A stretch of DNA of 64,000 nt. It comes from Polaribacter pectinis. GTDB lineage: Bacteria; Bacteroidota; Bacteroidia; Flavobacteriales; Flavobacteriaceae. The position numbers were made by a program, and so were the translations under genes. The stretch is from assembly GCF_014352875.1 (NCBI RefSeq), contig NZ_CP060695.1:148501-212500 (forward strand), read 5' to 3'. Positions 1 to 64,000 of the stretch are shown in pieces. Position 1 is the stretch's first letter, and each line of letters begins with the position of its first letter. Under the pieces are notes generated by a model, which saw only the letters and a program-made list of their open reading frames with translations, searched no databases and was not told the DNA's origin.

Positions 1-909
1 TCAGGCTTTGTAAAATTGGTAGATCCAATTGGTTCTCAATACAAGTTTCAAGAATATTTTTCTGAAAGCGTTTTAAATATGGAATTTTTAATTCCTTATG
101 CATTACCTTTTGCAGTGTTGCTAATTGTAGCAGAAATTCTTTTAGGAGTCATGATTTTAATTGGCTACAAACCAAAATTAACAGTTTGGAGTTTGTTAAT
201 TATTACTTTAATATTTTTGTTTTTAACTTGGTATTCAGCTTTTTACAATAAAGTGACAGATTGTGGTTGCTTTGGAGATGCCATAAAATTAACACCTTGG
301 GAAACCTTTTATAAGAACGTAATTCTAATTGTTCTAATCCTTTTATTATTGATAAAAGTTGAGTTTATAAAGCCAATTTTTAAAGGTAAAATACCCAAAA
401 TAATCACGTTTTTATCATTAGGTGTTTTCTTATTTATTGTACAACATGTTTTAACACATTTGCCAATTATCGATTTCAGAGCGTATGCAATTGGTAAAGA
501 TTTAAAAGAAGGAATGAAATATCCAGAAGATGGTAGTATTCCTCCAGTTCATGATTTTATGTTGGAAGATTCTCAAGCAGATTTAGCACCAGTCTTGTTA
601 GAAAAAGAAAAAGTAATGTTGGTAATTGTTTACAATTTATCCAAAGCAGATAAAAACGGGTTTCCAGCAATTAAACAAATTGCAGATAAAGCAATTAAAA
701 AAGGATATACAGTGTATGGAGCATCTGCTTCGTTTACCGACGATTTATTATTAGCACAAAAAGAATATAATTTGCCTTTCGAATTTTTGTTTTGTGATGA
801 GACTACATTAAAAACAATGATTAGAGCAAATCCTGGAGTCATGATTTTAGATAAAGGAACAGTTACGCAAAAGAAAAATTGGGTTGATGTAGATGATTTA
901 GAGTTGTAA
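1..909 (+). CDS. BT_3928/DoxX-MauE-like membrane protein with thioredoxin-like C-terminus (5' partial)
   Basis: The gene enters from the left edge. Frame 1 is open from base 1 and reads SGFVKLVDPIGS, which is internal to DoxX-family proteins, so the true start lies outside the window. The first half holds about four hydrophobic helices and the MauE/DoxX-type motif DCGCFGD after the second one. The last ~100 residues look like a thioredoxin-like fold without a CxxC. The family is probably an inner-membrane redox or quinone-linked protein. In related genomes I recall it near tpiA, but here tpiA lies 30 kb away. The family call is good; the exact function is unknown. Confidence 0.8.
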   Translation, partial: SGFVKLVDPIGSQYKFQEYFSESVLNMEFLIPYALPFAVLLIVAEILLGVMILIGYKPKLTVWSLLIITLIFLFLTWYSAFYNKVTDCGCFGDAIKLTPWETFYKNVILIVLILLLLIKVEFIKPIFKGKIPKIITFLSLGVFLFIVQHVLTHLPIIDFRAYAIGKDLKEGMKYPEDGSIPPVHDFMLEDSQADLAPVLLEKEKVMLVIVYNLSKADKNGFPAIKQIADKAIKKGYTVYGASASFTDDLLLAQKEYNLPFEFLFCDETTLKTMIRANPGVMILDKGTVTQKKNWVDVDDLEL

Positions 910-937
910 AATATTCCTATTATCAACTTATAAAGGA

Positions 938-2239
938 CTAATTTTTATTACGTAGTTTATCTATTTCAGTAAGTGTTAGTCCTTTTTCTTTTTTAAAGAA
1001 TATGTGTTTAGAGCTTCCAATAATTTGAGCAGAATAAATTCCAGAATGCCCAGAAAATAAATATGAAGTTATACAAGCCAACGCAATAAAAACGCCAGAT
1101 TCAATTCCGAATAATTCTATTCCCATTATTGTACACGCAATTGGAGTATTTGTAGCTCCTGCAAAAACAGCAACAAAGCCCATTCCTGCTAATAATGGCA
1201 TTGGTAAAGGAATAAACCAAATTAATACGTTTCCTAAAGTTGCTCCAATAAAGAATAAAGGTGTTACTTCTCCACCTTTAAAACCTGCTCCTAAAGTGAA
1301 CGAAGTAAATAATAATTTCAGTAAAAAATCATAAGAATTTAAATCGATATTAAAAGCATCTACAATTGTTGGCACACCTAAACCAATATATTTTGTAGTT
1401 CCTATTAAATACCAAGTAATGGCTAGTATTGTTCCACCAATTACAGGACGAAGTGGAGGATATTTAATCGTTCTTTTGAATAAATTACCCCAAAAATGAG
1501 TTGATTTAGAAAATAGCATACTTACCAAACCAAAAATAATTCCTGCTAATAAAGACCATAAAACAGTTGCAGGTGTTAAATCTGCAACTCTTGAAATTGT
1601 ATAGTGAGTATGATGAGAAATTTCCCAAAAATCACAAAAATAGTTGGCAAAAATTGCGGCTAAAAAACTCGGAATAATCGCATCAAATTTTATGCGTCCA
1701 ATAATCATTACTTCTAAAGCAAAAATGGCACCAGCCAAAGGTGTTCCAAAAACAGATGCAAAACCAGCACTTATACCAGCAATTAATATAATTTTTCGAT
1801 CTAAATTAGATAGTTTGAATATTTTTGTAAACTGATCTGCAATTGCACCACCAATTTGTACAGCAGTTCCTTCACGACCTGCAGAACCTCCAAATAAATG
1901 TGTAAGAATGGTGCCTAAAAAAACTAAAGGAGCCATTTTAAAAGGAATTATTTTTTTAGGAGAATGAAATTCTTCCAACAATAAATTGTTTCCTTTTACA
2001 ACACTTTCTCCATAATAATGATAAGACAAACCAATTACTAAACCTGCAATTGGCAACAATGCAATAATCCAAAGATTTGCTTCTCTATAGTTTGTTGCCC
2101 ATTCTAAAGTCCATAAAAATACTGCAGATGCACTTCCTGTAAAAGCACCAATAAGCAAACAGATAAAAGTCCATTTTAATAGAAAAAGCAAAGAAAAGCT
2201 TTGCTCAAAGGAAAGAAAGAATCTTTTAATTTTATCCAT
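938..2239 (-). CDS. CLC-family anion channel/antiporter, probably the fluoride (CLC-F) type
   Basis: Multi-helix membrane protein of 433 residues from the ATG at 2239. An in-frame codon 21 bases upstream would add only a weak N-terminus. GREGTAVQIGG at ~121-131 holds the gating glutamate (Glu123), and FKGGEVTPLF is the downstream pore motif. The usual GSGIP chloride-site motif is absent: the aligned place reads GNNLLLEE (~83-90). From memory, GREGT, GGEVTP and loss of GSGIP mark CLC-F fluoride/proton antiporters, which remove cytoplasmic fluoride. The chloride alternative (ClcA/EriC) is less likely. No CBS domain is present. It is convergent with the gene to its left and is not in an operon. 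Confidence 0.82.
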   Translation of the reverse strand: MDKIKRFFLSFEQSFSLLFLLKWTFICLLIGAFTGSASAVFLWTLEWATNYREANLWIIALLPIAGLVIGLSYHYYGESVVKGNNLLLEEFHSPKKIIPFKMAPLVFLGTILTHLFGGSAGREGTAVQIGGAIADQFTKIFKLSNLDRKIILIAGISAGFASVFGTPLAGAIFALEVMIIGRIKFDAIIPSFLAAIFANYFCDFWEISHHTHYTISRVADLTPATVLWSLLAGIIFGLVSMLFSKSTHFWGNLFKRTIKYPPLRPVIGGTILAITWYLIGTTKYIGLGVPTIVDAFNIDLNSYDFLLKLLFTSFTLGAGFKGGEVTPLFFIGATLGNVLIWFIPLPMPLLAGMGFVAVFAGATNTPIACTIMGIELFGIESGVFIALACITSYLFSGHSGIYSAQIIGSSKHIFFKKEKGLTLTEIDKLRNKN

Positions 2240-2344
2240 ATATGCAGCAAAAATAAACAATTAAAAGGAAAGAGATTAAGTAGCTAAATATTCCTTTTTT
2301 TAAGATTTTGTTGTAACTTGTTTTCAAGTTATAAAATTAAAAAA

Positions 2345-3046
2345 ATGAACGAATTTGTTACCTATACATCAGAAGAAAATTACGTAATAATAACCATCAA
2401 AAACGGAAAAGCAAATGCAATTTCGCACGAAGTTGTAGATGGTTTAAACGAAAGTTTAAATAAAGCTGAAAAAGAAAATAAAGTAGTGATTCTTACTGGA
2501 CAAAATGGAATATTTTCTGCTGGTTTCGATTTAAAAGTGATGACAAAATCACCTGAATCTGCCAAAGAATTGGTAACAAAAGGTTCTAAATTATCATTAA
2601 AAATGTTGTCTTTTCCTCAACCTATAATTGTAGCTTGTTCTGGTCATGCAATTGCTAAAGGTGCATTTTTATTACTTTCTTCAGATTATAGAATTGGAGT
2701 AGAAGGCGATTTTAAAATTGGTTTAAACGAAGTAATGATTGGCATGACAATGCACAATGCAGGAATTGCAATCGCAAATGCTCGCTTGTCTGAAGTTTAT
2801 TTAAATAGAAGCGTAAATAACGCAGAAATTTACAATCCTAAACAAGCAGTTGATGCTGGTTTTTTTGATTTAGTGGTTCCTGAAAGCCATTTATTACCAA
2901 CTGCAATTAAAGTTGCTGGAATGTTTGGGAAACTAAATAAGAAAGCACATTCTGAAACAAAACTAAAAGTTAGAAAACAACATTTAGAGAATTTAGAAAA
3001 AGCGATTGAGTTGGATTTAGCAGGTGATATTTCTATAAACTCGTAA
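2345..3046 (+). CDS. Enoyl-CoA hydratase/isomerase (crotonase) family protein
   Basis: A 233-residue crotonase-fold protein. I prefer the ATG at 2345 (MNEFVTYTS) because family members begin at this point; an upstream codon at 2318 would add nine unconserved residues. The first oxyanion-hole loop reads NGIFSAGFDLKVM and the second region reads GHAIAKGAFLLLSSDYRIG. The usual catalytic glutamates of true hydratases are not obvious (KGAFLLL replaces the GGG/E pattern), so an isomerase, thioesterase-like or other CoA-ester role is possible. It is a single gene with repeats downstream, and no beta-oxidation partner lies nearby. Confidence 0.85.
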   Translation: MNEFVTYTSEENYVIITIKNGKANAISHEVVDGLNESLNKAEKENKVVILTGQNGIFSAGFDLKVMTKSPESAKELVTKGSKLSLKMLSFPQPIIVACSGHAIAKGAFLLLSSDYRIGVEGDFKIGLNEVMIGMTMHNAGIAIANARLSEVYLNRSVNNAEIYNPKQAVDAGFFDLVVPESHLLPTAIKVAGMFGKLNKKAHSETKLKVRKQHLENLEKAIELDLAGDISINS

Positions 3047-3105
3047 TATATAGAGTTTGAAAACAAAACAAAATATATAAAATTAAGTTGTGTCTTTTAA
3101 TTGTT

Positions 3106-3189
3106 TGTCATTTCGAATGCAATGCAATGAAGTTGAGAAATCTTTTTACTTAATTTTATTTGAGATTTCTCCATTAAGTCGAAATGACA
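3106..3189. repeat. Flavobacterial REP-like palindrome (copy 1)
   Basis: The outer arms TGTCATTTCGA and TCGAAATGACA are perfect 11-base inverted repeats at the two ends. Inner arms GAGAAATCT and AGATTTCTC form a second stem. A diverged copy lies at 17023-17089. This is a short non-coding intergenic palindrome of the kind scattered through flavobacterial genomes; no transposase is linked. Confidence 0.75.
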
Positions 3190-3223
3190 TTTAGTATTTA
3201 ATTTAACTTTGGGGAAAATAAAA

Positions 3224-3316
3224 AAGCTACCAAACAAGATTAGCCCTGATTGAAACGACATCCTTTTTTTGTTTTTCTCAAAAAAAGATATAGTGGAAAG
3301 CAGGAAATAGCTACAA
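3224..3316 (+). repeat. Structured repeat family, copy A (possible Flavo-1-like RNA)
   Basis: Related to copies at 9930-10005, 10905-10995, 41505-41590 and 62126-62240. The core reads TAGCCCTGATTGAA, then a poly-T/poly-A hairpin, then GGAAAGCAGGAAATAGCT. CCTG near the start pairs with CAGG near the end, and in copies B and C both sides change together to CCAG and CTGG. This compensatory change suggests a folded RNA. It may be the Flavo-1 RNA motif, which I cannot verify here. Confidence 0.6.
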
Positions 3317-3319
3317 AAA

Positions 3320-3934
3320 CTAATGCTTCTCAAAAACTTTAATTCCGGCTTTTATTTCTACATCCAAATGATTTTTTCTTGGCGTAAGTGGACAGGAATA
3401 CTTGTCATTATAAGCACAGTAAGGATTGTAGGTGTTGTTGAAATTTAATTCAAACGTATTTTCTTCGGAAATATCTGTTATCATTACATCCATATAACGT
3501 CCTCCACCATAAGAATCTTCGCCAGAAGTATTGTCTGTAAAAGGTAAAAATAAGTAATCTTTATACTTTTCGTCTCGCAAATCATCTTGACTCTGGTAAA
3601 TAGTTAATTCTAAATCTTGACCTTTTAAAGTGAAGTTTAGTTTGCCATATTCTTTATACAAAGGTTTTCTGTCTGTGGTTGTTGCCATTTCAAAAGTTGG
3701 CGCATTTTCTGTTCGAGTCAATTTTGCAGTGACAATAAAAGTTGAATCTATAGGAAAGAAATCTAACCCTTTAAAATTCTTTAAATCTTTCTTTTTTAGT
3801 GGAGATTTAGATGCGTCTTTATAACTAGCATTCAATACTTGTTGATATTCAGTTTCACCAACCAAAGCTCTTTTACCTTGAGAATTACAAGAAATAATTA
3901 ATAATAAAGTAAATAATAGAACGAGTTTTTTCAT
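3320..3934 (-). CDS. DUF1684 family lipoprotein
   Basis: 204 residues with a type II signal peptide (lipobox LIISC, Cys16), so it is probably membrane-anchored. The C-terminal half has the recognisable DUF1684 pattern: a glycine-rich YGGGRYMDV stretch, FNNTYNPYCAYN, then SCPLTPRKNHLDVEIKAG near the end. DUF1684 has no established biochemical role that I know of. The gene follows a DUF4252 lipoprotein after only three bases, which suggests a two-gene operon. Confidence 0.85.
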   Translation of the reverse strand: MKKLVLLFTLLLIISCNSQGKRALVGETEYQQVLNASYKDASKSPLKKKDLKNFKGLDFFPIDSTFIVTAKLTRTENAPTFEMATTTDRKPLYKEYGKLNFTLKGQDLELTIYQSQDDLRDEKYKDYLFLPFTDNTSGEDSYGGGRYMDVMITDISEENTFELNFNNTYNPYCAYNDKYSCPLTPRKNHLDVEIKAGIKVFEKH

Positions 3935-3937
3935 CTT

Positions 3938-4471
3938 TTAATTTGGATTGAACCCTGGTGTTTTAGGAGTTGTTTGGTAATTATGAATTAGTTTAGTAGA
4001 TAAATCTTCAAATTGATTTGTTTCTGAAAGTTGTTTTAATTGATTCGGATCAAACCTTCCTTTTAGATAAATAACAGATGTTTTTGCTAATGTTGAATTA
4101 AAAATAATCGCTTGTGAAACGATATCTCCATTTTCTTTTACTGAAATAATTTTAGTTTTTTCTTCTGTATTTGTTCTTAATATATCTGTGAAATTTGAAT
4201 TTGTTACCAAATTCATTTCACCAATTAACTGCGATTGTTTTTCTTTAGAAATATCATTAAAAGTGATGACTTTAAAATCTCTAACATTCCCAAATAAATC
4301 ATTAATTTCTGGAGAAATATTGGTTAATAAGGCTCTCATAAAATTAGGGACTTGAAATGCAGTTACACCTAAATCGCTTTTATGGTCATTAAAAAAACTT
4401 TGAAAAGATTTTCCACTGCCACAAGAAAAAAGAAAAAGTGAAATACAAATTATGATGATATGTTTTTTCAT
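3938..4471 (-). CDS. DUF4252 family lipoprotein
   Basis: 177 residues. The N-terminus is a lipoprotein signal with lipobox LFSCGSG (Cys17). The rest fits DUF4252, a Bacteroidota-restricted lipoprotein family of unknown function: a helical FMRALLTNISPEINDLF region, a FKVITFN strand, and a central ENGDIVSQAIIF part. It is the first gene of the pair with the DUF1684 lipoprotein. The upstream intergenic region holds an unexplained terminator. Confidence 0.8.
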   Translation of the reverse strand: MKKHIIIICISLFLFSCGSGKSFQSFFNDHKSDLGVTAFQVPNFMRALLTNISPEINDLFGNVRDFKVITFNDISKEKQSQLIGEMNLVTNSNFTDILRTNTEEKTKIISVKENGDIVSQAIIFNSTLAKTSVIYLKGRFDPNQLKQLSETNQFEDLSTKLIHNYQTTPKTPGFNPN

Positions 4472-4519
4472 AAATAATGATTATTGAAAACCAAAAATAC
4501 AACTTTCAATTATTTTATG

Positions 4520-4679
4520 TAGATTTGATGCATCAATAAACCAGAAATGAAAAATGTCATTACATATATTACCAAGCAATCGTGTGTTTCACGAAAAAGT
4601 CGGTATGTTTATATGTTTTGATGATATCTATATAAAATCAAACAGTTATAAAAAGTCCGACTTAACAGTCGGACTTTTT
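4520..4679 (+). ncRNA. Candidate small RNA ending at an orphan terminator
   Basis: A TAGATTTG box (4520-4527) fits the Bacteroidota -7 consensus TAnnTTTG, though no good -33 TTG is seen. A strong terminator follows at 4650-4679. The region lies between divergent genes, so the terminator serves neither. A transcript of roughly 145 nt with no ORF would fit. It could equally be an attenuator in the leader of the MFS gene that starts at 4731. Confidence 0.35.
4650..4679 (+). terminator. Rho-independent terminator in a divergent intergenic region
   Basis: AAAAAGTCCGACT and AGTCGGACTTTTT form a perfect 13-bp stem with loop TAAC, followed by more T. The stem is also flanked by A on the left, so it could work on either strand. 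No annotated gene ends here. Confidence 0.85.
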
Positions 4680-4730
4680 ATTTTTACATAAATTCTGAAT
4701 TTCGATTCAGCATTAATAAACCAACCAACC

Positions 4731-5948
4731 ATGAACACTTTATTTAAAAACTACATTAATACTTTTAGAGGACTCTCTAAAGAAGTTTGGTGGCTTTCGT
4801 TAATAACTTTAATTAACAGAGCAGGAACAATGGTAATTCCGTTCTTGTCTTTATATCTAACAAAAAGTCTTAATTTTTCACTTTCTGATGTGGGTTGGAT
4901 TATGTCTTTTTTTGGAATTGGTTCTTTGGTCGGAACTTGGTTAGGAGGCAAATTGACAGATAAAATAGGGTATTATAAAGTGATGTTATTTAGTTTATTT
5001 CTTACCGGAATTTTCTTTGTTTTATTGCAGTTTGCAACTACTTTTAATGAATTTTGTCTAGGTATTTTTATAGTAATGTTGGTGGCAGATGCTTTTAGGC
5101 CAGCTATGTTTGTGGCTTTAAATGCGTACAGTAAACCAGAGAATAAAACACGTTCTGTAACTTTAATTCGTTTGGCAATTAATTTAGGTTTTTCTGCTGG
5201 ACCTGCAATTGGTGGAATTATAATTGTAAGTATTGGTTACCAAGGTTTGTTTTGGGTAGATGGAATTACATGTGCTTTAGCAGGAATTTTATTATTGAAT
5301 GTTTTGCATCCTAAAAAAGCAAGAATTTTAGATAAGGTTAAAGTAGAGAACCCAGTTTCTGCTTACAAAGACAAAGCTTTTTGGGTGTTTTTTATAGCGA
5401 TGTTTATTTTCGGATTTACCTTTTTACAATATTTCTCTACAATGCCTTTATACTATAAAGACGTTAGAATGTTGTCTGAATTAGAGATAGGTTTACTTAT
5501 GGGATTCAATGGGTTTTTCATTTTTGTTTTTGAAATGCCATTAATTAAATGGTTAGAAAATCCAAAAAATTCGAAAATTAAATTAGTTGCAATTGGATTA
5601 TTTTTGGTCGCAATTAGCTTTACAATTTTAAATGCAACTTCTTGGTTCGGAATTTTATTAATAGGAATGTTGTTAATGACTGTAGGAGAAATGATTGCTT
5701 TTCCGTTTTCTAACGCTTTTGCAGTAGAAAGAGCAAAGAAAGGAAACCAAGGAGAATATATGGCTTTGTATGCGATTGCGTTTTCATTATCGCATATTTT
5801 TAGTCATAATTCTGGAATGCAAATGGTAGATAAATTTGGTTTTGAATTTACTTTGAATGTATTAACAGTTTTAGCACTTATTGGTGTTTTTATTCTGTTA
5901 TTTCTAGTTACGATTTTAAAGAAGGAAAAAGAAAATCAATCGAAATAA
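4731..5948 (+). CDS. MFS transporter
   Basis: 405 residues with about twelve hydrophobic helices in two halves. The loop after helix 2 reads GGKLTDKIGYYKV, the major-facilitator motif A (GxLxDRxGRR type). The protein is likely an inner-membrane proton-coupled exporter of the drug/metabolite group; the substrate cannot be told from sequence. The start ATG at 4731 follows CAACCAACC with no Shine-Dalgarno, as is usual here. Its 3' end overlaps the convergent DUF4375 gene by 13 bases. Confidence 0.88.
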   Translation: MNTLFKNYINTFRGLSKEVWWLSLITLINRAGTMVIPFLSLYLTKSLNFSLSDVGWIMSFFGIGSLVGTWLGGKLTDKIGYYKVMLFSLFLTGIFFVLLQFATTFNEFCLGIFIVMLVADAFRPAMFVALNAYSKPENKTRSVTLIRLAINLGFSAGPAIGGIIIVSIGYQGLFWVDGITCALAGILLLNVLHPKKARILDKVKVENPVSAYKDKAFWVFFIAMFIFGFTFLQYFSTMPLYYKDVRMLSELEIGLLMGFNGFFIFVFEMPLIKWLENPKNSKIKLVAIGLFLVAISFTILNATSWFGILLIGMLLMTVGEMIAFPFSNAFAVERAKKGNQGEYMALYAIAFSLSHIFSHNSGMQMVDKFGFEFTLNVLTVLALIGVFILLFLVTILKKEKENQSK

Positions 5949-6397
5949 GAAATATTTTCTCGAACATAATCGATTGTTAGTTGAACAATATCATCTTCAT
6001 ATTTTTCAAATTGAAGATCTAAATCGTCCCATAAATCGATATTAGATTCCTTTTGCATGAGAATTCCTTGTCGGATTTTTATGTTTTTTGGAACAGGAAT
6101 TTCTGGGAATAAGAAAATGGCTTTCGTTAAAATATCTACGGTTTTTTCTGCTTTTATAGCTAAATACGCTTGAAAAATTTCGTGTGTAAATTGCCCTGAA
6201 GAACTAAAAAAGAACTGTATAAAACCACCTTCAGTTACATTTTGCTCTAAAATATCGATATAGATAAAGGTTTTTTCAAACTCGTTTAGATTTTCGAAAT
6301 TATCTCTTTCAGGAATTTTCTTCCCAATGATTTCTCCAATTCGAGTAATTTTTTCTGAATCGTCATTTAAAAGTAAAGCAATTTCTGTTGAAGTCAT
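5936..6397 (-). CDS. DUF4375 domain protein
   Basis: 153 residues. The central EKTFIYIDILEQNVTEGGF followed by a QFFFSSSGQ stretch and helices ending in ILTKAIFLFP match the DUF4375 (DMP19-like) pattern of small soluble proteins of unknown function. There is no signal peptide. It is the last gene of a likely minus-strand group with the VOC protein one base upstream, and its end overlaps the MFS gene on the other strand. Confidence 0.75.
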   Translation of the reverse strand: MTSTEIALLLNDDSEKITRIGEIIGKKIPERDNFENLNEFEKTFIYIDILEQNVTEGGFIQFFFSSSGQFTHEIFQAYLAIKAEKTVDILTKAIFLFPEIPVPKNIKIRQGILMQKESNIDLWDDLDLQFEKYEDDIVQLTIDYVRENISYFD

Positions 6398-6398
6398 T

Positions 6399-7466
6399 TT
6401 AGTTGAATTTCTTTACACGTTTTAAATTCATTCCTTTAATCATCCAATTTGGCAATGGTTTTTTAGGATTTCTATTTTTTAGGTTGATATTTATTCCCAA
6501 CTTTTTAATCAACGGTACTTTATGAGTTTCTATAAATTCGATTAAAGTTCCATCAAAATCTTCAATATAACCCCAATGTCCATTTGCTTCTCCCATATCA
6601 AAAGATTCGGAACTAATTACTTGAAAAGGAACTCCTTTTTGTTCACATTCGTTTTTTAGCGTTTCCATTTTTCTAATATCAAAACATAAGTGAATGTAGC
6701 CTAAATCTCCCCAATATCTATCTTCAAAAATTTTATTTGGAGTATTTTCTAAAGATTGAATCAATTCAATTTGGCTATCTCCAAACAATTTTGCAAAACC
6801 ACCAACTCTTTTTTCTGAATGAGAAAGCAGGATTCTTCTAAACTTCCTATCACCATTATTAAGGGTTTTTAAATCTTCAAAAACCCCAGTTTTATCAAAC
6901 TCAATTTTGTCATAACCTAAAATATCTTTGTATAATTTTAGGGAAGTATCAATATTAGAAACTCCAATGGATGTTCCATAAATGCCTCCAACATCAAGTT
7001 TTTTATTATCGTAAAAAGAATTAAATTCTTTAATTTTTAGAATATTATCAAACGGGTCTTTTAAATAAAAACTCTTACCATTATCTGGTTCTGTAGAAAT
7101 TTTAGAAATAATATTTTCATTTAATTGCTTCAGCCTATCAAACGTTTTAGAAATGTTTTTTGTTTTAATTATCGGAAACTGAATTCCTAAATCGCCCAAT
7201 TTAAAATTGTTTTTAGGTTTAGAAGGTTTTCTATTGGTGTATTGCCAAATTTCATAACCACCACCACCTTGCATGTTTAAAGCCAACAAAGCTCTTTTTT
7301 TTCGAGATTTTCCACCCATATATTTTGCCATATACGTAGCTTCGTTGTTATCATCAAAAATTAAAGCATCTGCACCTAAAGTTTTTGCATACCATTTAAA
7401 AGCTTTGTCTGCATTTTCAACACCAATTCCTATTTGTTGAATTCCGTAAATTAGTTTTTCTGTCAT
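6399..7466 (-). CDS. VOC family protein with two glyoxalase-like domains
   Basis: 355 residues with two vicinal-oxygen-chelate repeats. The first is residues ~8-145 (QQIGIGVENADKAFKWYAKTLG at its start). The second is ~160-315 (TSIGVSNIDTSLKLYKDILGYD, then GYIHLCFDIR, then DFDGTLIEFIET). The second domain keeps candidate metal ligands (His in YIHLCF, Glu in LIEFIE), while the first looks degenerate. This architecture occurs in dioxygenases and lactoylglutathione lyases; the substrate is unknown. It is one base from the DUF4375 gene and 11 bases after the DUF4174 gene, suggesting co-transcription. Confidence 0.85.
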   Translation of the reverse strand: MTEKLIYGIQQIGIGVENADKAFKWYAKTLGADALIFDDNNEATYMAKYMGGKSRKKRALLALNMQGGGGYEIWQYTNRKPSKPKNNFKLGDLGIQFPIIKTKNISKTFDRLKQLNENIISKISTEPDNGKSFYLKDPFDNILKIKEFNSFYDNKKLDVGGIYGTSIGVSNIDTSLKLYKDILGYDKIEFDKTGVFEDLKTLNNGDRKFRRILLSHSEKRVGGFAKLFGDSQIELIQSLENTPNKIFEDRYWGDLGYIHLCFDIRKMETLKNECEQKGVPFQVISSESFDMGEANGHWGYIEDFDGTLIEFIETHKVPLIKKLGININLKNRNPKKPLPNWMIKGMNLKRVKKFN

Positions 7467-7477
7467 TTATAAATACC

Positions 7478-7897
7478 CTAATTTTTATTTTTCAGCTCTT
7501 TTTTTCTCATGGGCATTCCATCAATTATTGCAAATAATTTTTCTGATGTTAAAACTGAATCTTGCTCCAATTTTACATCTCCGTCTAAACCAATTAAAAG
7601 TACTTTAAAAGGCTTTAAATTATGTACGTATTTTTTATACAAAGAGTTTGATTTGTGCCAATTTTCTTTAAAATTGAAGTTATAAACGTCTTTAGTAAAT
7701 CGATATACAAGTAGTTTTCTGTCTAAAAGTTCTTTTTTGTGTTCTTGAATAATTAAGGTTTGGTTTTTAAATTCAGAACTATTTACATTATCAGTATAAA
7801 CCAATAGAACTCTATTTTTCCATTGATGGATTTTAATGTTTTGTCCAAATACAATCATACCAAAAAACAAGAAAAATGAAAATAATTTGAACTTCAT
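7478..7897 (-). CDS. DUF4174 domain protein, secreted
   Basis: 139 residues with an N-terminal signal peptide ending near FGQ, so it is probably periplasmic or outer-membrane associated. The WKNRVLLVYTDN start, the RKLLVYRFTKD strand and the late VLLIGLDGDVKLEQ followed by LFAIIDGMPMRKKE are typical of DUF4174, a thioredoxin-fold-like family of unknown function. No redox cysteines are present. It lies between the CocE-like hydrolase and the VOC gene on the same strand. Confidence 0.78.
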   Translation of the reverse strand: MKFKLFSFFLFFGMIVFGQNIKIHQWKNRVLLVYTDNVNSSEFKNQTLIIQEHKKELLDRKLLVYRFTKDVYNFNFKENWHKSNSLYKKYVHNLKPFKVLLIGLDGDVKLEQDSVLTSEKLFAIIDGMPMRKKELKNKN

Positions 7898-7918
7898 ATT
7901 ATAATAATTCTAGACAAT

Positions 7919-9844
7919 TTATTTTAATACAGAAAATTCAATTGTAGAATCTGTAAAAACTGTATGTGTCTGTGTTTTAAAATCTTTTTCGTCTGCTTTG
8001 TAAATATTATCTACATACGTTTGCGGATTTAAATCGATTAAAGGAAACCAAGTACTTTGTACTTGAATTTGTAGTTTATGACCTTTTTTAAACGTATGAA
8101 AAACATCTTGTAACTTTATATTTACATCCGTTTTTTTATTTGGAATAAAAGGTTCAGGATTCTCAAAACTATTTCTAAAACGTCCACGTAAAACTTCACT
8201 TCTAACCATTAAATGATAGTTACTCATTTTTAAATGATCTTGTAATTTATCATTTTCTTTATCAGTTACAATTTCTGAAGGATGCACATCAATCACCTTC
8301 ACAATCCAATCTGCTGCAGTTCCTGTAGTTGCTACTTTTAGTTTTGCCAAAATATCTCCAGCCAATGTGTAATCTTCCGTTAAAATATCCGTTTCAAAAA
8401 CCAAAACATCTGGTCTTCTTGCCGCAAAACGTTGGTCATCTGTCATGTATTTTCTTGGTGTAAAAACCGTTTTAATATCTTCAGAATAAGGAACAGGACG
8501 TTTTACATCACTAATAAAATCGATTTTTTTAGTGAATTTTCCATTATGAGTCTTTTTTAATTCTTGGTCAGAATTTAAGAAAAATGATTCTTTCTCAACA
8601 TTTTCTGGAGGCCAAGCATCGTAACTTTTCCATTCTTTCTTACCAGAATCAAAAACATACGCTTCAGGCAAACCAGAATTTTTATCTCCATTTCCTTTTA
8701 AGAAATGATTAAAGAATTTGGTTTCAATATTTTTTTGAAAATTTAAAGAAATTGAATCTCCAAAATAATAATTACCAACATAATTTTTCACAGTATTTCT
8801 TGCCCATTTTCCATGATCCCAAGGCCCAAAAACAAGTGTATTATAATTGTCTTTTCCGTTTTTTTCAATTCCTTTATAGGTTTCTAAAGGTCCATATAAA
8901 TCTTCTGCATCAAACCAACCACCAACAATCATAGTTGCTACTGTAGATGGAACTTTGTCCATATGTTGTATAATTCCTTTACTTTTCCAAACCGAATCGT
9001 AATTTGGGTGTTCTGTAATTTCTTTCCAGAAAAAATCGTCGATTCTATCTTTATTTTCAGCAGTTTTTACATCCAATTTATCATATTGAAAATATTCATT
9101 CAAGTTTTTTAAAGGGCCTTTATCCAAGAAAAACTGATATTGATCTTGCGAATTCATCTTCGGAAAAGAGTACCAAGCAGAATCTGTTGGTGTGTCTTTA
9201 TACGTTCCAAAAAGCGAAATCGCTCTAAAATAACTTAATAAAAATGCTCCATTATGATGAAAATCATCAAAGAAAAAATCGCCAATACAAGCTTGTGGAG
9301 AAGCCGCTTTTAATGCAGGATGTGCATCTATTGTAGAAACGGTTGCATAATGTCCAGGATAAGAAATTCCCCAAGTTCCAACATTTCCGTTGTTGTTTTC
9401 TACGTTTTTTACCAACCAATCAATCGTGTCATATGTATCAGAAACTTCATCAGATTCGTTTTCTTTTTTATTCGGAATATTAGCACGCATGTTATCATAC
9501 ACACCTTCACTCATCCAACGTCCACGCACATCTTGGTACACAACAATATTTCCTTCTTTCATTAAATGAACATTTGGGCCAATTTTGGTTTTCATTTTTC
9601 CTTCTCCATAAGGCGCAGAACTATAAGGCGTTCTCTGCATTAAAATCGGGTATTTTTTAGAAGTATCTTTAGGAGAATAAATGGTTGTGTAGAGCTTTGT
9701 ACCATCTCTCATTGTAATATTTACCTCTTTTTTAGTGTAATTATCGGTAACATACGTATCTTTTTTATCTTCTTTTTCCTTTGTAGGATTACAAGAACTG
9801 AAAAGAAATAGACTAAAAATGGTTAAAAGGAGAACTTTTTTCAT
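7919..9844 (-). CDS. CocE/NonD family hydrolase (X-Pro dipeptidyl-peptidase S15-like), lipoprotein
   Basis: 641 residues. The N-terminus is a lipoprotein signal with lipobox FSSC (Cys18). The alpha/beta-hydrolase domain has the nucleophile elbow GISYPGH (Ser161), a GGWFDAED loop with the likely catalytic Asp, and GPWDHGKW with the likely His. The C-terminal jelly-roll contains the usual HTFKKGHKLQIQVQSTWFPLIDLNPQ region (two pieces). The family cleaves acyl or peptide bonds (cephalosporin/glutaryl-7-ACA acylases, X-Pro peptidases). A surface or periplasmic peptidase or esterase is most likely. Confidence 0.9.
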   Translation of the reverse strand: MKKVLLLTIFSLFLFSSCNPTKEKEDKKDTYVTDNYTKKEVNITMRDGTKLYTTIYSPKDTSKKYPILMQRTPYSSAPYGEGKMKTKIGPNVHLMKEGNIVVYQDVRGRWMSEGVYDNMRANIPNKKENESDEVSDTYDTIDWLVKNVENNNGNVGTWGISYPGHYATVSTIDAHPALKAASPQACIGDFFFDDFHHNGAFLLSYFRAISLFGTYKDTPTDSAWYSFPKMNSQDQYQFFLDKGPLKNLNEYFQYDKLDVKTAENKDRIDDFFWKEITEHPNYDSVWKSKGIIQHMDKVPSTVATMIVGGWFDAEDLYGPLETYKGIEKNGKDNYNTLVFGPWDHGKWARNTVKNYVGNYYFGDSISLNFQKNIETKFFNHFLKGNGDKNSGLPEAYVFDSGKKEWKSYDAWPPENVEKESFFLNSDQELKKTHNGKFTKKIDFISDVKRPVPYSEDIKTVFTPRKYMTDDQRFAARRPDVLVFETDILTEDYTLAGDILAKLKVATTGTAADWIVKVIDVHPSEIVTDKENDKLQDHLKMSNYHLMVRSEVLRGRFRNSFENPEPFIPNKKTDVNIKLQDVFHTFKKGHKLQIQVQSTWFPLIDLNPQTYVDNIYKADEKDFKTQTHTVFTDSTIEFSVLK

Positions 9845-9929
9845 GTTAAGTTAAATTAGTTTGGCATAAATCTACGAAACTAAAAAGAGTTGTGTAAAAT
9901 TCTTTTGTTAAAATGATTTCTATTTTTAT

Positions 9930-10005
9930 TAGAAGCTATTTCCAGCTTTACGTTATATCTTTTTGTGAAAAACAAAAAGGATGCCACTTCAATCTGGGCT
10001 AAACC
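9930..10005 (-). repeat. Structured repeat family, copy B
   Basis: Read on the minus strand it gives TTTAGCCCAGATTGAAG, a CTTTTTG/CAAAAAG hairpin and AAAGCTGGAAATAGCTTC. The CCAG/CTGG pair replaces the CCTG/CAGG of copy A. It lies in the 293-base gap between the CocE and DJ-1-like genes. Confidence 0.6.
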
Positions 10006-10065
10006 TGTTTGCAAACTTTAAAGAATTAGAATAATTACGGTATTTTAAAAGAATTTATAAGCTAA

Positions 10066-10097
10066 AAATATCTAAAACTCAATGATTTTAGATATTT
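10066..10097. promoter_or_regulatory. AT-rich inverted repeat upstream of the DJ-1-like gene
   Basis: AAATATCTAAAA and TTTTAGATATTT form a perfect 12-bp inverted repeat with an 8-base spacer. It lies just upstream of a -7-like TAATTTTG at 10112-10119. It could be an operator for a regulator or a weak terminator; no gene ends directly before it on either strand. Confidence 0.4.
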
Positions 10098-10137
10098 AAA
10101 AAAGGAAACACTAATTTTGTGAAAAACATTTTAGAAG

Positions 10138-10869
10138 ATGAATAAATTCCTTTACATAATAGGTTTAATGCTGTTTATTGGTTGTGTTTCCAAAGTTGAA
10201 GACACAAAAAGCACAACAGTAGAAAAAACGTTTCCGAAATTAGAAAAAGACAGATACAATGTTGCTTTCCTAATTATGGATGGGACTTTTAATACAGAAC
10301 TAACTGCACCATTTGATATTTTTCAGCATACTATTTTTAGAAAGAATATTAAAGCGATGAATGTTTTTACTGTAGCAAATACAGACAAACCAATTACTAC
10401 TTTCGAAGGAATGCGAATTCTACCTGACTTTAATTATTTAAAAGATTCGTTACCAAAAATCGATATTTTAGTAGTTCCATCTGCAGAGCATCATTTAGAT
10501 TCCGATTTAGAAGACAAAGCTATGATTGACTTTGTACAAAAAGTAGATAAAGAAGCAATTTACGTTACTTCTCATTGCGATGGCGCATTTGTTTTGGCAA
10601 AAGCAGGGTTATTAGAAGACAAAGTTTCCACAACTTTTCCTTCTGACATCGATAAAATGAGAGAAATGTTCCCAACTTTAGATGTTAGAAAAGACGTTTT
10701 ATTTGTCCACGATGGAAAATATATAACGTCAGCTGGTGGTGCAAAATCGTTTGAAGCGGCATTGTATTTATGTGAGTTTTTATACGGTAAAGAAGTAACA
10801 AAATCGTTGGCTGGTGGTTTGGTTATAGATTGGGAATTAGAGAATGTTCCTCATTTGATTGTTGAGTAA
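10138..10869 (+). CDS. DJ-1/PfpI (class I glutamine amidotransferase-like) lipoprotein
   Basis: 243 residues. A lipoprotein signal comes first (lipobox FIGC, Cys16). The DJ-1/PfpI domain runs from ~40 to 230, with the nucleophile elbow SHCDGAFVLAKAGLL (Cys147) and the family strand IDILVVPSAEHH. Secreted lipoprotein DJ-1-like proteins may act as proteases, glyoxalases or regulators' sensor domains; no DNA-binding AraC part is present. It is a single gene with a likely promoter at ~10112 and repeats on both sides. Confidence 0.85.
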   Translation: MNKFLYIIGLMLFIGCVSKVEDTKSTTVEKTFPKLEKDRYNVAFLIMDGTFNTELTAPFDIFQHTIFRKNIKAMNVFTVANTDKPITTFEGMRILPDFNYLKDSLPKIDILVVPSAEHHLDSDLEDKAMIDFVQKVDKEAIYVTSHCDGAFVLAKAGLLEDKVSTTFPSDIDKMREMFPTLDVRKDVLFVHDGKYITSAGGAKSFEAALYLCEFLYGKEVTKSLAGGLVIDWELENVPHLIVE

Positions 10870-10904
10870 TTACTGATTTGGGAATATTGCTATAAGTTAG
10901 CAAA

Positions 10905-10995
10905 CAAGTTTAGCCCAGATTGAACGGTTTGTTTGAGCTCTTTTTATTCTTTTTTGAATAAAAAAAGCGAGTAGTGAAAGCTGGAAATAGCTTCA
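10905..10995 (+). repeat. Structured repeat family, copy C
   Basis: The core TTTAGCCCAGATTGAACGG is followed by GTTTGAGCTC, a T-rich/A-rich hairpin, GCGAGTAGTGAAAGCTGG and AAATAGCTTC. It belongs to the GAGCTC/GCGAG subtype, like copies D and E. The CCAG/CTGG outer pair is kept. Confidence 0.6.
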
Positions 10996-11070
10996 AAAAA
11001 ATATAAAACTTAATTTAATATTTCTGATTCACTTTTCTGAATTAAACGTTTTTTTCAAATAAAATTCTCG

Positions 11071-11078
11071 TATTTTTG
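11071..11078 (+). promoter_or_regulatory. -7 box of a probable leaderless promoter for the YgiQ gene
   Basis: TATTTTTG fits TAnnTTTG and ends six bases before the ATG at 11085, so transcription would start at about the start codon. A TTG at 11076 overlaps this box and is therefore an unlikely start. Confidence 0.55.
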
Positions 11079-11084
11079 CAAACT

Positions 11085-13049
11085 ATGCAAGAAACAAATA
11101 AACATCAATTAACAGACTGGTTGCCAACAACAAACAAGGAAGTAAAAATTCGTGGTTGGGAGGAATTGGACGTGATTTTATTTAGTGGAGATGCGTATGT
11201 GGATCATCCGTCATTTGGGCCAGCTGTAATTGGAAGAATTTTAGAAAGTTACGGTTTAAGAGTGGCAATTGTGCCACAACCAAGTGTGAATGATAACTTG
11301 CAAGATTTCGAAAAATTAGGAAAACCAAGATTGTTTTTTGGAGTAACTGGTGGTTGTATGGATCCAATGGTTTCTAATTATACAGCAAGTAAAAAACGTA
11401 GAGATAAAGATGCATACACACCTAATGGTGATAAGGGTTTTAGACCTGATTATGCAACTTCGGTTTACTCAAAAATATTAAAAGAAAAATTCCCAGAAGT
11501 GCCAGTTTTAATTGGTGGAATTGAAGCTTCTTTAAGACGTGTAACGCATTACGATTACTGGTCTGATAAGTTGTTGCCAACGATTTTAGAAACGTCGAAA
11601 GCTGACATGTTAGTCTATGGAATGGGCGAACAACCTTTGCGTGAAATTGTAGAATTATTGCAAAAAGGTGTTCCGTTTTCGAGCTTAAAAAACATAAAAC
11701 AAACCGCTGTTTTTATTGATACAAAAACAGAAAAAATGCCGGTTGTAAATGATTGGGATGATGTTACAATCAACTCTCATGAGGCATGTTTGAAAGATAA
11801 AAAAACATTTGCTTCGAACTTTAAAACGATTGAACAAGAATCGAATAAGTTAAAAGCAAGAAGAATTTTGCAGGAAGTTGCTGGAAAAACGTTAATGATA
11901 AATCCGCCTTTTCCAACAATGACAGAAAAGGAAATTGATGGTTCTTTCGATTTGCCTTTTACACGTTTACCACATCCAAAATATAACAAACGTGGACCAA
12001 TACCTGCGTTTGAAATGATAAAATTCTCGATAAATATTCACAGAGGATGTTTTGGTGGTTGTAGTTTTTGTACAATATCTGCGCATCAAGGAAAATTTAT
12101 TGCGAGTAGAAGTCAAGAATCGGTTTTAAAAGAAATTGATAAAGTGGCAAATATGCCAGACTTTAAAGGGTATTTATCTGATATTGGTGGACCTTCTGCA
12201 AATATGTATCAGATGAAAGGAAAAGTACAATCTATTTGTGACAAATGTGTTGCACCAAGTTGTATTTCGCCAGTGATTTGTTCTAATTTAGATACCTCTC
12301 ACAAACCTTTAACGGAGTTGTATCAAGCAGTTGATAAACATCCGAAAATTAAAAAATCTTTTATTGGAAGTGGAATTCGACATGATATGTTGGTGCCAGA
12401 ATTCAATAAAAATGCAGACCCAAAAGAGTTGGATGCATACACAGAAGAAGTAATGACAAAACACGTTTCTGGTCGTTTAAAAGTAGCACCAGAACATACT
12501 TCTGACCCAGTTTTAAAGTTGATGCGTAAACCTTCTTTTAAATATTTTCACATGTTTAAAGAGCGTTTTGATAAGATAAATATCAAGAAGAAATTGAATC
12601 TTCAATTGATTCCTTATTTTATCTCAAGTCATCCTGCTAGTGAAGTAGAAGATATGGCAAATTTGGCAGCTGAAACGAAAGATATGGGTTTTCAATTGGA
12701 ACAAGTTCAGGGTTTTACGCCAACTCCAATGACAGTTGCAACAGTTATTTATTATTCAGGATATCATCCTTATACTTTAAAACCAACTAAAACTCCAAAA
12801 ACAAAAAAGGAGCGTGAAGACCAACATAAATTTTTCTTTTGGTATAAAAAAGAAAACAAAGATTGGATTCGTAACACCTTAAATAAGGTTGGTAGACAAG
12901 ATTTATTGAAAAAATTATTACCAGAGACTAATTCTTGGAAAAAGAACAAACAAGCAAAAGAAACTAAAAATACTTTTGATGATGCTGTGCCTTTTAATAG
13001 AAGAAAAAAGAAGGTGAGTAGAGCGCCTAAAAGTAAGAAGAGGAGGTAA
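11085..13049 (+). CDS. YgiQ family radical SAM protein
   Basis: 654 residues from the ATG at 11085. The N-terminal B12-binding-like region has the family signature GWEELDVILFSGDAYVDHPS (20 residues). The radical SAM cluster motif is HRGCFGGCSFCTIS (~Cys322, Cys326, Cys329), the CxxxCxxC that binds the 4Fe-4S cluster. A second cysteine group, CDKCVAPSCISPVIC, follows, and the C-terminus is lysine-rich. YgiQ proteins are widespread and of unknown substrate. The length is usual for the family. The promoter box directly before the ATG implies leaderless mRNA. Confidence 0.95.
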   Translation: MQETNKHQLTDWLPTTNKEVKIRGWEELDVILFSGDAYVDHPSFGPAVIGRILESYGLRVAIVPQPSVNDNLQDFEKLGKPRLFFGVTGGCMDPMVSNYTASKKRRDKDAYTPNGDKGFRPDYATSVYSKILKEKFPEVPVLIGGIEASLRRVTHYDYWSDKLLPTILETSKADMLVYGMGEQPLREIVELLQKGVPFSSLKNIKQTAVFIDTKTEKMPVVNDWDDVTINSHEACLKDKKTFASNFKTIEQESNKLKARRILQEVAGKTLMINPPFPTMTEKEIDGSFDLPFTRLPHPKYNKRGPIPAFEMIKFSINIHRGCFGGCSFCTISAHQGKFIASRSQESVLKEIDKVANMPDFKGYLSDIGGPSANMYQMKGKVQSICDKCVAPSCISPVICSNLDTSHKPLTELYQAVDKHPKIKKSFIGSGIRHDMLVPEFNKNADPKELDAYTEEVMTKHVSGRLKVAPEHTSDPVLKLMRKPSFKYFHMFKERFDKINIKKKLNLQLIPYFISSHPASEVEDMANLAAETKDMGFQLEQVQGFTPTPMTVATVIYYSGYHPYTLKPTKTPKTKKEREDQHKFFFWYKKENKDWIRNTLNKVGRQDLLKKLLPETNSWKKNKQAKETKNTFDDAVPFNRRKKKVSRAPKSKKRR

Positions 13050-13119
13050 GTTAAATTTTTAGGAAAGAAAATTATAAATTTATTTACCAAACTTGTAATT
13101 AAACATGCAAAACAAATAA

Positions 13120-14601
13120 TTAAAGGTCTTTTGTTTCTCTATGTTTTCCTCTTGGGCCATCACCTTTATAAAGTACAATTTCAGAATGTAATAATTGTGC
13201 AGCTTCAGCAGAACTTTTTACTTTAGAAGAACTACGTTTTATCATTTCTTCTTCAAAAGTGGCTAATACAGTTTTTCTAATTCCAATTTCTTTCCATTTA
13301 GATGATGCTTTGCATTTTTTTGCAATTATTCTTGCTAATGATAATGCATCTAACAATGCTTGGTTTGCACCTTGTCCTTTAAACGGACTCATTGGGTGAG
13401 CAGCATCACCAATTAGTGTAACTTTTTCAGCTTTTTCTAATAACTCTGGCTTCAACAATTCTCTGTCATATACAGGATAACCAGAAATTTCATTCTCTTG
13501 AGTAGCTGCAATAATTTGAGGAATTGGTTTGTGCCATTGTGTTCTTTTACAAGCTTCTTCTTTAAGTGCTTTTGTTCCTCTAAGATTTAATTCTTTTGCT
13601 TCTTTTTCTGACAAAGGGAAACTTAACTGCCACATAATTGCTTCCGAAGAATAAGGCATCATATAAATTCTTTCATTTCCATTTGCTGTTTGAAAAACGG
13701 TAGCAGAATCTAATAAAGGACTTTCAATATTTTTTAGAGAATTTAATGGACAAATACCTAAAATAACAATACAGCCAAGATAACGCAAAGGTGTTTTTTC
13801 TTCACCAATTAATAGTTTTCTTACTGTACTTCTAATTCCATCTGCTCCAACAACAAGATCTACTTTTGTGCTTTTTATGTCGTTATTTACTCTGAAATTT
13901 AAAGTTATATTTTCTTCAGACTCTTTAAAATCTACTAATTGATGTCCCCATTTTACAACATTTTTTTCACCTAATTGTTCTAACAAAGCCAAACGTAAAG
14001 CTTGTCTTGCAATATGAATATTAGTTCTTTTAGGAGATGATTTAGCGTCAGATCTTCCCCATTTTCTAATTCCCCATTCGCCAATGACTTCTCCTTCTGT
14101 TGTATGCACTATATGTTTGGTAGAGGTTACACCATTTTCTAAAGAAACAATCCCTAATCTTGCCATAGCTTTACTGGCTTGCTGTAAAGTAAGTCCATAA
14201 CCTTGAGAACGTTCTTGAAAATTACTGTCTCTTTCATAAAGTGTAAAAGGTATTTTACGATGTAAACAAGCTACAGCTAATGCAACGCCACCAATTCCAC
14301 CACCAATAATAGCAATATGTGGGAGGTTTTCTTTGTCAGCTTTAGGTAGAGTAGAAGAGGAAACTAAACCAGATCCATTACAATTTGGACAAGTAGATAT
14401 TTGTGCTTTTGGAAGTTTTGGCACTTTACCTTCAGAATTTGTTTTCTCAAATTGAGTTAAAGCTTCTTGGTATTTTAATTTCGCTTTTTTACGAACGCTT
14501 TTAATTTTTTGACCAAACCCTTTACAATCTGAACAAATAACCCAATTTTGTTTTTTATTTTTCTCTTTTTCCAGCTTATTTTCTTTTATCCAGTTTAGAA
14601 T
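13120..14601 (-). CDS. FAD-dependent monooxygenase with N-terminal DnaJ-like zinc ribbon (probable ATT start)
   Basis: The clear part (GTG at 14424 to 13120, 434 residues) is a PHBH-fold flavoprotein: IIGGGIGGVALAVACL (FAD site), VVGADGIRSTVRK (DG motif) and IGDAAHPMSPFKGQGANQ (GD motif). The same frame stays open to 14601 and adds about 59 residues. These include ICSDCKGFG, which pairs with CPNCNGSG to give two CxxCxGxG motifs as in the DnaJ zinc finger. No ATG, GTG or TTG lies in this extension. The codon right after the stop at 14602-14604 is ATT (NWIKENK follows), with CTG at ~14574 and ATA at ~14589 as alternatives. It starts ~8 bases after the methyltransferase stop, so the two genes form an operon. 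The substrate is unknown. Confidence 0.82.
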   Translation of the reverse strand: MLNWIKENKLEKEKNKKQNWVICSDCKGFGQKIKSVRKKAKLKYQEALTQFEKTNSEGKVPKLPKAQISTCPNCNGSGLVSSSTLPKADKENLPHIAIIGGGIGGVALAVACLHRKIPFTLYERDSNFQERSQGYGLTLQQASKAMARLGIVSLENGVTSTKHIVHTTEGEVIGEWGIRKWGRSDAKSSPKRTNIHIARQALRLALLEQLGEKNVVKWGHQLVDFKESEENITLNFRVNNDIKSTKVDLVVGADGIRSTVRKLLIGEEKTPLRYLGCIVILGICPLNSLKNIESPLLDSATVFQTANGNERIYMMPYSSEAIMWQLSFPLSEKEAKELNLRGTKALKEEACKRTQWHKPIPQIIAATQENEISGYPVYDRELLKPELLEKAEKVTLIGDAAHPMSPFKGQGANQALLDALSLARIIAKKCKASSKWKEIGIRKTVLATFEEEMIKRSSSKVKSSAEAAQLLHSEIVLYKGDGPRGKHRETKDL

Positions 14602-14609
14602 TTATACGA

Positions 14610-15431
14610 TTATTTCTTTACTGCAATCATCATATGAGGACTAAAAGGTAATAAATACTCATCATTTTGAGTGATTTTTTGCAACTCTTTTAAAGTCTTC
14701 GATTTCTTTTTATCTAGCATATTTACAAAATATTCGCTGTCTAACCAAATTAAACTTTCCACAGCAAATAAGTTGATAAAATCTAAATCTTGTTCTAAAA
14801 ACTCTTCCTTTAAATCTTGTGGTTTGTGATAATATGCATCAGCCAACAAAAAAGGGAAATCTTTTGGAGCATTATGAATTCCTGTAGTTAATTCTTCTTT
14901 ACACATATCAAAAAAAGAGTTGGCATGAATCATTCCATTCATTAAACCAACCAAAGTAGAAGCAGTGTAATTAATTGCAAAACCCAAAATAATTCCGCCT
15001 TTTTTTAAAACTCTTTTTGCTTCTAAAATAGCGTGAATTCTATCTTCTCTTTTTTGCAAATGATATAAAGGTCCATGAAGAATTACTAAATCCGCAGAAT
15101 TATCTTTGTAAGGCAATTTTGTAGCTTCACCAATTGTTACTGAAAACGGATTCTGAAGTTTTTTTGCTCTTTTTTCAGCTAATTTAATGTGTTTTAAAAC
15201 GGGCTCAATTAATTGAACTTTATGACCTTTGTTTGAAAGCCATTCAGCGTATTTTCCTGTTCCTCCACCAACATCAATGATGGTAGATTTTTTGTTTTTA
15301 ATATGAAGTTCTATAAGTTCTTTTATACGTTCAAATTCAAAAATTCCCATTCCTTTTTCAAGACGAGTTTCTTCTGAAGCTTTGTTGTAAAAGTTTTCTA
15401 ATTCTCTGCTGATTAATTGTTTATTCTTCAC
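14610..15431 (-). CDS. Class I SAM-dependent methyltransferase
   Basis: 273 residues. SAM motif I is IIDVGGGTGKYAEWL (~50-64), followed by acidic post-I VQLIEP. DLVILHGPLYHLQ and AKRVLKKGGIILGF are the usual motifs II and III. It resembles small-molecule or ubiquinone-type methyltransferases; the acceptor is unknown. Its stop codon is directly followed by the FAD monooxygenase frame, so the two may modify the same compound in turn (inference). Confidence 0.88.
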   Translation of the reverse strand: MKNKQLISRELENFYNKASEETRLEKGMGIFEFERIKELIELHIKNKKSTIIDVGGGTGKYAEWLSNKGHKVQLIEPVLKHIKLAEKRAKKLQNPFSVTIGEATKLPYKDNSADLVILHGPLYHLQKREDRIHAILEAKRVLKKGGIILGFAINYTASTLVGLMNGMIHANSFFDMCKEELTTGIHNAPKDFPFLLADAYYHKPQDLKEEFLEQDLDFINLFAVESLIWLDSEYFVNMLDKKKSKTLKELQKITQNDEYLLPFSPHMMIAVKK

Positions 15432-15514
15432 CTTACCTATTTAAAGGATAAAAGTACTTAAATTATCGTGAAAAAACGGATTGCTTCGTCATTCTTACTC
15501 GCAAAGTCGAAATA

Positions 15515-16402
15515 TTATTTTACATGTTTCTTAAAGAATGCGATGGTTCTTTCCCATGATAAATCTGCAGCTTCTTCATCATATCTTGGGGTTGTATTGT
15601 TATGAAAACCATGATTTACGTCTGGGTAAAAATGCGCTTCATGTACAATATTATTTGCTTTTAAAATTTTCTCAAAAGCTGGCCAACCTTCATTCACTCT
15701 TTTATCTAAACCAGCATATTGTAATAATAAAGGCGCTTTAATTTTTACAGCATCTTCCTTTTCTGGTTGTCTACCATAGTAAGGAACTGCAGCTGCTAAA
15801 TCAGGAATTTTTACAGCCATCATATTAGAAATCCAACCACCAAAACAGAAACCAACTACACCAATTTTTCCATTACAATTTTCGTGATTTTTAAGATAAT
15901 TATAACCAGCAATAAAATCTTCTAACATTTCATTTCTATCTCTCTTTTTCTGCATTGCTCTTCCTTCATCATCATTTCCTGGATAACCACCCAAAGGCGC
16001 CAAAGCATCTGGAGCAAGTGTTATAAAACCTTCTAAAGCAGCTCTTCTACCAACGTCTTTAATATAAGGATTCAATCCACGGTTTTCGTGAACAACAATA
16101 ATTCCAGGTAATTTTCCTTTGGTATCTTTAGGAATAGAAAGTAAACCTTTCATCTTTTTTCCGCCTTTTGGCGATTCATAATGAATAGTTTCCGATTTTA
16201 ATCTTGGGTCATTTGGTTGTACCAAAATAGAATCCATATAATTAGGCGAAATAAAACTCAATAAAGCAGGTAATGTAATTGCGCCAACTGCAAATAAAGA
16301 TAGTTTTTGTAGAAACTGTTTTCTATCTATTTTGTTGTGTGCATAATCGTCATATAAATCAAATACTTCTTGACTAATATCTTCTTTCTTAAGTTCTTTC
16401 AT
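15515..16402 (-). CDS. Dienelactone hydrolase family protein, exported
   Basis: 295 residues. A cytoplasm-facing helix is followed by a hydrophobic export segment ([17 protein letters not shown], ~34-50) preceded by DRKQFLQK, which resembles a Tat signal but has only one arginine. The hydrolase domain has nucleophile elbow GFCFGGW (Cys186), an [16 protein letters not shown] oxyanion region, and DVNHGFHNN with the likely catalytic His. The family hydrolyses dienelactones or other esters in the periplasm. A single-gene unit is likely, since gaps lie on both sides. Confidence 0.9.
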
Positions 16403-16460
16403 CTTTTAGGTAATTTAATGTTACCAAGATAAATAAAAAATGAAGAAATACTTTGTTAAA

Positions 16461-17006
16461 TTAATTACAAACTTTACAATCTGCTTTATCTTGAATTTCC
16501 CCAACTAAATTCCCTTCTTCATTCATTACAAAACCACAACAATCCATAAAACCTTGTGCGATTAATTTTCGTGCTCTTTGAATTTGAGATTTTGTAGTAG
16601 GTAAGGTTTGTTTTAATTGATCTGCAACTTCTTGTTGTTTCAAACCTTTTATGTCAGATAAAAATAAAGGAGTTCTATATTTCTTTGGAAGTGTGTTTAA
16701 AATACCACGTAAACAATCTTGTTCTGTGTGTTTGTTTTTATTGATTTCAGATTCAGTCTCTGTTTCTAAATCTGCTATTTCAAAAGTTTTGTTTGTTGAT
16801 TTCCAGTAATCTAATATTGAGTTTCGAGCAATAGTAAAACACCAAGATTTTAATTTACTATCATCTTTTAAGGTGTGCAATTTTGTGTGAATTTTCAAAA
16901 AAGTGTCTTGTAAAAGATCATCAGCAATGGTGATATTTTTCACTTTGCTGATGATGAATTTTTGTAAATCTAAATGATGTTTTGTCCAAACTTGGTTTGT
17001 GGTCAT
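16461..17006 (-). CDS. sigZ: RNA polymerase ECF-like sigma factor, SigZ type
   Basis: 181 residues. Sigma region 2 is at ~15-80 (DDLLQDTFLKIHTKL, then KLKSWCFTIARNSILDYWK). Region 4 is at ~105-155 (LPKKYRTPLFLSDIKGLKQ, then KSQIQRARKLI). The C-terminal tail is rich in cysteine: FMDCCGFVMNEEGNLVGEI (19 residues), then DKADCKVCN. Such a tail is typical of SigZ and could bind metal or sense redox state (inference). Just upstream on the same strand is a 35-residue metallothionein-like gene. No anti-sigma factor is adjacent. Confidence 0.9.
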   Translation of the reverse strand: MTTNQVWTKHHLDLQKFIISKVKNITIADDLLQDTFLKIHTKLHTLKDDSKLKSWCFTIARNSILDYWKSTNKTFEIADLETETESEINKNKHTEQDCLRGILNTLPKKYRTPLFLSDIKGLKQQEVADQLKQTLPTTKSQIQRARKLIAQGFMDCCGFVMNEEGNLVGEIQDKADCKVCN

Positions 17007-17022
17007 TCCTTATTTTTGTTTT

Positions 17023-17089
17023 TGTCACCTTGAGCGCAGTCGAAAGGTCTTTTTATTGTAAAGATTTTTCTACTCCGCTCGAAATGACA
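17023..17089. repeat. Flavobacterial REP-like palindrome (copy 2)
   Basis: The left arm TGTCACCTTGAGCG and right arm CGCTCGAAATGACA are imperfect inverted repeats. GGTC/GATTTTTC-type inner sequences resemble the inner stem of copy 1 at 3106-3189. The element fills most of the gap between the metallothionein-like gene and sigZ. Confidence 0.7.
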
Positions 17090-17095
17090 GAAATA

Positions 17096-17203
17096 TTAAC
17101 AATTACAATTACTACAAGTACAGTTTGTGCACGTACAATTTTTACATTCTCCAGTTTTGCAACCTTCACAGTTACAAGTACATTCATTTTTATAATTTTT
17201 CAT
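17096..17203 (-). CDS. 35-residue cysteine-rich metallothionein-like peptide
   Basis: A small gene with ATG at 17201-17203 and TAA at 17096-17098. Eleven of 35 residues are cysteine, at positions 8, 10, 12, 15, 20, 23, 25, 28, 30, 33 and 35. They make repeated CxC and CxxC patterns such as CTCNCEGC and CTCTNCTCSNCNC. There is no signal peptide, so it is probably cytoplasmic and should bind Zn, Cu or Cd thiolate clusters. It lies 89 bases upstream of sigZ on the same strand, with a REP palindrome between them. A short start-proximal AAATAAG precedes the ATG. I know of no exact named family; the coding call rests on the cysteine spacing and the location. Confidence 0.72.
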   Translation of the reverse strand: MKNYKNECTCNCEGCKTGECKNCTCTNCTCSNCNC

Positions 17204-17268
17204 CTTATTTAATTTTAATGTTCATATAGTAGACAAACAAATTTTGAAAAAGATGCAAAAAAATATAT

Positions 17269-17796
17269 TTATTTTGATTTTACTCCCGTAAAATGATCTG
17301 ATTTCATCTTAAACAAGACATTAAAAGTGGTTAAACTTCCATAAATTCTGGTGATATATTGTTGCAAATCAATTTTATCTTGGTCATCTAAAGTTTTGCT
17401 TGAATTTATTTTTTGTTCCATTACACGAATTCGATCTCTAACCATAACAATTTTATGAAAAAATGTGTCAATAGGGATTTCTTTGTTTGACAAGCTCGAA
17501 TCTGCAGGTTGCATAATTAGTGTCCCTTTTTTCCATTTGTCTGCAATTGGTGCAATTTCAGTAACATCAGACCATTGTCTTAAAATCTTTTTAAGACTAC
17601 TTTCTACATCCATAAAAGAAACTGAATCTACTTCATTTTCAACAGCTTCGATTGTTTCGAATTCGTCATTTAAAGGAATTGTTTCCAATCCGTTTTCCTG
17701 AAAAGTTACCCAATATTGTTTGCTATCTACGTTTGTAACGACTCCAAAACCATAATCGTTATGATTAATTCTTGAGCCTATTCCTAATAATTTCAT
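17269..17796 (-). CDS. Conserved hypothetical protein with Tudor-like N-terminus
   Basis: 175 residues, no signal peptide. The N-terminus GIGSRINHNDYGFGVVTNV, followed by YWVTFQENGLETIPL, looks like the small beta-barrel found in the UvrD C-terminal tail and CarD-like Tudor domains. The remainder is charged and helical. I do not recognise a named family. It could be a nucleic-acid or RNA-polymerase binding protein, but that is inference from the barrel-like pattern only. It is a stand-alone gene. Confidence 0.65.
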   Translation of the reverse strand: MKLLGIGSRINHNDYGFGVVTNVDSKQYWVTFQENGLETIPLNDEFETIEAVENEVDSVSFMDVESSLKKILRQWSDVTEIAPIADKWKKGTLIMQPADSSLSNKEIPIDTFFHKIVMVRDRIRVMEQKINSSKTLDDQDKIDLQQYITRIYGSLTTFNVLFKMKSDHFTGVKSK

Positions 17797-17960
17797 TGAT
17801 TTTTAATTTTAAATGAAGATACAAAATCTATCAATAAGAATTAAATTATTTATATTTCAATAATTATTGAAAGTTTGAAATTACAGCATAAATAAAATTA
17901 TTTCTCACTTTTTCTTCAATAATATATTTTTAACGATTTACTTCCAATAAAATAAATAAC

Positions 17961-18452
17961 ATGGAAATCAACATAAAAGAAAACTGGCAAAAAATTAGAA
18001 CTCATTTTAGCAAATCTTTTGGAACAAATATGCACGTTTCTATTGCGTCTGTAAATGAAAAGAATCAGCCAACAGTAACACCAATTGGTTCTTTGTTTTT
18101 AAATGATAATCAGACTGGTTTTTATTTTGAAAAGTTTGTGACAAAACTAAAATCAAACGAAAAAACGAATAAAAACATTTGTGTATTGGCTGTAAATAGT
18201 AGCAAATGGTTTTGGTTAAAATCATTATTTAAAATGAAGTTTGATGAGTATGCAGGAGTAAAACTCTATGGAGAATTAGGCATAAAAAGGGAGGCAACAG
18301 AAAAAGAAGCACGAGCTTTTCAAAGAAGAGTAAGACAAACAAAAAGATTAAAAGGAAGTAAATATTTATGGCAAGATATGTGTGAGATAAGAGAAATAAA
18401 GTTTACGAAAGCAGAGAAAATAAATTTAGGAAAAATGACTAAAGAAAATTAA
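17961..18452 (+). CDS. Pyridoxamine 5'-phosphate oxidase-like FMN-binding protein
   Basis: 163 residues. The pattern of an N-terminal helix, MHVSIASVNEKNQPTVTPIG and TGFYFEKFVTKLKSN is the split-barrel PNPOx-like fold that binds FMN or a similar cofactor. It is not the biosynthetic PdxH, which is longer and has conserved substrate residues not seen here. The DUF2071 gene starts six bases after its stop, so the two are probably co-transcribed. Confidence 0.8.
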   Translation: MEINIKENWQKIRTHFSKSFGTNMHVSIASVNEKNQPTVTPIGSLFLNDNQTGFYFEKFVTKLKSNEKTNKNICVLAVNSSKWFWLKSLFKMKFDEYAGVKLYGELGIKREATEKEARAFQRRVRQTKRLKGSKYLWQDMCEIREIKFTKAEKINLGKMTKEN

Positions 18453-18458
18453 AAGAAT

Positions 18459-19172
18459 ATGAGTTTTTTAAAAGCAGAATGGAGAAAGTTAATCATGGCG
18501 AATTATGATGTACAGCCAGAAATATTACAAAAATATGTGCCAAAAGGAACAGAAATAGACACTTTTGAAGGAAAATGCTATGTAAGTTTAGTCGGTTTTA
18601 TGTTTTTGAATACACGATTGTTAGGCATAAAAGTCCCATTTCATATAAATTTTGAAGAGGTTAACCTTCGTTTTTATGTAAAAAGAAAAGTAGAAGGTGA
18701 AGTAAAAAGAGGTGTGGTTTTCATTAAAGAAATTGTGCCAAAACGAATGCTTACTTTTGTGGCGAATGTATTTTATAACGAGCATTATCAAACTTTACCC
18801 ATGAAACATTCTTGGAATATAGATACTAATAAAATGGATATTTCTTATGAATGGAAAGTGAATAACAAATGGGAAAAAGTTTCAGTAGAAGCAGAAACAA
18901 AATCTCAAAAAATAGAAGAAAATTCACAAATAGAATTTATAGCAGAACATTATTGGGGATATTCCAAAATGAACGATAATAAAACTACAGAATACGAAGT
19001 AAAACACCCAACTTGGGAATATTACCCAGTTACAAAACACGAAATTCAAGTAGATTTTGAAGCCAATTATGGAACAGATTTTGGGTTTTTGAATAATCAA
19101 AAACCAAGTTCAGTACTATTGTTAGAAGGTTCTGAAGTTTCTGTAGAAAACAAAGTTGTTTTTAAAAGTTAG
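18459..19172 (+). CDS. DUF2071 (YqjF-like) family protein
   Basis: 237 residues. KAEWRKLIMANYDVQP, then LQKYVPKGTEIDTFEGKCYV (20 residues), then VSLVGFMFLNTRLLG and INFEEVNLRFYVKR are characteristic of YqjF/DUF2071, an acetoacetate-decarboxylase-like barrel family of unknown function. It is soluble with no signal. It sits in an operon with the PNPOx-like gene. Confidence 0.85.
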   Translation: MSFLKAEWRKLIMANYDVQPEILQKYVPKGTEIDTFEGKCYVSLVGFMFLNTRLLGIKVPFHINFEEVNLRFYVKRKVEGEVKRGVVFIKEIVPKRMLTFVANVFYNEHYQTLPMKHSWNIDTNKMDISYEWKVNNKWEKVSVEAETKSQKIEENSQIEFIAEHYWGYSKMNDNKTTEYEVKHPTWEYYPVTKHEIQVDFEANYGTDFGFLNNQKPSSVLLLEGSEVSVENKVVFKS

Positions 19173-19216
19173 TAAACCTTTCAAAATTGTGTAGTTTCGC
19201 CACTTAAATAATAAAA

Positions 19217-19852
19217 ATGAAAAGTAAATTAGTTATAATCATCGCCCTTTTAATAGCAGTAGTTAGTTTATCTTCTTGTAAAGTAAACAAACAATATGTG
19301 CAATATATTTCTAAAAAAGAAGATATTAAAACACCAGAAACCAAGAAAGTTATTGTTTTTGCAACAGATAATGTAAGAGTAAATGAGTTTAAACAAACAT
19401 TCGAGAAAAATTTCCCAGAAAAAGGTGATTTCACATTAGACTTTATGGAAGAGTTTTCCAATAAAGGACTTACAAATAATCTTTTTTCTAATATTTTAAT
19501 AGACAATAACAGTTTTAAATACGAAAATGTAAATACAGAAAATTCCGACTATGTTATTTATTTTTCAAATTTCGAAATTGCGAACAGAGTAGAGTGGAAT
19601 AATGTTGGAGGAATGGGAATGAATGGAGTAGGAATGAATAATACAACTTCTGTTGAGTATTGTGTTATAAATGTAAAAGTAGAAATTTATGATGCAAAAA
19701 ACGACAAAGAAATTATAGATTTTGTAGTTATTGGTGAAGAATCCGTTTTTATGTTTGATTTTACTAAAACATTAAATAAAGCAAAAGAAAGAGCTGTAGA
19801 GCATATTATTAATTACTTGAAATCTGGTAAAACTGAATATAAGAAGTATTAA
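19217..19852 (+). CDS. Hypothetical lipoprotein
   Basis: 211 residues. The signal peptide ends in the lipobox LSSC (Cys21). The rest is a soluble alpha/beta protein with VIVFATDNVRVNEF, a short Gly/Met/Asn-rich linker (GGMGMNGVGMNN) and a C-terminal helix. It may be an envelope stress or assembly factor, but I recognise no family. A strong bidirectional terminator follows at 19864-19911. Confidence 0.7.
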   Translation: MKSKLVIIIALLIAVVSLSSCKVNKQYVQYISKKEDIKTPETKKVIVFATDNVRVNEFKQTFEKNFPEKGDFTLDFMEEFSNKGLTNNLFSNILIDNNSFKYENVNTENSDYVIYFSNFEIANRVEWNNVGGMGMNGVGMNNTTSVEYCVINVKVEIYDAKNDKEIIDFVVIGEESVFMFDFTKTLNKAKERAVEHIINYLKSGKTEYKKY

Positions 19853-19863
19853 AATTTGAAACT

Positions 19864-19911
19864 AAATAAAACCAAAATCCGCACAATTTGTGCGGATTTT
19901 GGTTTTATTTT
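19864..19911. terminator. Strong bidirectional terminator
   Basis: AAATAAAACCAAAATCCGCA and TGCGGATTTTGGTTTTATTT are near-perfect inverted repeats around a short loop (20+ bp). It lies between the plus-strand lipoprotein and the minus-strand icmF end. A second hairpin, ATCCCGC/GCGGGAT, lies at 19964-19984 and may add termination for icmF. Confidence 0.9.
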
Positions 19912-20027
19912 AAAAAGTCTAAGCTTTAGTTTTATCGAAATAAGTGAATTTTACAACTATAAGATCCCGCTGAAATAGCGGGATAAGCGATTCACACAAA
20001 ATTCTTATTAGAATTTTGGTTCTCTGC

Positions 20028-23000
20028 TTACATGTTTCTCCTATATTGCCCACCAACTTTAAACAAAGCTTCAGTAATTTGCCCTAAAGAACAAACTTTG
20101 GTTGCTTCCATTAATTTGTCAAATAAGTTTTCATTTTGAATGGCCGCTTCTTGTAAAATTGCAATTTGTTCCACAACTTTATTCGGATTCGCTTTGTTCA
20201 ATAATTCTTTAGTCTGAATTTGAAACTGCTTTTCTTCTTCAGTAGCACGTATAACTTCTGCTGGCTGAACTGTTGGCGAACCTTTTGAGCTCAAAAATGT
20301 GTTTACTCCAATAATTGGAAATTTCCCATTATGTTTCAATGTTTCATAATACAAACTTTCTTCCTGAATTTTAGAACGTTGATACATCGTTTCCATCGCT
20401 CCTAAAACACCACCACGTTCTGTAATTCTATCAAACTCTAACAAGACAGCTTCTTCCACTAAATCCGTTAATTCTTCAATAATAAATGCACCTTGAATCG
20501 GGTTTTCGTTTTTCGTTAAACCTAATTCTTTATTGATGATTAATTGAATAGCCATCGCTCTTCTTACAGATTCTTCAGTTGGTGTTGTAATTGCTTCATC
20601 ATACGCATTTGTGTGTAAGGAATTACAATTATCGTTAATTGCATACAAAGCTTGAAGCGTTGTTCTAATATCATTAAAATCAATTTCTTGCGCGTGTAAA
20701 GAACGTCCAGAAGTTTGAATATGATACTTTAACATTTGTGCTCTTGAATTGGCTCCGTATTTATTTTTCATCGCTTTTGCCCAAATTTTACGAGCAACTC
20801 TACCAATTACAGAATATTCTGGGTCAATTCCGTTTGAAAAGAAAAAAGATAAGTTAGGTCCGAATTTATTAATATCCATTCCACGACTTAAATAATATTC
20901 TACGTAAGTAAATCCGTTTGATAATGTTAATGCCAATTGTGTAATTGGATTTGCGCCAGCTTCAGCAATATGATACCCAGAAATAGAAACCGAATAAAAG
21001 TTTCTAACTTGTTTTTCAATGAAATACTCTTGCACATCACCCATCAATCTTAATGCAAATTCTGTTGAGAAAATACACGTATTTTGTGCTTGGTCTTCCT
21101 TTAAAATATCTGCTTGTACTGTTCCTCTAACTTGCGCTAAAGTGTCTTTTTTTATTTTTTGATAAACTTCTGAAGGTAAAACCAAATCTCCAGTTAAACC
21201 TAAAAGCCTTAAACCTAAACCATTATTTCCTTCAGGTAATTTTCCTTGATAAACTGGTCTGTCTAAACCTTTAGATTCGTAAATTTCTTTAAATTTCGCT
21301 TCAACCTGTTTTTCTAATTTATTTTCGATGATGTATTTCTCACAATTCTGATCAATGGCAGCATTCATAAAGAAACCTAACAACATGGGTGCTGGGCCAT
21401 TTATGGTCATAGAAACAGAAGTCATATGATGACTTAAATCAAAACCAGAATACAATTTTTTAGCATCATCTAAACAACAAATTGAAACACCTGCGTTTCC
21501 AATTTTACCATAAATATCGGGTCTGTGTCCAGGATCGTTTCCATATAAAGTTACAGAGTCGAAAGCTGTGGAAAGACGTTTTGCGTCCATTCCTAAACTC
21601 ACATAATGGAACCTTCTATTGGTTCTTTCTGGGCCTCCTTCACCAGCAAACATTCTTGTTGGATCTTCTCCTGTTCTTTTAAATGGATACAATCCTGCAG
21701 TGAATGGGAATTCTCCAGGAACATTTTCTTGTAAATTCCAACGTAATAAATCTCCCCAAGCTTGGTATTTTGGTAGGGCAACTTTCGGAATTTGAGAATG
21801 AGAAAGTGACTCACTATGTGTTTCAATTTTTATCTCTTTATCACGAACTTTAAACGTATAAATAGGATCTTTATATTTCTGAACTTTTTCAGCCCAGTTT
21901 AAAATGATTTCCCAATTTAGTGGATCGAAATTCAGTTTTACTTTCTCAAATTGAGCCAATAATAATTTGATAAATTCTTTTTCTTCAGTAGCTGTTTTCT
22001 CTAAAATAGCATCTTCATTTAAACCTGTTTTAGTGATTTCAATAGAAGAATTTAGAATAGATTCTATCGTTTGATAAATTCCATATAATTTTTGAGCAAC
22101 TACAACTTGGTCGTTTACCTTCTTGTCATATGCTCTGTTGTTCTCTGCAATTTCAGACAAATAACGAACTCTGCTTGGTGGAATTACAAATATCTTTTCA
22201 GACATTTCTTTGGTAATTTCCATCGAAGATTTTAAATCGACATTTGTTTTTTCGACCAATTTATCCATAATACGTTTGTACAACGTATTCATTCCTGGAT
22301 CGTTAAATTGAGAAGCAATTGTGCCATAAACTGGCATATCGTCCATATGAACATCCCACAAATTATTGTTGCGCATGTATTGCTTTTTTACATCTCTAAC
22401 TGCATCTAAAGCACCACGCTTGTCGAACTTATTAATTGCCACTAAATCTGCAAAATCCAACATATCAATTTTTTCTAATTGTGTTGCAGCACCAAATTCT
22501 GGTGTCATTACATATAAAGAAGTATCTGAATGTTCTATGATTTCTGTGTCTGATTGTCCAATTCCAGAAGTTTCTAAAATTATTAAATCGAATTCTGCAG
22601 CTTTTAAAACCTGAATTGCTTCGTTTACATATTTAGACAAGGCAAGATTAGACTGACGAGTTGCCAAAGAACGCATATAAACACGCTTATTATTAATTGC
22701 ATTCATACGAATTCTGTCTCCTAAAAGTGCACCACCTGTTTTTCTTTTAGAAGGGTCTACAGAAATTAAACCGATTGTTTTTTCTGGGAAATCAATTAAA
22801 AAACGCCTAACCAATTCATCCACTAAAGAAGATTTTCCTGCTCCACCAGTTCCTGTGATTCCAAGAACGGGACAAGAAGAAGCCCCATCTAACTTCCCCA
22901 AAGGGGAAGAACTCCAATCTTTTTGAAAAATCTTTTCGAAATCTGTATGATTATTTTCGGCTAAAGAAATTAGACGAGCTATTGTATTTACATTTTTATT

Positions 23001-23534
23001 TTTTAAATTTTCTAAAACCTTTTCATTTCCCAGTTCTAACAACCAATCTCCATCTTCATTACAAACTTTGCCAGCAGAGTGTTTCCCTCCTTTGGAGGGA
23101 TTAAGGGAGGCTTTCACCAAATCATTTATCATTCCTTGTAAACCTAACTCACGTCCATCATCTGGAGAATAAATTCTGGTAATTCCATAATCCATTAATT
23201 CCTTAATTTCTTCAGGAAGAATTACGCCTCCTCCACCACCAAAAATTTTGATATGAGTTGCACCTCTTTCTTGCAATAAATCGAACATGTATTTAAAATA
23301 CTCATTATGTCCTCCTTGATAAGAAGTAATCGCAATCGCATTTGCATCTTCTTGAATGGCGCAATTCACCACTTCTTCAACGCTTCTGTCATGACCTAAA
23401 TGAATCACTTCAACTCCAGTAGATTGTATAATTCTACGCATAATATTAATTGCGGCATCATGTCCGTCAAATAATGCTGCTGCAGTTACAATTCTTACTT
23501 TATGTGTAGGTTTATATGGTTTTATTTGCTCCAT
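20028..23534 (-). CDS. icmF: IcmF-type fused B12-dependent acyl-CoA mutase (isobutyryl-CoA mutase family)
   Basis: 1168 residues in three parts. The B12-binding domain is at ~1-135 ([15 protein letters not shown] holds the cobalt-ligand His; [12 protein letters not shown]). The MeaB/ArgK-like G-protein chaperone is at ~224-480 (P-loop [35 protein letters not shown]). The mutase domain is from ~570 ([37 protein letters not shown]-type barrel repeats). YPF and the lack of methylmalonyl-mutase arginines argue for isobutyryl- or related substrates over methylmalonyl-CoA. The linker between the first two domains carries two in-frame palindromic inserts (23080-23115, 22883-22915), which partly explain the extra length over the ~1090 residues I recall for other IcmF proteins. 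No B12 riboswitch was seen upstream. Confidence 0.92.
22883..22915 (-). repeat. Palindromic repeat inserted in frame in icmF (element 2)
   Basis: CTTCCCCAAAGGGGAAG is a perfect 7-bp-arm hairpin with an AAA loop, flanked by CCCCATCTAA. On the icmF strand it encodes [10 protein letters not shown] (~206-217), just before the G-domain P-loop. It resembles short repeats common between genes in Flavobacteriaceae. Confidence 0.65.
23080..23115 (-). repeat. Palindromic repeat inserted in frame in icmF (element 1)
   Basis: TCCCTCCTTTGGAGGGA (23084-23100) is a perfect 7-bp hairpin with loop TTT, with TTAAGGGAGG on one side. On the icmF strand it encodes [12 protein letters not shown] (~140-152) in the linker after the B12 domain. 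It is a different element from the one at 22883-22915 but has the same design. Confidence 0.65.
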
Positions 23535-23607
23535 TCGTAATAAATGTTTGATTCTAGGCTTGCAATTTACGGAATTTTCAAAAAATAACGATTGTTTTGT
23601 GAAATTC

Positions 23608-24378
23608 TTAAGGTTTTAAAATTTCTAAATTAACACCATTTACATAATTTTTGATGATGTTTAGTTCTTTTGCATATTCAGAACCCTCAAAATCACCAAT
23701 ATCATTTAATGTAATATGTGTATTGTAATAGTTTAAATAGGTTGATGAAAGTGGTAAAAACGTCCAATGCCATTTTTCTTCATAATAACCTGTTCTTCCA
23801 TTTTCTTTTGAAGTGTAAACTTGATAAAAACCAAATTTTGAAGCATTTTTTAACAACCAATTATATTCCTTTAAACCTGTTCCTTTTGTAAAATAAGAAT
23901 TATTTAAACTGTTGATGTCCAAATCTGTTCCCCAATGATGTCTAGAGGTTGATGGCATAGAACTGAATTCTAAAATCTTTTTTGCTCTTTTTAAAGGAGG
24001 AAGGGTTTTATATTTTGTATTCCATTTATAATTCCAAATTCTTTTTTGATGACTAAAATTTCGAGTACCAGAAATAATTTTAAATGTGATTTTTTCTTTT
24101 TCTGCAGTTTTTTTCATTTCTAAAAATGCTTCTAATACTTCTTTACGTAAATATATTTTTTTGTTGGAAAGTTCTTTAGGAACCAAAACGAAATCAGCAT
24201 TTTTAGTGTAATCGAACTTTCCTAAAACATAATTTTTAGTGAGATATTTTGGTGTTTTAGGAATTGTATCAACTTTAATAGATACAATCTCTGCAGTTTT
24301 TTGTTTCTTAGGTTTGTTACAATTTCCGAAAAGTAGCAAACAAAGAGAAAGGTTTATAAATAATTTAAAAATGCCCAA
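23608..24378 (-). CDS. M15 family D-alanyl-D-alanine carboxypeptidase, lipoprotein
   Basis: 256 residues with a lipoprotein signal (LFGNC, Cys20). The VanY/M15 zinc site reads [10 protein letters not shown] (His147, Asp154 in SxHxxGxxxD), and the late [10 protein letters not shown] provides the second His ligand. It should trim peptidoglycan peptides at the cell envelope. The upstream 109-residue gene overlaps its start by 25 bases, so the pair is translationally linked. Confidence 0.9.
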
Positions 24379-24683
24379 AATTTTCTGTTTTTAGTGTAGT
24401 TAAAATCTTTTTCATTTAGATAAGCTTCACGTTCGAAACTGATGTTTTTATAAGCAATATAAATATTTTTATATTTAATAAGTTTGATAAACCATTCAAA
24501 TAGATAAAAAATATAGAAGAAGATTATTAATAATTCTAACTGTTGTTTTAAATGAATTTTTTCGTGATTTACCAAGATTTTATCATCTTTAAAATCAGTT
24601 TCCTTCAAAAATATAAATGGAAAAAGTGTAATTCCTGTAAAACCTTTGGGAACGATAAATTTTGAAATTAAAATCATAATCAA
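24354..24683 (-). CDS. Small membrane protein with HExxH motif
   Basis: 109 residues. NHEKIHLKQQ (~38-47) is an HExxH zinc-protease motif. It is followed by a hydrophobic segment (LLIIFFYIFYLFEWFIKL) and then SFEREAYLNE, whose glutamate could be the third zinc ligand as in M56/gluzincin-like membrane peptidases. It may be a minimal membrane metalloprotease or a remnant of one. The first ATG at 24683 and one six bases later both fit. It overlaps the M15 peptidase, which suggests a shared envelope role. Confidence 0.65.
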   Translation of the reverse strand: MIMILISKFIVPKGFTGITLFPFIFLKETDFKDDKILVNHEKIHLKQQLELLIIFFYIFYLFEWFIKLIKYKNIYIAYKNISFEREAYLNEKDFNYTKNRKFWAFLNYL

Positions 24684-24733
24684 ATCTAAACAAATATCAG
24701 TCCAAATTAAATATATTTGTAGAAACCAACAAA

Positions 24734-24808
24734 ATGGATTTTATCAACTTAAAATATAAAAAACGAATTGAAGCTCAATATCACAGAGCAGACATTCGTT
24801 ATCCATAG
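24734..24808 (+). CDS. Possible 24-residue small ORF
   Basis: ATG at 24734 and TAG at 24806. The peptide starts MDFINLKYKKRIEAQY and is basic. A TATATTTG -7-like box lies at 24712-24719, 14 bases before the ATG. No homolog is recalled. It could be a leader peptide upstream of hutU or chance. Confidence 0.25.
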   Translation: MDFINLKYKKRIEAQYHRADIRYP

Positions 24809-24876
24809 TTTTCGTTATTTTTTACACAGAATTAAATCTATTTCAATTCAATTTTTCCTTTTTAAGGAAATAAACA

Positions 24877-26874
24877 ATGTATAAAATGACATTCAAAGAA
24901 CAAATTAAACAAGGAATTCCTAATAATTTACCTTCAAAAAAAGCATTTGATTCAGAAATAAATCATGCCCCAAAAAGAAAAGATATTTTATCTGCAGATG
25001 AGAAAAAATTAGCATTAAGAAACGCACTACGTTATTTTGATAAAAAACATCATGCAGAATTACTACCAGAATTTGCAGAAGAATTAGAAAAATACGGACG
25101 AATTTACATGTATCGTTTTCGCCCAGATTATGAAATGAAAGCAAGAGATATTGCTGAATATCCAGGAAAATCTGAACAAGCAAAAGCAATAATGTTAATG
25201 ATTCAGAATAATTTGGATTATGCAGTTGCGCAACATCCACATGAGCTAATCACTTATGGTGGAAATGGAGCCGTTTTTCAAAATTGGGCACAATATCTTT
25301 TAACAATGCAATATTTATCTGAAATGACAGATAAACAAACGCTAACAATGTATTCTGGACATCCAATGGGATTATTTCCATCGAATAAAAATGCGCCAAG
25401 AGTTGTAGTTACAAACGGAATGGTAATCCCTAATTATTCGCAACCAGATGATTGGGAAAAAATGAATGCTTTGGGAGTTTCACAATATGGACAAATGACG
25501 GCTGGAAGTTATATGTACATTGGTCCACAAGGAATTGTACACGGAACAACAATTACTGTTTTAAACGGATTCAGAAAAATAAAAAAAGAACCAAAAGGAA
25601 ACTTATTTGTAACATCTGGTTTAGGTGGAATGTCTGGCGCGCAACCAAAAGCAGGAAATATTGCAGGATGTGTAACTGTTTGTGCGGAGGTAAATCCTAA
25701 AATTACGCAAGTTCGTTTAGACCAAGGTTGGATTGATGAAAAAATTACAGATTTAGATAAATTAGTTGCCAGAGTAAAAGAAGCAAAAGCAAATAAAGAA
25801 GTTGTTTCAATCGCTTATTTAGGAAATATCGTTGATGTTTGGGAAAAGTTTGATGCAGAAAATATTCATATAGATTTAGGTTCAGATCAAACATCTTTAC
25901 ACAATCCTTGGGCTGGAGGGTATTATCCTGCAGATATTTCTTTTGAAGATGCCAATAAAATGATGGCAGAAAACCCGAAATTATTTAAAGAAAAAGTACA
26001 AGAAACTTTACGAAGACATGCAAAAGCAATTAATAAACATACAGCAAAAGGAACTTATTTCTTTGATTATGGAAACGCTTTTTTATTAGAAGCAAGTAGA
26101 GCAGGAGCAGATATTATGGCTGATAATAATATCGATTTTAAATATCCAAGTTACGTTCAAGATATTATGGGACCTATGTGTTTCGATTATGGTTTTGGAC
26201 CTTTTAGATGGGTTTGTGCATCAGGGGAACCAGAAGATTTAGCAATAACTGATAAAATTGCTTGTAAAGTTTTAGAGAAGATTAAGAAGAATTCTCCAAA
26301 AGAAATTCAGCAACAAATGGCGGATAATATCCAGTGGATTAAAGGCGCACAAGAAAATAAATTGGTTGTAGGTAGCCAAGCAAGAATTTTATATGCAGAT
26401 GCAGAAGGAAGAATTAAAATTGCGAAAGCATTTAATAAAGCTATAAAAAAAGGAAAAATTGGAGCAGTAGTTTTAGGAAGAGATCATCATGATGTTTCTG
26501 GGACAGATTCACCTTACAGAGAAACATCTAATATTTATGATGGTTCTAAATTTACTGCAGATATGGCTATACAAAATGTAATTGGAGACAGTTTTAGAGG
26601 TGCAACTTGGGTTTCTATTCATAATGGTGGTGGAGTTGGTTGGGGAGAAGTTATAAATGGAGGTTTTGGCATGCTTCTTGATGGTTCTAAAGCAGCATCT
26701 AAACGTTTAGAATCGATGTTGTTTTGGGATGTAAACAACGGAATTTCGAGAAGAAGTTGGGCAAGAAATAAAGAAGCGGTTTTTGCTATTAAAAGAGCAA
26801 TGAAAACTGAAAAAAACTTGCAGGTTACACTTCCTAATTTGGTAGATGATGCTTTAATAGATTCAATAACTTAA
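24877..26874 (+). CDS. hutU: Urocanate hydratase
   Basis: 665 residues. FKEQIKQGIPNNLP, then INHAPKRKDILSADEKKLAL, then HELITYGGNGAVFQNW, PSNKNAPRVVVTNGMVIPNY and the late GPMCFDYGFGPFRWVCASGE are unmistakable urocanase signatures. It binds NAD and hydrates urocanate to imidazolonepropionate in histidine breakdown. Two start codons fit (24877 MYKMTF and 24886 MTFKEQ). A small hairpin TTTCCTT-TTT-AAGGAAA (24854-24870) lies directly upstream and may affect initiation. hutH, hutI and hutG are not in this window. Confidence 0.96.
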   Translation: MYKMTFKEQIKQGIPNNLPSKKAFDSEINHAPKRKDILSADEKKLALRNALRYFDKKHHAELLPEFAEELEKYGRIYMYRFRPDYEMKARDIAEYPGKSEQAKAIMLMIQNNLDYAVAQHPHELITYGGNGAVFQNWAQYLLTMQYLSEMTDKQTLTMYSGHPMGLFPSNKNAPRVVVTNGMVIPNYSQPDDWEKMNALGVSQYGQMTAGSYMYIGPQGIVHGTTITVLNGFRKIKKEPKGNLFVTSGLGGMSGAQPKAGNIAGCVTVCAEVNPKITQVRLDQGWIDEKITDLDKLVARVKEAKANKEVVSIAYLGNIVDVWEKFDAENIHIDLGSDQTSLHNPWAGGYYPADISFEDANKMMAENPKLFKEKVQETLRRHAKAINKHTAKGTYFFDYGNAFLLEASRAGADIMADNNIDFKYPSYVQDIMGPMCFDYGFGPFRWVCASGEPEDLAITDKIACKVLEKIKKNSPKEIQQQMADNIQWIKGAQENKLVVGSQARILYADAEGRIKIAKAFNKAIKKGKIGAVVLGRDHHDVSGTDSPYRETSNIYDGSKFTADMAIQNVIGDSFRGATWVSIHNGGGVGWGEVINGGFGMLLDGSKAASKRLESMLFWDVNNGISRRSWARNKEAVFAIKRAMKTEKNLQVTLPNLVDDALIDSIT

Positions 26875-26884
26875 ATTATTAAAT

Positions 26885-27421
26885 ATGAAAAAAATATTTT
26901 TTTTATTAGTTAGTGCAGTAATACTTACTTCTTGTAGCTCTATAAAAGTTACATCAGATTACGACACAAAAGTAGATTTTAATCAATACAAAACTTTTGC
27001 TTTTTATAAACCTGGAATAGACAAAGCAGAAATTTCTGATTTGGATAAAAAACGAATTTTAAGAGCAATAGAAGCAGAATTATTAGCAAAAGGTTTCTCT
27101 AAATCTGATAATCCAGATATGTTAGTGAGCATTTTTACTAAATCTAGAGAGAAAGTAAATGTGCATCAAAACAATTTTGGTTATGGATTTGGTTGGGGAT
27201 GGAATCCTTGGATGGGAAATGGAATGAACAATGTTAATGTTTCTCAATATACAGAGGGGACTTTATTTATAGATTTTATAGATAAAGAAAAGAAAGAGTT
27301 AGTTTGGCAAGGTGTTGGAACTGGAGCATTAAAAATGCAAAACAGAGAGAAAAAAGAAATTAGAATTAAAGAATTTGTAAAAGAAATAATTTCTAGATTT
27401 CCACCAGAATCAGAAAAATAA
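26885..27421 (+). CDS. DUF4136 family lipoprotein
   Basis: 178 residues. The lipobox is TSC (Cys17). SDYDTKVDFNQYKTFAFYKP, the early helix KRILRAIEAELLAKGF, and the late GTLFIDFIDKEKKELVWQGV match DUF4136, an envelope lipoprotein family of unknown role. A Gly/Trp/Asn-rich segment (FGYGFGWGWNPWMGNG) is the variable part. It starts 10 bases after hutU, so it may be co-transcribed. Confidence 0.85.
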   Translation: MKKIFFLLVSAVILTSCSSIKVTSDYDTKVDFNQYKTFAFYKPGIDKAEISDLDKKRILRAIEAELLAKGFSKSDNPDMLVSIFTKSREKVNVHQNNFGYGFGWGWNPWMGNGMNNVNVSQYTEGTLFIDFIDKEKKELVWQGVGTGALKMQNREKKEIRIKEFVKEIISRFPPESEK

Positions 27422-27428
27422 TAAATAC

Positions 27429-27455
27429 AAAAGCGTTCTTATGAACGCTTTTTTT
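27429..27455 (+). terminator. Terminator after the DUF4136 gene
   Basis: AAAAGCGTTC and GAACGCTTTT form a 10-bp stem with loop TTAT, followed by T residues. Confidence 0.88.
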
Positions 27456-27496
27456 ATGGATTAAAGTTTTACTTTTGCAATAACAACATAATTAGA

Positions 27497-27661
27497 ATGT
27501 ATAATAAAATAGTGCCTTTAGAAGAAGGGGATTTTTATTTTAATGAACAAGGTTACAAAGTTTTTACAGAGAAATTTCATTTAAAAAGAGGTCATTGCTG
27601 TAAAAGTGGGTGTAAACATTGTCCTTATGGATACGATAAAAAAACCGATAGTTTTAAATAA
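27497..27661 (+). CDS. DUF5522 small cysteine protein
   Basis: 54 residues: ATG at 27497, TAA at 27659-27661. The start reads MYNKIVPLEEGDFYFNEQG, then VFTEKFHLKRGHCCKSGC and KHCPYGYDK. This fits DUF5522, a small family with a CC-x3-C-x2-C motif that probably binds zinc. A -7-like TACTTTTG lies at 27470-27477, ~19 bases before the ATG. Its function is unknown. Confidence 0.8.
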   Translation: MYNKIVPLEEGDFYFNEQGYKVFTEKFHLKRGHCCKSGCKHCPYGYDKKTDSFK

Positions 27662-27712
27662 AAGTGACTTTTAAAGAATAAAAGTTTCCAATAAATAGAT
27701 AATTTATAAAAA

Positions 27713-28426
27713 ATGATAAAGAGAATTTTAGTTTTAGTAATTGCAATTCAGTTTGCAGGATGTTCAGAATTACAAAAGATAGTTAATAATTTACCAGATG
27801 GAGGAGGAGTTTTATCTCAAGAACAAATAGGTAATGGATTAAGACAAGCTTTAGATAACGGAATTAAAAACCAGGTTTCTAAATTGACATCGCAAAATGG
27901 ATTTTATAAAAATGAATTGGTTAAAATTTTATTACCACAAGAATTACAAGCTGTAGATAAAGGTTTGCGAAGCATTGGTTTGAGTAATTTAGCAGATGAA
28001 GGAATTAAAGTTTTAAATAGAGCTGCTGAAGATGCAGTTAAAACAGCTACTCCAATTTTTGTAAATGCAGTAAAAGAAATTTCTTTTAATGATGCTAAAA
28101 ATATTTTATTAGGAGATCAAAACGCGGCAACTTCTTATTTAAAAAGTAAAACTTCAGATAATTTATTTGCAAGCTTTAGTCCTGTTATTGATAAGTCTTT
28201 TTCTAAAGTTGGTGCAGATAAAGTTTGGAGTAATTTAATTTCTAGATATAATTCGATTCCTTTTGTAAGTAAAGTGAATCCAGATTTAACACAGTATGTT
28301 ACAGAAGAAGCTCTAAAAGGAGTTTTTACAATGATTGAAGTTGAAGAAAAAGGAATTAGAGAAAAAGTTGGTTTAAGAAATACTGCACTTTTAAAGCAAG
28401 TTTTTGCATTACAAGATAATAAGTAA
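27713..28426 (+). CDS. DUF4197 family lipoprotein
   Basis: 237 residues. The lipobox is FAGC (Cys17). LSQEQIGNGLRQALDNGIKN (20 residues), then YKNELVKILLPQEL, and the late EEALKGVFTMIEVEEKGIRE (20 residues) are typical of DUF4197, a mostly helical lipoprotein family of unknown function. It is a single gene after DUF5522. Confidence 0.88.
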   Translation: MIKRILVLVIAIQFAGCSELQKIVNNLPDGGGVLSQEQIGNGLRQALDNGIKNQVSKLTSQNGFYKNELVKILLPQELQAVDKGLRSIGLSNLADEGIKVLNRAAEDAVKTATPIFVNAVKEISFNDAKNILLGDQNAATSYLKSKTSDNLFASFSPVIDKSFSKVGADKVWSNLISRYNSIPFVSKVNPDLTQYVTEEALKGVFTMIEVEEKGIREKVGLRNTALLKQVFALQDNK

Positions 28427-28487
28427 TTCAATATAGATATTTTTCAATAGAATTTTTGCTTATATTTAATGACTAATTTTAACTAAT

Positions 28488-28685
28488 ATGTCAAGAATTA
28501 AGCAATTAATCATTTATAGAAAACATCTAGAAGATAGATATTTAAGGCTTTTAGAAAAATCTAATGAATATCGCTTTATAGATGAATCTAAAAGTGATAC
28601 TGCAGCTTTTAAGGCAATGAAAATTTTAGATAAAATTAATAGAGTAAGTTATTTAGATAGAGAAATTTTAAATACTGTTTCTTAA
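28488..28685 (+). CDS. Small hypothetical protein, coiled-coil-like
   Basis: 65 residues, charged and helical (IYRKHLEDRYLRLLEKSNEY), with no signal or membrane segment. It seems conserved in pattern with short flavobacterial proteins, but I recognise no named family. Its end overlaps the convergent BtuF-like gene by 18 bases. Confidence 0.5.
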   Translation: MSRIKQLIIYRKHLEDRYLRLLEKSNEYRFIDESKSDTAAFKAMKILDKINRVSYLDREILNTVS

Positions 28686-29450
28686 AGTTTTAAAGTAACT
28701 AAAAGCTTTTGTTAGTCTGCTTCCATACCAAGAAAAATATTCGCCATCAACTAAAATTATTTTAGAAGATTTAGTGTATTCTTTAAGTTCTATAACATGT
28801 TTTTCTGAAAAAGGATAAGGTTCAGAAGAAAGTAGAATTAAATCTGCATTAGATAAATCTTTTAATTCAATTTCTGGATATCTATTTAAGTTACCAAAGA
28901 TATTATCATGCTTATTTAATTTTAGTAAGTGGTTAATAAATGTATGGTTTGCTGCAACCATCCATGGGTTTTTCCATATAAAATAAGCAACTTTTAATGA
29001 AGGTTTGTCTTTTATAAAATTCTGAAAATCCTCTAATTCTGTTTTTAATATTGAAGTTAATGTTCTTGCTTCTTTTTCTTTTGAAAAAACGCTACCATAT
29101 TGATTTATTAATTCAATTGTATCATCAATAGTAAAGATATCAGAAACATGAGTTGGTGCAATTTTCTGACAGATTTCAACAATTTCTTTGGTGTTTTCTT
29201 CTTTATTACATAGAATAATATCTGGTTTTAAAGCTTTAATTTTATCAATGTTGATAGTTTTTGTTCCGCCAACAATAGTTTTATTTTGCTTCAAATGAGT
29301 TGGATGAACACAAAATTTAGTAACACCAACTATTGAATCTTCCAAGCCTAAATCAACAAGTAATTCAGTTTGACTTGGTACTAAAGAAATAATTCGTTTG
29401 GGAGTATTTTTCAATTCAAAAACATTATTTATTAGGTCTTTGAATATCAT
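28668..29450 (-). CDS. Helical backbone metal receptor / BtuF-like substrate-binding protein, without signal peptide
   Basis: 260 residues. PKRIISLVPSQTELLVDLGL, then KALKPDIILCNKEEN, and the late SNADLILLSSEPYPFSEKH match the class III periplasmic-binding fold of cobalamin- and siderophore-binding proteins. The usual signal peptide is absent: the first residues are MIFKDLINNVFEL, and no upstream ATG in frame gives one. It therefore may act in the cytoplasm or be a diverged relative. It ends four bases from pyrF on the same strand. Confidence 0.8.
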   Translation of the reverse strand: MIFKDLINNVFELKNTPKRIISLVPSQTELLVDLGLEDSIVGVTKFCVHPTHLKQNKTIVGGTKTINIDKIKALKPDIILCNKEENTKEIVEICQKIAPTHVSDIFTIDDTIELINQYGSVFSKEKEARTLTSILKTELEDFQNFIKDKPSLKVAYFIWKNPWMVAANHTFINHLLKLNKHDNIFGNLNRYPEIELKDLSNADLILLSSEPYPFSEKHVIELKEYTKSSKIILVDGEYFSWYGSRLTKAFSYFKTLRNSI

Positions 29451-29454
29451 TGGG

Positions 29455-30270
29455 TTAATTTAAAATTTCAGCCATTTGTACTTGTAATTCTAAAGCTTTT
29501 TTAGCTGCTTCTTCAGCAAAATTAGCCTCTTTAGAAGCATAAATAATTCCACGAGAAGAATTAATTAATAATCCAACATTTTTTGATAATCCATATTTAC
29601 AAACATCTTGTAAATTTCCACCTTGGGCACCAACACCAGGAACTAATAAAAAAGAATTCGGAACAATTTTTCTAATTTCAGTAAAGTATTCTGCCTTTGT
29701 TGCTCCAACAACGTACATTAAGTTTTTAGAGTTTTTCCAAGATTTAGAAGTTTCTAAAACTTGTTTATACAATTCTTTTCCTTCCACAGTTTTAGTTTGA
29801 AAGTCGAAAGCACCTTCATTAGAAGTTAAAGCCAACATAATGGTATGCTTATTGTCAAACGCTAAAAATGGCTCTACAGAATCTTTACCCATGTATGGAG
29901 CAACAGTAACAGAATCAAATGCTAAATCTTCAAAAAAAGCTTTTGCATACATTGTAGAGGTGTTACCAATATCACCACGTTTTGCATCAGCAATTGTGTA
30001 AATTTCTGGATAATTTTTATTCAAGTAATTAATGGTTTTTTCAAGAGACTGCCAACCTTTAATTCCATAAGCTTCATAAAAAGCAGTGTTAGGTTTATAG
30101 GAGACACAAAGATGATGAGTTGCATCTATAATAGCTTTATTAAAGGCAAAAATAGGATCTTCCTCTTTTAAAAGGTGCGTTGGAATTTTATTCAAATCCA
30201 CATCCAATCCAATACATAAAAAGGATTTCTTTTTCTTAATTTGCGCTACTAATTCTTGTGTTGTCATCAA
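29455..30270 (-). CDS. pyrF: Orotidine 5'-phosphate decarboxylase, type 2
   Basis: 271 residues. [14 protein letters not shown] and the active-site [13 protein letters not shown] (Asp-Lys-Asp) are the diagnostic motifs, and [10 protein letters not shown] is the phosphate loop. It decarboxylates OMP to UMP in pyrimidine synthesis. The first or second methionine (MMTTQ) could be the start. The BtuF-like gene follows at four bases and is probably co-transcribed. Confidence 0.95.
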
Positions 30271-30385
30271 TTAAATATAAGTTTTACAAAAGTACTTAAA
30301 TTTGTGGTTAATTTATAATTGAAATTGTAAGTTTTCACTTTAATAAAAGACATGAATATGGTATATTCTAGTCAAAATAAATATT

Positions 30386-30883
30386 ATGATAAAAAAAATA
30401 GTACTCTTACTTTCTCTCGTTTTTGTTAGTTGTAATTTAGAGAAACCAACTGCTTTTTCTAAAGAAGCATTAAATGAAAAAGTTATAGCATTAGACAATA
30501 ATTCTAGTACTATAGAAGATGTTCTAAATAAACATAAAGGAAAAAAGATTTTAATAGATGTTTGGGCTTCTTGGTGTAGAGATTGTCTTAAAGGAATACC
30601 AGCAGTAAAGAATTTACAGAAAGAATTTCCTGAAGTTGTTTTTTTATTTTTATCTGTAGATACTAAACAAACTTCTTGGAAATATGCTGTTAATAAATAC
30701 AATTTAAAAGGCGAACATTACAATCTACCTAAAGGAATGAAGAAAGGAGAATTTGTCGATTTTTTAAATTTAGGTTGGATTCCTAGATATTTGGTTGTTG
30801 ATGAAAACGGACGAATTACCCTTTTTAAAGCAACAAGTGCTTCAGATAATGATATTTATGAAGCATTAAATAAAGCTATATAA
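30386..30883 (+). CDS. TlpA/thioredoxin-like lipoprotein
   Basis: 165 residues. The lipoprotein signal ends in FVSC (Cys16). The thioredoxin domain has WASWCRDCLKGIP (CxxC redox pair at ~63-66) and the cis-proline region GWIPRYLVVDENG. It is likely a membrane-anchored periplasmic thiol-disulfide reductase of the TlpA/ResA group. It lies upstream of tpiA on the same strand with a 112-base gap. Confidence 0.9.
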   Translation: MIKKIVLLLSLVFVSCNLEKPTAFSKEALNEKVIALDNNSSTIEDVLNKHKGKKILIDVWASWCRDCLKGIPAVKNLQKEFPEVVFLFLSVDTKQTSWKYAVNKYNLKGEHYNLPKGMKKGEFVDFLNLGWIPRYLVVDENGRITLFKATSASDNDIYEALNKAI

Positions 30884-30995
30884 ATCGTTTTAGTAACTAT
30901 TTATCAGAATAAAAGTTTTTTATTTTTCATTTCTTAAATTTACTGCTTAATAATAAGTCTATAAACAGCCTTAAAAAGGTTTTAAAATAATAAAT

Positions 30996-31754
30996 ATGAG
31001 AACAAAAATAGTAGCAGGAAACTGGAAAATGAATAATGATAAGGATGCAACTAAAAAATTAATTAAAAGTTTAGATAAATCTATTAAAGATTTATCTTTA
31101 AAAAATACACGTGTTATTGTTGCACCAACGTTTGTAAACTTATCTTCTGCTGTAAAAAAAGCAAAAAAATCGAAGATAGAAGTTGTTGCACAAAACATGC
31201 ATCAAGCCAAAAATGGAGCTTATACAGGTGAGATTTCTGCAGATATGTTAAAAGCAATTGGTATTAAAACAGTTATTTTAGGACATTCTGAAAGAAGAAC
31301 TTATTTTAATGAAACAGATGCAGCTTTAGCTGAAAAAGTAGATGCAGTTTTAGAAAATAAATTAGAAACTATTTTTTGTTTTGGAGAATTGTTAGAAGAT
31401 AGAAAATCTGATAATCATTTTGCAGTGGTAGAAAGTCAATTATCTAATGCTTTGTTTCATTTAGAAGCTAAAGATTGGAAAAGTATTATTTTAGCATACG
31501 AACCAGTTTGGGCAATTGGTACAGGAGAAACTGCAAGCCCAGAACAAGCTCAAGAAATGCACGCTTTTATTAGAAGTATTATCGAAAAAAAATACAATAA
31601 AGAAGTTGCAGATGGAGTTTCTATCTTATATGGTGGAAGTGTAAAACCAGCAAATGCAGAAGAAATTTTTTCTAAACCAGATGTAGATGGAGGTTTAATA
31701 GGAGGTGCTGCCTTACACGTAGATGATTTTAAAGCAATTATTGTAGCAATATAA
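30996..31754 (+). CDS. tpiA: Triosephosphate isomerase
   Basis: 252 residues. VAGNWKMN (Lys11), ILGHSERR (His97), AYEPVWAIGTG (Glu169) and ILYGGSVKPANA are all intact. It interconverts dihydroxyacetone phosphate and glyceraldehyde-3-phosphate in glycolysis. It is followed by a terminator, then prmA and clpS, a common neighbourhood in this group. Confidence 0.97.
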   Translation: MRTKIVAGNWKMNNDKDATKKLIKSLDKSIKDLSLKNTRVIVAPTFVNLSSAVKKAKKSKIEVVAQNMHQAKNGAYTGEISADMLKAIGIKTVILGHSERRTYFNETDAALAEKVDAVLENKLETIFCFGELLEDRKSDNHFAVVESQLSNALFHLEAKDWKSIILAYEPVWAIGTGETASPEQAQEMHAFIRSIIEKKYNKEVADGVSILYGGSVKPANAEEIFSKPDVDGGLIGGAALHVDDFKAIIVAI

Positions 31755-31798
31755 ATAGAAGTTATTTTGTAATACTTCAAAAGAAAACCAATAAATTT

Positions 31799-31830
31799 GC
31801 ATCAAGATTTTTAAATCTTGATGCTTTTTT
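31799..31830 (+). terminator. Terminator between tpiA and prmA
   Basis: GCATCAAGATTT and AAATCTTGATGC form a 12-bp stem with loop TT, followed by TTTTTT. Confidence 0.88.
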
Positions 31831-31862
31831 GTTTAAGAGCATCATCTTCAGAAAAAATAATT

Positions 31863-32699
31863 ATGGATAATATTTATATTGAATACAATTTTACAGTTTC
31901 ACCCAAAGAACCTGCAACAGAAATTTTAATTGCAGAATTAGGAAATGTTGGTTTTGAAAGCTTTGTTGAAAATGAAAATGGAGTAACAGCTTTTATTCAG
32001 AAAAACGAATGGAATTCAGAAATTTTAGAGAATATTTTTGTTTTAAATTCTGATGAGTTTACTATTGAATACAATCAAAAAGAAGTAGCGCAAACTAATT
32101 GGAATGCAGAATGGGAAAAGAATTTTTCTCCAATTCAAGTTGATGATTTGGTTAGTATTCGCGCACCTTTTCATGAGAATCCTAATTTAAAATATGATAT
32201 TGTTATTGAACCAAAAATGAGTTTTGGAACAGGTCATCATGAAACTACGCATATGATGGTACAACATTTATTGCAGTTAGATTTAGAAAATAAGAAAACT
32301 TTAGATATGGGTTGTGGAACTGGAATTTTAGCGATTTTTGCTGAAATGAAAGGAGCAAAACCTTTAGACGCAATAGATATTGACAATTGGTGTTATGAAA
32401 ACTCTATAGAAAATGTTGCTCGCAATAACTGTACTAATATTTCCGTTTTTGAAGGAGATTCATCATTATTAATCAATAAAAAATATGATGTAATAATAGC
32501 TAATATTAACAGAAATATTCTGTTGATGGACATGAAAGTGTATGCCAATTGTTTAAATGAAAACGGAGTTTTGTTATTAAGTGGTTTTTATCAAGAAGAC
32601 ATCCCTATTATAGACGCAGAAGTTTCTAAATACGATTTAAAATTAGAGACTTTTATTGAAAGAAATAATTGGGTTGCATTAAAATACAATAAGTTGTAA
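31863..32699 (+). CDS. prmA: Ribosomal protein L11 methyltransferase
   Basis: 278 residues from the ATG at 31863 (MDNIYIEYNFTV). An upstream codon at 31818 would place the start partly in the terminator tail and is unlikely. The N-terminal domain has ATEILIAELGNVGFESF. The SAM domain has EPKMSFGTGHHETTHM, LDMGCGTGILAIFA and NINRNILL. It trimethylates L11 in the cytoplasm. clpS follows 10 bases after the stop. Confidence 0.95.
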   Translation: MDNIYIEYNFTVSPKEPATEILIAELGNVGFESFVENENGVTAFIQKNEWNSEILENIFVLNSDEFTIEYNQKEVAQTNWNAEWEKNFSPIQVDDLVSIRAPFHENPNLKYDIVIEPKMSFGTGHHETTHMMVQHLLQLDLENKKTLDMGCGTGILAIFAEMKGAKPLDAIDIDNWCYENSIENVARNNCTNISVFEGDSSLLINKKYDVIIANINRNILLMDMKVYANCLNENGVLLLSGFYQEDIPIIDAEVSKYDLKLETFIERNNWVALKYNKL

Positions 32700-32709
32700 T
32701 TTTGTGATT

Positions 32710-32985
32710 ATGAGTACAAAAGAAAAAATCCAAGAAGAAGTAGATGTTTTAGAGCAAGAAACATTTCAACATGAAATAGTTTTACATAATGATGATGTAA
32801 ATACTTTTGACCACGTTATAGACTCTTTAGTTGATGTTTGCGAGCATACTTTTGAGCAAGCAGAACAATGTGCAACTTTGGTTCATTATAAGGGTAAATG
32901 CACTGTAAAATCTGGTGAATATAAAGATTTAGAACCAAGATGTTCTAAATTATTACAACTAGGTTTATCTGCAGAATTGGTTTAA
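32710..32985 (+). CDS. clpS: ATP-dependent Clp protease adaptor protein
   Basis: 91 residues from the ATG at 32710; a GTG at 32704 is a poorer start. LHNDDVNTFDHVIDSLVDVC, then AEQCATLVHYKGKCTVKSG form the ClpS fold, whose N-degron pocket residues (Asn-Asp-Asp, Met/Val, His) are in place. It delivers N-end-rule substrates to ClpAP. It forms an operon with prmA and the 90-residue gene that starts two bases after its stop. Confidence 0.95.
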   Translation: MSTKEKIQEEVDVLEQETFQHEIVLHNDDVNTFDHVIDSLVDVCEHTFEQAEQCATLVHYKGKCTVKSGEYKDLEPRCSKLLQLGLSAELV

Positions 32986-32987
32986 TT

Positions 32988-33260
32988 ATGGAAAACGTTT
33001 TAAAATATTACGAATTTTCTTCATTTTTTAAAGATGAATCTGGTGCTTTTTCTGGAAATGAAATTAGCTATACTGAATTAAATGATACACATTTTTTAAT
33101 TTTTGAAGAAAATAATACTAACTATAATTTATATGTTTCCAAATTTAAGAATAAAAATGAAATAGGGCATCAGGTTCCAGAAATACTCGAATTATTGATA
33201 GTTAATTACGATAAAAGTATACCAGAACATCGTATTGCAATCAAACAATATTTAGATTAA
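32988..33260 (+). CDS. Hypothetical protein in the prmA-clpS operon
   Basis: 90 residues, soluble, acidic and aromatic-rich, with EISYTELNDTHFLIFEEN and LELLIVNYDKSI. No family is recognised. It begins two bases after clpS and ends at a terminator, so it is the last gene of the operon. Confidence 0.65.
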   Translation: MENVLKYYEFSSFFKDESGAFSGNEISYTELNDTHFLIFEENNTNYNLYVSKFKNKNEIGHQVPEILELLIVNYDKSIPEHRIAIKQYLD

Positions 33261-33290
33261 ACTCAAGAATTTTCTTGAGTTTTTTTTATT
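33259..33290 (+). terminator. Terminator of the prmA-clpS operon
   Basis: AAACTCAAGAA and TTCTTGAGTTT form an 11-bp stem with loop TT, followed by a long T run. The stem begins in the stop codon of the last gene. Confidence 0.88.
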
Positions 33291-33353
33291 TTTTATAAAA
33301 CCATGTGACTTATTAAATACGTATGTGTCATATAAACAGAAGCAAGAATAAAA

Positions 33354-33542
33354 ATGAATAACAGAAACATATTATTAATAGTAATTATATTGTTTCCCCC
33401 GATAATTTCTGCACAAGTGGTACCACCACCAATGCCACCACCACCACCACCTGGTTTACCAATTGATGGTTATACACTCGTCTTGTTTTTAATAGCAATT
33501 GTATATGGATCTATAAAGATCATTAAAGATAGTAGTAGTTAG
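33354..33542 (+). CDS. Small signal-plus-membrane-anchor protein with a PID-CTERM-like tail
   Basis: 62 residues. An N-terminal signal peptide ends near ISA. A short proline-rich linker follows (VVPPPMPPPPPPGLPID), then a transmembrane helix and a KIIKDSSS basic tail. PPGLPIDG before a terminal helix is the pattern I recall for the PID-CTERM sorting signal of Bacteroidota. The protein is almost only the sorting signal, with no cargo domain. It has its own terminator at 33566-33600. Confidence 0.7.
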   Translation: MNNRNILLIVIILFPPIISAQVVPPPMPPPPPPGLPIDGYTLVLFLIAIVYGSIKIIKDSSS

Positions 33543-33565
33543 TTTTATACTAAGTTTGGTTAGAC

Positions 33566-33600
33566 AAAAAGGTCTTAAACATGTGTTTAAGGCCTTTTTA
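33566..33600 (+). terminator. Terminator after the PID-CTERM-like gene
   Basis: AAAAAGGTCTTAAACA and TGTTTAAGGCCTTTTT form a long stem with one G-T pair and a two-base loop. Confidence 0.85.
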
Positions 33601-33611
33601 TATTTTACAAA

Positions 33612-33690
33612 ATAAAAAAAAACTCACCTCAAAGAGGTGAGCATAATTTAGGGAATGAAGGGGGATTTTAATATAGAATACTATAGTGCA
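33612..33690 (-). ncRNA. Candidate small RNA, minus strand
   Basis: On the minus strand TAATTTTG (33689-33696) fits the -7 box. About 70 bases on, CTCACCTC/GAGGTGAG (33623-33641) with loop TTT is followed by a run of eight T. No gene ends there on this strand: both flanking genes run the other way. The predicted ~72-nt RNA contains ATCCCCCTTCATTCCC and no ORF. Confidence 0.4.
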
Positions 33691-33775
33691 AAATTAAGAT
33701 ATATATTCGCTTTAGTTTACGGCATTATATGTCTTTATATTAAAATTTTTATATATTAGTTTATCAAAATAAAAC

Positions 33776-34654
33776 ATGAAAAAATACACTTCAATTGGAG
33801 AGTTAATTTTAGATTATAGAGAATATAATAACTTATCTCAATCTAATCTAGCAACTCAATTAAATGTCGATTTAAGAACCATACAACGTTGGGAGAAAAA
33901 TTTAACTTTAATAAAATCTGAAAAAGAAGAAGATATCGTTCTGGCAACTTTAATGCCTTATCAGTTAATTCATAATTTAAATGCAGCAGTTCCAATACCT
34001 ACCTATTATAATTTTAAAACAAGAAAGTACTCGTTGTTTTATCAAAATAATGAATTGCCAAAATTAAGTTGGTATAAAGATCAGATAGACATAGTATCAA
34101 AAAATATTAGAACAATAGATTTTGAATATGATATAAAGCATATTCGTAATTTTATAGATACCCAAAAAAGAGATGATTTTTATGTAAATGACGATTTAAT
34201 AAAAGAAAGTATTAAGTTATTGCCAGAGTTAAATTATTTATATACTGGTTCAGCAGGATTTTATGCAGGACACTGTATAGTGCTTCCGTTGAAAAAAAGT
34301 ACATATCTTAAACTTAAAAGTAGAGAAATTTCTAACAAAGATTTGAGACCTGTAGATTTAATAGATTATAAAACCGAAGAAATACCTATTTTTTACAGAT
34401 ATGATATTACTGGAGATTGTAACGAGACAATTTTCTACATTATGGGGAAATTCTTTAGATTCTTTAGAGATTTAAATAAGAAGTATTTAATGTGTGGTTA
34501 TACAGATCGTGATGATAATTATAACCTTAATAAAGAGATTGGATTAGAGGTTGTATGGGAAGATAAAGAGTTACAGAAAAAGTTAAATCTAGATTTTCCT
34601 CCACGTTTTTTTGAAGGAAATTTTAATAATTTTCTACTAAATCTTAAAAAATAA
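33776..34654 (+). CDS. HTH (XRE-type) regulator with a large C-terminal domain
   Basis: 292 residues. The HTH is at ~5-45 (LILDYREYNNLSQSNLATQL, then DLRTIQRWEKN). The long remainder is alpha/beta, with GSAGFYAGHCIVLPLKKSTY (20 residues), DITGDCNETIFYIMGKFF and EIGLEVVWEDKEL. The end part looks a little like a GNAT-type fold, but no acetyl-CoA loop is clear. It may be a ligand-sensing repressor; the target is unknown. A terminator overlaps its stop. Confidence 0.75.
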   Translation: MKKYTSIGELILDYREYNNLSQSNLATQLNVDLRTIQRWEKNLTLIKSEKEEDIVLATLMPYQLIHNLNAAVPIPTYYNFKTRKYSLFYQNNELPKLSWYKDQIDIVSKNIRTIDFEYDIKHIRNFIDTQKRDDFYVNDDLIKESIKLLPELNYLYTGSAGFYAGHCIVLPLKKSTYLKLKSREISNKDLRPVDLIDYKTEEIPIFYRYDITGDCNETIFYIMGKFFRFFRDLNKKYLMCGYTDRDDNYNLNKEIGLEVVWEDKELQKKLNLDFPPRFFEGNFNNFLLNLKK

Positions 34655-34686
34655 AAAAGCTTCCAAATTATTGGAAGCTTTTTTTT
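34653..34686. terminator. Bidirectional terminator between the HTH gene and tRNA-Arg
   Basis: AAAAAAGCTTCCAA and TTGGAAGCTTTTTT form a perfect 14-bp stem with loop ATTA. It ends the plus-strand regulator and the minus-strand tRNA. Confidence 0.92.
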
Positions 34687-34687
34687 G

Positions 34688-34761
34688 TGACCATGGCAGG
34701 ATTCAAACCTGCAACCTCTTGAGCCGTAATCAAGTGCGCTATTCAGTTGCGCCACATGGCC
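34688..34761 (-). tRNA. tRNA-Arg (anticodon ACG)
   Basis: 74 nt on the minus strand. The acceptor GGCCATG pairs with CATGGTC. The D stem is GCGC/GCGC. The anticodon stem is CTTGA/TCAAG with loop TTACGGC (anticodon ACG). The T stem is GCAGG/CCTGC with loop TTTGAAT-type. The discriminator is A, and CCA is not encoded (CAA follows). Confidence 0.95.
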
Positions 34762-34821
34762 GTTAAGCGGGTGCAAATATAATAGCAATTTTCTTAATTA
34801 GAAAGCCTATTTATGGTTTTT

Positions 34822-35052
34822 TTACGAATTTATTTCTTTTTGATATGCATCTACAATAAGATTTGCTTTTTCTAAATCTACATTCAGCACAAATAGCTCT
34901 ACAGAATTCATTTGTTCTCCAAAACCTGCTAACCTTGCAGATTCAAATTTATCCTTAACTAAACAATGAATTTTCTCATCATCTAAAAGGTTTTGTAAGC
35001 CTTTTACAATAATTGAAGATCCCGAAAATATTTTTACGTGTTCTGTTGTCAT
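34822..35052 (-). CDS. DUF2007 family protein
   Basis: 76 residues. VKIFSGSSIIVKGLQNLLDD, then SVELFVLNVDLEKANLIVDA (20 residues), is the ferredoxin-like DUF2007 fold, sometimes called a putative signal transducer because of PII-like similarity. It has no signal peptide and no known ligand. It is probably a single gene. Confidence 0.85.
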   Translation of the reverse strand: MTTEHVKIFSGSSIIVKGLQNLLDDEKIHCLVKDKFESARLAGFGEQMNSVELFVLNVDLEKANLIVDAYQKEINS

Positions 35053-35068
35053 AATTTTTAAAATTTAA

Positions 35069-35218
35069 TTAAAGTGAATTTATTGTTACATAAGCTCTCC
35101 AGCCAATTATTGCCAATTGAAATTTAGAAGCTTTAGAAATATCTAACTCTTTTTTTGTAAAAGAGGGCAAAATCAATTTATTAATTTTTGCGAGAATTTT
35201 AAAAAACTGTTTTTTCAT
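35069..35218 (-). CDS. 49-residue basic conserved small protein
   Basis: ATG at 35216-35218, TAA at 35069-35071. The sequence MKKQFFKILAKINKLILPSF, then LDISKASKFQLAIIGWR is close to a short protein that I recall in many Flavobacteriaceae, sometimes labelled SsrA-binding protein. It is far too short to be SmpB, so I do not use that name. It is basic, with an amphipathic helix and a C-terminal Trp/Arg motif. Confidence 0.65.
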   Translation of the reverse strand: MKKQFFKILAKINKLILPSFTKKELDISKASKFQLAIIGWRAYVTINSL

Positions 35219-35254
35219 TGTTGGTTAGATTGTTTACCAAATTTAATGAAAAAT

Positions 35255-35285
35255 AAACAACTTACTCGAAAGCAAGTTGTTTTTT
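35255..35285 (-). terminator. Terminator upstream of the 49-residue gene / after the SPFH gene
   Basis: AAACAACTT and AAGTTGTTT form the stem around ACTCGAAAGC. It lies at the end of the minus-strand SPFH gene, with T-rich DNA next. Confidence 0.75.
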
Positions 35286-35297
35286 GGTTAGTTGATG

Positions 35298-36638
35298 CTA
35301 TTTCTCCTTTTCCATCATATTTTTAGCTAAATCGGCACCAATTAAAGATTGTAACAAATTTCCGTTATCATTACTTCCTTTAGAGCCTTCTATATAAGTA
35401 GATGGCAACTGCAAGTCTTTAATTTGTTGTGCCACACCAACAGCTGTTTTGTATTCCCATTCAGCTTTTTCTTGTGGAGTTAAACCAGCACTTACAAGTT
35501 TTGCGTTTTCATAATATTGAGCATCTGCCGCAACTTTTTTACTTTTAGCTTTAAACTGTTCAACTTCATATTGTTTTTTCTCTTTAATTAAGTTAAAACC
35601 TGCAACTTTAGCTTCAGTTTCTGCTTCAATTGTTTGTTGAATTTGAATTTTCTCTAAACGAGCTCTTTCTTTTGCTTTTTCAGATTCTCCTTTTGCAACT
35701 TCTTTTTTTGCTCTATAATATTCTCTTTCTGCTTGTTGTTTTTCTAGTTGAGTTTGTGCAACTTCATTTTTTTGAAGATCTAAACGCTCATCAAAAGAAG
35801 TCTCCCAATCGATTCCAGTAACTTGTGCCTGATATATTTTTAAGCCATATTGTTTTAATGAATTTGTATTGTCTCTAATAATGTTTCCATTTGAATCTTT
35901 TTTAATTCTGAATTTTTTCTGTTTACTAGATTTTCCCACATTAATTTTTCTAATAGTAGTAGTGTCTCCAACAATTTCGTTAGAATTTTCAGCTTCATAA
36001 TATTGTTCAACTTGATACATTCCATTTTCTAATTGATCTCTAAAATATCTATCGAAATCAGATGCTTGTCCAGAAATATAATCTTGTGCATCCATTAATT
36101 TACAGGTGTTTTTTATAGCCGCATCTATATTTGGTAAAACTCTACCAAAAATTAATTTAGACTCACTTTTATTTCTGTCTGCCATGTTTAAGAATACGTC
36201 TTCATCATTGATATTTACACCAACAATAACAGAAGTGCTTATTTCAGCTTTAATTGCATCACTAAATTCCCATTTTTGTGCTTTTCTATTGTAAGTTCCC
36301 TGACTGTTTTTAGGAAGCTCATTATTTGCATTTACAATAATGTCTTTTATAGATGTTTCATAAGAAAGCGGAATGATTCTTCCCCACCATTTAAGTTTTA
36401 AACCTTGTGTAGTTATCATTTTGTCTCCACCAGTTACATATTGTACTGCATAAGCAGTACCTGCATCTGCATAAAAAAACATGCCGTTTAAAATGGTCAT
36501 TAGAATACCAAGACTTATAATTTGAATACTCCTCTTCTTATCAAACCAATTAAGAGTATTATTATCTTTAAAAAAGATTTTTAAAATGAAAGCTGCAATA
36601 CCTGCAACTATTAATATAATTCCGATAAATATTAGCAT
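35298..36638 (-). CDS. SPFH/Band 7 (flotillin-like) membrane protein
   Basis: 446 residues. Two N-terminal transmembrane segments (LIFIGIILIVAGIAAFIL and the SLGILMTILNGMFFY region) are followed by the SPFH domain at ~75-270. A long charged coiled coil of ~130 residues comes next (AQTQLEKQQAEREYYRAKKE, continuing with KGESEKAKERARLE). The C-terminus has LQSLIGADLAKNM. Flotillin-like proteins organise membrane microdomains. A 21-residue hydrophobic ORF lies 21 bases upstream. Confidence 0.88.
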   Translation of the reverse strand: MLIFIGIILIVAGIAAFILKIFFKDNNTLNWFDKKRSIQIISLGILMTILNGMFFYADAGTAYAVQYVTGGDKMITTQGLKLKWWGRIIPLSYETSIKDIIVNANNELPKNSQGTYNRKAQKWEFSDAIKAEISTSVIVGVNINDEDVFLNMADRNKSESKLIFGRVLPNIDAAIKNTCKLMDAQDYISGQASDFDRYFRDQLENGMYQVEQYYEAENSNEIVGDTTTIRKINVGKSSKQKKFRIKKDSNGNIIRDNTNSLKQYGLKIYQAQVTGIDWETSFDERLDLQKNEVAQTQLEKQQAEREYYRAKKEVAKGESEKAKERARLEKIQIQQTIEAETEAKVAGFNLIKEKKQYEVEQFKAKSKKVAADAQYYENAKLVSAGLTPQEKAEWEYKTAVGVAQQIKDLQLPSTYIEGSKGSNDNGNLLQSLIGADLAKNMMEKEK

Positions 36639-36659
36639 AGCGTTAGTTTTTAAGGTTGA

Positions 36660-36725
36660 TTAAAATAAAATGTAAAAAATAAAATCGATAATAGTTTTAA
36701 TAAATTTTAAGGCAATAGTAATCAT
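36660..36725 (-). CDS. Possible 21-residue hydrophobic micropeptide upstream of the SPFH gene
   Basis: ATG at 36723-36725, TAA at 36660-36662. MITIALKFIKTIIDFIFYIL is a single membrane helix with two lysines. It lies 21 bases before the SPFH start on the same strand. It may be a real small membrane protein or leader, or chance in an AT-rich region. Confidence 0.35.
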   Translation of the reverse strand: MITIALKFIKTIIDFIFYILF

Positions 36726-37080
36726 AGTAGTTAGTGTTTTTTGAGTTAGTAATTTAGGTCAATTCCGGGATTGTTTTTTCAATATATGAGGATTCAAACA
36801 ACTCTACCAAATGATTTAAAACATATTATTCAATTTGATTTGTTATTTAAAACTAAAAAAATAGTTTTTATTTTAAATTATAACTTTTATGCTTCACTAA
36901 AGTTATAATTTGTATACTTAAGCTATAATTAAGTTCATTACTGTAAGTAAATAAAGGCTTTTTATTTTCTAAAATTGAAAAGCAAAGGAAATCTGATTCT
37001 CAAAAATGGATATTTACACGTTTTCATTATTTCTTTTTTCGAAAGTCGATAAAAATGTATCTTCGTAAAAAATAAAATTT
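36726..37080. other. Gene-free stretch
   Basis: About 355 bases of AT-rich DNA. I see no ORF and no strong hairpin. It holds the promoter regions of the divergent SPFH and CaCA genes, without a clear -7/-33 pair. Confidence 0.6.
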
Positions 37081-38031
37081 ATGAGTATTTTTTATGTTGT
37101 TATAGGACTTGTTTTGTTAGTTCTTGGTGGTGAGTTTTTGGTGAGATCTTCAATAGGTTTGTCATTTAAGCTAAATATTTCTAAAATGGTTATTGGTATG
37201 ACTGTGGTTTCTTTTGCTACTTCTGCTCCAGAATTATTGGTGAGTTTACAAGCTGCTTTAGATGGTTCTCCTGCAATTTCTATAAATAATGTTATAGGTT
37301 CAAATATTGCCAATATTGGATTGGTTTTAGGAATTACTGCGATTATTGGTCCCATTGCAGTTAATAAAGACTTTTATAAGTTTAATTGGCCTGTAATGAT
37401 GTTGTTTTCATTAATGCTCTATTACTTTTTATATAATGATAATGTTTTAACTTTTATGGAAGGCCTTATTCTTTTGGCGGCTTTATCTGTTTTTTTGATT
37501 GTTTTAATTCGAAGAGCAAGAAAAGAAGAGGTATCTTTAGATGAAGTAGATGATGCTCTAGCTGAAATAGGTTATGGGAAAATATTTATTTGGTTATTAA
37601 TTGGTGGTGCTGCATTGTATTTTGGTTCGGATTTGTTAGTGGTTGGCGCAAAAGATATTGCGCAAAATATGGGAGTTAGTGAAGGTGTAATTTCAATTAC
37701 TATGATTGCCATTGGTACAAGTGTACCAGAATTAGCTGCATCTGTAATTGCAGCTATAAAAGGTGAAAAGGCAATTTCTTTAGGGAATTTAATAGGATCT
37801 AATATTTTTAATATTGCATCTGTTTTAGGGGTAACAGCTTTAATAAAAGAAATTCCAGTAACAGAAGCACAGATATTATCTAGAGATATCTTTTGGATGT
37901 TAGGTTTTGCAGGAATATTACTTCCTTTGGTTTTTATGCCAAAGAAATTCATTTTAAGTAGATTTAAAGGAGTTTTTCTGTTTTTAGGATATGGATTATT
38001 TATTTATCTAATTTTTAAAACTACAGTTTAA
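37081..38031 (+). CDS. Calcium/sodium antiporter (CaCA family)
   Basis: 316 residues with about ten hydrophobic helices. The two alpha-repeats are intact: VVSFATSAPELLVSLQAAL with NVIGSNIANIGLVLG, and AIGTSVPELAASVIAAIKGE with NLIGSNIFNIASVLG. The acidic loop between the halves reads RRARKEEVSLDEVDDAL. It resembles YrbG. It likely exchanges Ca2+ for Na+ or H+ at the inner membrane. It is a single gene closed by a bidirectional terminator. Confidence 0.93.
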   Translation: MSIFYVVIGLVLLVLGGEFLVRSSIGLSFKLNISKMVIGMTVVSFATSAPELLVSLQAALDGSPAISINNVIGSNIANIGLVLGITAIIGPIAVNKDFYKFNWPVMMLFSLMLYYFLYNDNVLTFMEGLILLAALSVFLIVLIRRARKEEVSLDEVDDALAEIGYGKIFIWLLIGGAALYFGSDLLVVGAKDIAQNMGVSEGVISITMIAIGTSVPELAASVIAAIKGEKAISLGNLIGSNIFNIASVLGVTALIKEIPVTEAQILSRDIFWMLGFAGILLPLVFMPKKFILSRFKGVFLFLGYGLFIYLIFKTTV

Positions 38032-38061
38032 AAACTTCGTTTTCTATTTAAAAAAAAGAAT

Positions 38062-38098
38062 AAAAAAAGCTCGCAAATTTAATTTGCGAGCTTTATAA
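38062..38098. terminator. Bidirectional terminator between the CaCA antiporter and glutamine synthetase II
   Basis: AAAGCTCGCAAAT and ATTTGCGAGCTTT form a perfect 13-bp stem with loop TTA, with A/T runs on both sides. Confidence 0.9.
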
Positions 38099-38113
38099 TT
38101 TTTATAATATATT

Positions 38114-39139
38114 TTAGCTAATATTAGCAGACTTTACAGTCTTAATAATTCTACCAGCAATTTTATATGGATCTCCATTTGAAGCAGGTCTTCTGTCTTC
38201 TAACCAACCTTTCCAACCTTTCTCTACAGTAATAATAGGAATTCTAATAGAAGCTCCTCTATCTGAAACTCCATAAGAGAAATCGTGGATAGATGCAGTT
38301 TCGTGATCTCCAGTTAAACGTTGGTCATTAAATTCACCATAAACAGCAATATGTTCTTTTACAACAGGTCTAAAAGCTTCACAAATTTTCTCATAAGTTT
38401 CTTTAGAACCACAAGTTCTTAAAACAGTGTTAGAGAAGTTTGCATGCATACCAGAACCATTCCAGTCCATATCTTTTCCTAATGGTTTAGGGTGATAATC
38501 TATATAGTAACCATGTTGTTCAGTTAATCTATCTAATAAATAACGTGCAATCCAAATTTCATCACCAGCTTTTTTAGCGCCTTTTGCAAATAATTGAAAT
38601 TCCCATTGTCCTGAAGCAACTTCTTGGTTAATTCCTTCAAAATTTAATCCAGCATCAATACATAAATCAGCATGTTTTTCAACAATTAATCTACCATGAG
38701 TGTTTTTACCACCAACAGAACAGTAATACATTCCTTGTGGTGCAGGATAACCACCAATAGGGAAACCTAAAGGTAATTGTGTTTTGTTATCCATAATAAA
38801 ATACTCTTGCTCAAAACCAAACCAGAAATCATCATCTTCATCTTCAATTGTTGCTCTACCGTTAGAAACGTGTGGAGTTCCATCTGCATTTAAAACTTCT
38901 GTCATTACTAAATAACCATTAATTCTTGCAGGATCTGGATAGATTGCAACAGGTTTTAGTAAACAGTCAGAAGCGCCTCCTGAAGCTTGTCTTGTAGACG
39001 ATCCATCAAAAGACCACATACCTAATTCTTCGATAGTTCCTTGAAAATTTTCATGTTCTTCAACTTTGGTTTTACTTCTCATGTTTTGAGTTGGAAAATA
39101 TCCATCTAACCAAATGTATTCTAATTTAATTTTTGCCAT
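38114..39139 (-). CDS. Glutamine synthetase, type II-like
   Basis: 341 residues from the ATG at 39139 (MAKIKLEYIWLDGYF). The codon at 39166 would add nine poorly fitting residues. DGSSTRQASGGASDCLLKPV and FGFEQEYFIMD form the substrate and metal sites. NGSGMHANFS and the late RGASIRIPIITVEKGWKGWL (20 residues) are GSII (eukaryote-like) motifs. It makes glutamine from glutamate and ammonia. No adenylylation-site tyrosine loop of GSI is present. It is divergent from GSIII. Confidence 0.93.
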   Translation of the reverse strand: MAKIKLEYIWLDGYFPTQNMRSKTKVEEHENFQGTIEELGMWSFDGSSTRQASGGASDCLLKPVAIYPDPARINGYLVMTEVLNADGTPHVSNGRATIEDEDDDFWFGFEQEYFIMDNKTQLPLGFPIGGYPAPQGMYYCSVGGKNTHGRLIVEKHADLCIDAGLNFEGINQEVASGQWEFQLFAKGAKKAGDEIWIARYLLDRLTEQHGYYIDYHPKPLGKDMDWNGSGMHANFSNTVLRTCGSKETYEKICEAFRPVVKEHIAVYGEFNDQRLTGDHETASIHDFSYGVSDRGASIRIPIITVEKGWKGWLEDRRPASNGDPYKIAGRIIKTVKSANIS

Positions 39140-39218
39140 AATAATTTTATAAGTGATAATATACATGCAAAAATGAAATAATTTATAAACATATCAAAAA
39201 AATAAGGGCTTAAATGTT

Positions 39219-39226
39219 TATTTTTG
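39219..39226 (+). promoter_or_regulatory. Probable -7 box for the GSIII gene
   Basis: TATTTTTG lies 77 bases before the GSIII start. A TGCAAAAAT/ATTTTTGCA inverted pair (39166-39174, 39220-39228) links this box to a similar one facing the GSII gene, so the two may share control. A CCCTA/TAGGG hairpin lies at 39244-39260 in the leader. Confidence 0.45.
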
Positions 39227-39303
39227 CACGAGAATAATTTTATCCCTAATTTTTGTAGGGGGTATTTATATAAAAACAAAAAAAAGCTTAAAAAATTAAT
39301 AAT

Positions 39304-41487
39304 ATGTCAAGGATAAGATTCAATGCTTTACAAGAAACTTTGAATAGAAACCCTTTAAAGGTTGTTCAAAATGAAAAAAGATCATCTTTATTTGGTAAAA
39401 ACGTATTTAATAAATATGCTATGCAGCAGTATCTTACAAGAGCTGCATACGAAAGTGTTATGAATGCAATTGAGCTTGGTACAAAAATAGATCGTAAAAT
39501 AGCAGACCAAGTTGCTGTAAGTATGAAAGATTGGGCAATCTCTAAAGGTGCAACCCATTATACACATTGGTTTCAGCCATTAACTGGGGCAACAGCAGAA
39601 AAACACGATGCATTTTTCGAATCTATCAATGGTAGTTTGGCAATGGAAAAATTTGACGGAGAACAATTGGTGCAACAAGAACCAGATGCATCTAGTTTTC
39701 CAAATGGAGGAATAAGAAATACGTTTGAAGCAAGAGGTTATACAGCTTGGGACCCAACTTCACCAGCTTTTATTTATGAAACAACTCTGTGTATTCCAAC
39801 AATTTTTGTTGCTTATACAGGCGAAGCTTTAGATAATAAAACGCCATTATTAAGAGCTTTACAAGCAATAGATACACATGCTACTGCAGTTTGTAAGTAT
39901 TTTGATAAAAATGCAAGAAAAGTTAGTGCAACTTTAGGTTGGGAGCAAGAGTACTTTTTAATAGACGATGCTTTGGCTTTGTCAAGACCAGATATTTTAC
40001 TAACAGGTAGAACATTATTAGGTCACTTACCTGCAAAAGGTCAGCAATTAGACGACCATTATTTTGGAACCATTCCTGCAAGAGCGATGGCTTTTATGCA
40101 AGATCTGGAACAAGAATGTATGTTATTAGGTATCCCTGTTAAAACAAGACATAATGAAGTAGCTCCAAATCAATTTGAAGTTGCGCCAATTTTCGAAGAA
40201 GCAAATTTAGCAGTAGATCATAATTCATTATTAATGGATGTGATGGAAAAAGTTTCTCGAAGACATAAATTTAAGGTTCTTTTTCATGAAAAACCTTTTT
40301 CAGGAATCAATGGTTCTGGTAAACATAACAATTGGTCTTTGTCTACTTCAGATGGAATAAACCTGTTAAGTCCTGGGAAAACACCTATGAAAAACTTACA
40401 ATTCTTAACCTTTTTCATAAACACAATAAAAGCTGTTTATGAGAATGAAGAATTGTTAAGAGCCTCAATTGCATCAGCAAGTAACGATTGTAGGTTAGGC
40501 GCAAATGAAGCTCCTTCTTCAATAATATCTGTTTTTATTGGAGACCAACTTTCAGAAGTTTTAGACGAGTTAGAAAATGTAACAAAAGGAAAATTATCTC
40601 CACAAGAAAAAACAGATTTAAAACTGAATATTATTGGTAAAATTCCAGAAATTTTATTAGATAATACAGACAGAAATAGAACATCTGCCTTTGCTTTTAC
40701 AGGTAATAAATTCGAGTTTAGAGCAGTGGGTTCTAAATCTAATTGCGCAACACCAATGACAGTTTTAAACACTATTGTTGCAAAACAGTTAAAAGAATTT
40801 AAGATAGAAGTAGATAAATTAATAGATGTAAAGAATCTTAAAAAAGATGAAGCTGTTTTTAATGTTTTAAGAGAATATATTAAAGAGTCTAAAAAAATTA
40901 GATTTAATGGAGATGGTTATGGAGAAGCTTGGGAAAAAGAAGCTAAAAAGAGAGGTTTAAGTAACAATAAAACAACTCCAGAAGCATTACAAATACAGAT
41001 TTCTAAAGAAGTAATTGACTTGTATAATGAAATGGACGTAATGAGCAAAGTAGAAATAGAAGCTCGTTATGAAATTGCGCTACAAGAATACACAAAACGA
41101 TTACAAATTGAAGGTCGTGTTTTATGTGATATTGCCAAAAATCACGTAGTTCCAACAGCAGTAATTTATCAAAATACATTGTTAGAAAACACTAAAAATT
41201 TAAAAGAAATTTTTGGAGGCGAATATAAAAATATCGCAAAAGAGCAAATAGAATTAATAATGACAATCTCCAATCATATTACAGGCATTAATGCTCTCGT
41301 AATAAAAATGGAAGAACAACGTGCAAAAGCAAATAAATATACTGGCTTAAAATCTGCAGATATGTATTGCAAAAACGTTAAACCTTTTTTCGAAGAAATA
41401 AGATTTCATTGCGATAAGTTAGAAACTATGGTAGATGACAATTTATGGCCACTAACCAAGTATAGAGAATTGTTATTTACTAAATAA
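39304..41487 (+). CDS. glnN: Glutamine synthetase, type III
   Basis: 727 residues, the usual GSIII length (about twice GSI). The N-terminal KYAMQQYLTRAAYESVMNAI (20 residues), THYTHWFQPLTGATAEKHDA (20 residues) and RTLLGHLPAKGQQLDDHYFG (20 residues) are GSIII signatures. LGWEQEYFLID and NGSGKHNNWSLST are the catalytic metal and nucleotide motifs. The gene carries a second nitrogen-assimilation route beside GSII. No ammonium transporter is adjacent. Confidence 0.95.
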   Translation: MSRIRFNALQETLNRNPLKVVQNEKRSSLFGKNVFNKYAMQQYLTRAAYESVMNAIELGTKIDRKIADQVAVSMKDWAISKGATHYTHWFQPLTGATAEKHDAFFESINGSLAMEKFDGEQLVQQEPDASSFPNGGIRNTFEARGYTAWDPTSPAFIYETTLCIPTIFVAYTGEALDNKTPLLRALQAIDTHATAVCKYFDKNARKVSATLGWEQEYFLIDDALALSRPDILLTGRTLLGHLPAKGQQLDDHYFGTIPARAMAFMQDLEQECMLLGIPVKTRHNEVAPNQFEVAPIFEEANLAVDHNSLLMDVMEKVSRRHKFKVLFHEKPFSGINGSGKHNNWSLSTSDGINLLSPGKTPMKNLQFLTFFINTIKAVYENEELLRASIASASNDCRLGANEAPSSIISVFIGDQLSEVLDELENVTKGKLSPQEKTDLKLNIIGKIPEILLDNTDRNRTSAFAFTGNKFEFRAVGSKSNCATPMTVLNTIVAKQLKEFKIEVDKLIDVKNLKKDEAVFNVLREYIKESKKIRFNGDGYGEAWEKEAKKRGLSNNKTTPEALQIQISKEVIDLYNEMDVMSKVEIEARYEIALQEYTKRLQIEGRVLCDIAKNHVVPTAVIYQNTLLENTKNLKEIFGGEYKNIAKEQIELIMTISNHITGINALVIKMEEQRAKANKYTGLKSADMYCKNVKPFFEEIRFHCDKLETMVDDNLWPLTKYRELLFTK

Positions 41488-41504
41488 AATAGTTTTTTGG
41501 GCGT

Positions 41505-41590
41505 TTTAACGAGCTTTCATTACTCGCTTTTTTCTAAAAAACAAAAAAGAGCTCAAACATGCCATTCAATCCCTAACGCGTATTGCAAAA
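41505..41590 (-). repeat. Structured repeat family, copy D
   Basis: On the minus strand it reads GCGTTAGGGATTGAATGG, then TTTGAGCTC, a T/A hairpin, and GCGAGTAATGAAAGCTCG with TTAAAACGC. GCGTT/AACGC pair as the outer stem. It is of the GAGCTC subtype. It makes a chance 65-codon frame on the plus strand that is not a gene. Confidence 0.6.
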
Positions 41591-41624
41591 CCGGAAAAGG
41601 AAGTTACAAAAAATCACTTAATAC

Positions 41625-41660
41625 AAACCTCACAGATTTTAAAACCTGTGAGGTTTTTTT
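41625..41660 (+). terminator. Terminator downstream of GSIII
   Basis: AAACCTCACAG and CTGTGAGGTTT form an 11-bp stem around ATTTTAAAAC, followed by T residues. It lies beyond repeat copy D, so GSIII mRNA probably carries the repeat in its 3' UTR. Confidence 0.85.
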
Positions 41661-41775
41661 ACAAAATGCTATATTACCTAAAGATTCTATGTAATAAAAA
41701 ACAAACACAGCATCATCAATATTTTAAACAACAAAATTCATACTAATTTTCCACTGTTTTTTTTAAGCAAAAGAC

Positions 41776-41783
41776 TAAATTTG
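41776..41783 (+). promoter_or_regulatory. -7 box for the purM-like gene
   Basis: TAAATTTG fits TAnnTTTG, 20 bases before the ATG at 41804. Confidence 0.55.
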
Positions 41784-41803
41784 CATCCATAACAACACAC
41801 AAC

Positions 41804-42982
41804 ATGAGTAAAGAAGTTTCTAAAAGATACGCACAAAGAGGTGTTTCAGCATCAAAAGAAGACGTACATAATGCAATTAAGAATATAGACAAAGGTTTAT
41901 TTCCAAAAGCATTCTGTAAAATTGTACCAGATTATTTAACAAATGATAGCGATTATTGTTTAATAATGCATGCAGATGGTGCAGGTACAAAATCTTCTTT
42001 AGCTTATATGTATTGGAAAGAAACTGGCGATATTTCTGTGTGGAAAGGCATTGCGCAAGATGCGTTAATCATGAATATTGATGATCTTTTATGTGTTGGA
42101 GCAACAGACAATATTATGTTGTCTTCTACCATTGGAAGAAATAAAAGTAAAATTCCTGGAGAAGTTTTATCAGCAATTATAAACGGAACAGAAGAATTAA
42201 TAGAAGATTTAAAAGGTTTTGGAGTAACCATTCATTCCACAGGAGGAGAAACTGCAGATGTTGGCGATTTAGTTCGTACAATTATTGTAGATTCTACAGT
42301 AACTGCAAGAATGAAACGTACAGATGTTATAGACAACGCAAACATAAAAGCTGGCGATGTAATTGTAGGTTTAGAATCTTTTGGGCAAGCAACTTACGAA
42401 ACAGAATATAATGGAGGAATGGGTTCTAACGGATTAACGTCTGCAAGACACGACGTTTTTAACAAATATTTAGCAGACAAATACCCAGAAAGTTTCGATG
42501 CTGCAGTTCCTGAAGATTTAGTCTATTCTGGAAACACAAAACTGACAGACAAAGTAGAAAATTCTCCTATTGATGCTGGTAAATTAGTCTTGTCTCCAAC
42601 AAGAACTTATGCACCAATTATTAAAGAAATTTTATCGAAATTTAATTCGGATAAAGTTCATGGAATGATTCACTGTTCTGGTGGTGCACAAACGAAGATT
42701 TTACATTTTGTAGACAATTTACACATTGTAAAAGACAATATGTTTCCAATTCCGCCTTTGTTTAAATTGATACAAGAACAATCGAAAACCGATTGGAAAG
42801 AAATGTACCAAGTTTTTAATTGTGGACACAGAATGGAAATTTATGTTTCTCCAGAAATTGCTGAAGACATAATTGCTATTTCAAAATCTTATAATGTAAA
42901 TGCACAAATTGTGGGTAGAGTAGAAGCTTCTTCAGCAAAAAAACTTACTATAGAAAGTGAGTTTGGTACGTTTAATTATTAA
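41804..42982 (+). CDS. purM: Phosphoribosylformylglycinamidine cyclo-ligase (AIR synthetase)
   Basis: 392 residues, longer than the enterobacterial PurM (~345) but usual for Bacteroidota. DVHNAIKNIDKGLFPK, then HADGAGTKSSLAYMYWKETG (20 residues) is the ATP/FGAM loop; LLCVGATDNIMLSSTIGRNK (20 residues) and HSTGGETADVGDLVRTI are PurM-type glycine loops. It makes aminoimidazole ribotide in purine synthesis. The next gene follows 11 bases after its stop. Confidence 0.9.
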   Translation: MSKEVSKRYAQRGVSASKEDVHNAIKNIDKGLFPKAFCKIVPDYLTNDSDYCLIMHADGAGTKSSLAYMYWKETGDISVWKGIAQDALIMNIDDLLCVGATDNIMLSSTIGRNKSKIPGEVLSAIINGTEELIEDLKGFGVTIHSTGGETADVGDLVRTIIVDSTVTARMKRTDVIDNANIKAGDVIVGLESFGQATYETEYNGGMGSNGLTSARHDVFNKYLADKYPESFDAAVPEDLVYSGNTKLTDKVENSPIDAGKLVLSPTRTYAPIIKEILSKFNSDKVHGMIHCSGGAQTKILHFVDNLHIVKDNMFPIPPLFKLIQEQSKTDWKEMYQVFNCGHRMEIYVSPEIAEDIIAISKSYNVNAQIVGRVEASSAKKLTIESEFGTFNY

Positions 42983-42993
42983 TAGATATATAA

Positions 42994-44148
42994 ATGAAGA
43001 AAAAAGTATTTGTTTCTGGCTGTTTTGATATGCTACATAGTGGGCACTTAGCCTTTTTTAAAGAAGCTGCTACTTTTGGAGATTTATATGTTGGTATTGG
43101 TTCAGATGCTACTGTTGATGAGCTAAAGGGAAGGAAAACTATAAATTCTGAAAGAGAAAGAATTTATATGATTAATGCAATTAAATATGTAAAGCAATCT
43201 TTTGTGAATTCTGGTTCTGGAATTTTAGATTTTAAAGAAGATTTAATAAGGTTAAAGCCAGACTTTTTTGTTGTAAATGAAGATGGTTACTCTCCTGAAA
43301 AAGAAAGATTATGTAAAAAACTAGGTATTAAACTACATGTTTTAAGCAGACAACCAGATGCAGATTTACCAGCAAGATCTACTACTCAAATCCGTTCTGG
43401 AGACAATTGTTCTTTACCTTATAGAATAGATTTAGCTGGAACTTGGATAGATCAGCCCTATGTTTCTAAATATCACCCAGGTTGGGCAATTACCCTTTCT
43501 TTAGAACCAATTATTGAATATAATGAACGTTGTGGAATGTCTACTTCTACTAGAAATGCAGCGAAAAAGATATGGCCATATTATTTGCCTATTGAAAAAC
43601 CCGAAAAATTAGCTGAAATTTTATTTAAGTTCGAAAACACTCCTGGTTCTGAAGTTATTTCAGGAGCACAAGATGCAATCGGAATTTGTATGCCAGGTTT
43701 GGTAAGACATTATTATGATAATGATTATTGGCCAAAGAAATTTGAATCTATACATTCGGAAAGTATTATTTCTTGGTTAGAAAAACATTTGTGCATGGTG
43801 CTTTTATGGCCGAGAGAAAAAGGGTTAAATTTATTAACGGAAACTCATATTAATAAACCAAATGTAAAAAAGCTAACACAAGCATCTGATGAAGTTTGGG
43901 AGGCCATAAAAAATAAAGATTTACAAAGTTTTGCTAGCGGTTTTTTAAAGTCTTTTAATGCACAAACAACTATGTTTCCTAAAATGCTAAATTCTAAAAT
44001 TGAAGAAGAAATTAGTAAATATAAAGACAAAGCATTAGCTTGGAAACTTGCTGGAGCTGGTGGTGCAGGGTATTTAATTTTGGTAACAGATAAACCTATT
44101 AAAGGAACAATGAATATTAAAGTACGCAGAAAAGAAACTTTAATTTGA
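42994..44148 (+). CDS. Nucleotidylyltransferase-GHMP kinase-like fusion protein
   Basis: 384 residues. The N-terminal ~135 residues form a cytidylyltransferase-like domain with GCFDMLHSGHLAFFKEA (HxGH at 15-18) and the late RSTTQIR motif. Residues ~140-384 are GHMP-kinase-like: PYRIDLAGTWIDQP (motif 1) and KLAGAGGAGYLILVTDKP (motif 3). The expected Gly/Ser-rich motif 2 (PxGLGSSA) is replaced by TPGSEVISGAQDAIGICMPG (20 residues), so kinase activity is uncertain. It resembles HldE or FKP logic (sugar kinase plus nucleotidylyltransferase), but the domain order and loop differ. It lies in an operon with purM. The product is unknown. Confidence 0.82.
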   Translation: MKKKVFVSGCFDMLHSGHLAFFKEAATFGDLYVGIGSDATVDELKGRKTINSERERIYMINAIKYVKQSFVNSGSGILDFKEDLIRLKPDFFVVNEDGYSPEKERLCKKLGIKLHVLSRQPDADLPARSTTQIRSGDNCSLPYRIDLAGTWIDQPYVSKYHPGWAITLSLEPIIEYNERCGMSTSTRNAAKKIWPYYLPIEKPEKLAEILFKFENTPGSEVISGAQDAIGICMPGLVRHYYDNDYWPKKFESIHSESIISWLEKHLCMVLLWPREKGLNLLTETHINKPNVKKLTQASDEVWEAIKNKDLQSFASGFLKSFNAQTTMFPKMLNSKIEEEISKYKDKALAWKLAGAGGAGYLILVTDKPIKGTMNIKVRRKETLI

Positions 44149-44160
44149 TTTTTTACTTTT

Positions 44161-45009
44161 TTAAAAAATCTCAATCCAATTTAAAACAATAGCATAAATT
44201 TCCTTACTCGCATTTTTAGAATGTAAAATCCTACTATGGTTATAATCCTCTAAAAAACCATGTTCTTTAGAACATAATATATATTTATTCTTCGGGTTTT
44301 TAAAAGCATCTAAAAATTCTTTGCAACCTTTGGGCGGAGCAATAAAAGTATCACCTTTACCAGTAATAGATAGAATAGGAATTTGTATTTCTTTCATTTT
44401 GGGTTGATAATCAAACTTATTTTTGCCAAGAAAGTTTTTGTTTAGATTCCAATTAAACCACTGTTTCATCATAAAATAGCTTTCATTTTCTTCACTTCCA
44501 GTTATGTTTGCAGGAATATAACCTAAAAGCTTACTAATATATTTCGCAATAAAAATTTTAAGATAATTTTTAGTTGAGGTTACAGCACCAAAAGCTTGGC
44601 AACCAAATAGGGTAATACTATTAATTTTAGATGTATAATTAGGGTTTGTAATTAAGAAAATTGTTAAGCAAATTCCACCACCACTATGTGTAATACAATC
44701 TAATTTTTTAATATTTTGAGTAGTGAATAAATAATCAGAAACGATTTTAAAATCTTGTTTCCCTATCGTTTCAAAATCGAAATTTTGGTTAATTTTAGAA
44801 CTGTTTCCATGATTTCTCCATTCGAAAATCCAACAAGTAAAACCTTTAGAGACTAAATATTCGGTGATTCCGTTTAAAACTTTTCTGTTGGAAAATGTTC
44901 CATGTGTTAGTAAGATATTTTTGTCTTTAGAACTTTTGGTATTGGTTACTTTCCAAAGCGCCAAATATTTATCGGAATCGTAATTTAGTTTTATGAGTTT
45001 TTCAGTCAT
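44161..45009 (-). CDS. Alpha/beta hydrolase
   Basis: 282 residues, cytoplasmic. LLTHGTFSNRKVLNGITEYL (20 residues), then CWIFEWRNHGNSS, the nucleophile elbow ITHSGGGICLT (Ser in HSGGG), the acidic GKGDTFIAPPKG and KEHGFLEDYNHSR with the likely His form a standard hydrolase triad. The substrate is unknown. The upstream lipoprotein stop and this ATG overlap (TAATG), so the two are translationally coupled. Confidence 0.87.
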   Translation of the reverse strand: MTEKLIKLNYDSDKYLALWKVTNTKSSKDKNILLTHGTFSNRKVLNGITEYLVSKGFTCWIFEWRNHGNSSKINQNFDFETIGKQDFKIVSDYLFTTQNIKKLDCITHSGGGICLTIFLITNPNYTSKINSITLFGCQAFGAVTSTKNYLKIFIAKYISKLLGYIPANITGSEENESYFMMKQWFNWNLNKNFLGKNKFDYQPKMKEIQIPILSITGKGDTFIAPPKGCKEFLDAFKNPKNKYILCSKEHGFLEDYNHSRILHSKNASKEIYAIVLNWIEIF

Positions 45010-45446
45010 TAATTTTTAATTTTCTTAAAAACAAAATCAATACTAAAATCGTCATTTGAAACTATAGCTTTTAATTGCTTGTTTTCTAAATAGTATTTTA
45101 TCTTTTTTGGGAATTCATTTTTTAAATTTTTGCAAATAAAAGAAGTATCAGTTTGAGATGTAAATTTGAATAGTGTAGGAGTTTCATTTACGCCTTCAAC
45201 CTTTAAATTTAAAGTATCATTAATAGAAACAATACTCAATATTTCTTTAAAAGTGGTGTCTTTTTCTTTTAAAGTATAGCCTAAACCAGTAAAGTTAGTA
45301 TTCCAATTTTCATAGGTTTTACTGCCTTCTTTATCATTTAAACGTATCCAGTTTCCAACTAAAAATGAAGGATTTTTATTATTTTCTTTATCAGATTTAC
45401 ATGAAAATATAAGTAACAAGCAAGAGACAAATAATAAATGTTTCAT
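45009..45446 (-). CDS. DUF6265-like lipoprotein
   Basis: 145 residues from the preferred start at 45446 (MKHLLFVS...); a codon 24 bases upstream would spoil the signal peptide. The lipobox is IFSC. LVGNWIRLNDKEGSKTYENW (20 residues), then FTGLGYTLKEKDTTFKEIL match the lipocalin-like DUF6265 pattern. It overlaps the hydrolase start. Confidence 0.72.
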   Translation of the reverse strand: MKHLLFVSCLLLIFSCKSDKENNKNPSFLVGNWIRLNDKEGSKTYENWNTNFTGLGYTLKEKDTTFKEILSIVSINDTLNLKVEGVNETPTLFKFTSQTDTSFICKNLKNEFPKKIKYYLENKQLKAIVSNDDFSIDFVFKKIKN

Positions 45447-45541
45447 AATAAATTGATTAGAATTCTTCAAATATACTCAAAACGAAACATTTAACTTTCC
45501 GATAAATATTGTAAATTCGCATTCCAAGAAAAGAGTAGAAG

Positions 45542-46618
45542 ATGTTAGAAAAAATAAGAATTGTAAAGCAGCGTTATGATGAGGTTTCGGATTTAATTAT
45601 TCAGCCTGATGTGATCACGGATCAAAAACGTTATGCACAATTAATGAAAGAATATAAAGATTTAGGCGATGTTGTTAAAAAAGGTGATGAGTACCAAGAA
45701 TTAACAGACAATATAGAAGAGGCAAAAGAAATTATTGCCGATGGTTCTGATGCAGAAATGACAGAAATGGCCAAAATGCAATTAGAAGAAGCCAATACTA
45801 GAATTCCTGAATTAGAAGATGAAATTAAGTTTTTATTAATACCAAAAGACCCAGAAGATTCTAAAAATGCAGTTGTAGAATTACGTGCAGGAACTGGTGG
45901 AGATGAAGCAAGTATTTTTGCTGGAGATTTATTTAGAATGTATTCTAAATATTGCGAAAGTAAAGGTTGGAAAGTTTCTACTGTAGATTATTCTGAAGGA
46001 ACAAATGGTGGATTTAAAGAAATTCAGTTTGAAGTAAATGGAGATGATGTTTATGGAATTTTAAAGTTTGAAGCTGGTGTGCATCGTGTACAAAGAGTTC
46101 CACAAACAGAAACTCAAGGTCGTGTGCATACTTCTGCAGCAACTTGTATGGTTTTTCCAGAAGCAGAAGAGTTTGATGTGGAAATTAATCCAAAGGAAGT
46201 AAGAATCGATTTCTTCTGTTCTTCAGGTCCAGGAGGTCAGTCTGTAAATACAACGTATTCTGCAGTTCGTTTAACACATATTCCAACTGGTTTGGTGGCG
46301 CAATGTCAAGATCAAAAATCGCAACATAAGAATAAAGAGAAAGCGTTTAAAGTATTGCGTTCTCGTTTATATGATATGGAACTAGCGAAGAAAAACGCAG
46401 AAGACGCTTTAAAACGTGGTTCTATGGTTTCTTCTGGAGATAGAAGTGCAAAGATTAGAACGTATAATTATGCACAAGGTAGAGTTACAGACCACAGAAT
46501 AGGTTTGTCTTTATATGATTTGCCGAACATTATGAATGGAGATATTCAGAAAATTATAGATGAATTAATGTTAGCAGAAAATACAGAAAAATTAAAAGAA
46601 TTAGGAGACGGAATATAA
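45542..46618 (+). CDS. prfA: Peptide chain release factor 1
   Basis: 358 residues. [19 protein letters not shown] is the start of the peptidyl-hydrolase domain. [20 protein letters not shown] (20 residues) holds GGQ at 231-233. [15 protein letters not shown] holds the RF1 PxT codon-recognition motif (PQT, 187-189), so it reads UAA and [22 protein letters not shown] also fits. A strong terminator follows. Confidence 0.97.
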
Positions 46619-46640
46619 AGTTTTACTTTTTTTAAATATC

Positions 46641-46673
46641 AAAACCTCAAGATTAATTTCTTGAGGTTTTTTA
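46641..46673 (+). terminator. Terminator of prfA
   Basis: AAAACCTCAAGA and TCTTGAGGTTTT form a 12-bp stem with loop TTAATT, followed by T residues. Confidence 0.9.
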
Positions 46674-46753
46674 TTTGAGTTACTTTTTAAATGATTTGGA
46701 ATAATTGTATTTACTCTCTTCTATTATTTTTGATGTAAGAAAAAGAATTAATT

Positions 46754-46924
46754 ATGATAGCTACTAAAATTTTAGGATTAACTGCCGCTTTAAGTAAAAG
46801 CAAAAAAGTGAAAATTGGAATATTATTAGTGGAAGTAGCTTTACTAGCTTATGCACTAAACAGAACTAAAGAAAAAGACAAAGATAGTATTGCAGAATTA
46901 GATATTAATAAATTAGAAGGGTAG
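46754..46924 (+). CDS. Small hypothetical membrane protein
   Basis: 56 residues: ATG at 46754, TAG at 46922-46924. Basic KSKKVKIG precedes one membrane helix (ILLVEVALLAYAL), and the C-terminal part is charged. A terminator follows at 46981-47022. I recognise no family. Confidence 0.5.
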   Translation: MIATKILGLTAALSKSKKVKIGILLVEVALLAYALNRTKEKDKDSIAELDINKLEG

Positions 46925-46980
46925 CTAAAAAGAAGCGAAAAAGTTTGTAGAGAAAGAATAAAGAAATTCTAGAAAAAGAA

Positions 46981-47022
46981 AAAAAGCGATTAAAGTTTTA
47001 GGGGAACTGTTAATCGCTTTTT
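46981..47022 (+). terminator. Terminator after the 56-residue gene
   Basis: AAAAAGCGATTAA and TTAATCGCTTTTT form a 13-bp stem around a 16-base loop. Confidence 0.8.
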
Positions 47023-47142
47023 GTGTTAAACAAATATTATGAAAGTATTCTTCATTATACAATGGGGGGAAAAGAATTACTAACACTACAAATTTAAAGT
47101 AGTTTTGGTAATCTCACAATACCCATTTATGGGGTTTTTTTC

Positions 47143-47186
47143 AACTCACGGTTTTCCGTGAGAGAACTCACGGAAAACCGTGAGAA
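47143..47186. repeat. Paired 18-base palindromes (double cruciform/terminator)
   Basis: CTCACGGTTTTCCGTGAG (47145-47162) and CTCACGGAAAACCGTGAG (47167-47184) are each hairpins by themselves and are also exact inverse complements of each other, with an AGAA spacer. They lie nine bases beyond the GH31 stop and probably terminate that minus-strand gene. An ACCCCAT/ATGGGT pair next to them adds a second possible stem. Confidence 0.8.
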
Positions 47187-47192
47187 ACCTTT

Positions 47193-49595
47193 TTACTTTC
47201 CGAATAAATGAAGTTCAGTAAATTCTTTATCTACAGATATAGATTGAGATTCTAAATGAACACTACTTAAATTTATTTCTACATTATCTATCTGTACTGA
47301 AGTAATTTCGAACGGTAAATTATGGAAAACAATATTAAATTTAGAATAACCTGCATTAAAGTCTCCTCTTTTATGCTGTTGTAAAATAAATTCTTTCTTT
47401 TTACCTGTTACTTTAAAAGTACGTAAACTAAATCTTCCTTTCTTATAATCATACCCATCATGAGCATCGTCATATAATTTAGAAGCTTCCTTACCTTCTT
47501 TATAGTAAACATCTAAAGTAATTTCTTCGAATTTCTTTTCACCTACATATTGTTGTACTGGGTATTTAGGTATAACAGCTCCTTCTTTAATAAAGATTGG
47601 CATACTGTCTATATCTGCATCTACCCACATTTCTTTTCCACCTTCTACAACTTCATCAGTCCAGAAATTATACCATAAACCTCTAGGAATATACATTCTT
47701 CTTCCTTTAGCATTTGGTTCTAATATTGGGCAAATTAAAATTTGTTCTCCGTAAATAAATTCATCGCTTCTGTAATGAGTAGATGTATCATCTTGGTCAT
47801 ATAAAACTAAAGATTTTAAAATTGGAGTTCCATCATTTATATATTTCCAAAAAGCGGTATATAAATATGGTAATAATTGATATCTTAATTCAACAAATTT
47901 TCTTACAATATCGGTAATTTCATCACCAAAAACCCAAGGTTCTTGCGCACCATGATCTCCAGAAGAATGTACTCTACAAAAAGCGTGAAATACACCTAAT
48001 TGAATCCATCTTGCAAATAATTCTCCTTGTGGTTGCTCTGCAAATCCACCAATATCCGATCCTGCAAAAGAAAAACCAGACATTGCCATTCTTTGAGCTT
48101 GATTATTAGCAATAGCTAAATGTTCCCAAGTTGCAACATTATCTCCCATCCAAGTAGATGTATAACGTTGCGCACCAGAATAAGCAGATCTAGTAATTAC
48201 AAAAGGTCTTTTTGGATATGCATATTTCTTAAGTCCGTGATAAGTTGCACGAGCCATTTGTGTACCATATATATTATGTGCTTTTCTATGTGAACAAGGA
48301 TTTCCATCATAATCATGACGAACATCATCTGGGAAAGATTTGTTAGGAACGTCCATAACAGCTGGCTCGTTCATATCATTCCACACACCTTTAACACCAA
48401 TGTCTTCAATTAATTCTTTAAACAAACCTGCCCACCATTCTCTAACTTCTGGTTTTGTATAGTCTGGAAAATAACATTCTCCTGGCCAAACTTTACCTTT
48501 CATGTATGGTCCATCTGCACGTTTACAAAAATAATCTTTGTCTAGTGCTTCTTTAAAAACATCGTATTCTAAATCTATTTTAATTCCTGGATCTATAATA
48601 ACAACGGTTTTAAAACCATCATTTTCTAGTTCTTTTACCATTCTTTTTGGGTCTGGGAAGTAATTTTTATCCCAAGTAAAACAACGGAAACCGTCCATGT
48701 AATCGATATCTAAATAGATAGCATCACAAGGAATTTGTAAATCTCTAAATGTTTTTGTTATTTCTTTTACGTTGCTTTCTGGGTAATAACTCCATTTACA
48801 TTGATGAAACCCAAGAGCCCATAATGGTGGTAATGCGTGAGGTTTTCCTGTTAAATCTGTGTAATTTTTAACAACTTCTTCCATTTGTGGTCCGTAAATG
48901 AAGTAATAATTCATTTCACCACCTTGTGCCCAAAAGCTTGTTACATTTCTTCTTTCATGTGCAAAATCGAAAGAAGTTTTAAAAGTATTATCAAAGAAAA
49001 TACCGTAAGATTTATTGTTTTGTATAGCTGTGTAAAAAGGTATAGCTTTATAAATAGGATCTGTGTCTTTACCAAATGCATAAGAATCTGTAGCCCAGTT
49101 TTCGAAACGTTTACCTTTTAGATTTACATCTACAGGCTTGTCTCCTAAACCATAAAAGCTTTCTGCTTTTTGGCAAGTCTTACTCATTTTTACAATATCT
49201 CCACCATGTTCATAACATTCTTCCCAATGAAAACCTATCTCATCTTGATTAATTAATTTTAAGTCTAATGCGTCATATAAACTAACTTGTAAGCTTTGCT
49301 TTTCTACTTTACAAATTAGTTTAGATGTTGTAATAATATAATGTGTATCGTCTTCAGTTATTTCTAAAAAACTGTATCCTCTACTTGCATGAATTGTTAC
49401 ACCATAAGAAAAATCATTTTCGAACTTTCCTGTAGTAGAATATCTAAATCTAATTACACTATCTCTAACAACAGTAACCTGTAAAACAACGTTGTTTTTT
49501 GCTGTAAAAGAAAGTGTGTCTACGTCTTTTTTATAATTTATAATTTCTGATGGGAATAAATTCCCTTTCTGTTCTAATTCTGTATTAACAATCAT
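47193..49595 (-). CDS. GH31 alpha-glucosidase
   Basis: 800 residues. The catalytic nucleophile region is GVWNDMNEPAVMD (WNDMNEPA), and the later GDNVATWEHLAIANNQAQRM (20 residues) with FSFAGSDIGGFAEQ is GH31-like. LWALGFHQCKWSYYPE is the conserved entry strand. No signal peptide was seen, so it is probably cytoplasmic and acts on maltose or short glucans. It follows the glycogen operon on the same strand, but after a terminator and with its own promoter/operator. Confidence 0.94.
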   Translation of the reverse strand: MIVNTELEQKGNLFPSEIINYKKDVDTLSFTAKNNVVLQVTVVRDSVIRFRYSTTGKFENDFSYGVTIHASRGYSFLEITEDDTHYIITTSKLICKVEKQSLQVSLYDALDLKLINQDEIGFHWEECYEHGGDIVKMSKTCQKAESFYGLGDKPVDVNLKGKRFENWATDSYAFGKDTDPIYKAIPFYTAIQNNKSYGIFFDNTFKTSFDFAHERRNVTSFWAQGGEMNYYFIYGPQMEEVVKNYTDLTGKPHALPPLWALGFHQCKWSYYPESNVKEITKTFRDLQIPCDAIYLDIDYMDGFRCFTWDKNYFPDPKRMVKELENDGFKTVVIIDPGIKIDLEYDVFKEALDKDYFCKRADGPYMKGKVWPGECYFPDYTKPEVREWWAGLFKELIEDIGVKGVWNDMNEPAVMDVPNKSFPDDVRHDYDGNPCSHRKAHNIYGTQMARATYHGLKKYAYPKRPFVITRSAYSGAQRYTSTWMGDNVATWEHLAIANNQAQRMAMSGFSFAGSDIGGFAEQPQGELFARWIQLGVFHAFCRVHSSGDHGAQEPWVFGDEITDIVRKFVELRYQLLPYLYTAFWKYINDGTPILKSLVLYDQDDTSTHYRSDEFIYGEQILICPILEPNAKGRRMYIPRGLWYNFWTDEVVEGGKEMWVDADIDSMPIFIKEGAVIPKYPVQQYVGEKKFEEITLDVYYKEGKEASKLYDDAHDGYDYKKGRFSLRTFKVTGKKKEFILQQHKRGDFNAGYSKFNIVFHNLPFEITSVQIDNVEINLSSVHLESQSISVDKEFTELHLFGK

Positions 49596-49672
49596 ATAAT
49601 TTGTTAGTTTATTAAACGTGTAAAAATCGTAATTCTTTGTAAGAGAACGTGTTTTATTTGGCTTTTTTTACG

Positions 49673-49692
49673 ATAACGTTTGAGAACGTTAT
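49673..49692. promoter_or_regulatory. Candidate repressor operator for the GH31 gene
   Basis: ATAACGTT and AACGTTAT flank TGAG: a perfect 20-bp palindrome. On the minus strand it begins five bases after the -7 box and so covers the start of transcription. Its form is typical of LacI-family operators; no such regulator is in the window. Confidence 0.6.
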
Positions 49693-49697
49693 AAGGA

Positions 49698-49705
49698 CAA
49701 AAATA
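49698..49705 (-). promoter_or_regulatory. -7 box of the GH31 promoter
   Basis: Minus-strand TATTTTTG fits TAnnTTTG. The -33 element is weak. The palindrome at 49673-49692 follows directly. Confidence 0.55.
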
Positions 49706-49811
49706 TTACTTATTTGCTTAAAGATTACGTGTAAATGGTTTCTTTTTAAGTTTTTAAGTAAAGAATGTGAAATACTTTAAAAAAGGATTATTTTTTTACG
49801 AAGTATAAAAA

Positions 49812-49858
49812 ATAAAGCTCTTTTTTTGCTAAAAGTATAGCAGTAAAAGAGCTTTTTG
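49812..49858 (-). terminator. Terminator of the glycogen operon (after glgB)
   Basis: On the minus strand AAAGCTCTTTT pairs with AAAAGAGCTTT around a small inner GCT/AGC stem, followed by ATTTTTT. It separates glgB from the GH31 gene. Confidence 0.88.
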
Positions 49859-49861
49859 TTT

Positions 49862-51769
49862 TTATTTATATTTGAATGCTAACATCGCCAATGGTGGTAA
49901 ATCTAGTTCGATAGAATTTTCTCTACCATTCCAATGTTTAACATCTGACTGAAGTTTTTTATTTGAATAATCTCCAGTTCCATTGTATTTTATGGCATCA
50001 CTATTAAAGACTTCTTTTAAAGAACCTTTTTGAGGTAAACCAATTCTATATTTTTCTCTTGGAATTGGAGTTAAGTTTAAGACAACAATAATGGTGTATT
50101 TTTCATTTTCTCCTTTTCTCATATATGTCATAATAGAGTTTTCATGATCTCCATGATCTATCCATTCAAAACCATCTGGTGAGAATTGTTTTTGGTGTAA
50201 TCCCTTTTCTTTTTTGTAAAAACTATTTAAATCTTTTACTAAAGTTTGGGCTCCTTTATGTACATCAAAATTTAATAAGTGCCAGTCTAAACTTCCTTCA
50301 AAATTCCATTCAGAAGTTTGCCCAAATTCTCCACCTTGAAACAATAATTTTGTTCCTGGATGTGTGTACATAAAGCTATATAATAAACGTAAATTCGCAA
50401 ATTTTTGCCATTCATCACCAGGCATTTTGTCTACAATAGATTTTTTACCATAAACAACTTCATCATGTGAAAGTGGCAACATAAAGTTTTCTGAAAATGC
50501 ATAATTTAACCCAAAAGTTAATTCGTTTTGATGATGTTTTCTGTATACTGGTTCTTTTTGGAAATAACCTAAAGTATCATGCATCCAACCCATCATCCAT
50601 TTCATTCCAAAGCCTAAACCACCATCGTAAATTGGTCTAGAAACTTTAGGAAAAGAAGTAGATTCTTCTGCTATGGTTTGTACATCTGGGAATGCTTCAT
50701 AAACAGCAGCATTCATTTCTTTTATAAAATCTACGGCTTCTAAATATTCATTTCCGCCAAACATGTTTGGTTCCCATTCTCCATCTTCTCTAGAGTAATC
50801 TAAAAATAACATTGAAGCTACAGCATCTACTCTTAAGCCATCTGCGTGATATTGGTCTAACCAAAAAATTGCGTTGCTAATTAAAAATGCTTTTATTTCG
50901 TTTCTACCGTAGTTAAAAATTAAACTTTTCCAATCTTGATGATATCCTTTTCTTCTATCTGGATGTTCATATAAATGAGAACCGTCAAAGAAACCTAAAC
51001 CATGATCGTCTGAAGGAAAATGAGATGGAACCCAATCTAATAAAACACCAATTCCGCTTTCGTGAAATTTATCAACTAAAAACTTAAATTCATCTGGATA
51101 ACCAAAACGAGATGTTGGAGCAAAATATCCTGTTAATTGATAACCCCAACTTGGGTCATAAGGATATTCCATTATTGGCATAAACTCTACATGTGTAAAG
51201 TTCATCTCTTTTACGTATTTCACCAACTCATCTGCTAATTCGACATAGCTTAAAAAACGATTTTCTTCAATTTGTTTTTTCCACGAACCTAAATGAACTT
51301 CATATACAGAATAAGGAGCATCTAATGCATTGTTCTTTTTTCTGTTATTCATCCATTTTTTGTCTTTCCACTTGTAATCATCTTCCCAAACTACAGAAGC
51401 TGTTTTTGGTGGATGCTCGCATCTTCTTGCAAAAGGATCTGCTTTTTCTGTTACAATATCATTGTTGGCACTTCTTATTTTATACTTATATATTGCACCT
51501 TTTTTTACATTCGGAATAAATCCTTCCCAAATTCCACTTCCGTCCCAACGTACATTTAAATGATGTTCGCCTTCTAACCAAAAGTTAAAATCGCCAATAA
51601 CAGAAACTGCTTTAGCACTTGGTGCCCAAACTGCAAAATATGTTCCTTCTTCTTTGTCTACTGTAATAATATGAGAACCAAACTTCTCGTATAAACGATA
51701 GTGTTTACCGGCTTTAAATAGATTTATGTCAAATTCTGTAAAAAGACTGTGTACTTTTGTTTGTGCCAT
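49862..51769 (-). CDS. glgB: 1,4-alpha-glucan branching enzyme
   Basis: 635 residues. A CBM48 domain comes first (TYFAVWAPSAKAVSVIGDFN, 20 residues), then the GH13 barrel: HVEFMPIMEYPYDPSWGYQL (20 residues), GLRVDAVASMLFLDYS (nucleophile Asp), TIAEESTSFPKVSRP (acid/base Glu), LPLSHDEVVYGK. It transfers chains to form alpha-1,6 branches in glycogen. It is the last gene of the operon, six bases after the maltokinase. Confidence 0.96.
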   Translation of the reverse strand: MAQTKVHSLFTEFDINLFKAGKHYRLYEKFGSHIITVDKEEGTYFAVWAPSAKAVSVIGDFNFWLEGEHHLNVRWDGSGIWEGFIPNVKKGAIYKYKIRSANNDIVTEKADPFARRCEHPPKTASVVWEDDYKWKDKKWMNNRKKNNALDAPYSVYEVHLGSWKKQIEENRFLSYVELADELVKYVKEMNFTHVEFMPIMEYPYDPSWGYQLTGYFAPTSRFGYPDEFKFLVDKFHESGIGVLLDWVPSHFPSDDHGLGFFDGSHLYEHPDRRKGYHQDWKSLIFNYGRNEIKAFLISNAIFWLDQYHADGLRVDAVASMLFLDYSREDGEWEPNMFGGNEYLEAVDFIKEMNAAVYEAFPDVQTIAEESTSFPKVSRPIYDGGLGFGMKWMMGWMHDTLGYFQKEPVYRKHHQNELTFGLNYAFSENFMLPLSHDEVVYGKKSIVDKMPGDEWQKFANLRLLYSFMYTHPGTKLLFQGGEFGQTSEWNFEGSLDWHLLNFDVHKGAQTLVKDLNSFYKKEKGLHQKQFSPDGFEWIDHGDHENSIMTYMRKGENEKYTIIVVLNLTPIPREKYRIGLPQKGSLKEVFNSDAIKYNGTGDYSNKKLQSDVKHWNGRENSIELDLPPLAMLAFKYK

Positions 51770-51775
51770 GTTTTT

Positions 51776-53401
51776 TTATTTGTGTAAAATGTTTGCAATA
51801 CCTTTTAATGGAATTATTGTCCATTTTGGTCTTGAATTGAGTTCGTAACCTAACTCGTAAATTGCTTTTTCTAGTAAGCAGTATTTTAATAAAAATCTTC
51901 TTTCGTTTCTGTAACCTATATGTAGGTTTGCATTTTTAGTTGTTTCTACATAAGTTTCCATAAAAACAGAAATCATGTATTTGTATAGTAATTCGCCAAA
52001 TTCAAAAAGTTTTTCTTGACTTTTTTTGTATTCTTTTTGATGGTTAAATACTGTAGAATAAATAGCATAATTAAAAGACCTAAATAAACCTGCAACATCT
52101 TTTAATGGAGGTTGTTTTACTTTTCGATCTCTAATTGTGCTTTCTGGTTCTCCTTCGAAATCTAATATACAGAAATCATTATCTTGAACTAAAATTTGCC
52201 CTAAATGATAATCTCCATGAATTCTAATTCTTTCTCCTTTTAACTTTGTCCAATCGAAATTTACCAATTGTTTTCTAATATCGTTTTTACTATCTAAAAA
52301 CTCTTTGGCTAGTTTTAATGCATAGCAGTCTAATTGATGTAAATTATTTTCAGTAAGATTTAATCTATTCTGAAATTGATAAGTTAACCTGTTTTTTAAC
52401 CAAACAGTGTAGTCTCCATTAAAACGAGTGGGAGTAAAAGTAGTGTCTTCAAATTCTGAACCTAATGCAACATGCATTTCTGCAGTTCTTTTTGCTAACA
52501 ATTTTATTTTAGTAAGAATATTTAAACCTAACCAATCTATAATAATAGGAGGAATGTCTTCTATTTTTACACGTTCAAACATTTCTACATCTGGCAGATT
52601 TTGAAACTGAATATTTTTACTGTCTATTGTTTGGTAAATTGTATGAATTTCTTTTAAAAAATATTCCCAAGCATCACCATTATTAGGAACTAATTTTTGC
52701 ATTAAGCCAATAGTAATATTGGTGTTTTCTGAATCAATAATGTTCACACTTCCTAAATAAGGAGGTGTGTTTTTAAAATCTTTTTTATGAGACAAAAAAC
52801 GACTCATTTCATAATCTGGATTTTTATCAGCATAAATCCTTCTAAAAAACTTTAAAATATAGGCATCATTATAAACTACAGAAGTATTACTTTGTTCTAC
52901 TCCCATAAATTTAGAGGATTTATAGGGTGGAAAATTGAATCCTTCTAATTTATGATATTGTACAGGAGTTTTATCTACTGGTAAAGCAGTGCTTATTCTT
53001 TCATAGACTACTTTTCTAAAACCTTCAACATGCATTGCATCTACTATAAAACCTTCTTTGTTTTCTAGTTTTAAAGGTAAAATTCTACTTTCTTTAGCAG
53101 AATTATCTGAAATAAATGCAATAGGCAAAAAATAATGATGGTAAAAAGCTTCTACAAAATTCACTTCTAAAATCAAACCAAAATAGATTTCTCCATCTTG
53201 TTGAATTTTAAAATATTCGCTTAATTCTATGTATTTTAGTTGGCTAGATTTACCACCAAACCAACGTTGTTTTTGAATATATTCTTCTAAAACATCTGAT
53301 AAAAAAACGCTAACAAAATCTTTGTCTTCTATAATTTCTTCCCATCTGTTTTTTGATGAGAATATAGAAGGCACAGAAATTGTATTTGGTTCTTTTACCA
53401 T
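51776..53401 (-). CDS. mak: Maltokinase-like phosphotransferase
   Basis: 541 residues. The N-terminal cap has YIQKQRWFGGKSSQ. The kinase core has IRIHGDYHLGQILVQ (~390-404, catalytic loop HGDxHxGQ) and CILDFEGEP (metal-binding Asp). These are Mak (maltose 1-kinase) motifs, usually linked to trehalose synthase (TreS). Here no TreS is fused or adjacent. It sits between glgE and glgB with gaps of five and six bases, so it probably makes maltose-1-phosphate from maltose for GlgE (inference). Confidence 0.88.
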   Translation of the reverse strand: MVKEPNTISVPSIFSSKNRWEEIIEDKDFVSVFLSDVLEEYIQKQRWFGGKSSQLKYIELSEYFKIQQDGEIYFGLILEVNFVEAFYHHYFLPIAFISDNSAKESRILPLKLENKEGFIVDAMHVEGFRKVVYERISTALPVDKTPVQYHKLEGFNFPPYKSSKFMGVEQSNTSVVYNDAYILKFFRRIYADKNPDYEMSRFLSHKKDFKNTPPYLGSVNIIDSENTNITIGLMQKLVPNNGDAWEYFLKEIHTIYQTIDSKNIQFQNLPDVEMFERVKIEDIPPIIIDWLGLNILTKIKLLAKRTAEMHVALGSEFEDTTFTPTRFNGDYTVWLKNRLTYQFQNRLNLTENNLHQLDCYALKLAKEFLDSKNDIRKQLVNFDWTKLKGERIRIHGDYHLGQILVQDNDFCILDFEGEPESTIRDRKVKQPPLKDVAGLFRSFNYAIYSTVFNHQKEYKKSQEKLFEFGELLYKYMISVFMETYVETTKNANLHIGYRNERRFLLKYCLLEKAIYELGYELNSRPKWTIIPLKGIANILHK

Positions 53402-53406
53402 ATATA

Positions 53407-55344
53407 TTATTTATTTACTTTAAAGATATGGAAAGGTAATGTTGCGTGTAATTCAACATAATTCCATTCATTATACCAGTTGTAACAATTTCTAGTTACT
53501 AAATCTTCAACTTCTATTTTCTGACCATGATTTATATTTAAATCATGAAGTGGTAATTGAACACTTCCAGATTGAGAATTATAGGCATCTAAACTAATAA
53601 CCGTAATTGTTTCATTTGTTTTTTCTTCATTCCATTTATAGAATGCAATTAACTGATCATTTCCAGTTTCTAAAAATTTAATATTATTTGTTTGTTGAAA
53701 AGATTCGTTTTCTTTTCTAATATTGTTAATTCTTGAAATTAAAACGGTTACCTTATTTTCTTTAAACCAGTCGTAATGGCAAAGTTGAAACTTCTCTGAC
53801 ATATAATATTCTTCTTTGCCAGGAATTGGATCGCTTATCATTTGTTCAAAAACGGGTCCATAAATACCAATGTTAGAACTTAAAGTACCAGCTAAAGCGT
53901 AGCGTTGTAAATACTTGCTTTCTGGAGCTCCTTGTAAATGAAATGGGTTAATATCTGGTGTATTTGGCCAAAAATTAGGTTTCATGTATTCTTTTTGATT
54001 TGTTTGAGTCAAATCATTCATATACTCAATCAATTCATGTTTAGAATCTCTCCAGGTAAAATAAGTGTAAGATTGTGTGTAACCTTGTTTTGCAAGTTGT
54101 TGCATAACTTTTGGTCTTGTAAATGCTTCTGCTAAAAATAAAACATCTGGATGTTGCTTTTTAACTTCAGCAATTATCCAACCCCAAAAATAATAAGGTT
54201 TTGTATGCGGATTATCTACTCTGAAAACATTAATTCCACAATCTATCCAATATAGTAAGGTGTCTAAACATTCTTTCCAAAGGTTTTTAAAATCTGCACT
54301 TTCCCAATAAATAGGAAGAATATCTTGGTATTTTTTTGGAGGGTTTTCTGCATATTGTACAGTTCCATCTGGTCTCCATTTAAACCAATCTGGATGATCT
54401 TTAACCCAAGGATGATCAGGTGCAGCTTGCAATGCATAATCCATAGCAATTTCAATACCTAATTCTTTAGCTTTTGCAATTAGATTTTTAAAGTCATCTA
54501 AACTTCCTAATTCTGGATGTAGGTCTTTGTGTCCACCGTATTTAGAACCTATTCCCCAAGTAGAACCAACGTCTCCTTCTTGGGCTACAGTTGTGTTGTT
54601 TTTTCCTTTTCTATTTACTTCTCCTATAGGATGAACAGGAGGGAAGTATAAGGTGTCAAACCCCATTTGAGAAATTCTTGGTAACAAACGATGACAATCA
54701 TTAAATGTACCATGTTTTCCTTTTTCTTCTGAAGCAGAACGTGGAAAAAATTCGTACCATGTACTAAATCTTGCTTTTTTTCTGTCTACGTATACTTTAA
54801 ATTCTTGAGAAGTTTCTGTTAAAAATTTCTCAGGATATTTTTTTAAGATTAATGTCAGTTTTTCTGATATAGCTTCTTTTACAGCTTCAGAATAATTTTC
54901 TGCATTCTTAAAAATAGAAATTAAATGAAGTAAATATTCTTTTTCTTTTGGTGTAACCTTATCTGTTATTGATAATAATAATTCTGCACCTTCTAGAAGT
55001 TCTGAATTTACATGTTGATAATCGTCAATCTTTCTTCCTATACCATGTTGCCAGTTTAGAGCATAATCTACCCAACCTTCAACTTTATAAGAATAAAAAC
55101 CTTGTTTTAGTGTTTGAAAACTTGCAATATATTGGTCATTAGCTGTTGGTAACATTCTAACTTCTGACCATTTTTTATCAGCTTCATGTTTAAATAATAA
55201 ATTTGCCTGAAGCACATCATGCCCATCTACTAAAACATCTGCTGTTACATTAACAATTTCATTAAGGACACGTTTTATAAATACTTTTCCAGAATTTACT
55301 TGTGGAGTTATATTTTCTACTACAATTCTACTTTGGTTTTGCAT
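53407..55344 (-). CDS. glgE: Alpha-1,4-glucan:maltose-1-phosphate maltosyltransferase
   Basis: 645 residues. An N-terminal Ig-like domain comes first. The GH13_3 barrel follows: WYEFFPRSASEEKGKHGTF (19 residues), FPPVHPIGEVNRKGKNN, DYALQAAPDHPWVKDHPDWF (20 residues), INVFRVDNPHTKPYYFW (nucleophile Asp) and LFLAEAFTRPKVM (acid/base Glu). It extends glycogen using maltose-1-phosphate. It overlaps nothing; the gap to glgC is 44 bases. Confidence 0.95.
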   Translation of the reverse strand: MQNQSRIVVENITPQVNSGKVFIKRVLNEIVNVTADVLVDGHDVLQANLLFKHEADKKWSEVRMLPTANDQYIASFQTLKQGFYSYKVEGWVDYALNWQHGIGRKIDDYQHVNSELLEGAELLLSITDKVTPKEKEYLLHLISIFKNAENYSEAVKEAISEKLTLILKKYPEKFLTETSQEFKVYVDRKKARFSTWYEFFPRSASEEKGKHGTFNDCHRLLPRISQMGFDTLYFPPVHPIGEVNRKGKNNTTVAQEGDVGSTWGIGSKYGGHKDLHPELGSLDDFKNLIAKAKELGIEIAMDYALQAAPDHPWVKDHPDWFKWRPDGTVQYAENPPKKYQDILPIYWESADFKNLWKECLDTLLYWIDCGINVFRVDNPHTKPYYFWGWIIAEVKKQHPDVLFLAEAFTRPKVMQQLAKQGYTQSYTYFTWRDSKHELIEYMNDLTQTNQKEYMKPNFWPNTPDINPFHLQGAPESKYLQRYALAGTLSSNIGIYGPVFEQMISDPIPGKEEYYMSEKFQLCHYDWFKENKVTVLISRINNIRKENESFQQTNNIKFLETGNDQLIAFYKWNEEKTNETITVISLDAYNSQSGSVQLPLHDLNINHGQKIEVEDLVTRNCYNWYNEWNYVELHATLPFHIFKVNK

Positions 55345-55388
55345 TAATTTGGTTATTTTTTTGATAATAAAAAAGTAAAATAATTGTC

Positions 55389-56654
55389 TTATCCAATGAT
55401 TGTTCCTTTAGGAATTGTAGCATCTTTTTTAATAACTACAATACCTTCTTTTACCATATAAGTATCTGTTTCAACATCCTTTATATGTGGCCCTCCATTA
55501 ATTCTAACGTCATCTCCAATTCTACAGTTTTTATCTACAATACAATTGTGAATGTAACATCTGTCACCAATTCCCATCATAATCTCGATATTATTATTGG
55601 CAACTTCTTCTAAAGTTTCGTAAAAATCGTTACCCATCATGTAGGTATTAGATATTAAAGAATTTTTACCAATTCTAGATCTAATTCCAATAACAGCTCT
55701 ATCAATTTTTTCTGCATGAATTATACATCCATCACCAATAACTGTTTTGTTCAAAATTGTTCCAGATATTTTTGAAGTTGGTAATATTCTAGGTCTTGTA
55801 TAAATACCTTTATTATCATATAAATTAAACTCTGGAACATCGTCTGTTAATCCTAAATTAGCTTCGAAGAAAGAGTCTATATTACCAATATCTTCCCAAT
55901 ATCCTTCATATTGATAGCTATAGGTTTTATGACTGTCTATGGCTTGAGGTATAATTTCTTTACCAAAATCATTTGTATCAGGATTACTCATTAACTTAAT
56001 TAATAGATCTCTATTAAAAATATAAATACCCATAGATGCTAAATAATCTCTACCTTGAGATTTCATTTCTTCACCAACATCAGATGTCCAATTTGGTAAT
56101 AACTCTTCACCTGGTTTTTCTATAAAAGAAGTAATAATATTCTCATCATTTGTCTTTAATAACCCAAAAGAAGTAGCGTCTTTCGCATTTACTGGATATG
56201 TTGCAATAGAAATTTCTGCACCACTTTCTTTGTGTTTATTAATCATATCATTAAAATCCATTTGATATAATTGATCACCAGATAATATTAAAGCGTATTC
56301 AAACTCATTAGCTAAAAAATGATGCATACTTTGTCTTACTGCATCTGCAGTTCCTTGAAACCATTTGTCACTGTGTATGGTTTGTTCAGCAGCTAAAACA
56401 TCAACAAAAGCAGAACTAAAAAAACTAAAATGATATGTATTTTTGATATGTTTATTTAACGAAGCAGAATTAAATTGAGTTAAAACGTACATTCTTTTAA
56501 TATCTGAATTGATACAATTAGAAATTGGAATATCTACTAATCTATATTTACCTGCAATTGGTACAGCTGGTTTAGATCTATCTTTTGTTAATGGATATAA
56601 TCTTGAACCTTGTCCTCCACCTAAAATAATTCCTAATACTTTGTCGTTTATCAT
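55389..56654 (-). CDS. glgC: Glucose-1-phosphate adenylyltransferase
   Basis: 421 residues. LGGGQGSRLYPLTKDRSKPA (20 residues), then YRLVDIPISNCINS, SGDQLYQMDF and YWEDIGNIDSF are ADP-glucose pyrophosphorylase motifs; the C-terminal left-handed helix includes ILNKTVIGDGCIIH. It makes ADP-glucose from glucose-1-phosphate and ATP and is usually the regulated step. It starts four bases after the synthase. Confidence 0.95.
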   Translation of the reverse strand: MINDKVLGIILGGGQGSRLYPLTKDRSKPAVPIAGKYRLVDIPISNCINSDIKRMYVLTQFNSASLNKHIKNTYHFSFFSSAFVDVLAAEQTIHSDKWFQGTADAVRQSMHHFLANEFEYALILSGDQLYQMDFNDMINKHKESGAEISIATYPVNAKDATSFGLLKTNDENIITSFIEKPGEELLPNWTSDVGEEMKSQGRDYLASMGIYIFNRDLLIKLMSNPDTNDFGKEIIPQAIDSHKTYSYQYEGYWEDIGNIDSFFEANLGLTDDVPEFNLYDNKGIYTRPRILPTSKISGTILNKTVIGDGCIIHAEKIDRAVIGIRSRIGKNSLISNTYMMGNDFYETLEEVANNNIEIMMGIGDRCYIHNCIVDKNCRIGDDVRINGGPHIKDVETDTYMVKEGIVVIKKDATIPKGTIIG

Positions 56655-56658
56655 CTGG

Positions 56659-57864
56659 TTAGTTTTTTAGTGATTTATATAATTCTTCTACTTGTTTGGC
56701 TATGGATATCCAATCGAAATGTTCTTCAACTCTTTTTCTACCTTTCATTGCCATCGATTTTCTTAATTCTGGATTGCTAATAACTTTATTAACACCTTCT
56801 GCTAAATCTCTTGCAAATTTATCTGGGTCAATAGGCTCAAAAGGTGCTGAAGCTTGTTGTTCTACAGGAATTAAAATACCTGTTTCATTATGTACAACTA
56901 CTTCTTTAATACCACCAACTGCACTTGCAACAACTGCAGTATCACAAGCCATTGCCTCAATATTAATAATTCCAAAAGGTTCATATATAGATGGGCAACA
57001 AAAAACATCTGCATGAGAATACAATTGAATAATTTCTTCTTTGGTTACCATTTTGTCAATCCAAATAACATTATCTCTAATCTTTTTTACTTGGTCAACC
57101 GCATCTTTCATTTCTTGACCAATTTCTGGAGTATCTGGTGCACCAGCACATAGAACTATTTGGGTATCTGGATCTATATATTTAATAGCATTTACTAAAT
57201 GAATAATACCTTTTTGTCTTGTAATTCTTCCAACAAACAGTACGTAAGGTTTGTTTTTATTAACACCATATTCATCTAATGTAGAACTATCTGTGGTTGT
57301 AATGTATTGTTGTAAATTAATACCATTATAAATTACTTTAATTTTACTTTCATCAACATCAAAATATTTTAAAACATCTTCTTTTGTCTCTTCAGAAACT
57401 GCTATAAGTGCATCTGCCATTTCAATAGCTGTTTTCTCTATCCAAGAAGAAGCATCATAACCACGTCCTAATTGCTCTCTTTTCCAAGGTCTTAAAGGTT
57501 CTAAAGAATGTGTAGTGATAACTAAAGGAATTCCGTAACACAATTTTGCAACAATACCAGCAAAATGTGCATACCATGTATGGCAATGAACAACATCTGC
57601 ATCTATAGCATCTGCATTCATATGTAGGCCTGTACTTAATGTCTTTAAAACAGCTTGTAGTTTATCATCTGTTTTGTCGAAAATAGGATTATCGTAAGGA
57701 AAGCCTTTTACCGTTAAATTATTGCTAGTTTCGTCTTGATCTCCAAAGCATCTTACATCTACTTCCATTAACTTGGTTAATTCAGCAGCAAGATATTCTA
57801 CGTGAACGCCAGCACCACCATAAACATATGGTGGAAATTCTCTAGTATAAAAAAGAGCTTTCAT
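56659..57864 (-). CDS. glgA: GT4 glycogen synthase, GlgM/actinobacterial GlgA type
   Basis: 401 residues. REFPPYVYGGAGVHVEYLAA (20 residues) is the start seen in the actinobacterial-type glycogen synthase family (GlgM, Rv1212c) rather than the GT5 GlgA. YNGINLQQY and EPFGIINIEAMACDTAVVAS (20 residues; E-x7-E) are the GT4 donor-site motifs. GlgM makes maltose-1-phosphate from ADP-glucose and glucose-1-phosphate, which would feed GlgE. It is the first gene of the operon; upstream a TTATCA-CTT-TGATAA palindrome lies at 57973-57987 and no clear -7 box was found. Confidence 0.85.
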   Translation of the reverse strand: MKALFYTREFPPYVYGGAGVHVEYLAAELTKLMEVDVRCFGDQDETSNNLTVKGFPYDNPIFDKTDDKLQAVLKTLSTGLHMNADAIDADVVHCHTWYAHFAGIVAKLCYGIPLVITTHSLEPLRPWKREQLGRGYDASSWIEKTAIEMADALIAVSEETKEDVLKYFDVDESKIKVIYNGINLQQYITTTDSSTLDEYGVNKNKPYVLFVGRITRQKGIIHLVNAIKYIDPDTQIVLCAGAPDTPEIGQEMKDAVDQVKKIRDNVIWIDKMVTKEEIIQLYSHADVFCCPSIYEPFGIINIEAMACDTAVVASAVGGIKEVVVHNETGILIPVEQQASAPFEPIDPDKFARDLAEGVNKVISNPELRKSMAMKGRKRVEEHFDWISIAKQVEELYKSLKN

Positions 57865-58075
57865 AAATTTTGTAAATTAGGTTTATTAGTTGTTTATTTC
57901 AGTCATTTAAGGTATAAAATAGTACTAAACTTACAAAATAATTATTCTTTTTTTTTAAAAATTCAAGTAATATTATCACTTTGATAAAATTACATTAATA
58001 AAAGGGTTTTTTGGTGATGATATTTTATGTGTATTAACAAAGGTTAAAGAATACTTTAATAGAAATTTTAATTTA

Positions 58076-58657
58076 TTACAGATTACGTTGCTTGTTAATC
58101 TCGTCTTGAAGTTGTCTGCGTAATTTTTGTTCTCTTTCTAATGACTTCTTTCTGTATTGCTCAAATTCTTGTTCAACTTCTTGTAAGCCATTTTCAGCTT
58201 TTTGTGTAATAATATTGCCTTTAGAAAACTTGTAGATGAAATATAATAAGCTAAAAAGTAATACAGCTATTAAACTCCAAAGAATTAGATTGTATGTTGT
58301 TTTACTTAATTGAATTCCAAATAAAGAAATTGAGTTTTCTTTGTTTAGTGCAATCTCTAGTTCTTGTTTAGTTTTGTTTAAGGTTTCTTTTGTTTCTTGG
58401 ATACTCGCTTTCTCAGCTTTTAATGATTTTTCTTTTTCAATAACAAGTGATTTAGATTCTTTTAAAGAGTCTAAAACATTTTTTTTTAAAAGTTGAAAAC
58501 GCTCTTTACTGATTACTTTATAGGTTTGATAGCTAGTAGATGTTCTGTATATTTTATCAAATTGATTTTCTAAAGTATTTTCTAGTTCTGTTGTTTCTTG
58601 TGCGTAAGAAATTGTAGAAAGTAAAATTGTTGTAAATACTATAATAAGTAATCTCAT
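58076..58657 (-). CDS. Hypothetical coiled-coil membrane protein, secreted N-terminus
   Basis: 193 residues. A signal peptide ends near SYA. A long coiled coil follows (VIEKEKSLKAEKASIQETKE, 20 residues), then one membrane helix (LILWSLIAVLLFSLLYFIY) and a charged Gln/Arg-rich cytoplasmic tail. I do not recognise a reliable family; similar proteins are sometimes mislabelled as tRNA methyltransferases. It may link the envelope to the cytoplasm. Confidence 0.65.
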   Translation of the reverse strand: MRLLIIVFTTILLSTISYAQETTELENTLENQFDKIYRTSTSYQTYKVISKERFQLLKKNVLDSLKESKSLVIEKEKSLKAEKASIQETKETLNKTKQELEIALNKENSISLFGIQLSKTTYNLILWSLIAVLLFSLLYFIYKFSKGNIITQKAENGLQEVEQEFEQYRKKSLEREQKLRRQLQDEINKQRNL

Positions 58658-58703
58658 TTTTTTAGTTTTAATTGAAGATTTTTAAAAGAATAAAAGTAAT
58701 AAA

Positions 58704-58733
58704 AAAACCCAAACGAATTCGTTTGGGTTTTTA
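58704..58733 (-). terminator. Terminator of the thrS-rplT operon
   Basis: AAAAACCCAAACGAA and TTCGTTTGGGTTTTT form a perfect palindrome with effective loop GAATTC. It lies after rplT on the minus strand and can also work on the plus strand. Confidence 0.9.
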
Positions 58734-58754
58734 TTATAAGCAAGTAATTTATAT

Positions 58755-59099
58755 TTATTTAATTTTTTCTACAACTGCCTTAAAAGCGTCTGGGTTGTTT
58801 ACAGCTAAATCTGCTAAAACCTTACGGTTTAATTCGATATTGTTAGCTTTCACTTTTCCCATAAACTGAGAGTAAGACATTCCATTTAAACGAGCTGCAG
58901 CGTTAATACGTACAATCCATAAAGAACGGAAGTTTCTCTTATTGTTTTTACGGTCACGGTATGCATAAAGCATTCCTTTTTCAACCGCATTTTTTGCTAC
59001 TGTATAAACGTTTTTTCTACGTCCAAAGTAACCTTTTGCTGCCTTCAAGATTTTTTTTCTTCTTTTTCTTGAGGCTACTGAATTTACTGATCTTGGCAT
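58755..59099 (-). CDS. rplT: 50S ribosomal protein L20
   Basis: 114 residues. [20 protein letters not shown] (20 residues), then [20 protein letters not shown] (20 residues) is L20. It follows rpmI by 96 bases. No clear L20 leader pseudoknot was seen in that gap. It binds 23S rRNA early in assembly. Confidence 0.97.
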
Positions 59100-59195
59100 A
59101 ATTTCAATGTGTTTTGTAGTAGGCGATTCAATTAAGAATACTTTTTAAATTTGGCCTAACTCCATGGTTAATAATAAAATTCCCTGTAATTAAAC

Positions 59196-59393
59196 TTACT
59201 TTAAGTTTAATTGTTGCTTGATATTCGCTTCATCAGACTTATGTACTAATGTAGAGTGAGTCAAGGCTAGCTTACGTTTTTTAGACTTCTTTGTTAAGAT
59301 GTGACTTTTAAACGCGTGCTTTCTTTTGATTTTTCCAGTACCAGTAACTTTAAATCGTTTTTTGGCGCTAGATTTGGTTTTCATTTTAGGCAT
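59196..59393 (-). CDS. rpmI: 50S ribosomal protein L35
   Basis: 65 residues. [20 protein letters not shown] (20 residues), then [19 protein letters not shown] is L35. It lies between infC and rplT in the conserved infC-rpmI-rplT order. Confidence 0.97.
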
Positions 59394-59455
59394 CTCTCCT
59401 TCGTTTTTATCTTGCTTATAAGATTGTTTATACTAAATTTATATTCAGCACTTTT

Positions 59456-60016
59456 TTATTTTAATTTTTTAGGAGCAATAAACATAATCATACGTTTACC
59501 TTCTAATTTTGGTAATTGCTCAACTTTACCATATTCTTCTAATTCTTGGGCTAACTTTAATAAAAGTATTTGTCCTTGTTCTTTAAAGATAATCGAACGT
59601 CCTTTAAAGAATACAAATGCTTTTAGTTTAGCGCCTTCTTGCAAGAATTTAACAGCATGTTTCTTCTTAAATTCATAATCATGCTCATCTGTTTGAGGTC
59701 CAAAACGTATCTCTTTAATAGTAACTTTAGTCGCTTTAGACTTTAAAGCTTTCTCACGTTTCTTTTGCTCATACAAGAACTTCTTGTAATCAATAATTTT
59801 ACAAACAGGTGGTTTTGCTTTTGGAGAAATTTCTACCAAATCCAATTCCTGTTCTCTGGCTAATTCTTTAGCTTTATCTAAAGGATATACACCAACTTCC
59901 ACATTGTCGCCCACAAGACGAACTTCGTCAACATATTTTATTTTTTCATTAATCCTATGCTGATCTTCTTTGATTACTCTCAACGGTCTTCTCGACCTAC
60001 TTCTACGTATTGCTAT
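59456..60016 (-). CDS. infC: Translation initiation factor IF-3 (probable ATA start)
   Basis: 186 residues if started at the ATA codon 60014-60016. The TTG at 59983 starts inside the protein (175 residues). The extension reads [20 protein letters not shown] (20 residues), the usual basic IF-3 N-terminus, and a TAA lies two codons before the [23 protein letters not shown] (20 residues), [18 protein letters not shown] and [20 protein letters not shown] (20 residues) are IF-3. Non-AUG starts (AUU in Escherichia coli) are known to allow IF-3 autoregulation; an AUA start would serve the same end (inference). Confidence 0.93.
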
Positions 60017-60086
60017 GACTTATATATTTAAATTAACATTTAGTTGTTTTACCAACTTTTTTATTTTTATTGAAATTCAAAATTAA

Positions 60087-62027
60087 TTAAAATTTCTTCA
60101 ATGTTTTACTTTCTTCGGCTTTAATTAAAGAAATAAATTCTTCAATGGTAAACGTACCAATATCACCTTCACCGTGTTTTCTTACAGAAACTGTGCCATC
60201 TTGTTCTTCCTTCTCACCAACAATCACCATAAATGGAACTTTACTAACTTCTGCATCTCGTATTTTACGTCCAGTTTTCTCACTTCGGTTATCTACGAGG
60301 GCGCGAATTTCGGAATTTTCTAACGATTCTAAAACTTTTTCTGAATATTTTTGATATTTATCACTGATTGGCAACAAGATAACTTGATCTGGAGTTAGCC
60401 AAAGTGGGAAATTTCCACCTGTATGTTCCAGCAATACCGCAATAAAACGCTCCATAGAACCAAAAGGCGCTCTATGAATCATAACTGGTCTGTGAGATTG
60501 ATTATCTGAACCAGTATATGTTAAATCAAAACGTTTTGGCAAATTATAGTCAACTTGAATCGTTCCAAGTTGCCAACTTCTGCCTAAAGCGTCTTTCACC
60601 ATAAAGTCTAATTTTGGCCCGTAAAATGCTGCTTCACCTTCTTCAATCACAAAATTTAAACCTTTGTCAGTTGCTGCATTAATGATTGCTTGTTCTGCAA
60701 CTTCCCAAGTTTCTGTATCTCCTATATATTTATCAGGATTACTTTTATCTCTAATAGAAACTTGAGCAGTAAAATCTTCAAAACCTAAAGAACCAAATAC
60801 ATATAGTACTAAATCAATAACATCTTTAAATTCTTGATCTAATTGTTCTGGTGTACAGAAAATATGCGCATCATCTTGTGTAAAACCTCTTACTCGAGTT
60901 AAACCGTGTAATTCTCCACTCTGTTCATATCTATAAACTGTTCCAAATTCTGCGAAACGTTTTGGTAAATCTTTATAAGAATAAGGTTTAAAATTGTACA
61001 CTTCACAATGGTGTGGACAATTCATTGGCTTCAATAAAAACTCTTCATCCATTTTCGGAGTTTTAATTGCCTGGAAACTGTCTTCACCGTATTTTTCATA
61101 ATGTCCAGAAGTAACATATAATTCTTTCTGACCAATATGAGGTGTCATTACCATTTCGTAACCTGCTTTTTTCTGTGCAGCTTTTAAGAAATCTTCTAAA
61201 CGAGATCGTAAAGCAGCGCCTTTAGGTAACCATAAAGGCAAACCAGCACCTACTTTTTGAGAAAAAGTAAACAATTCTAATTCCTTTCCTAATTTTCTAT
61301 GATCTCTTTTTTTAGCTTCCTCTAATAACTCTAAATATTCAGTTAGCATTTTTTGCTTGGGAAAACTAATTCCGTATACACGCGTCAACTGATTATTCTT
61401 TTCGTCACCACGCCAATAAGCACCAGCGACACTCATTATCTTAATCGCTTTTATAATTCCTGTATTAGGAATGTGTCCTCCTCTACATAAATCTGTAAAG
61501 TTGCTGTGATCACAAAAAGTAATATCTCCATCCGTTAAGTTTTCAATCAACTCAACTTTATATTCATTATCTTCTTCTTTATATAATGACAATGCGTCCG
61601 CTTTAGAAACAGATCGTATAGAAAACTCATGTTTTCCACGAGCAATCTCTAGAAACTTCTTTTCAATAGCAGGAAAATCCTTATCAGAAATAACAGCATC
61701 ACCAAAATCTACATCATAATAAAATCCATTATCAATTGCAGGTCCAATAGTTAATTTCGCTTTTGGGTGAAAGCTTAAAATAGCTTCCGCTAAAACGTGA
61801 GCAGAAGAATGCCAGAATGCTTTCTTACCACCATCATCATTAAATGTATATAAAACTAAAGAACCATCTGTGGTTAATGGAGTAGTGGTTTCAACGGTTG
61901 TTCCGTTAAAACTTGCAGATATAACGTTTCTCGCGAAACCTTCACTAATGCTTTTTGCAACATCCATTGGAGTGCTATTTTCGGCAAACTCCTTAATACT
62001 TCCGTCTGATAAAGTAATTTTAATCAT
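60087..62027 (-). CDS. thrS: Threonyl-tRNA synthetase
   Basis: 646 residues. The TGS domain is first. [11 protein letters not shown] and YPGRGGH-type zinc editing residues follow ([11 protein letters not shown]). The class II core has [20 protein letters not shown] (20 residues), [34 protein letters not shown] (20 residues; motif 2) and [18 protein letters not shown] (motif 3). It is the first gene of the thrS-infC-rpmI-rplT run. No T-box leader was seen, as expected in Bacteroidota. Confidence 0.97.
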
Positions 62028-62051
62028 TTAATCTATAATTTTTTGAGACTG

Positions 62052-62082
62052 CAAAGATATTAGAAAACAATTTTTCACACAA
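62052..62082 (-). promoter_or_regulatory. Probable thrS promoter
   Basis: Minus-strand TATCTTTG (62052-62059) with TTG (62080-62082) 20 bases upstream. It fits TTG-N19-20-TAnnTTTG and would give a leader of about 20 nt. Confidence 0.65.
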
Positions 62083-62125
62083 TATATATGTGTACTTATT
62101 ATATAGGAGTGTTTTTTTAGGGTGT

Positions 62126-62240
62126 TCCCCGCGAAAATGCGTGGTCGGGCTTTTCGCATTCGCTTTTTATTTGCCGAAAAACAAATAAAAGAGCTCAAAC
62201 AAATGCTTCAATCCCTAACACGTTCTTGTTTGTTGACTTT
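62126..62240 (-). repeat. Structured repeat family, copy E
   Basis: On the minus strand it reads CGTGTTAGGGATTGAAGC, then TTTGAGCTC, an ATTTG/CAAAT hairpin, GCGAATGCGAAAAGCCC and GACCACG. CGTG/CACG and GGG/CCC pair. It is the longest copy and of the GAGCTC subtype. It lies between thrS and the rRNA promoters. Confidence 0.6.
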
Positions 62241-62725
62241 TAGTTAGAGGAGGAGTTATTTATTATTAAAGATTTTAGAGATAAACCTGGTGTATTTTTG
62301 ATAGACATTATATATAATATGAGATTTAAAATGCACATTTTTAAATTTCAAAAGATATTTTTTTAACAAAACAAAGTTTTAGATAGGTCTAATATAAGTA
62401 AATAGTTAAGGTGAAAGATCAGTTAATTTGCGTTTTATCTTTTAAATTTCTGAGAATAATTAAGATTTCTTAAAGCTAAATTAATGTTTACTAGGCTTAT
62501 TTTTGATAAACGTCACAATAAGCAGATTCAGATCCGTCCACAAAGTTTAATTTTTTGAATTCATTTAAGGGTTAAAAGGTGTTAGATTCGGTTATAATTT
62601 GCGGTTATGAGTTCTATATGATAAAAGCATTAAAAAAGGTTAAAAAAACTTTCGATTATAACCAGCATATTTTCAATGAATTATCTCGGTCAAAAAATAA
62701 ATTTAAAAAGAATTTAAAATAATAG
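62241..62725. other. Gene-free upstream region of the rRNA operon
   Basis: About 485 AT-rich bases with no ORF. It probably holds upstream promoter elements. A TTATAATTTG at ~62600 resembles a -7 box with one extra base and might be a further promoter. Confidence 0.5.
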
Positions 62726-62755
62726 TTGTGAGATTAGAAATGAGTTGTATATTTG
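62726..62755 (+). promoter_or_regulatory. rRNA promoter P1
   Basis: TTG (62726-62728), 19 bases, TATATTTG (62748-62755): a perfect Bacteroidota promoter. It is followed by CACCCGCTAACGGAAA, also present after P3. Confidence 0.85.
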
Positions 62756-62895
62756 CACCCGCTAACGGAAATATGAGTATGTTAGTTTAGTTCATTGAGA
62801 TGTTGTTTTAGCTTTATTAACTGGGTTAGGAGGGATGTTTTTAGTTTCGTTTTTAGTGATAAAAAAAGATTAAAAAAAATCAAATTTTAATTAGG

Positions 62896-62923
62896 TTGGT
62901 AAATAAAAAACATTGTATCTTTG
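62896..62923 (+). promoter_or_regulatory. rRNA promoter P2
   Basis: TTG (62896-62898), 17 bases, TATCTTTG (62916-62923). It is followed by CCGTCCGATTTATCGG, different from P1 and P3. Confidence 0.75.
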
Positions 62924-62998
62924 CCGTCCGATTTATCGGGGAATAAAGTTCAGTTTTTTAGGGGTTAAAAAAAATTAAAAAATTTATTTATTTTTTGC

Positions 62999-63028
62999 TT
63001 GTCAATTCAAAAATAAGTTTTAGATTTG
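62999..63028 (+). promoter_or_regulatory. rRNA promoter P3
   Basis: TTG (62999-63001), 19 bases, TAGATTTG (63021-63028), then CACCCGCTAACAGAAA, matching P1 at 15 of 16 bases. It gives a leader of about 240 nt. Confidence 0.85.
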
Positions 63029-63275
63029 CACCCGCTAACAGAAACAGCAAATACGATCAGAGAAATTTTGGAATAATAGTTACGATAATTATTAGTTAGT
63101 TCAAGTCTAACATTTCTACAAATTAGGATTTAAAACGATTGTGAAAGCAAGAGTGCGATACCCTAAAAGTTCATTGAAAATATTGAAATTGACAGCGTAA
63201 ACAAAGAGTAGAATAACCACATTAGTAAAATAATGTAAATTCTTTTGAAACTTATTCATTAACATATTTAAAATA

Positions 63276-64000
<725 letters not shown>

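Follow-up and report, generated by a model that had tools for sequence, protein, structure and literature searches.

Genome comparison shows that the gene for a 35-residue, cysteine-rich peptide is co-inherited with, and adjacent to, the ECF sigma factor gene sigZ, and that a conserved ECF-type promoter stands before the peptide gene, tracks sigZ and also precedes metal-efflux genes. Judging from these patterns, we consider it probable that SigZ is a sigma factor that responds to metal by means of a built-in Cys sensor; it would drive its own metallothionein-led operon together with efflux genes and would be subject to feedback by the peptide. The window, i.e., the whole 64-kb stretch of DNA that was analysed, contains the features summarized in Table 1. 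The promoter is new here and goes beyond an earlier note on this DNA, from which the analysis started.

Table 1. Features of the peptide-sigZ region, in the coordinates of the window
Feature	Position	Strand	Basis
ECF-type promoter TGCATCTTTTTCAAAATTTGTTTGTCTA, proposed SigZ promoter	17230..17257	minus	conserved in upstream regions
Gene of 35-aa metallothionein-like Cys-rich peptide (11 Cys)	17096..17203	minus	ORF; first gene of predicted operon
Intergenic stem-loop; may terminate transcription in part or stabilise mRNA	17023..17089	minus	fold energy
sigZ, 181-aa ECF sigma factor (sigma2, sigma4; Cys98 before sigma4; C-terminal CC...CxxC)	16461..17006	minus	Pfam, NCBIfam
Codons of SigZ Cys tail, C156 + C157 to C177 + C180; proposed on-board metal sensor	16467..16541	minus	Cys conservation

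The earlier note had described a 35-residue, 11-Cys metallothionein-like gene located 89 bases upstream of sigZ on the same strand. The ORF was confirmed: both genes lie on the minus strand, separated by a gap of 89 nt, and the translation of the ORF is MKNYKNECTCNCEGCKTGECKNCTCTNCTCSNCNC, with 11 Cys in 35 residues and no His. The plus strand of the same interval reads LTITITT... By a loose Cys-rich criterion, which also picked up four ORFs, apparently spurious, in control loci totalling 150 kb, it is the sole ORF of its kind in the window, and none of 200 mononucleotide shuffles of the window reproduced its exact Cys spacing. Of 140 sigZ-linked loci, 138 have precisely this arrangement of 11 Cys (29/30, 30/30, and 79/80 in three sets that overlap in some genomes). 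TGT and TGC are both used at every Cys column, with TGC in 17-48 of 119 distinct 28-codon cores; the 138 loci behind this analysis were chosen by a pattern requiring 11 Cys, and the result describes codon use, not Cys invariance. The conservation of the spacing with both Cys codons in use rules out a chance ORF, and on this comparative evidence the ORF is a real gene. A rare exception is found in L127, where the last Cys of the peptide is replaced by Leu.

Small size, high Cys content, CxC/CxxC arrays, and a link to metal-handling genes make the product a candidate metallothionein in the functional sense, and its best reading is that of a metallothionein-like, putative metal binder. SmtA/BmtA, MymT, and short fungal metallothioneins are very small, consist of Cys to about one third, and contain CxC/CxxC repeats; the peptide resembles them in these respects, and no curated profile matched it. 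Searches of Pfam and NCBIfam with the peptide gave no family at E ≤ 1, the profile of its family found no PDB chain at E ≤ 1, and 0 of 7 related or analogous peptides matched Pfam. A known metallothionein family was rejected because of the missing Pfam, NCBIfam, and PDB matches. A profile of 11 natural ORFs found two proteins at E ≤ 1e-3 among 109 candidates that had passed the word filter limiting this search of a 5.8-billion-protein database; with the single sequence as query, the filter left no candidate. This supports the view that the gene is nearly absent from predicted protein sets, as the earlier note had anticipated for a gene short enough to be missed by automatic annotation.

Among 97 genomes of relatives, 41 possess a SigZ ortholog at E ≤ 1e-72, and the next match has an E-value of 5e-29, one partial second match in G003 aside. 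The latter (G003:C22:9355-9579) covers residues 107-181 with 80% identity; the complete gene lies ~1 kb upstream of it. The peptide was detected in 41 of the 97 genomes with a profile built from 21 peptides, and these are the same 41; the remaining 56 of 56 have neither. All 41 belong to the same-genus group (41/58) and the peptide adjoins sigZ by coordinates in each. Seventeen genomes of this group have neither sigZ nor the peptide; completeness reaches 90% or more in 9 of them and falls short of it in 8. When 397 genomes of the family were sampled, a sigZ-tail match was observed in 52 at E ≤ 1e-23 and in 87 at 1e-12; the peptide is present in 51 of the 52 (in one of these, G143, peptide and sigma factor are on separate contigs) versus 16 of the 345 others. 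Since same-genus loci had supplied the sequences for the peptide and tail profiles (A1 and A2, respectively), hits within that genus are partly by construction, but absences are not. In named records, which include Polaribacter, Tenacibaculum, Winogradskyella, Lutibacter, Lacinutrix, one Flavobacterium MAG, and other Flavobacteriaceae, 124 loci were confirmed, and in 80 of the 80 that were kept the peptide gene is upstream of sigZ on the same strand, at a distance of 2-130 nt (702 nt in one). Some genomes are shared among the 97-genome, 397-genome, and named sets, and Fisher tests were given no weight, as they disregard relatedness. The expectation that the ORF would be kept beside sigZ in other Flavobacteriaceae was thus borne out, both in adjacency (80/80) and in exact spacing (138/140).

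A 1168-aa gene on the minus strand (20028-23534), possibly mutase-like, is located ~3 kb upstream of sigZ in the window. A similar gene is present at a comparable distance in 36 of the 80 named loci, which indicates an ancient location of the operon in part of the group. In L194 (G283:C3, about 3545-4310) the promoter is present and the peptide and sigZ frames are both broken; the pair seems to be decaying together.

The gap between the two genes has a predicted fold of -28 kcal/mol in the window, with a z of -6.25 relative to 200 dinucleotide shuffles; of 106 gaps measuring 40-150 nt, 98 have a z below -3 relative to mononucleotide shuffles. A comparison of 14 gaps revealed different stems in different lineages. 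Some loci have a palindromic, repeat-like hairpin and others an unrelated stem (window 17007-17095; L040, L069, L082); structure is kept, sequence is not. The gap measures 2-3 nt in 8 of 122 loci. A partial terminator that holds the sigma factor below the peptide is our guess for its function.

The boxes TGCATC and GTCTA were found in 120 of 122 distinct regions upstream of the peptide, each time with a 17-nt spacer, in a scan that allowed at most one mismatch per box and spacers of 14-18; the exceptions are L101 and L119. The middle of the spacer is variable. GTC at -10 and TGnAnC at -35 constitute an ECF-like consensus. The strict pattern, TGCATCTTTT-N13-GTCTA, is present in 36 of the 41 genomes with sigZ (there is no exact match in G003, G021, G025, G040, and G055) versus 1 of the 56 without, and a reversed-pattern control gave one site across all 97 genomes. 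A promoter of the strict type was found at 0 of 16 loci with the peptide and without sigZ. PMC9723704 describes a CGT box at -10 as ECF-like. We infer that SigZ itself reads this promoter. The genome of the window contains two strict sites, one of them inside an ORF, and a relaxed scan of it gave 8 sites (six with one mismatch) versus 6 for the control; with the relaxed sites near the control level, the regulon supported for this genome consists of the operon.

Sorting by coordinates and by reading the loci assigned the 53 strict sites of the 97 genomes to the peptide (36), DUF3703 (6), CDF (6), a P-type ATPase (1), a CusA/CzcA pump (1), a TonB receptor (1), and the interior of ORFs (2). The CDF genes encode His-rich cation-efflux proteins (PF01545, TIGR01297). 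The P-type ATPase is a His-rich, heavy-metal enzyme that scores 502 bits with TIGR01512 (cut-off 313.5) and 378.5 bits with the copper model TIGR01511, below the cut-off of 397, and the RND pump of the CusA/CzcA family scores 716.5 bits with TIGR00914 (cut-off 701.45). The two sites within ORFs are the second site of G000 and that of G088, the sole site in a genome without sigZ. The occurrence of the promoter before the ATPase and CusA/CzcA genes and the intra-ORF position of the only site in a sigZ-less genome make the metal reading slightly likelier. Of the metal or redox sensing that the earlier note had proposed for the pair, the metal theme gains from the genes that the promoter precedes, namely CDF, P-type ATPase, and CusA/CzcA.

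Close CDF orthologs are present in 18 of the 41 genomes with sigZ and in one sigZ-less genome, G053. In 16 of the 18, a site that deviates at 0-2 of its 15 positions begins 39-81 bp ahead of the start codon; six of these sites are exact ones counted above (four of which had led to CDF) and ten are additional. The orthologs of G032 and G057 have no site (best 4 and 5 mismatches, respectively), nor does that of G053 (best 6 mismatches). The DUF3703 genes behind the six strict sites adjoin the peptide gene. In 21 of the 41 genomes with sigZ, DUF3703 immediately precedes the peptide gene, and its cluster occurs at 30 of the 80 named loci (one cluster member checked); neither DUF3703 nor a close CDF ortholog was found in the genome of the window. 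Elsewhere, seven loci inspected by eye (L230, L231, L233, L234, L235, L238, and L239) have a DUF3703 copy in the vicinity of a FUR-like regulator and a His-rich heavy-metal P-type ATPase, and both neighbours were confirmed in L234 (Pfam, NCBIfam). DUF3703 is probably a metal-stress protein; a literature search found no paper on it.

SigZ belongs to the ECF sigma factors of the sigma-70 family, with sigma2 and sigma4 domains (PF04542 and PF08281, both above the Pfam cut-off) and 71 bits with TIGR02937 of NCBIfam (cut-off 42.9). The SigZ of Bacillus subtilis is presumably an orphan ECF sigma factor; its models are the best NCBIfam match over 163-180 residues, yet the scores are below both cut-offs (158.5 bits versus 168.65 for TIGR02959, 171.8 versus 212 for NF007215). 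The name sigZ thus designates the nearest family only, since both equivalog cut-offs are missed. The C-terminus is DCCGFVMNEEGNLVGEIQDKADCKVCN. The Cys-rich tail mentioned in the earlier note proved to be a conserved feature: CC...CxxC is present in 135 of 136 parsed SigZ ORFs and in 118 of 119 distinct ones, and the printed tails of the four loci (of 140) that escaped script parsing display it too. The sole exception is L125, where SigZ stops before the last tail Cys. Of 136 ORFs, 130 matched at the linker Cys and the remaining six show DCL as well; a linker CxC occurs in 0 of 136, a single Cys (DCL) being present instead. An AlphaFold model of SigZ has a mean pLDDT of 74.7 and a pTM of 0.43, with low confidence for the tail (61-67 in the last blocks).

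CorE and CorE2 of Myxococcus xanthus (former ECF44) are described, in the available parts of PMC8999054 and PMC9023288, as having a Cys-rich C-terminal extension and acting on metal-resistance genes with no anti-sigma factor; partial autoregulation of the CorE system is stated in the excerpt of PMC3107203. SigZ agrees with these excerpts in being an ECF sigma factor with a Cys-rich C-terminal extension, no conserved neighbouring anti-sigma gene found, and putative metal-resistance targets. The tails differ, with CC-X19-C-X2-C in SigZ, C-X4-C-X2-C-X1-C in CorE, and CC-X3-C-X2-C-X1-C in CorE2 (PMC9023288, in part). The linker CxC, essential in CorE according to the accessible text, is missing from SigZ, as it is from most ECF238 members (PMC8999054, in part); on these sources, its absence bars SigZ from former ECF44, but not from ECF238. 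Membership in the CorE-like group was rejected because the linker CxC is lacking and the Cys-rich extension has another spacing. The operon predicted here is led by a metallothionein-like gene, unlike that of CorE. OrbS of Burkholderia cenocepacia is an on-board Fe(II) sensor with a C-X2-C-X3-C-X5-C cluster and a siderophore regulon, and is inhibited by Fe(II) (available section of PMC9023288). SigZ is comparable, as far as that section goes, in bearing a four-Cys C-terminal cluster in an ECF sigma factor with no conserved anti-sigma gene found beside it. This is in contrast to the differing spacing of the clusters and to the regulons, that of OrbS consisting of siderophore genes whereas the promoter here fronts metal-efflux genes. 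By analogy with these partial accounts, the mechanism of SigZ would most likely resemble that of CorE, CorE2, or OrbS. No description of a SigZ-metallothionein operon was found in the literature searched, which consisted partly of excerpts and had subscription journals mostly outside it.

In the mechanism that we propose, the peptide gene would head an operon that also contains sigZ. Excess thiophilic metal would load the conserved Cys tail of SigZ, and the metal-loaded SigZ would read TGCATCTTTT-N13-GTCTA and transcribe its own operon and, in relatives, also DUF3703, CDF, P-type ATPase, and CusA/CzcA genes. The peptide would chelate the metal, the signal would fall, and SigZ would be turned off in a negative-feedback loop, with the intergenic hairpin possibly keeping the sigma level below that of the peptide. 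We infer that the tail binds metal, that binding activates, and that the feedback and the hairpin act in this manner. Zn or Cd is favoured as the sensed metal and Cu is less likely, because CDF and the Cd-type ATPase carry the promoter.

Control of the operon by something other than the tail is unlikely, but deserves serious weight. The peptide would again be a metal-binding output. SigZ would answer to an anti-sigma factor encoded elsewhere, or a metalloregulator would govern transcription of the operon, and the role of the tail would be structural or redox-related. Anti-sigma factors may be encoded away from their sigma factors, zinc sites may serve structure, and OrbS is inhibited, not activated, by its metal in the accessible part of PMC9023288, so that the sign could be either. 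These points are countered by the tail Cys pairs, conserved in 135 of 136 ORFs, though their spacing varies in distant SigZ-type proteins, and by the neighbourhood, in which sigZ is the only gene common to all 80 named loci (ORFs of at least 70 aa within 3 kb on each side, less at contig ends). A conserved neighbouring anti-sigma gene was rejected on the latter ground.

The peptide also occurs without sigZ. Sixteen family genomes have a peptide match and no sigZ-tail match at 1e-12; 10 of the 16 are at most 2.1 Mb, and several are incomplete, so that some sigZ absences may be gaps. The exact spacing is kept in 10 of the 16, the others being short of some Cys, and one match has an internal stop. 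The peptide adjoins a CDF gene and a metallo-beta-lactamase-fold gene in L179 and L181, and a carbonic anhydrase gene in L183. Carbonic anhydrase/SulP-like neighbours in small genomes without sigZ were seen in L183 and, by eye, in L186. These occurrences favour a metal-binding product in its own right.

More distant SigZ-type loci were taken as the best 30 matches to the SigZ model from 198 Bacteroidota genomes, and 26 of these lack this type of peptide (two of the 26, L277 and L287, are still in the family). Another Cys-rich small ORF stands beside the sigma gene in 9 of the 26 and none within about 1.5 kb in 17. The peptides of the nine (L265, L266, L267, L273, L274, L281, L282, L283, and L287) differ and are non-alignable, and those of differing lineages are upstream or downstream of the sigma gene. 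A perfect TG[CT][AG]TC-N16/17-GTCT is found upstream in 9 of the 26, and 0-3 of 200 shuffles were as good; 7 of these nine loci carry a Cys-rich peptide, and the other two peptide loci have a variant site. At least three Cys are present in the last 45 residues of 23 of the 26 distant proteins, with differing tail spacing. In outline the module seems to be phylum-wide, with unlike peptides and in a minority of these loci.

These two comparisons bear on the suggestion that the peptide is the dedicated regulator of SigZ, i.e., a small thiolate anti-sigma factor or co-sensor that would bind SigZ, or strip it, and release it on metal or oxidant, and is not mainly for detoxification. Strict co-inheritance and adjacency of two Cys-rich proteins would be expected of it, as a co-transcribed small inhibitor would look alike, and the incomplete peptide-only genomes soften the argument from missing sigZ. 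It is nevertheless improbable, in view of the 16 genomes with the peptide and no sigZ-tail match (10 with exact spacing), the CDF gene next to two of these peptides, the SigZ-type genes elsewhere with unlike Cys-rich peptides or none nearby (17/26), and the promoter that groups the peptide with efflux genes. The earlier note had named the peptide as sensor, buffer, or target. Target and buffer are favoured because the peptide and metal-efflux genes have a common promoter, whereas the sensor is disfavoured as the main role by the 16 genomes; release or quenching of SigZ, also proposed there, becomes less likely as the main role since the peptide is found without sigZ too.

The reading of the promoter by another ECF sigma factor, with sigZ as a co-regulated passenger, is decidedly improbable. 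In its favour, 18 matches to SigZ at E ≤ 1e-3 are present in the genome of the window, ECF promoters are similar to each other, and one ECF motif may serve several sigma factors in Flavobacterium psychrophilum (PMC9723704, in part). Against this, the promoter tracks sigZ (36/41 versus 1/56), though some ECF match exists in 93 of the 97 relatives' genomes, and a related site lies directly before the sigma gene in six distant loci where sigZ comes first (L265, L266, L267, L271, L274, and L279). A functionless chance or low-complexity ORF, to which its shortness and the mere two matches in the predicted-protein profile search might point, can practically be dismissed given the co-inheritance, the 80/80 adjacency, the exact spacing, and the use of both Cys codons.

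The preferred reading, a metal-responsive SigZ with a metallothionein-led operon, may extend beyond the family. We see an even chance that the SigZ types of Bacteroidota form an unassigned class of anti-sigma-free metal sensors with TG[CT][AG]TC-N16/17-GTCT promoters, in which the Cys tail would sense metal and an unannotated, fast-diversifying metallothionein, as a common output, would act as the chelator that strips metal from the sigma factor and so closes the loop.

An orphan sigma-factor family gains a testable function, promoter, and regulon, and a metallothionein-like family nearly absent from predicted protein sets is added. If the tail is the sensor, it would add to those of CorE and OrbS another Cys architecture for reading metal without an anti-sigma factor, and the chelator in the same operon would provide negative feedback. 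The findings hint at how common marine flavobacteria may meet metal stress.
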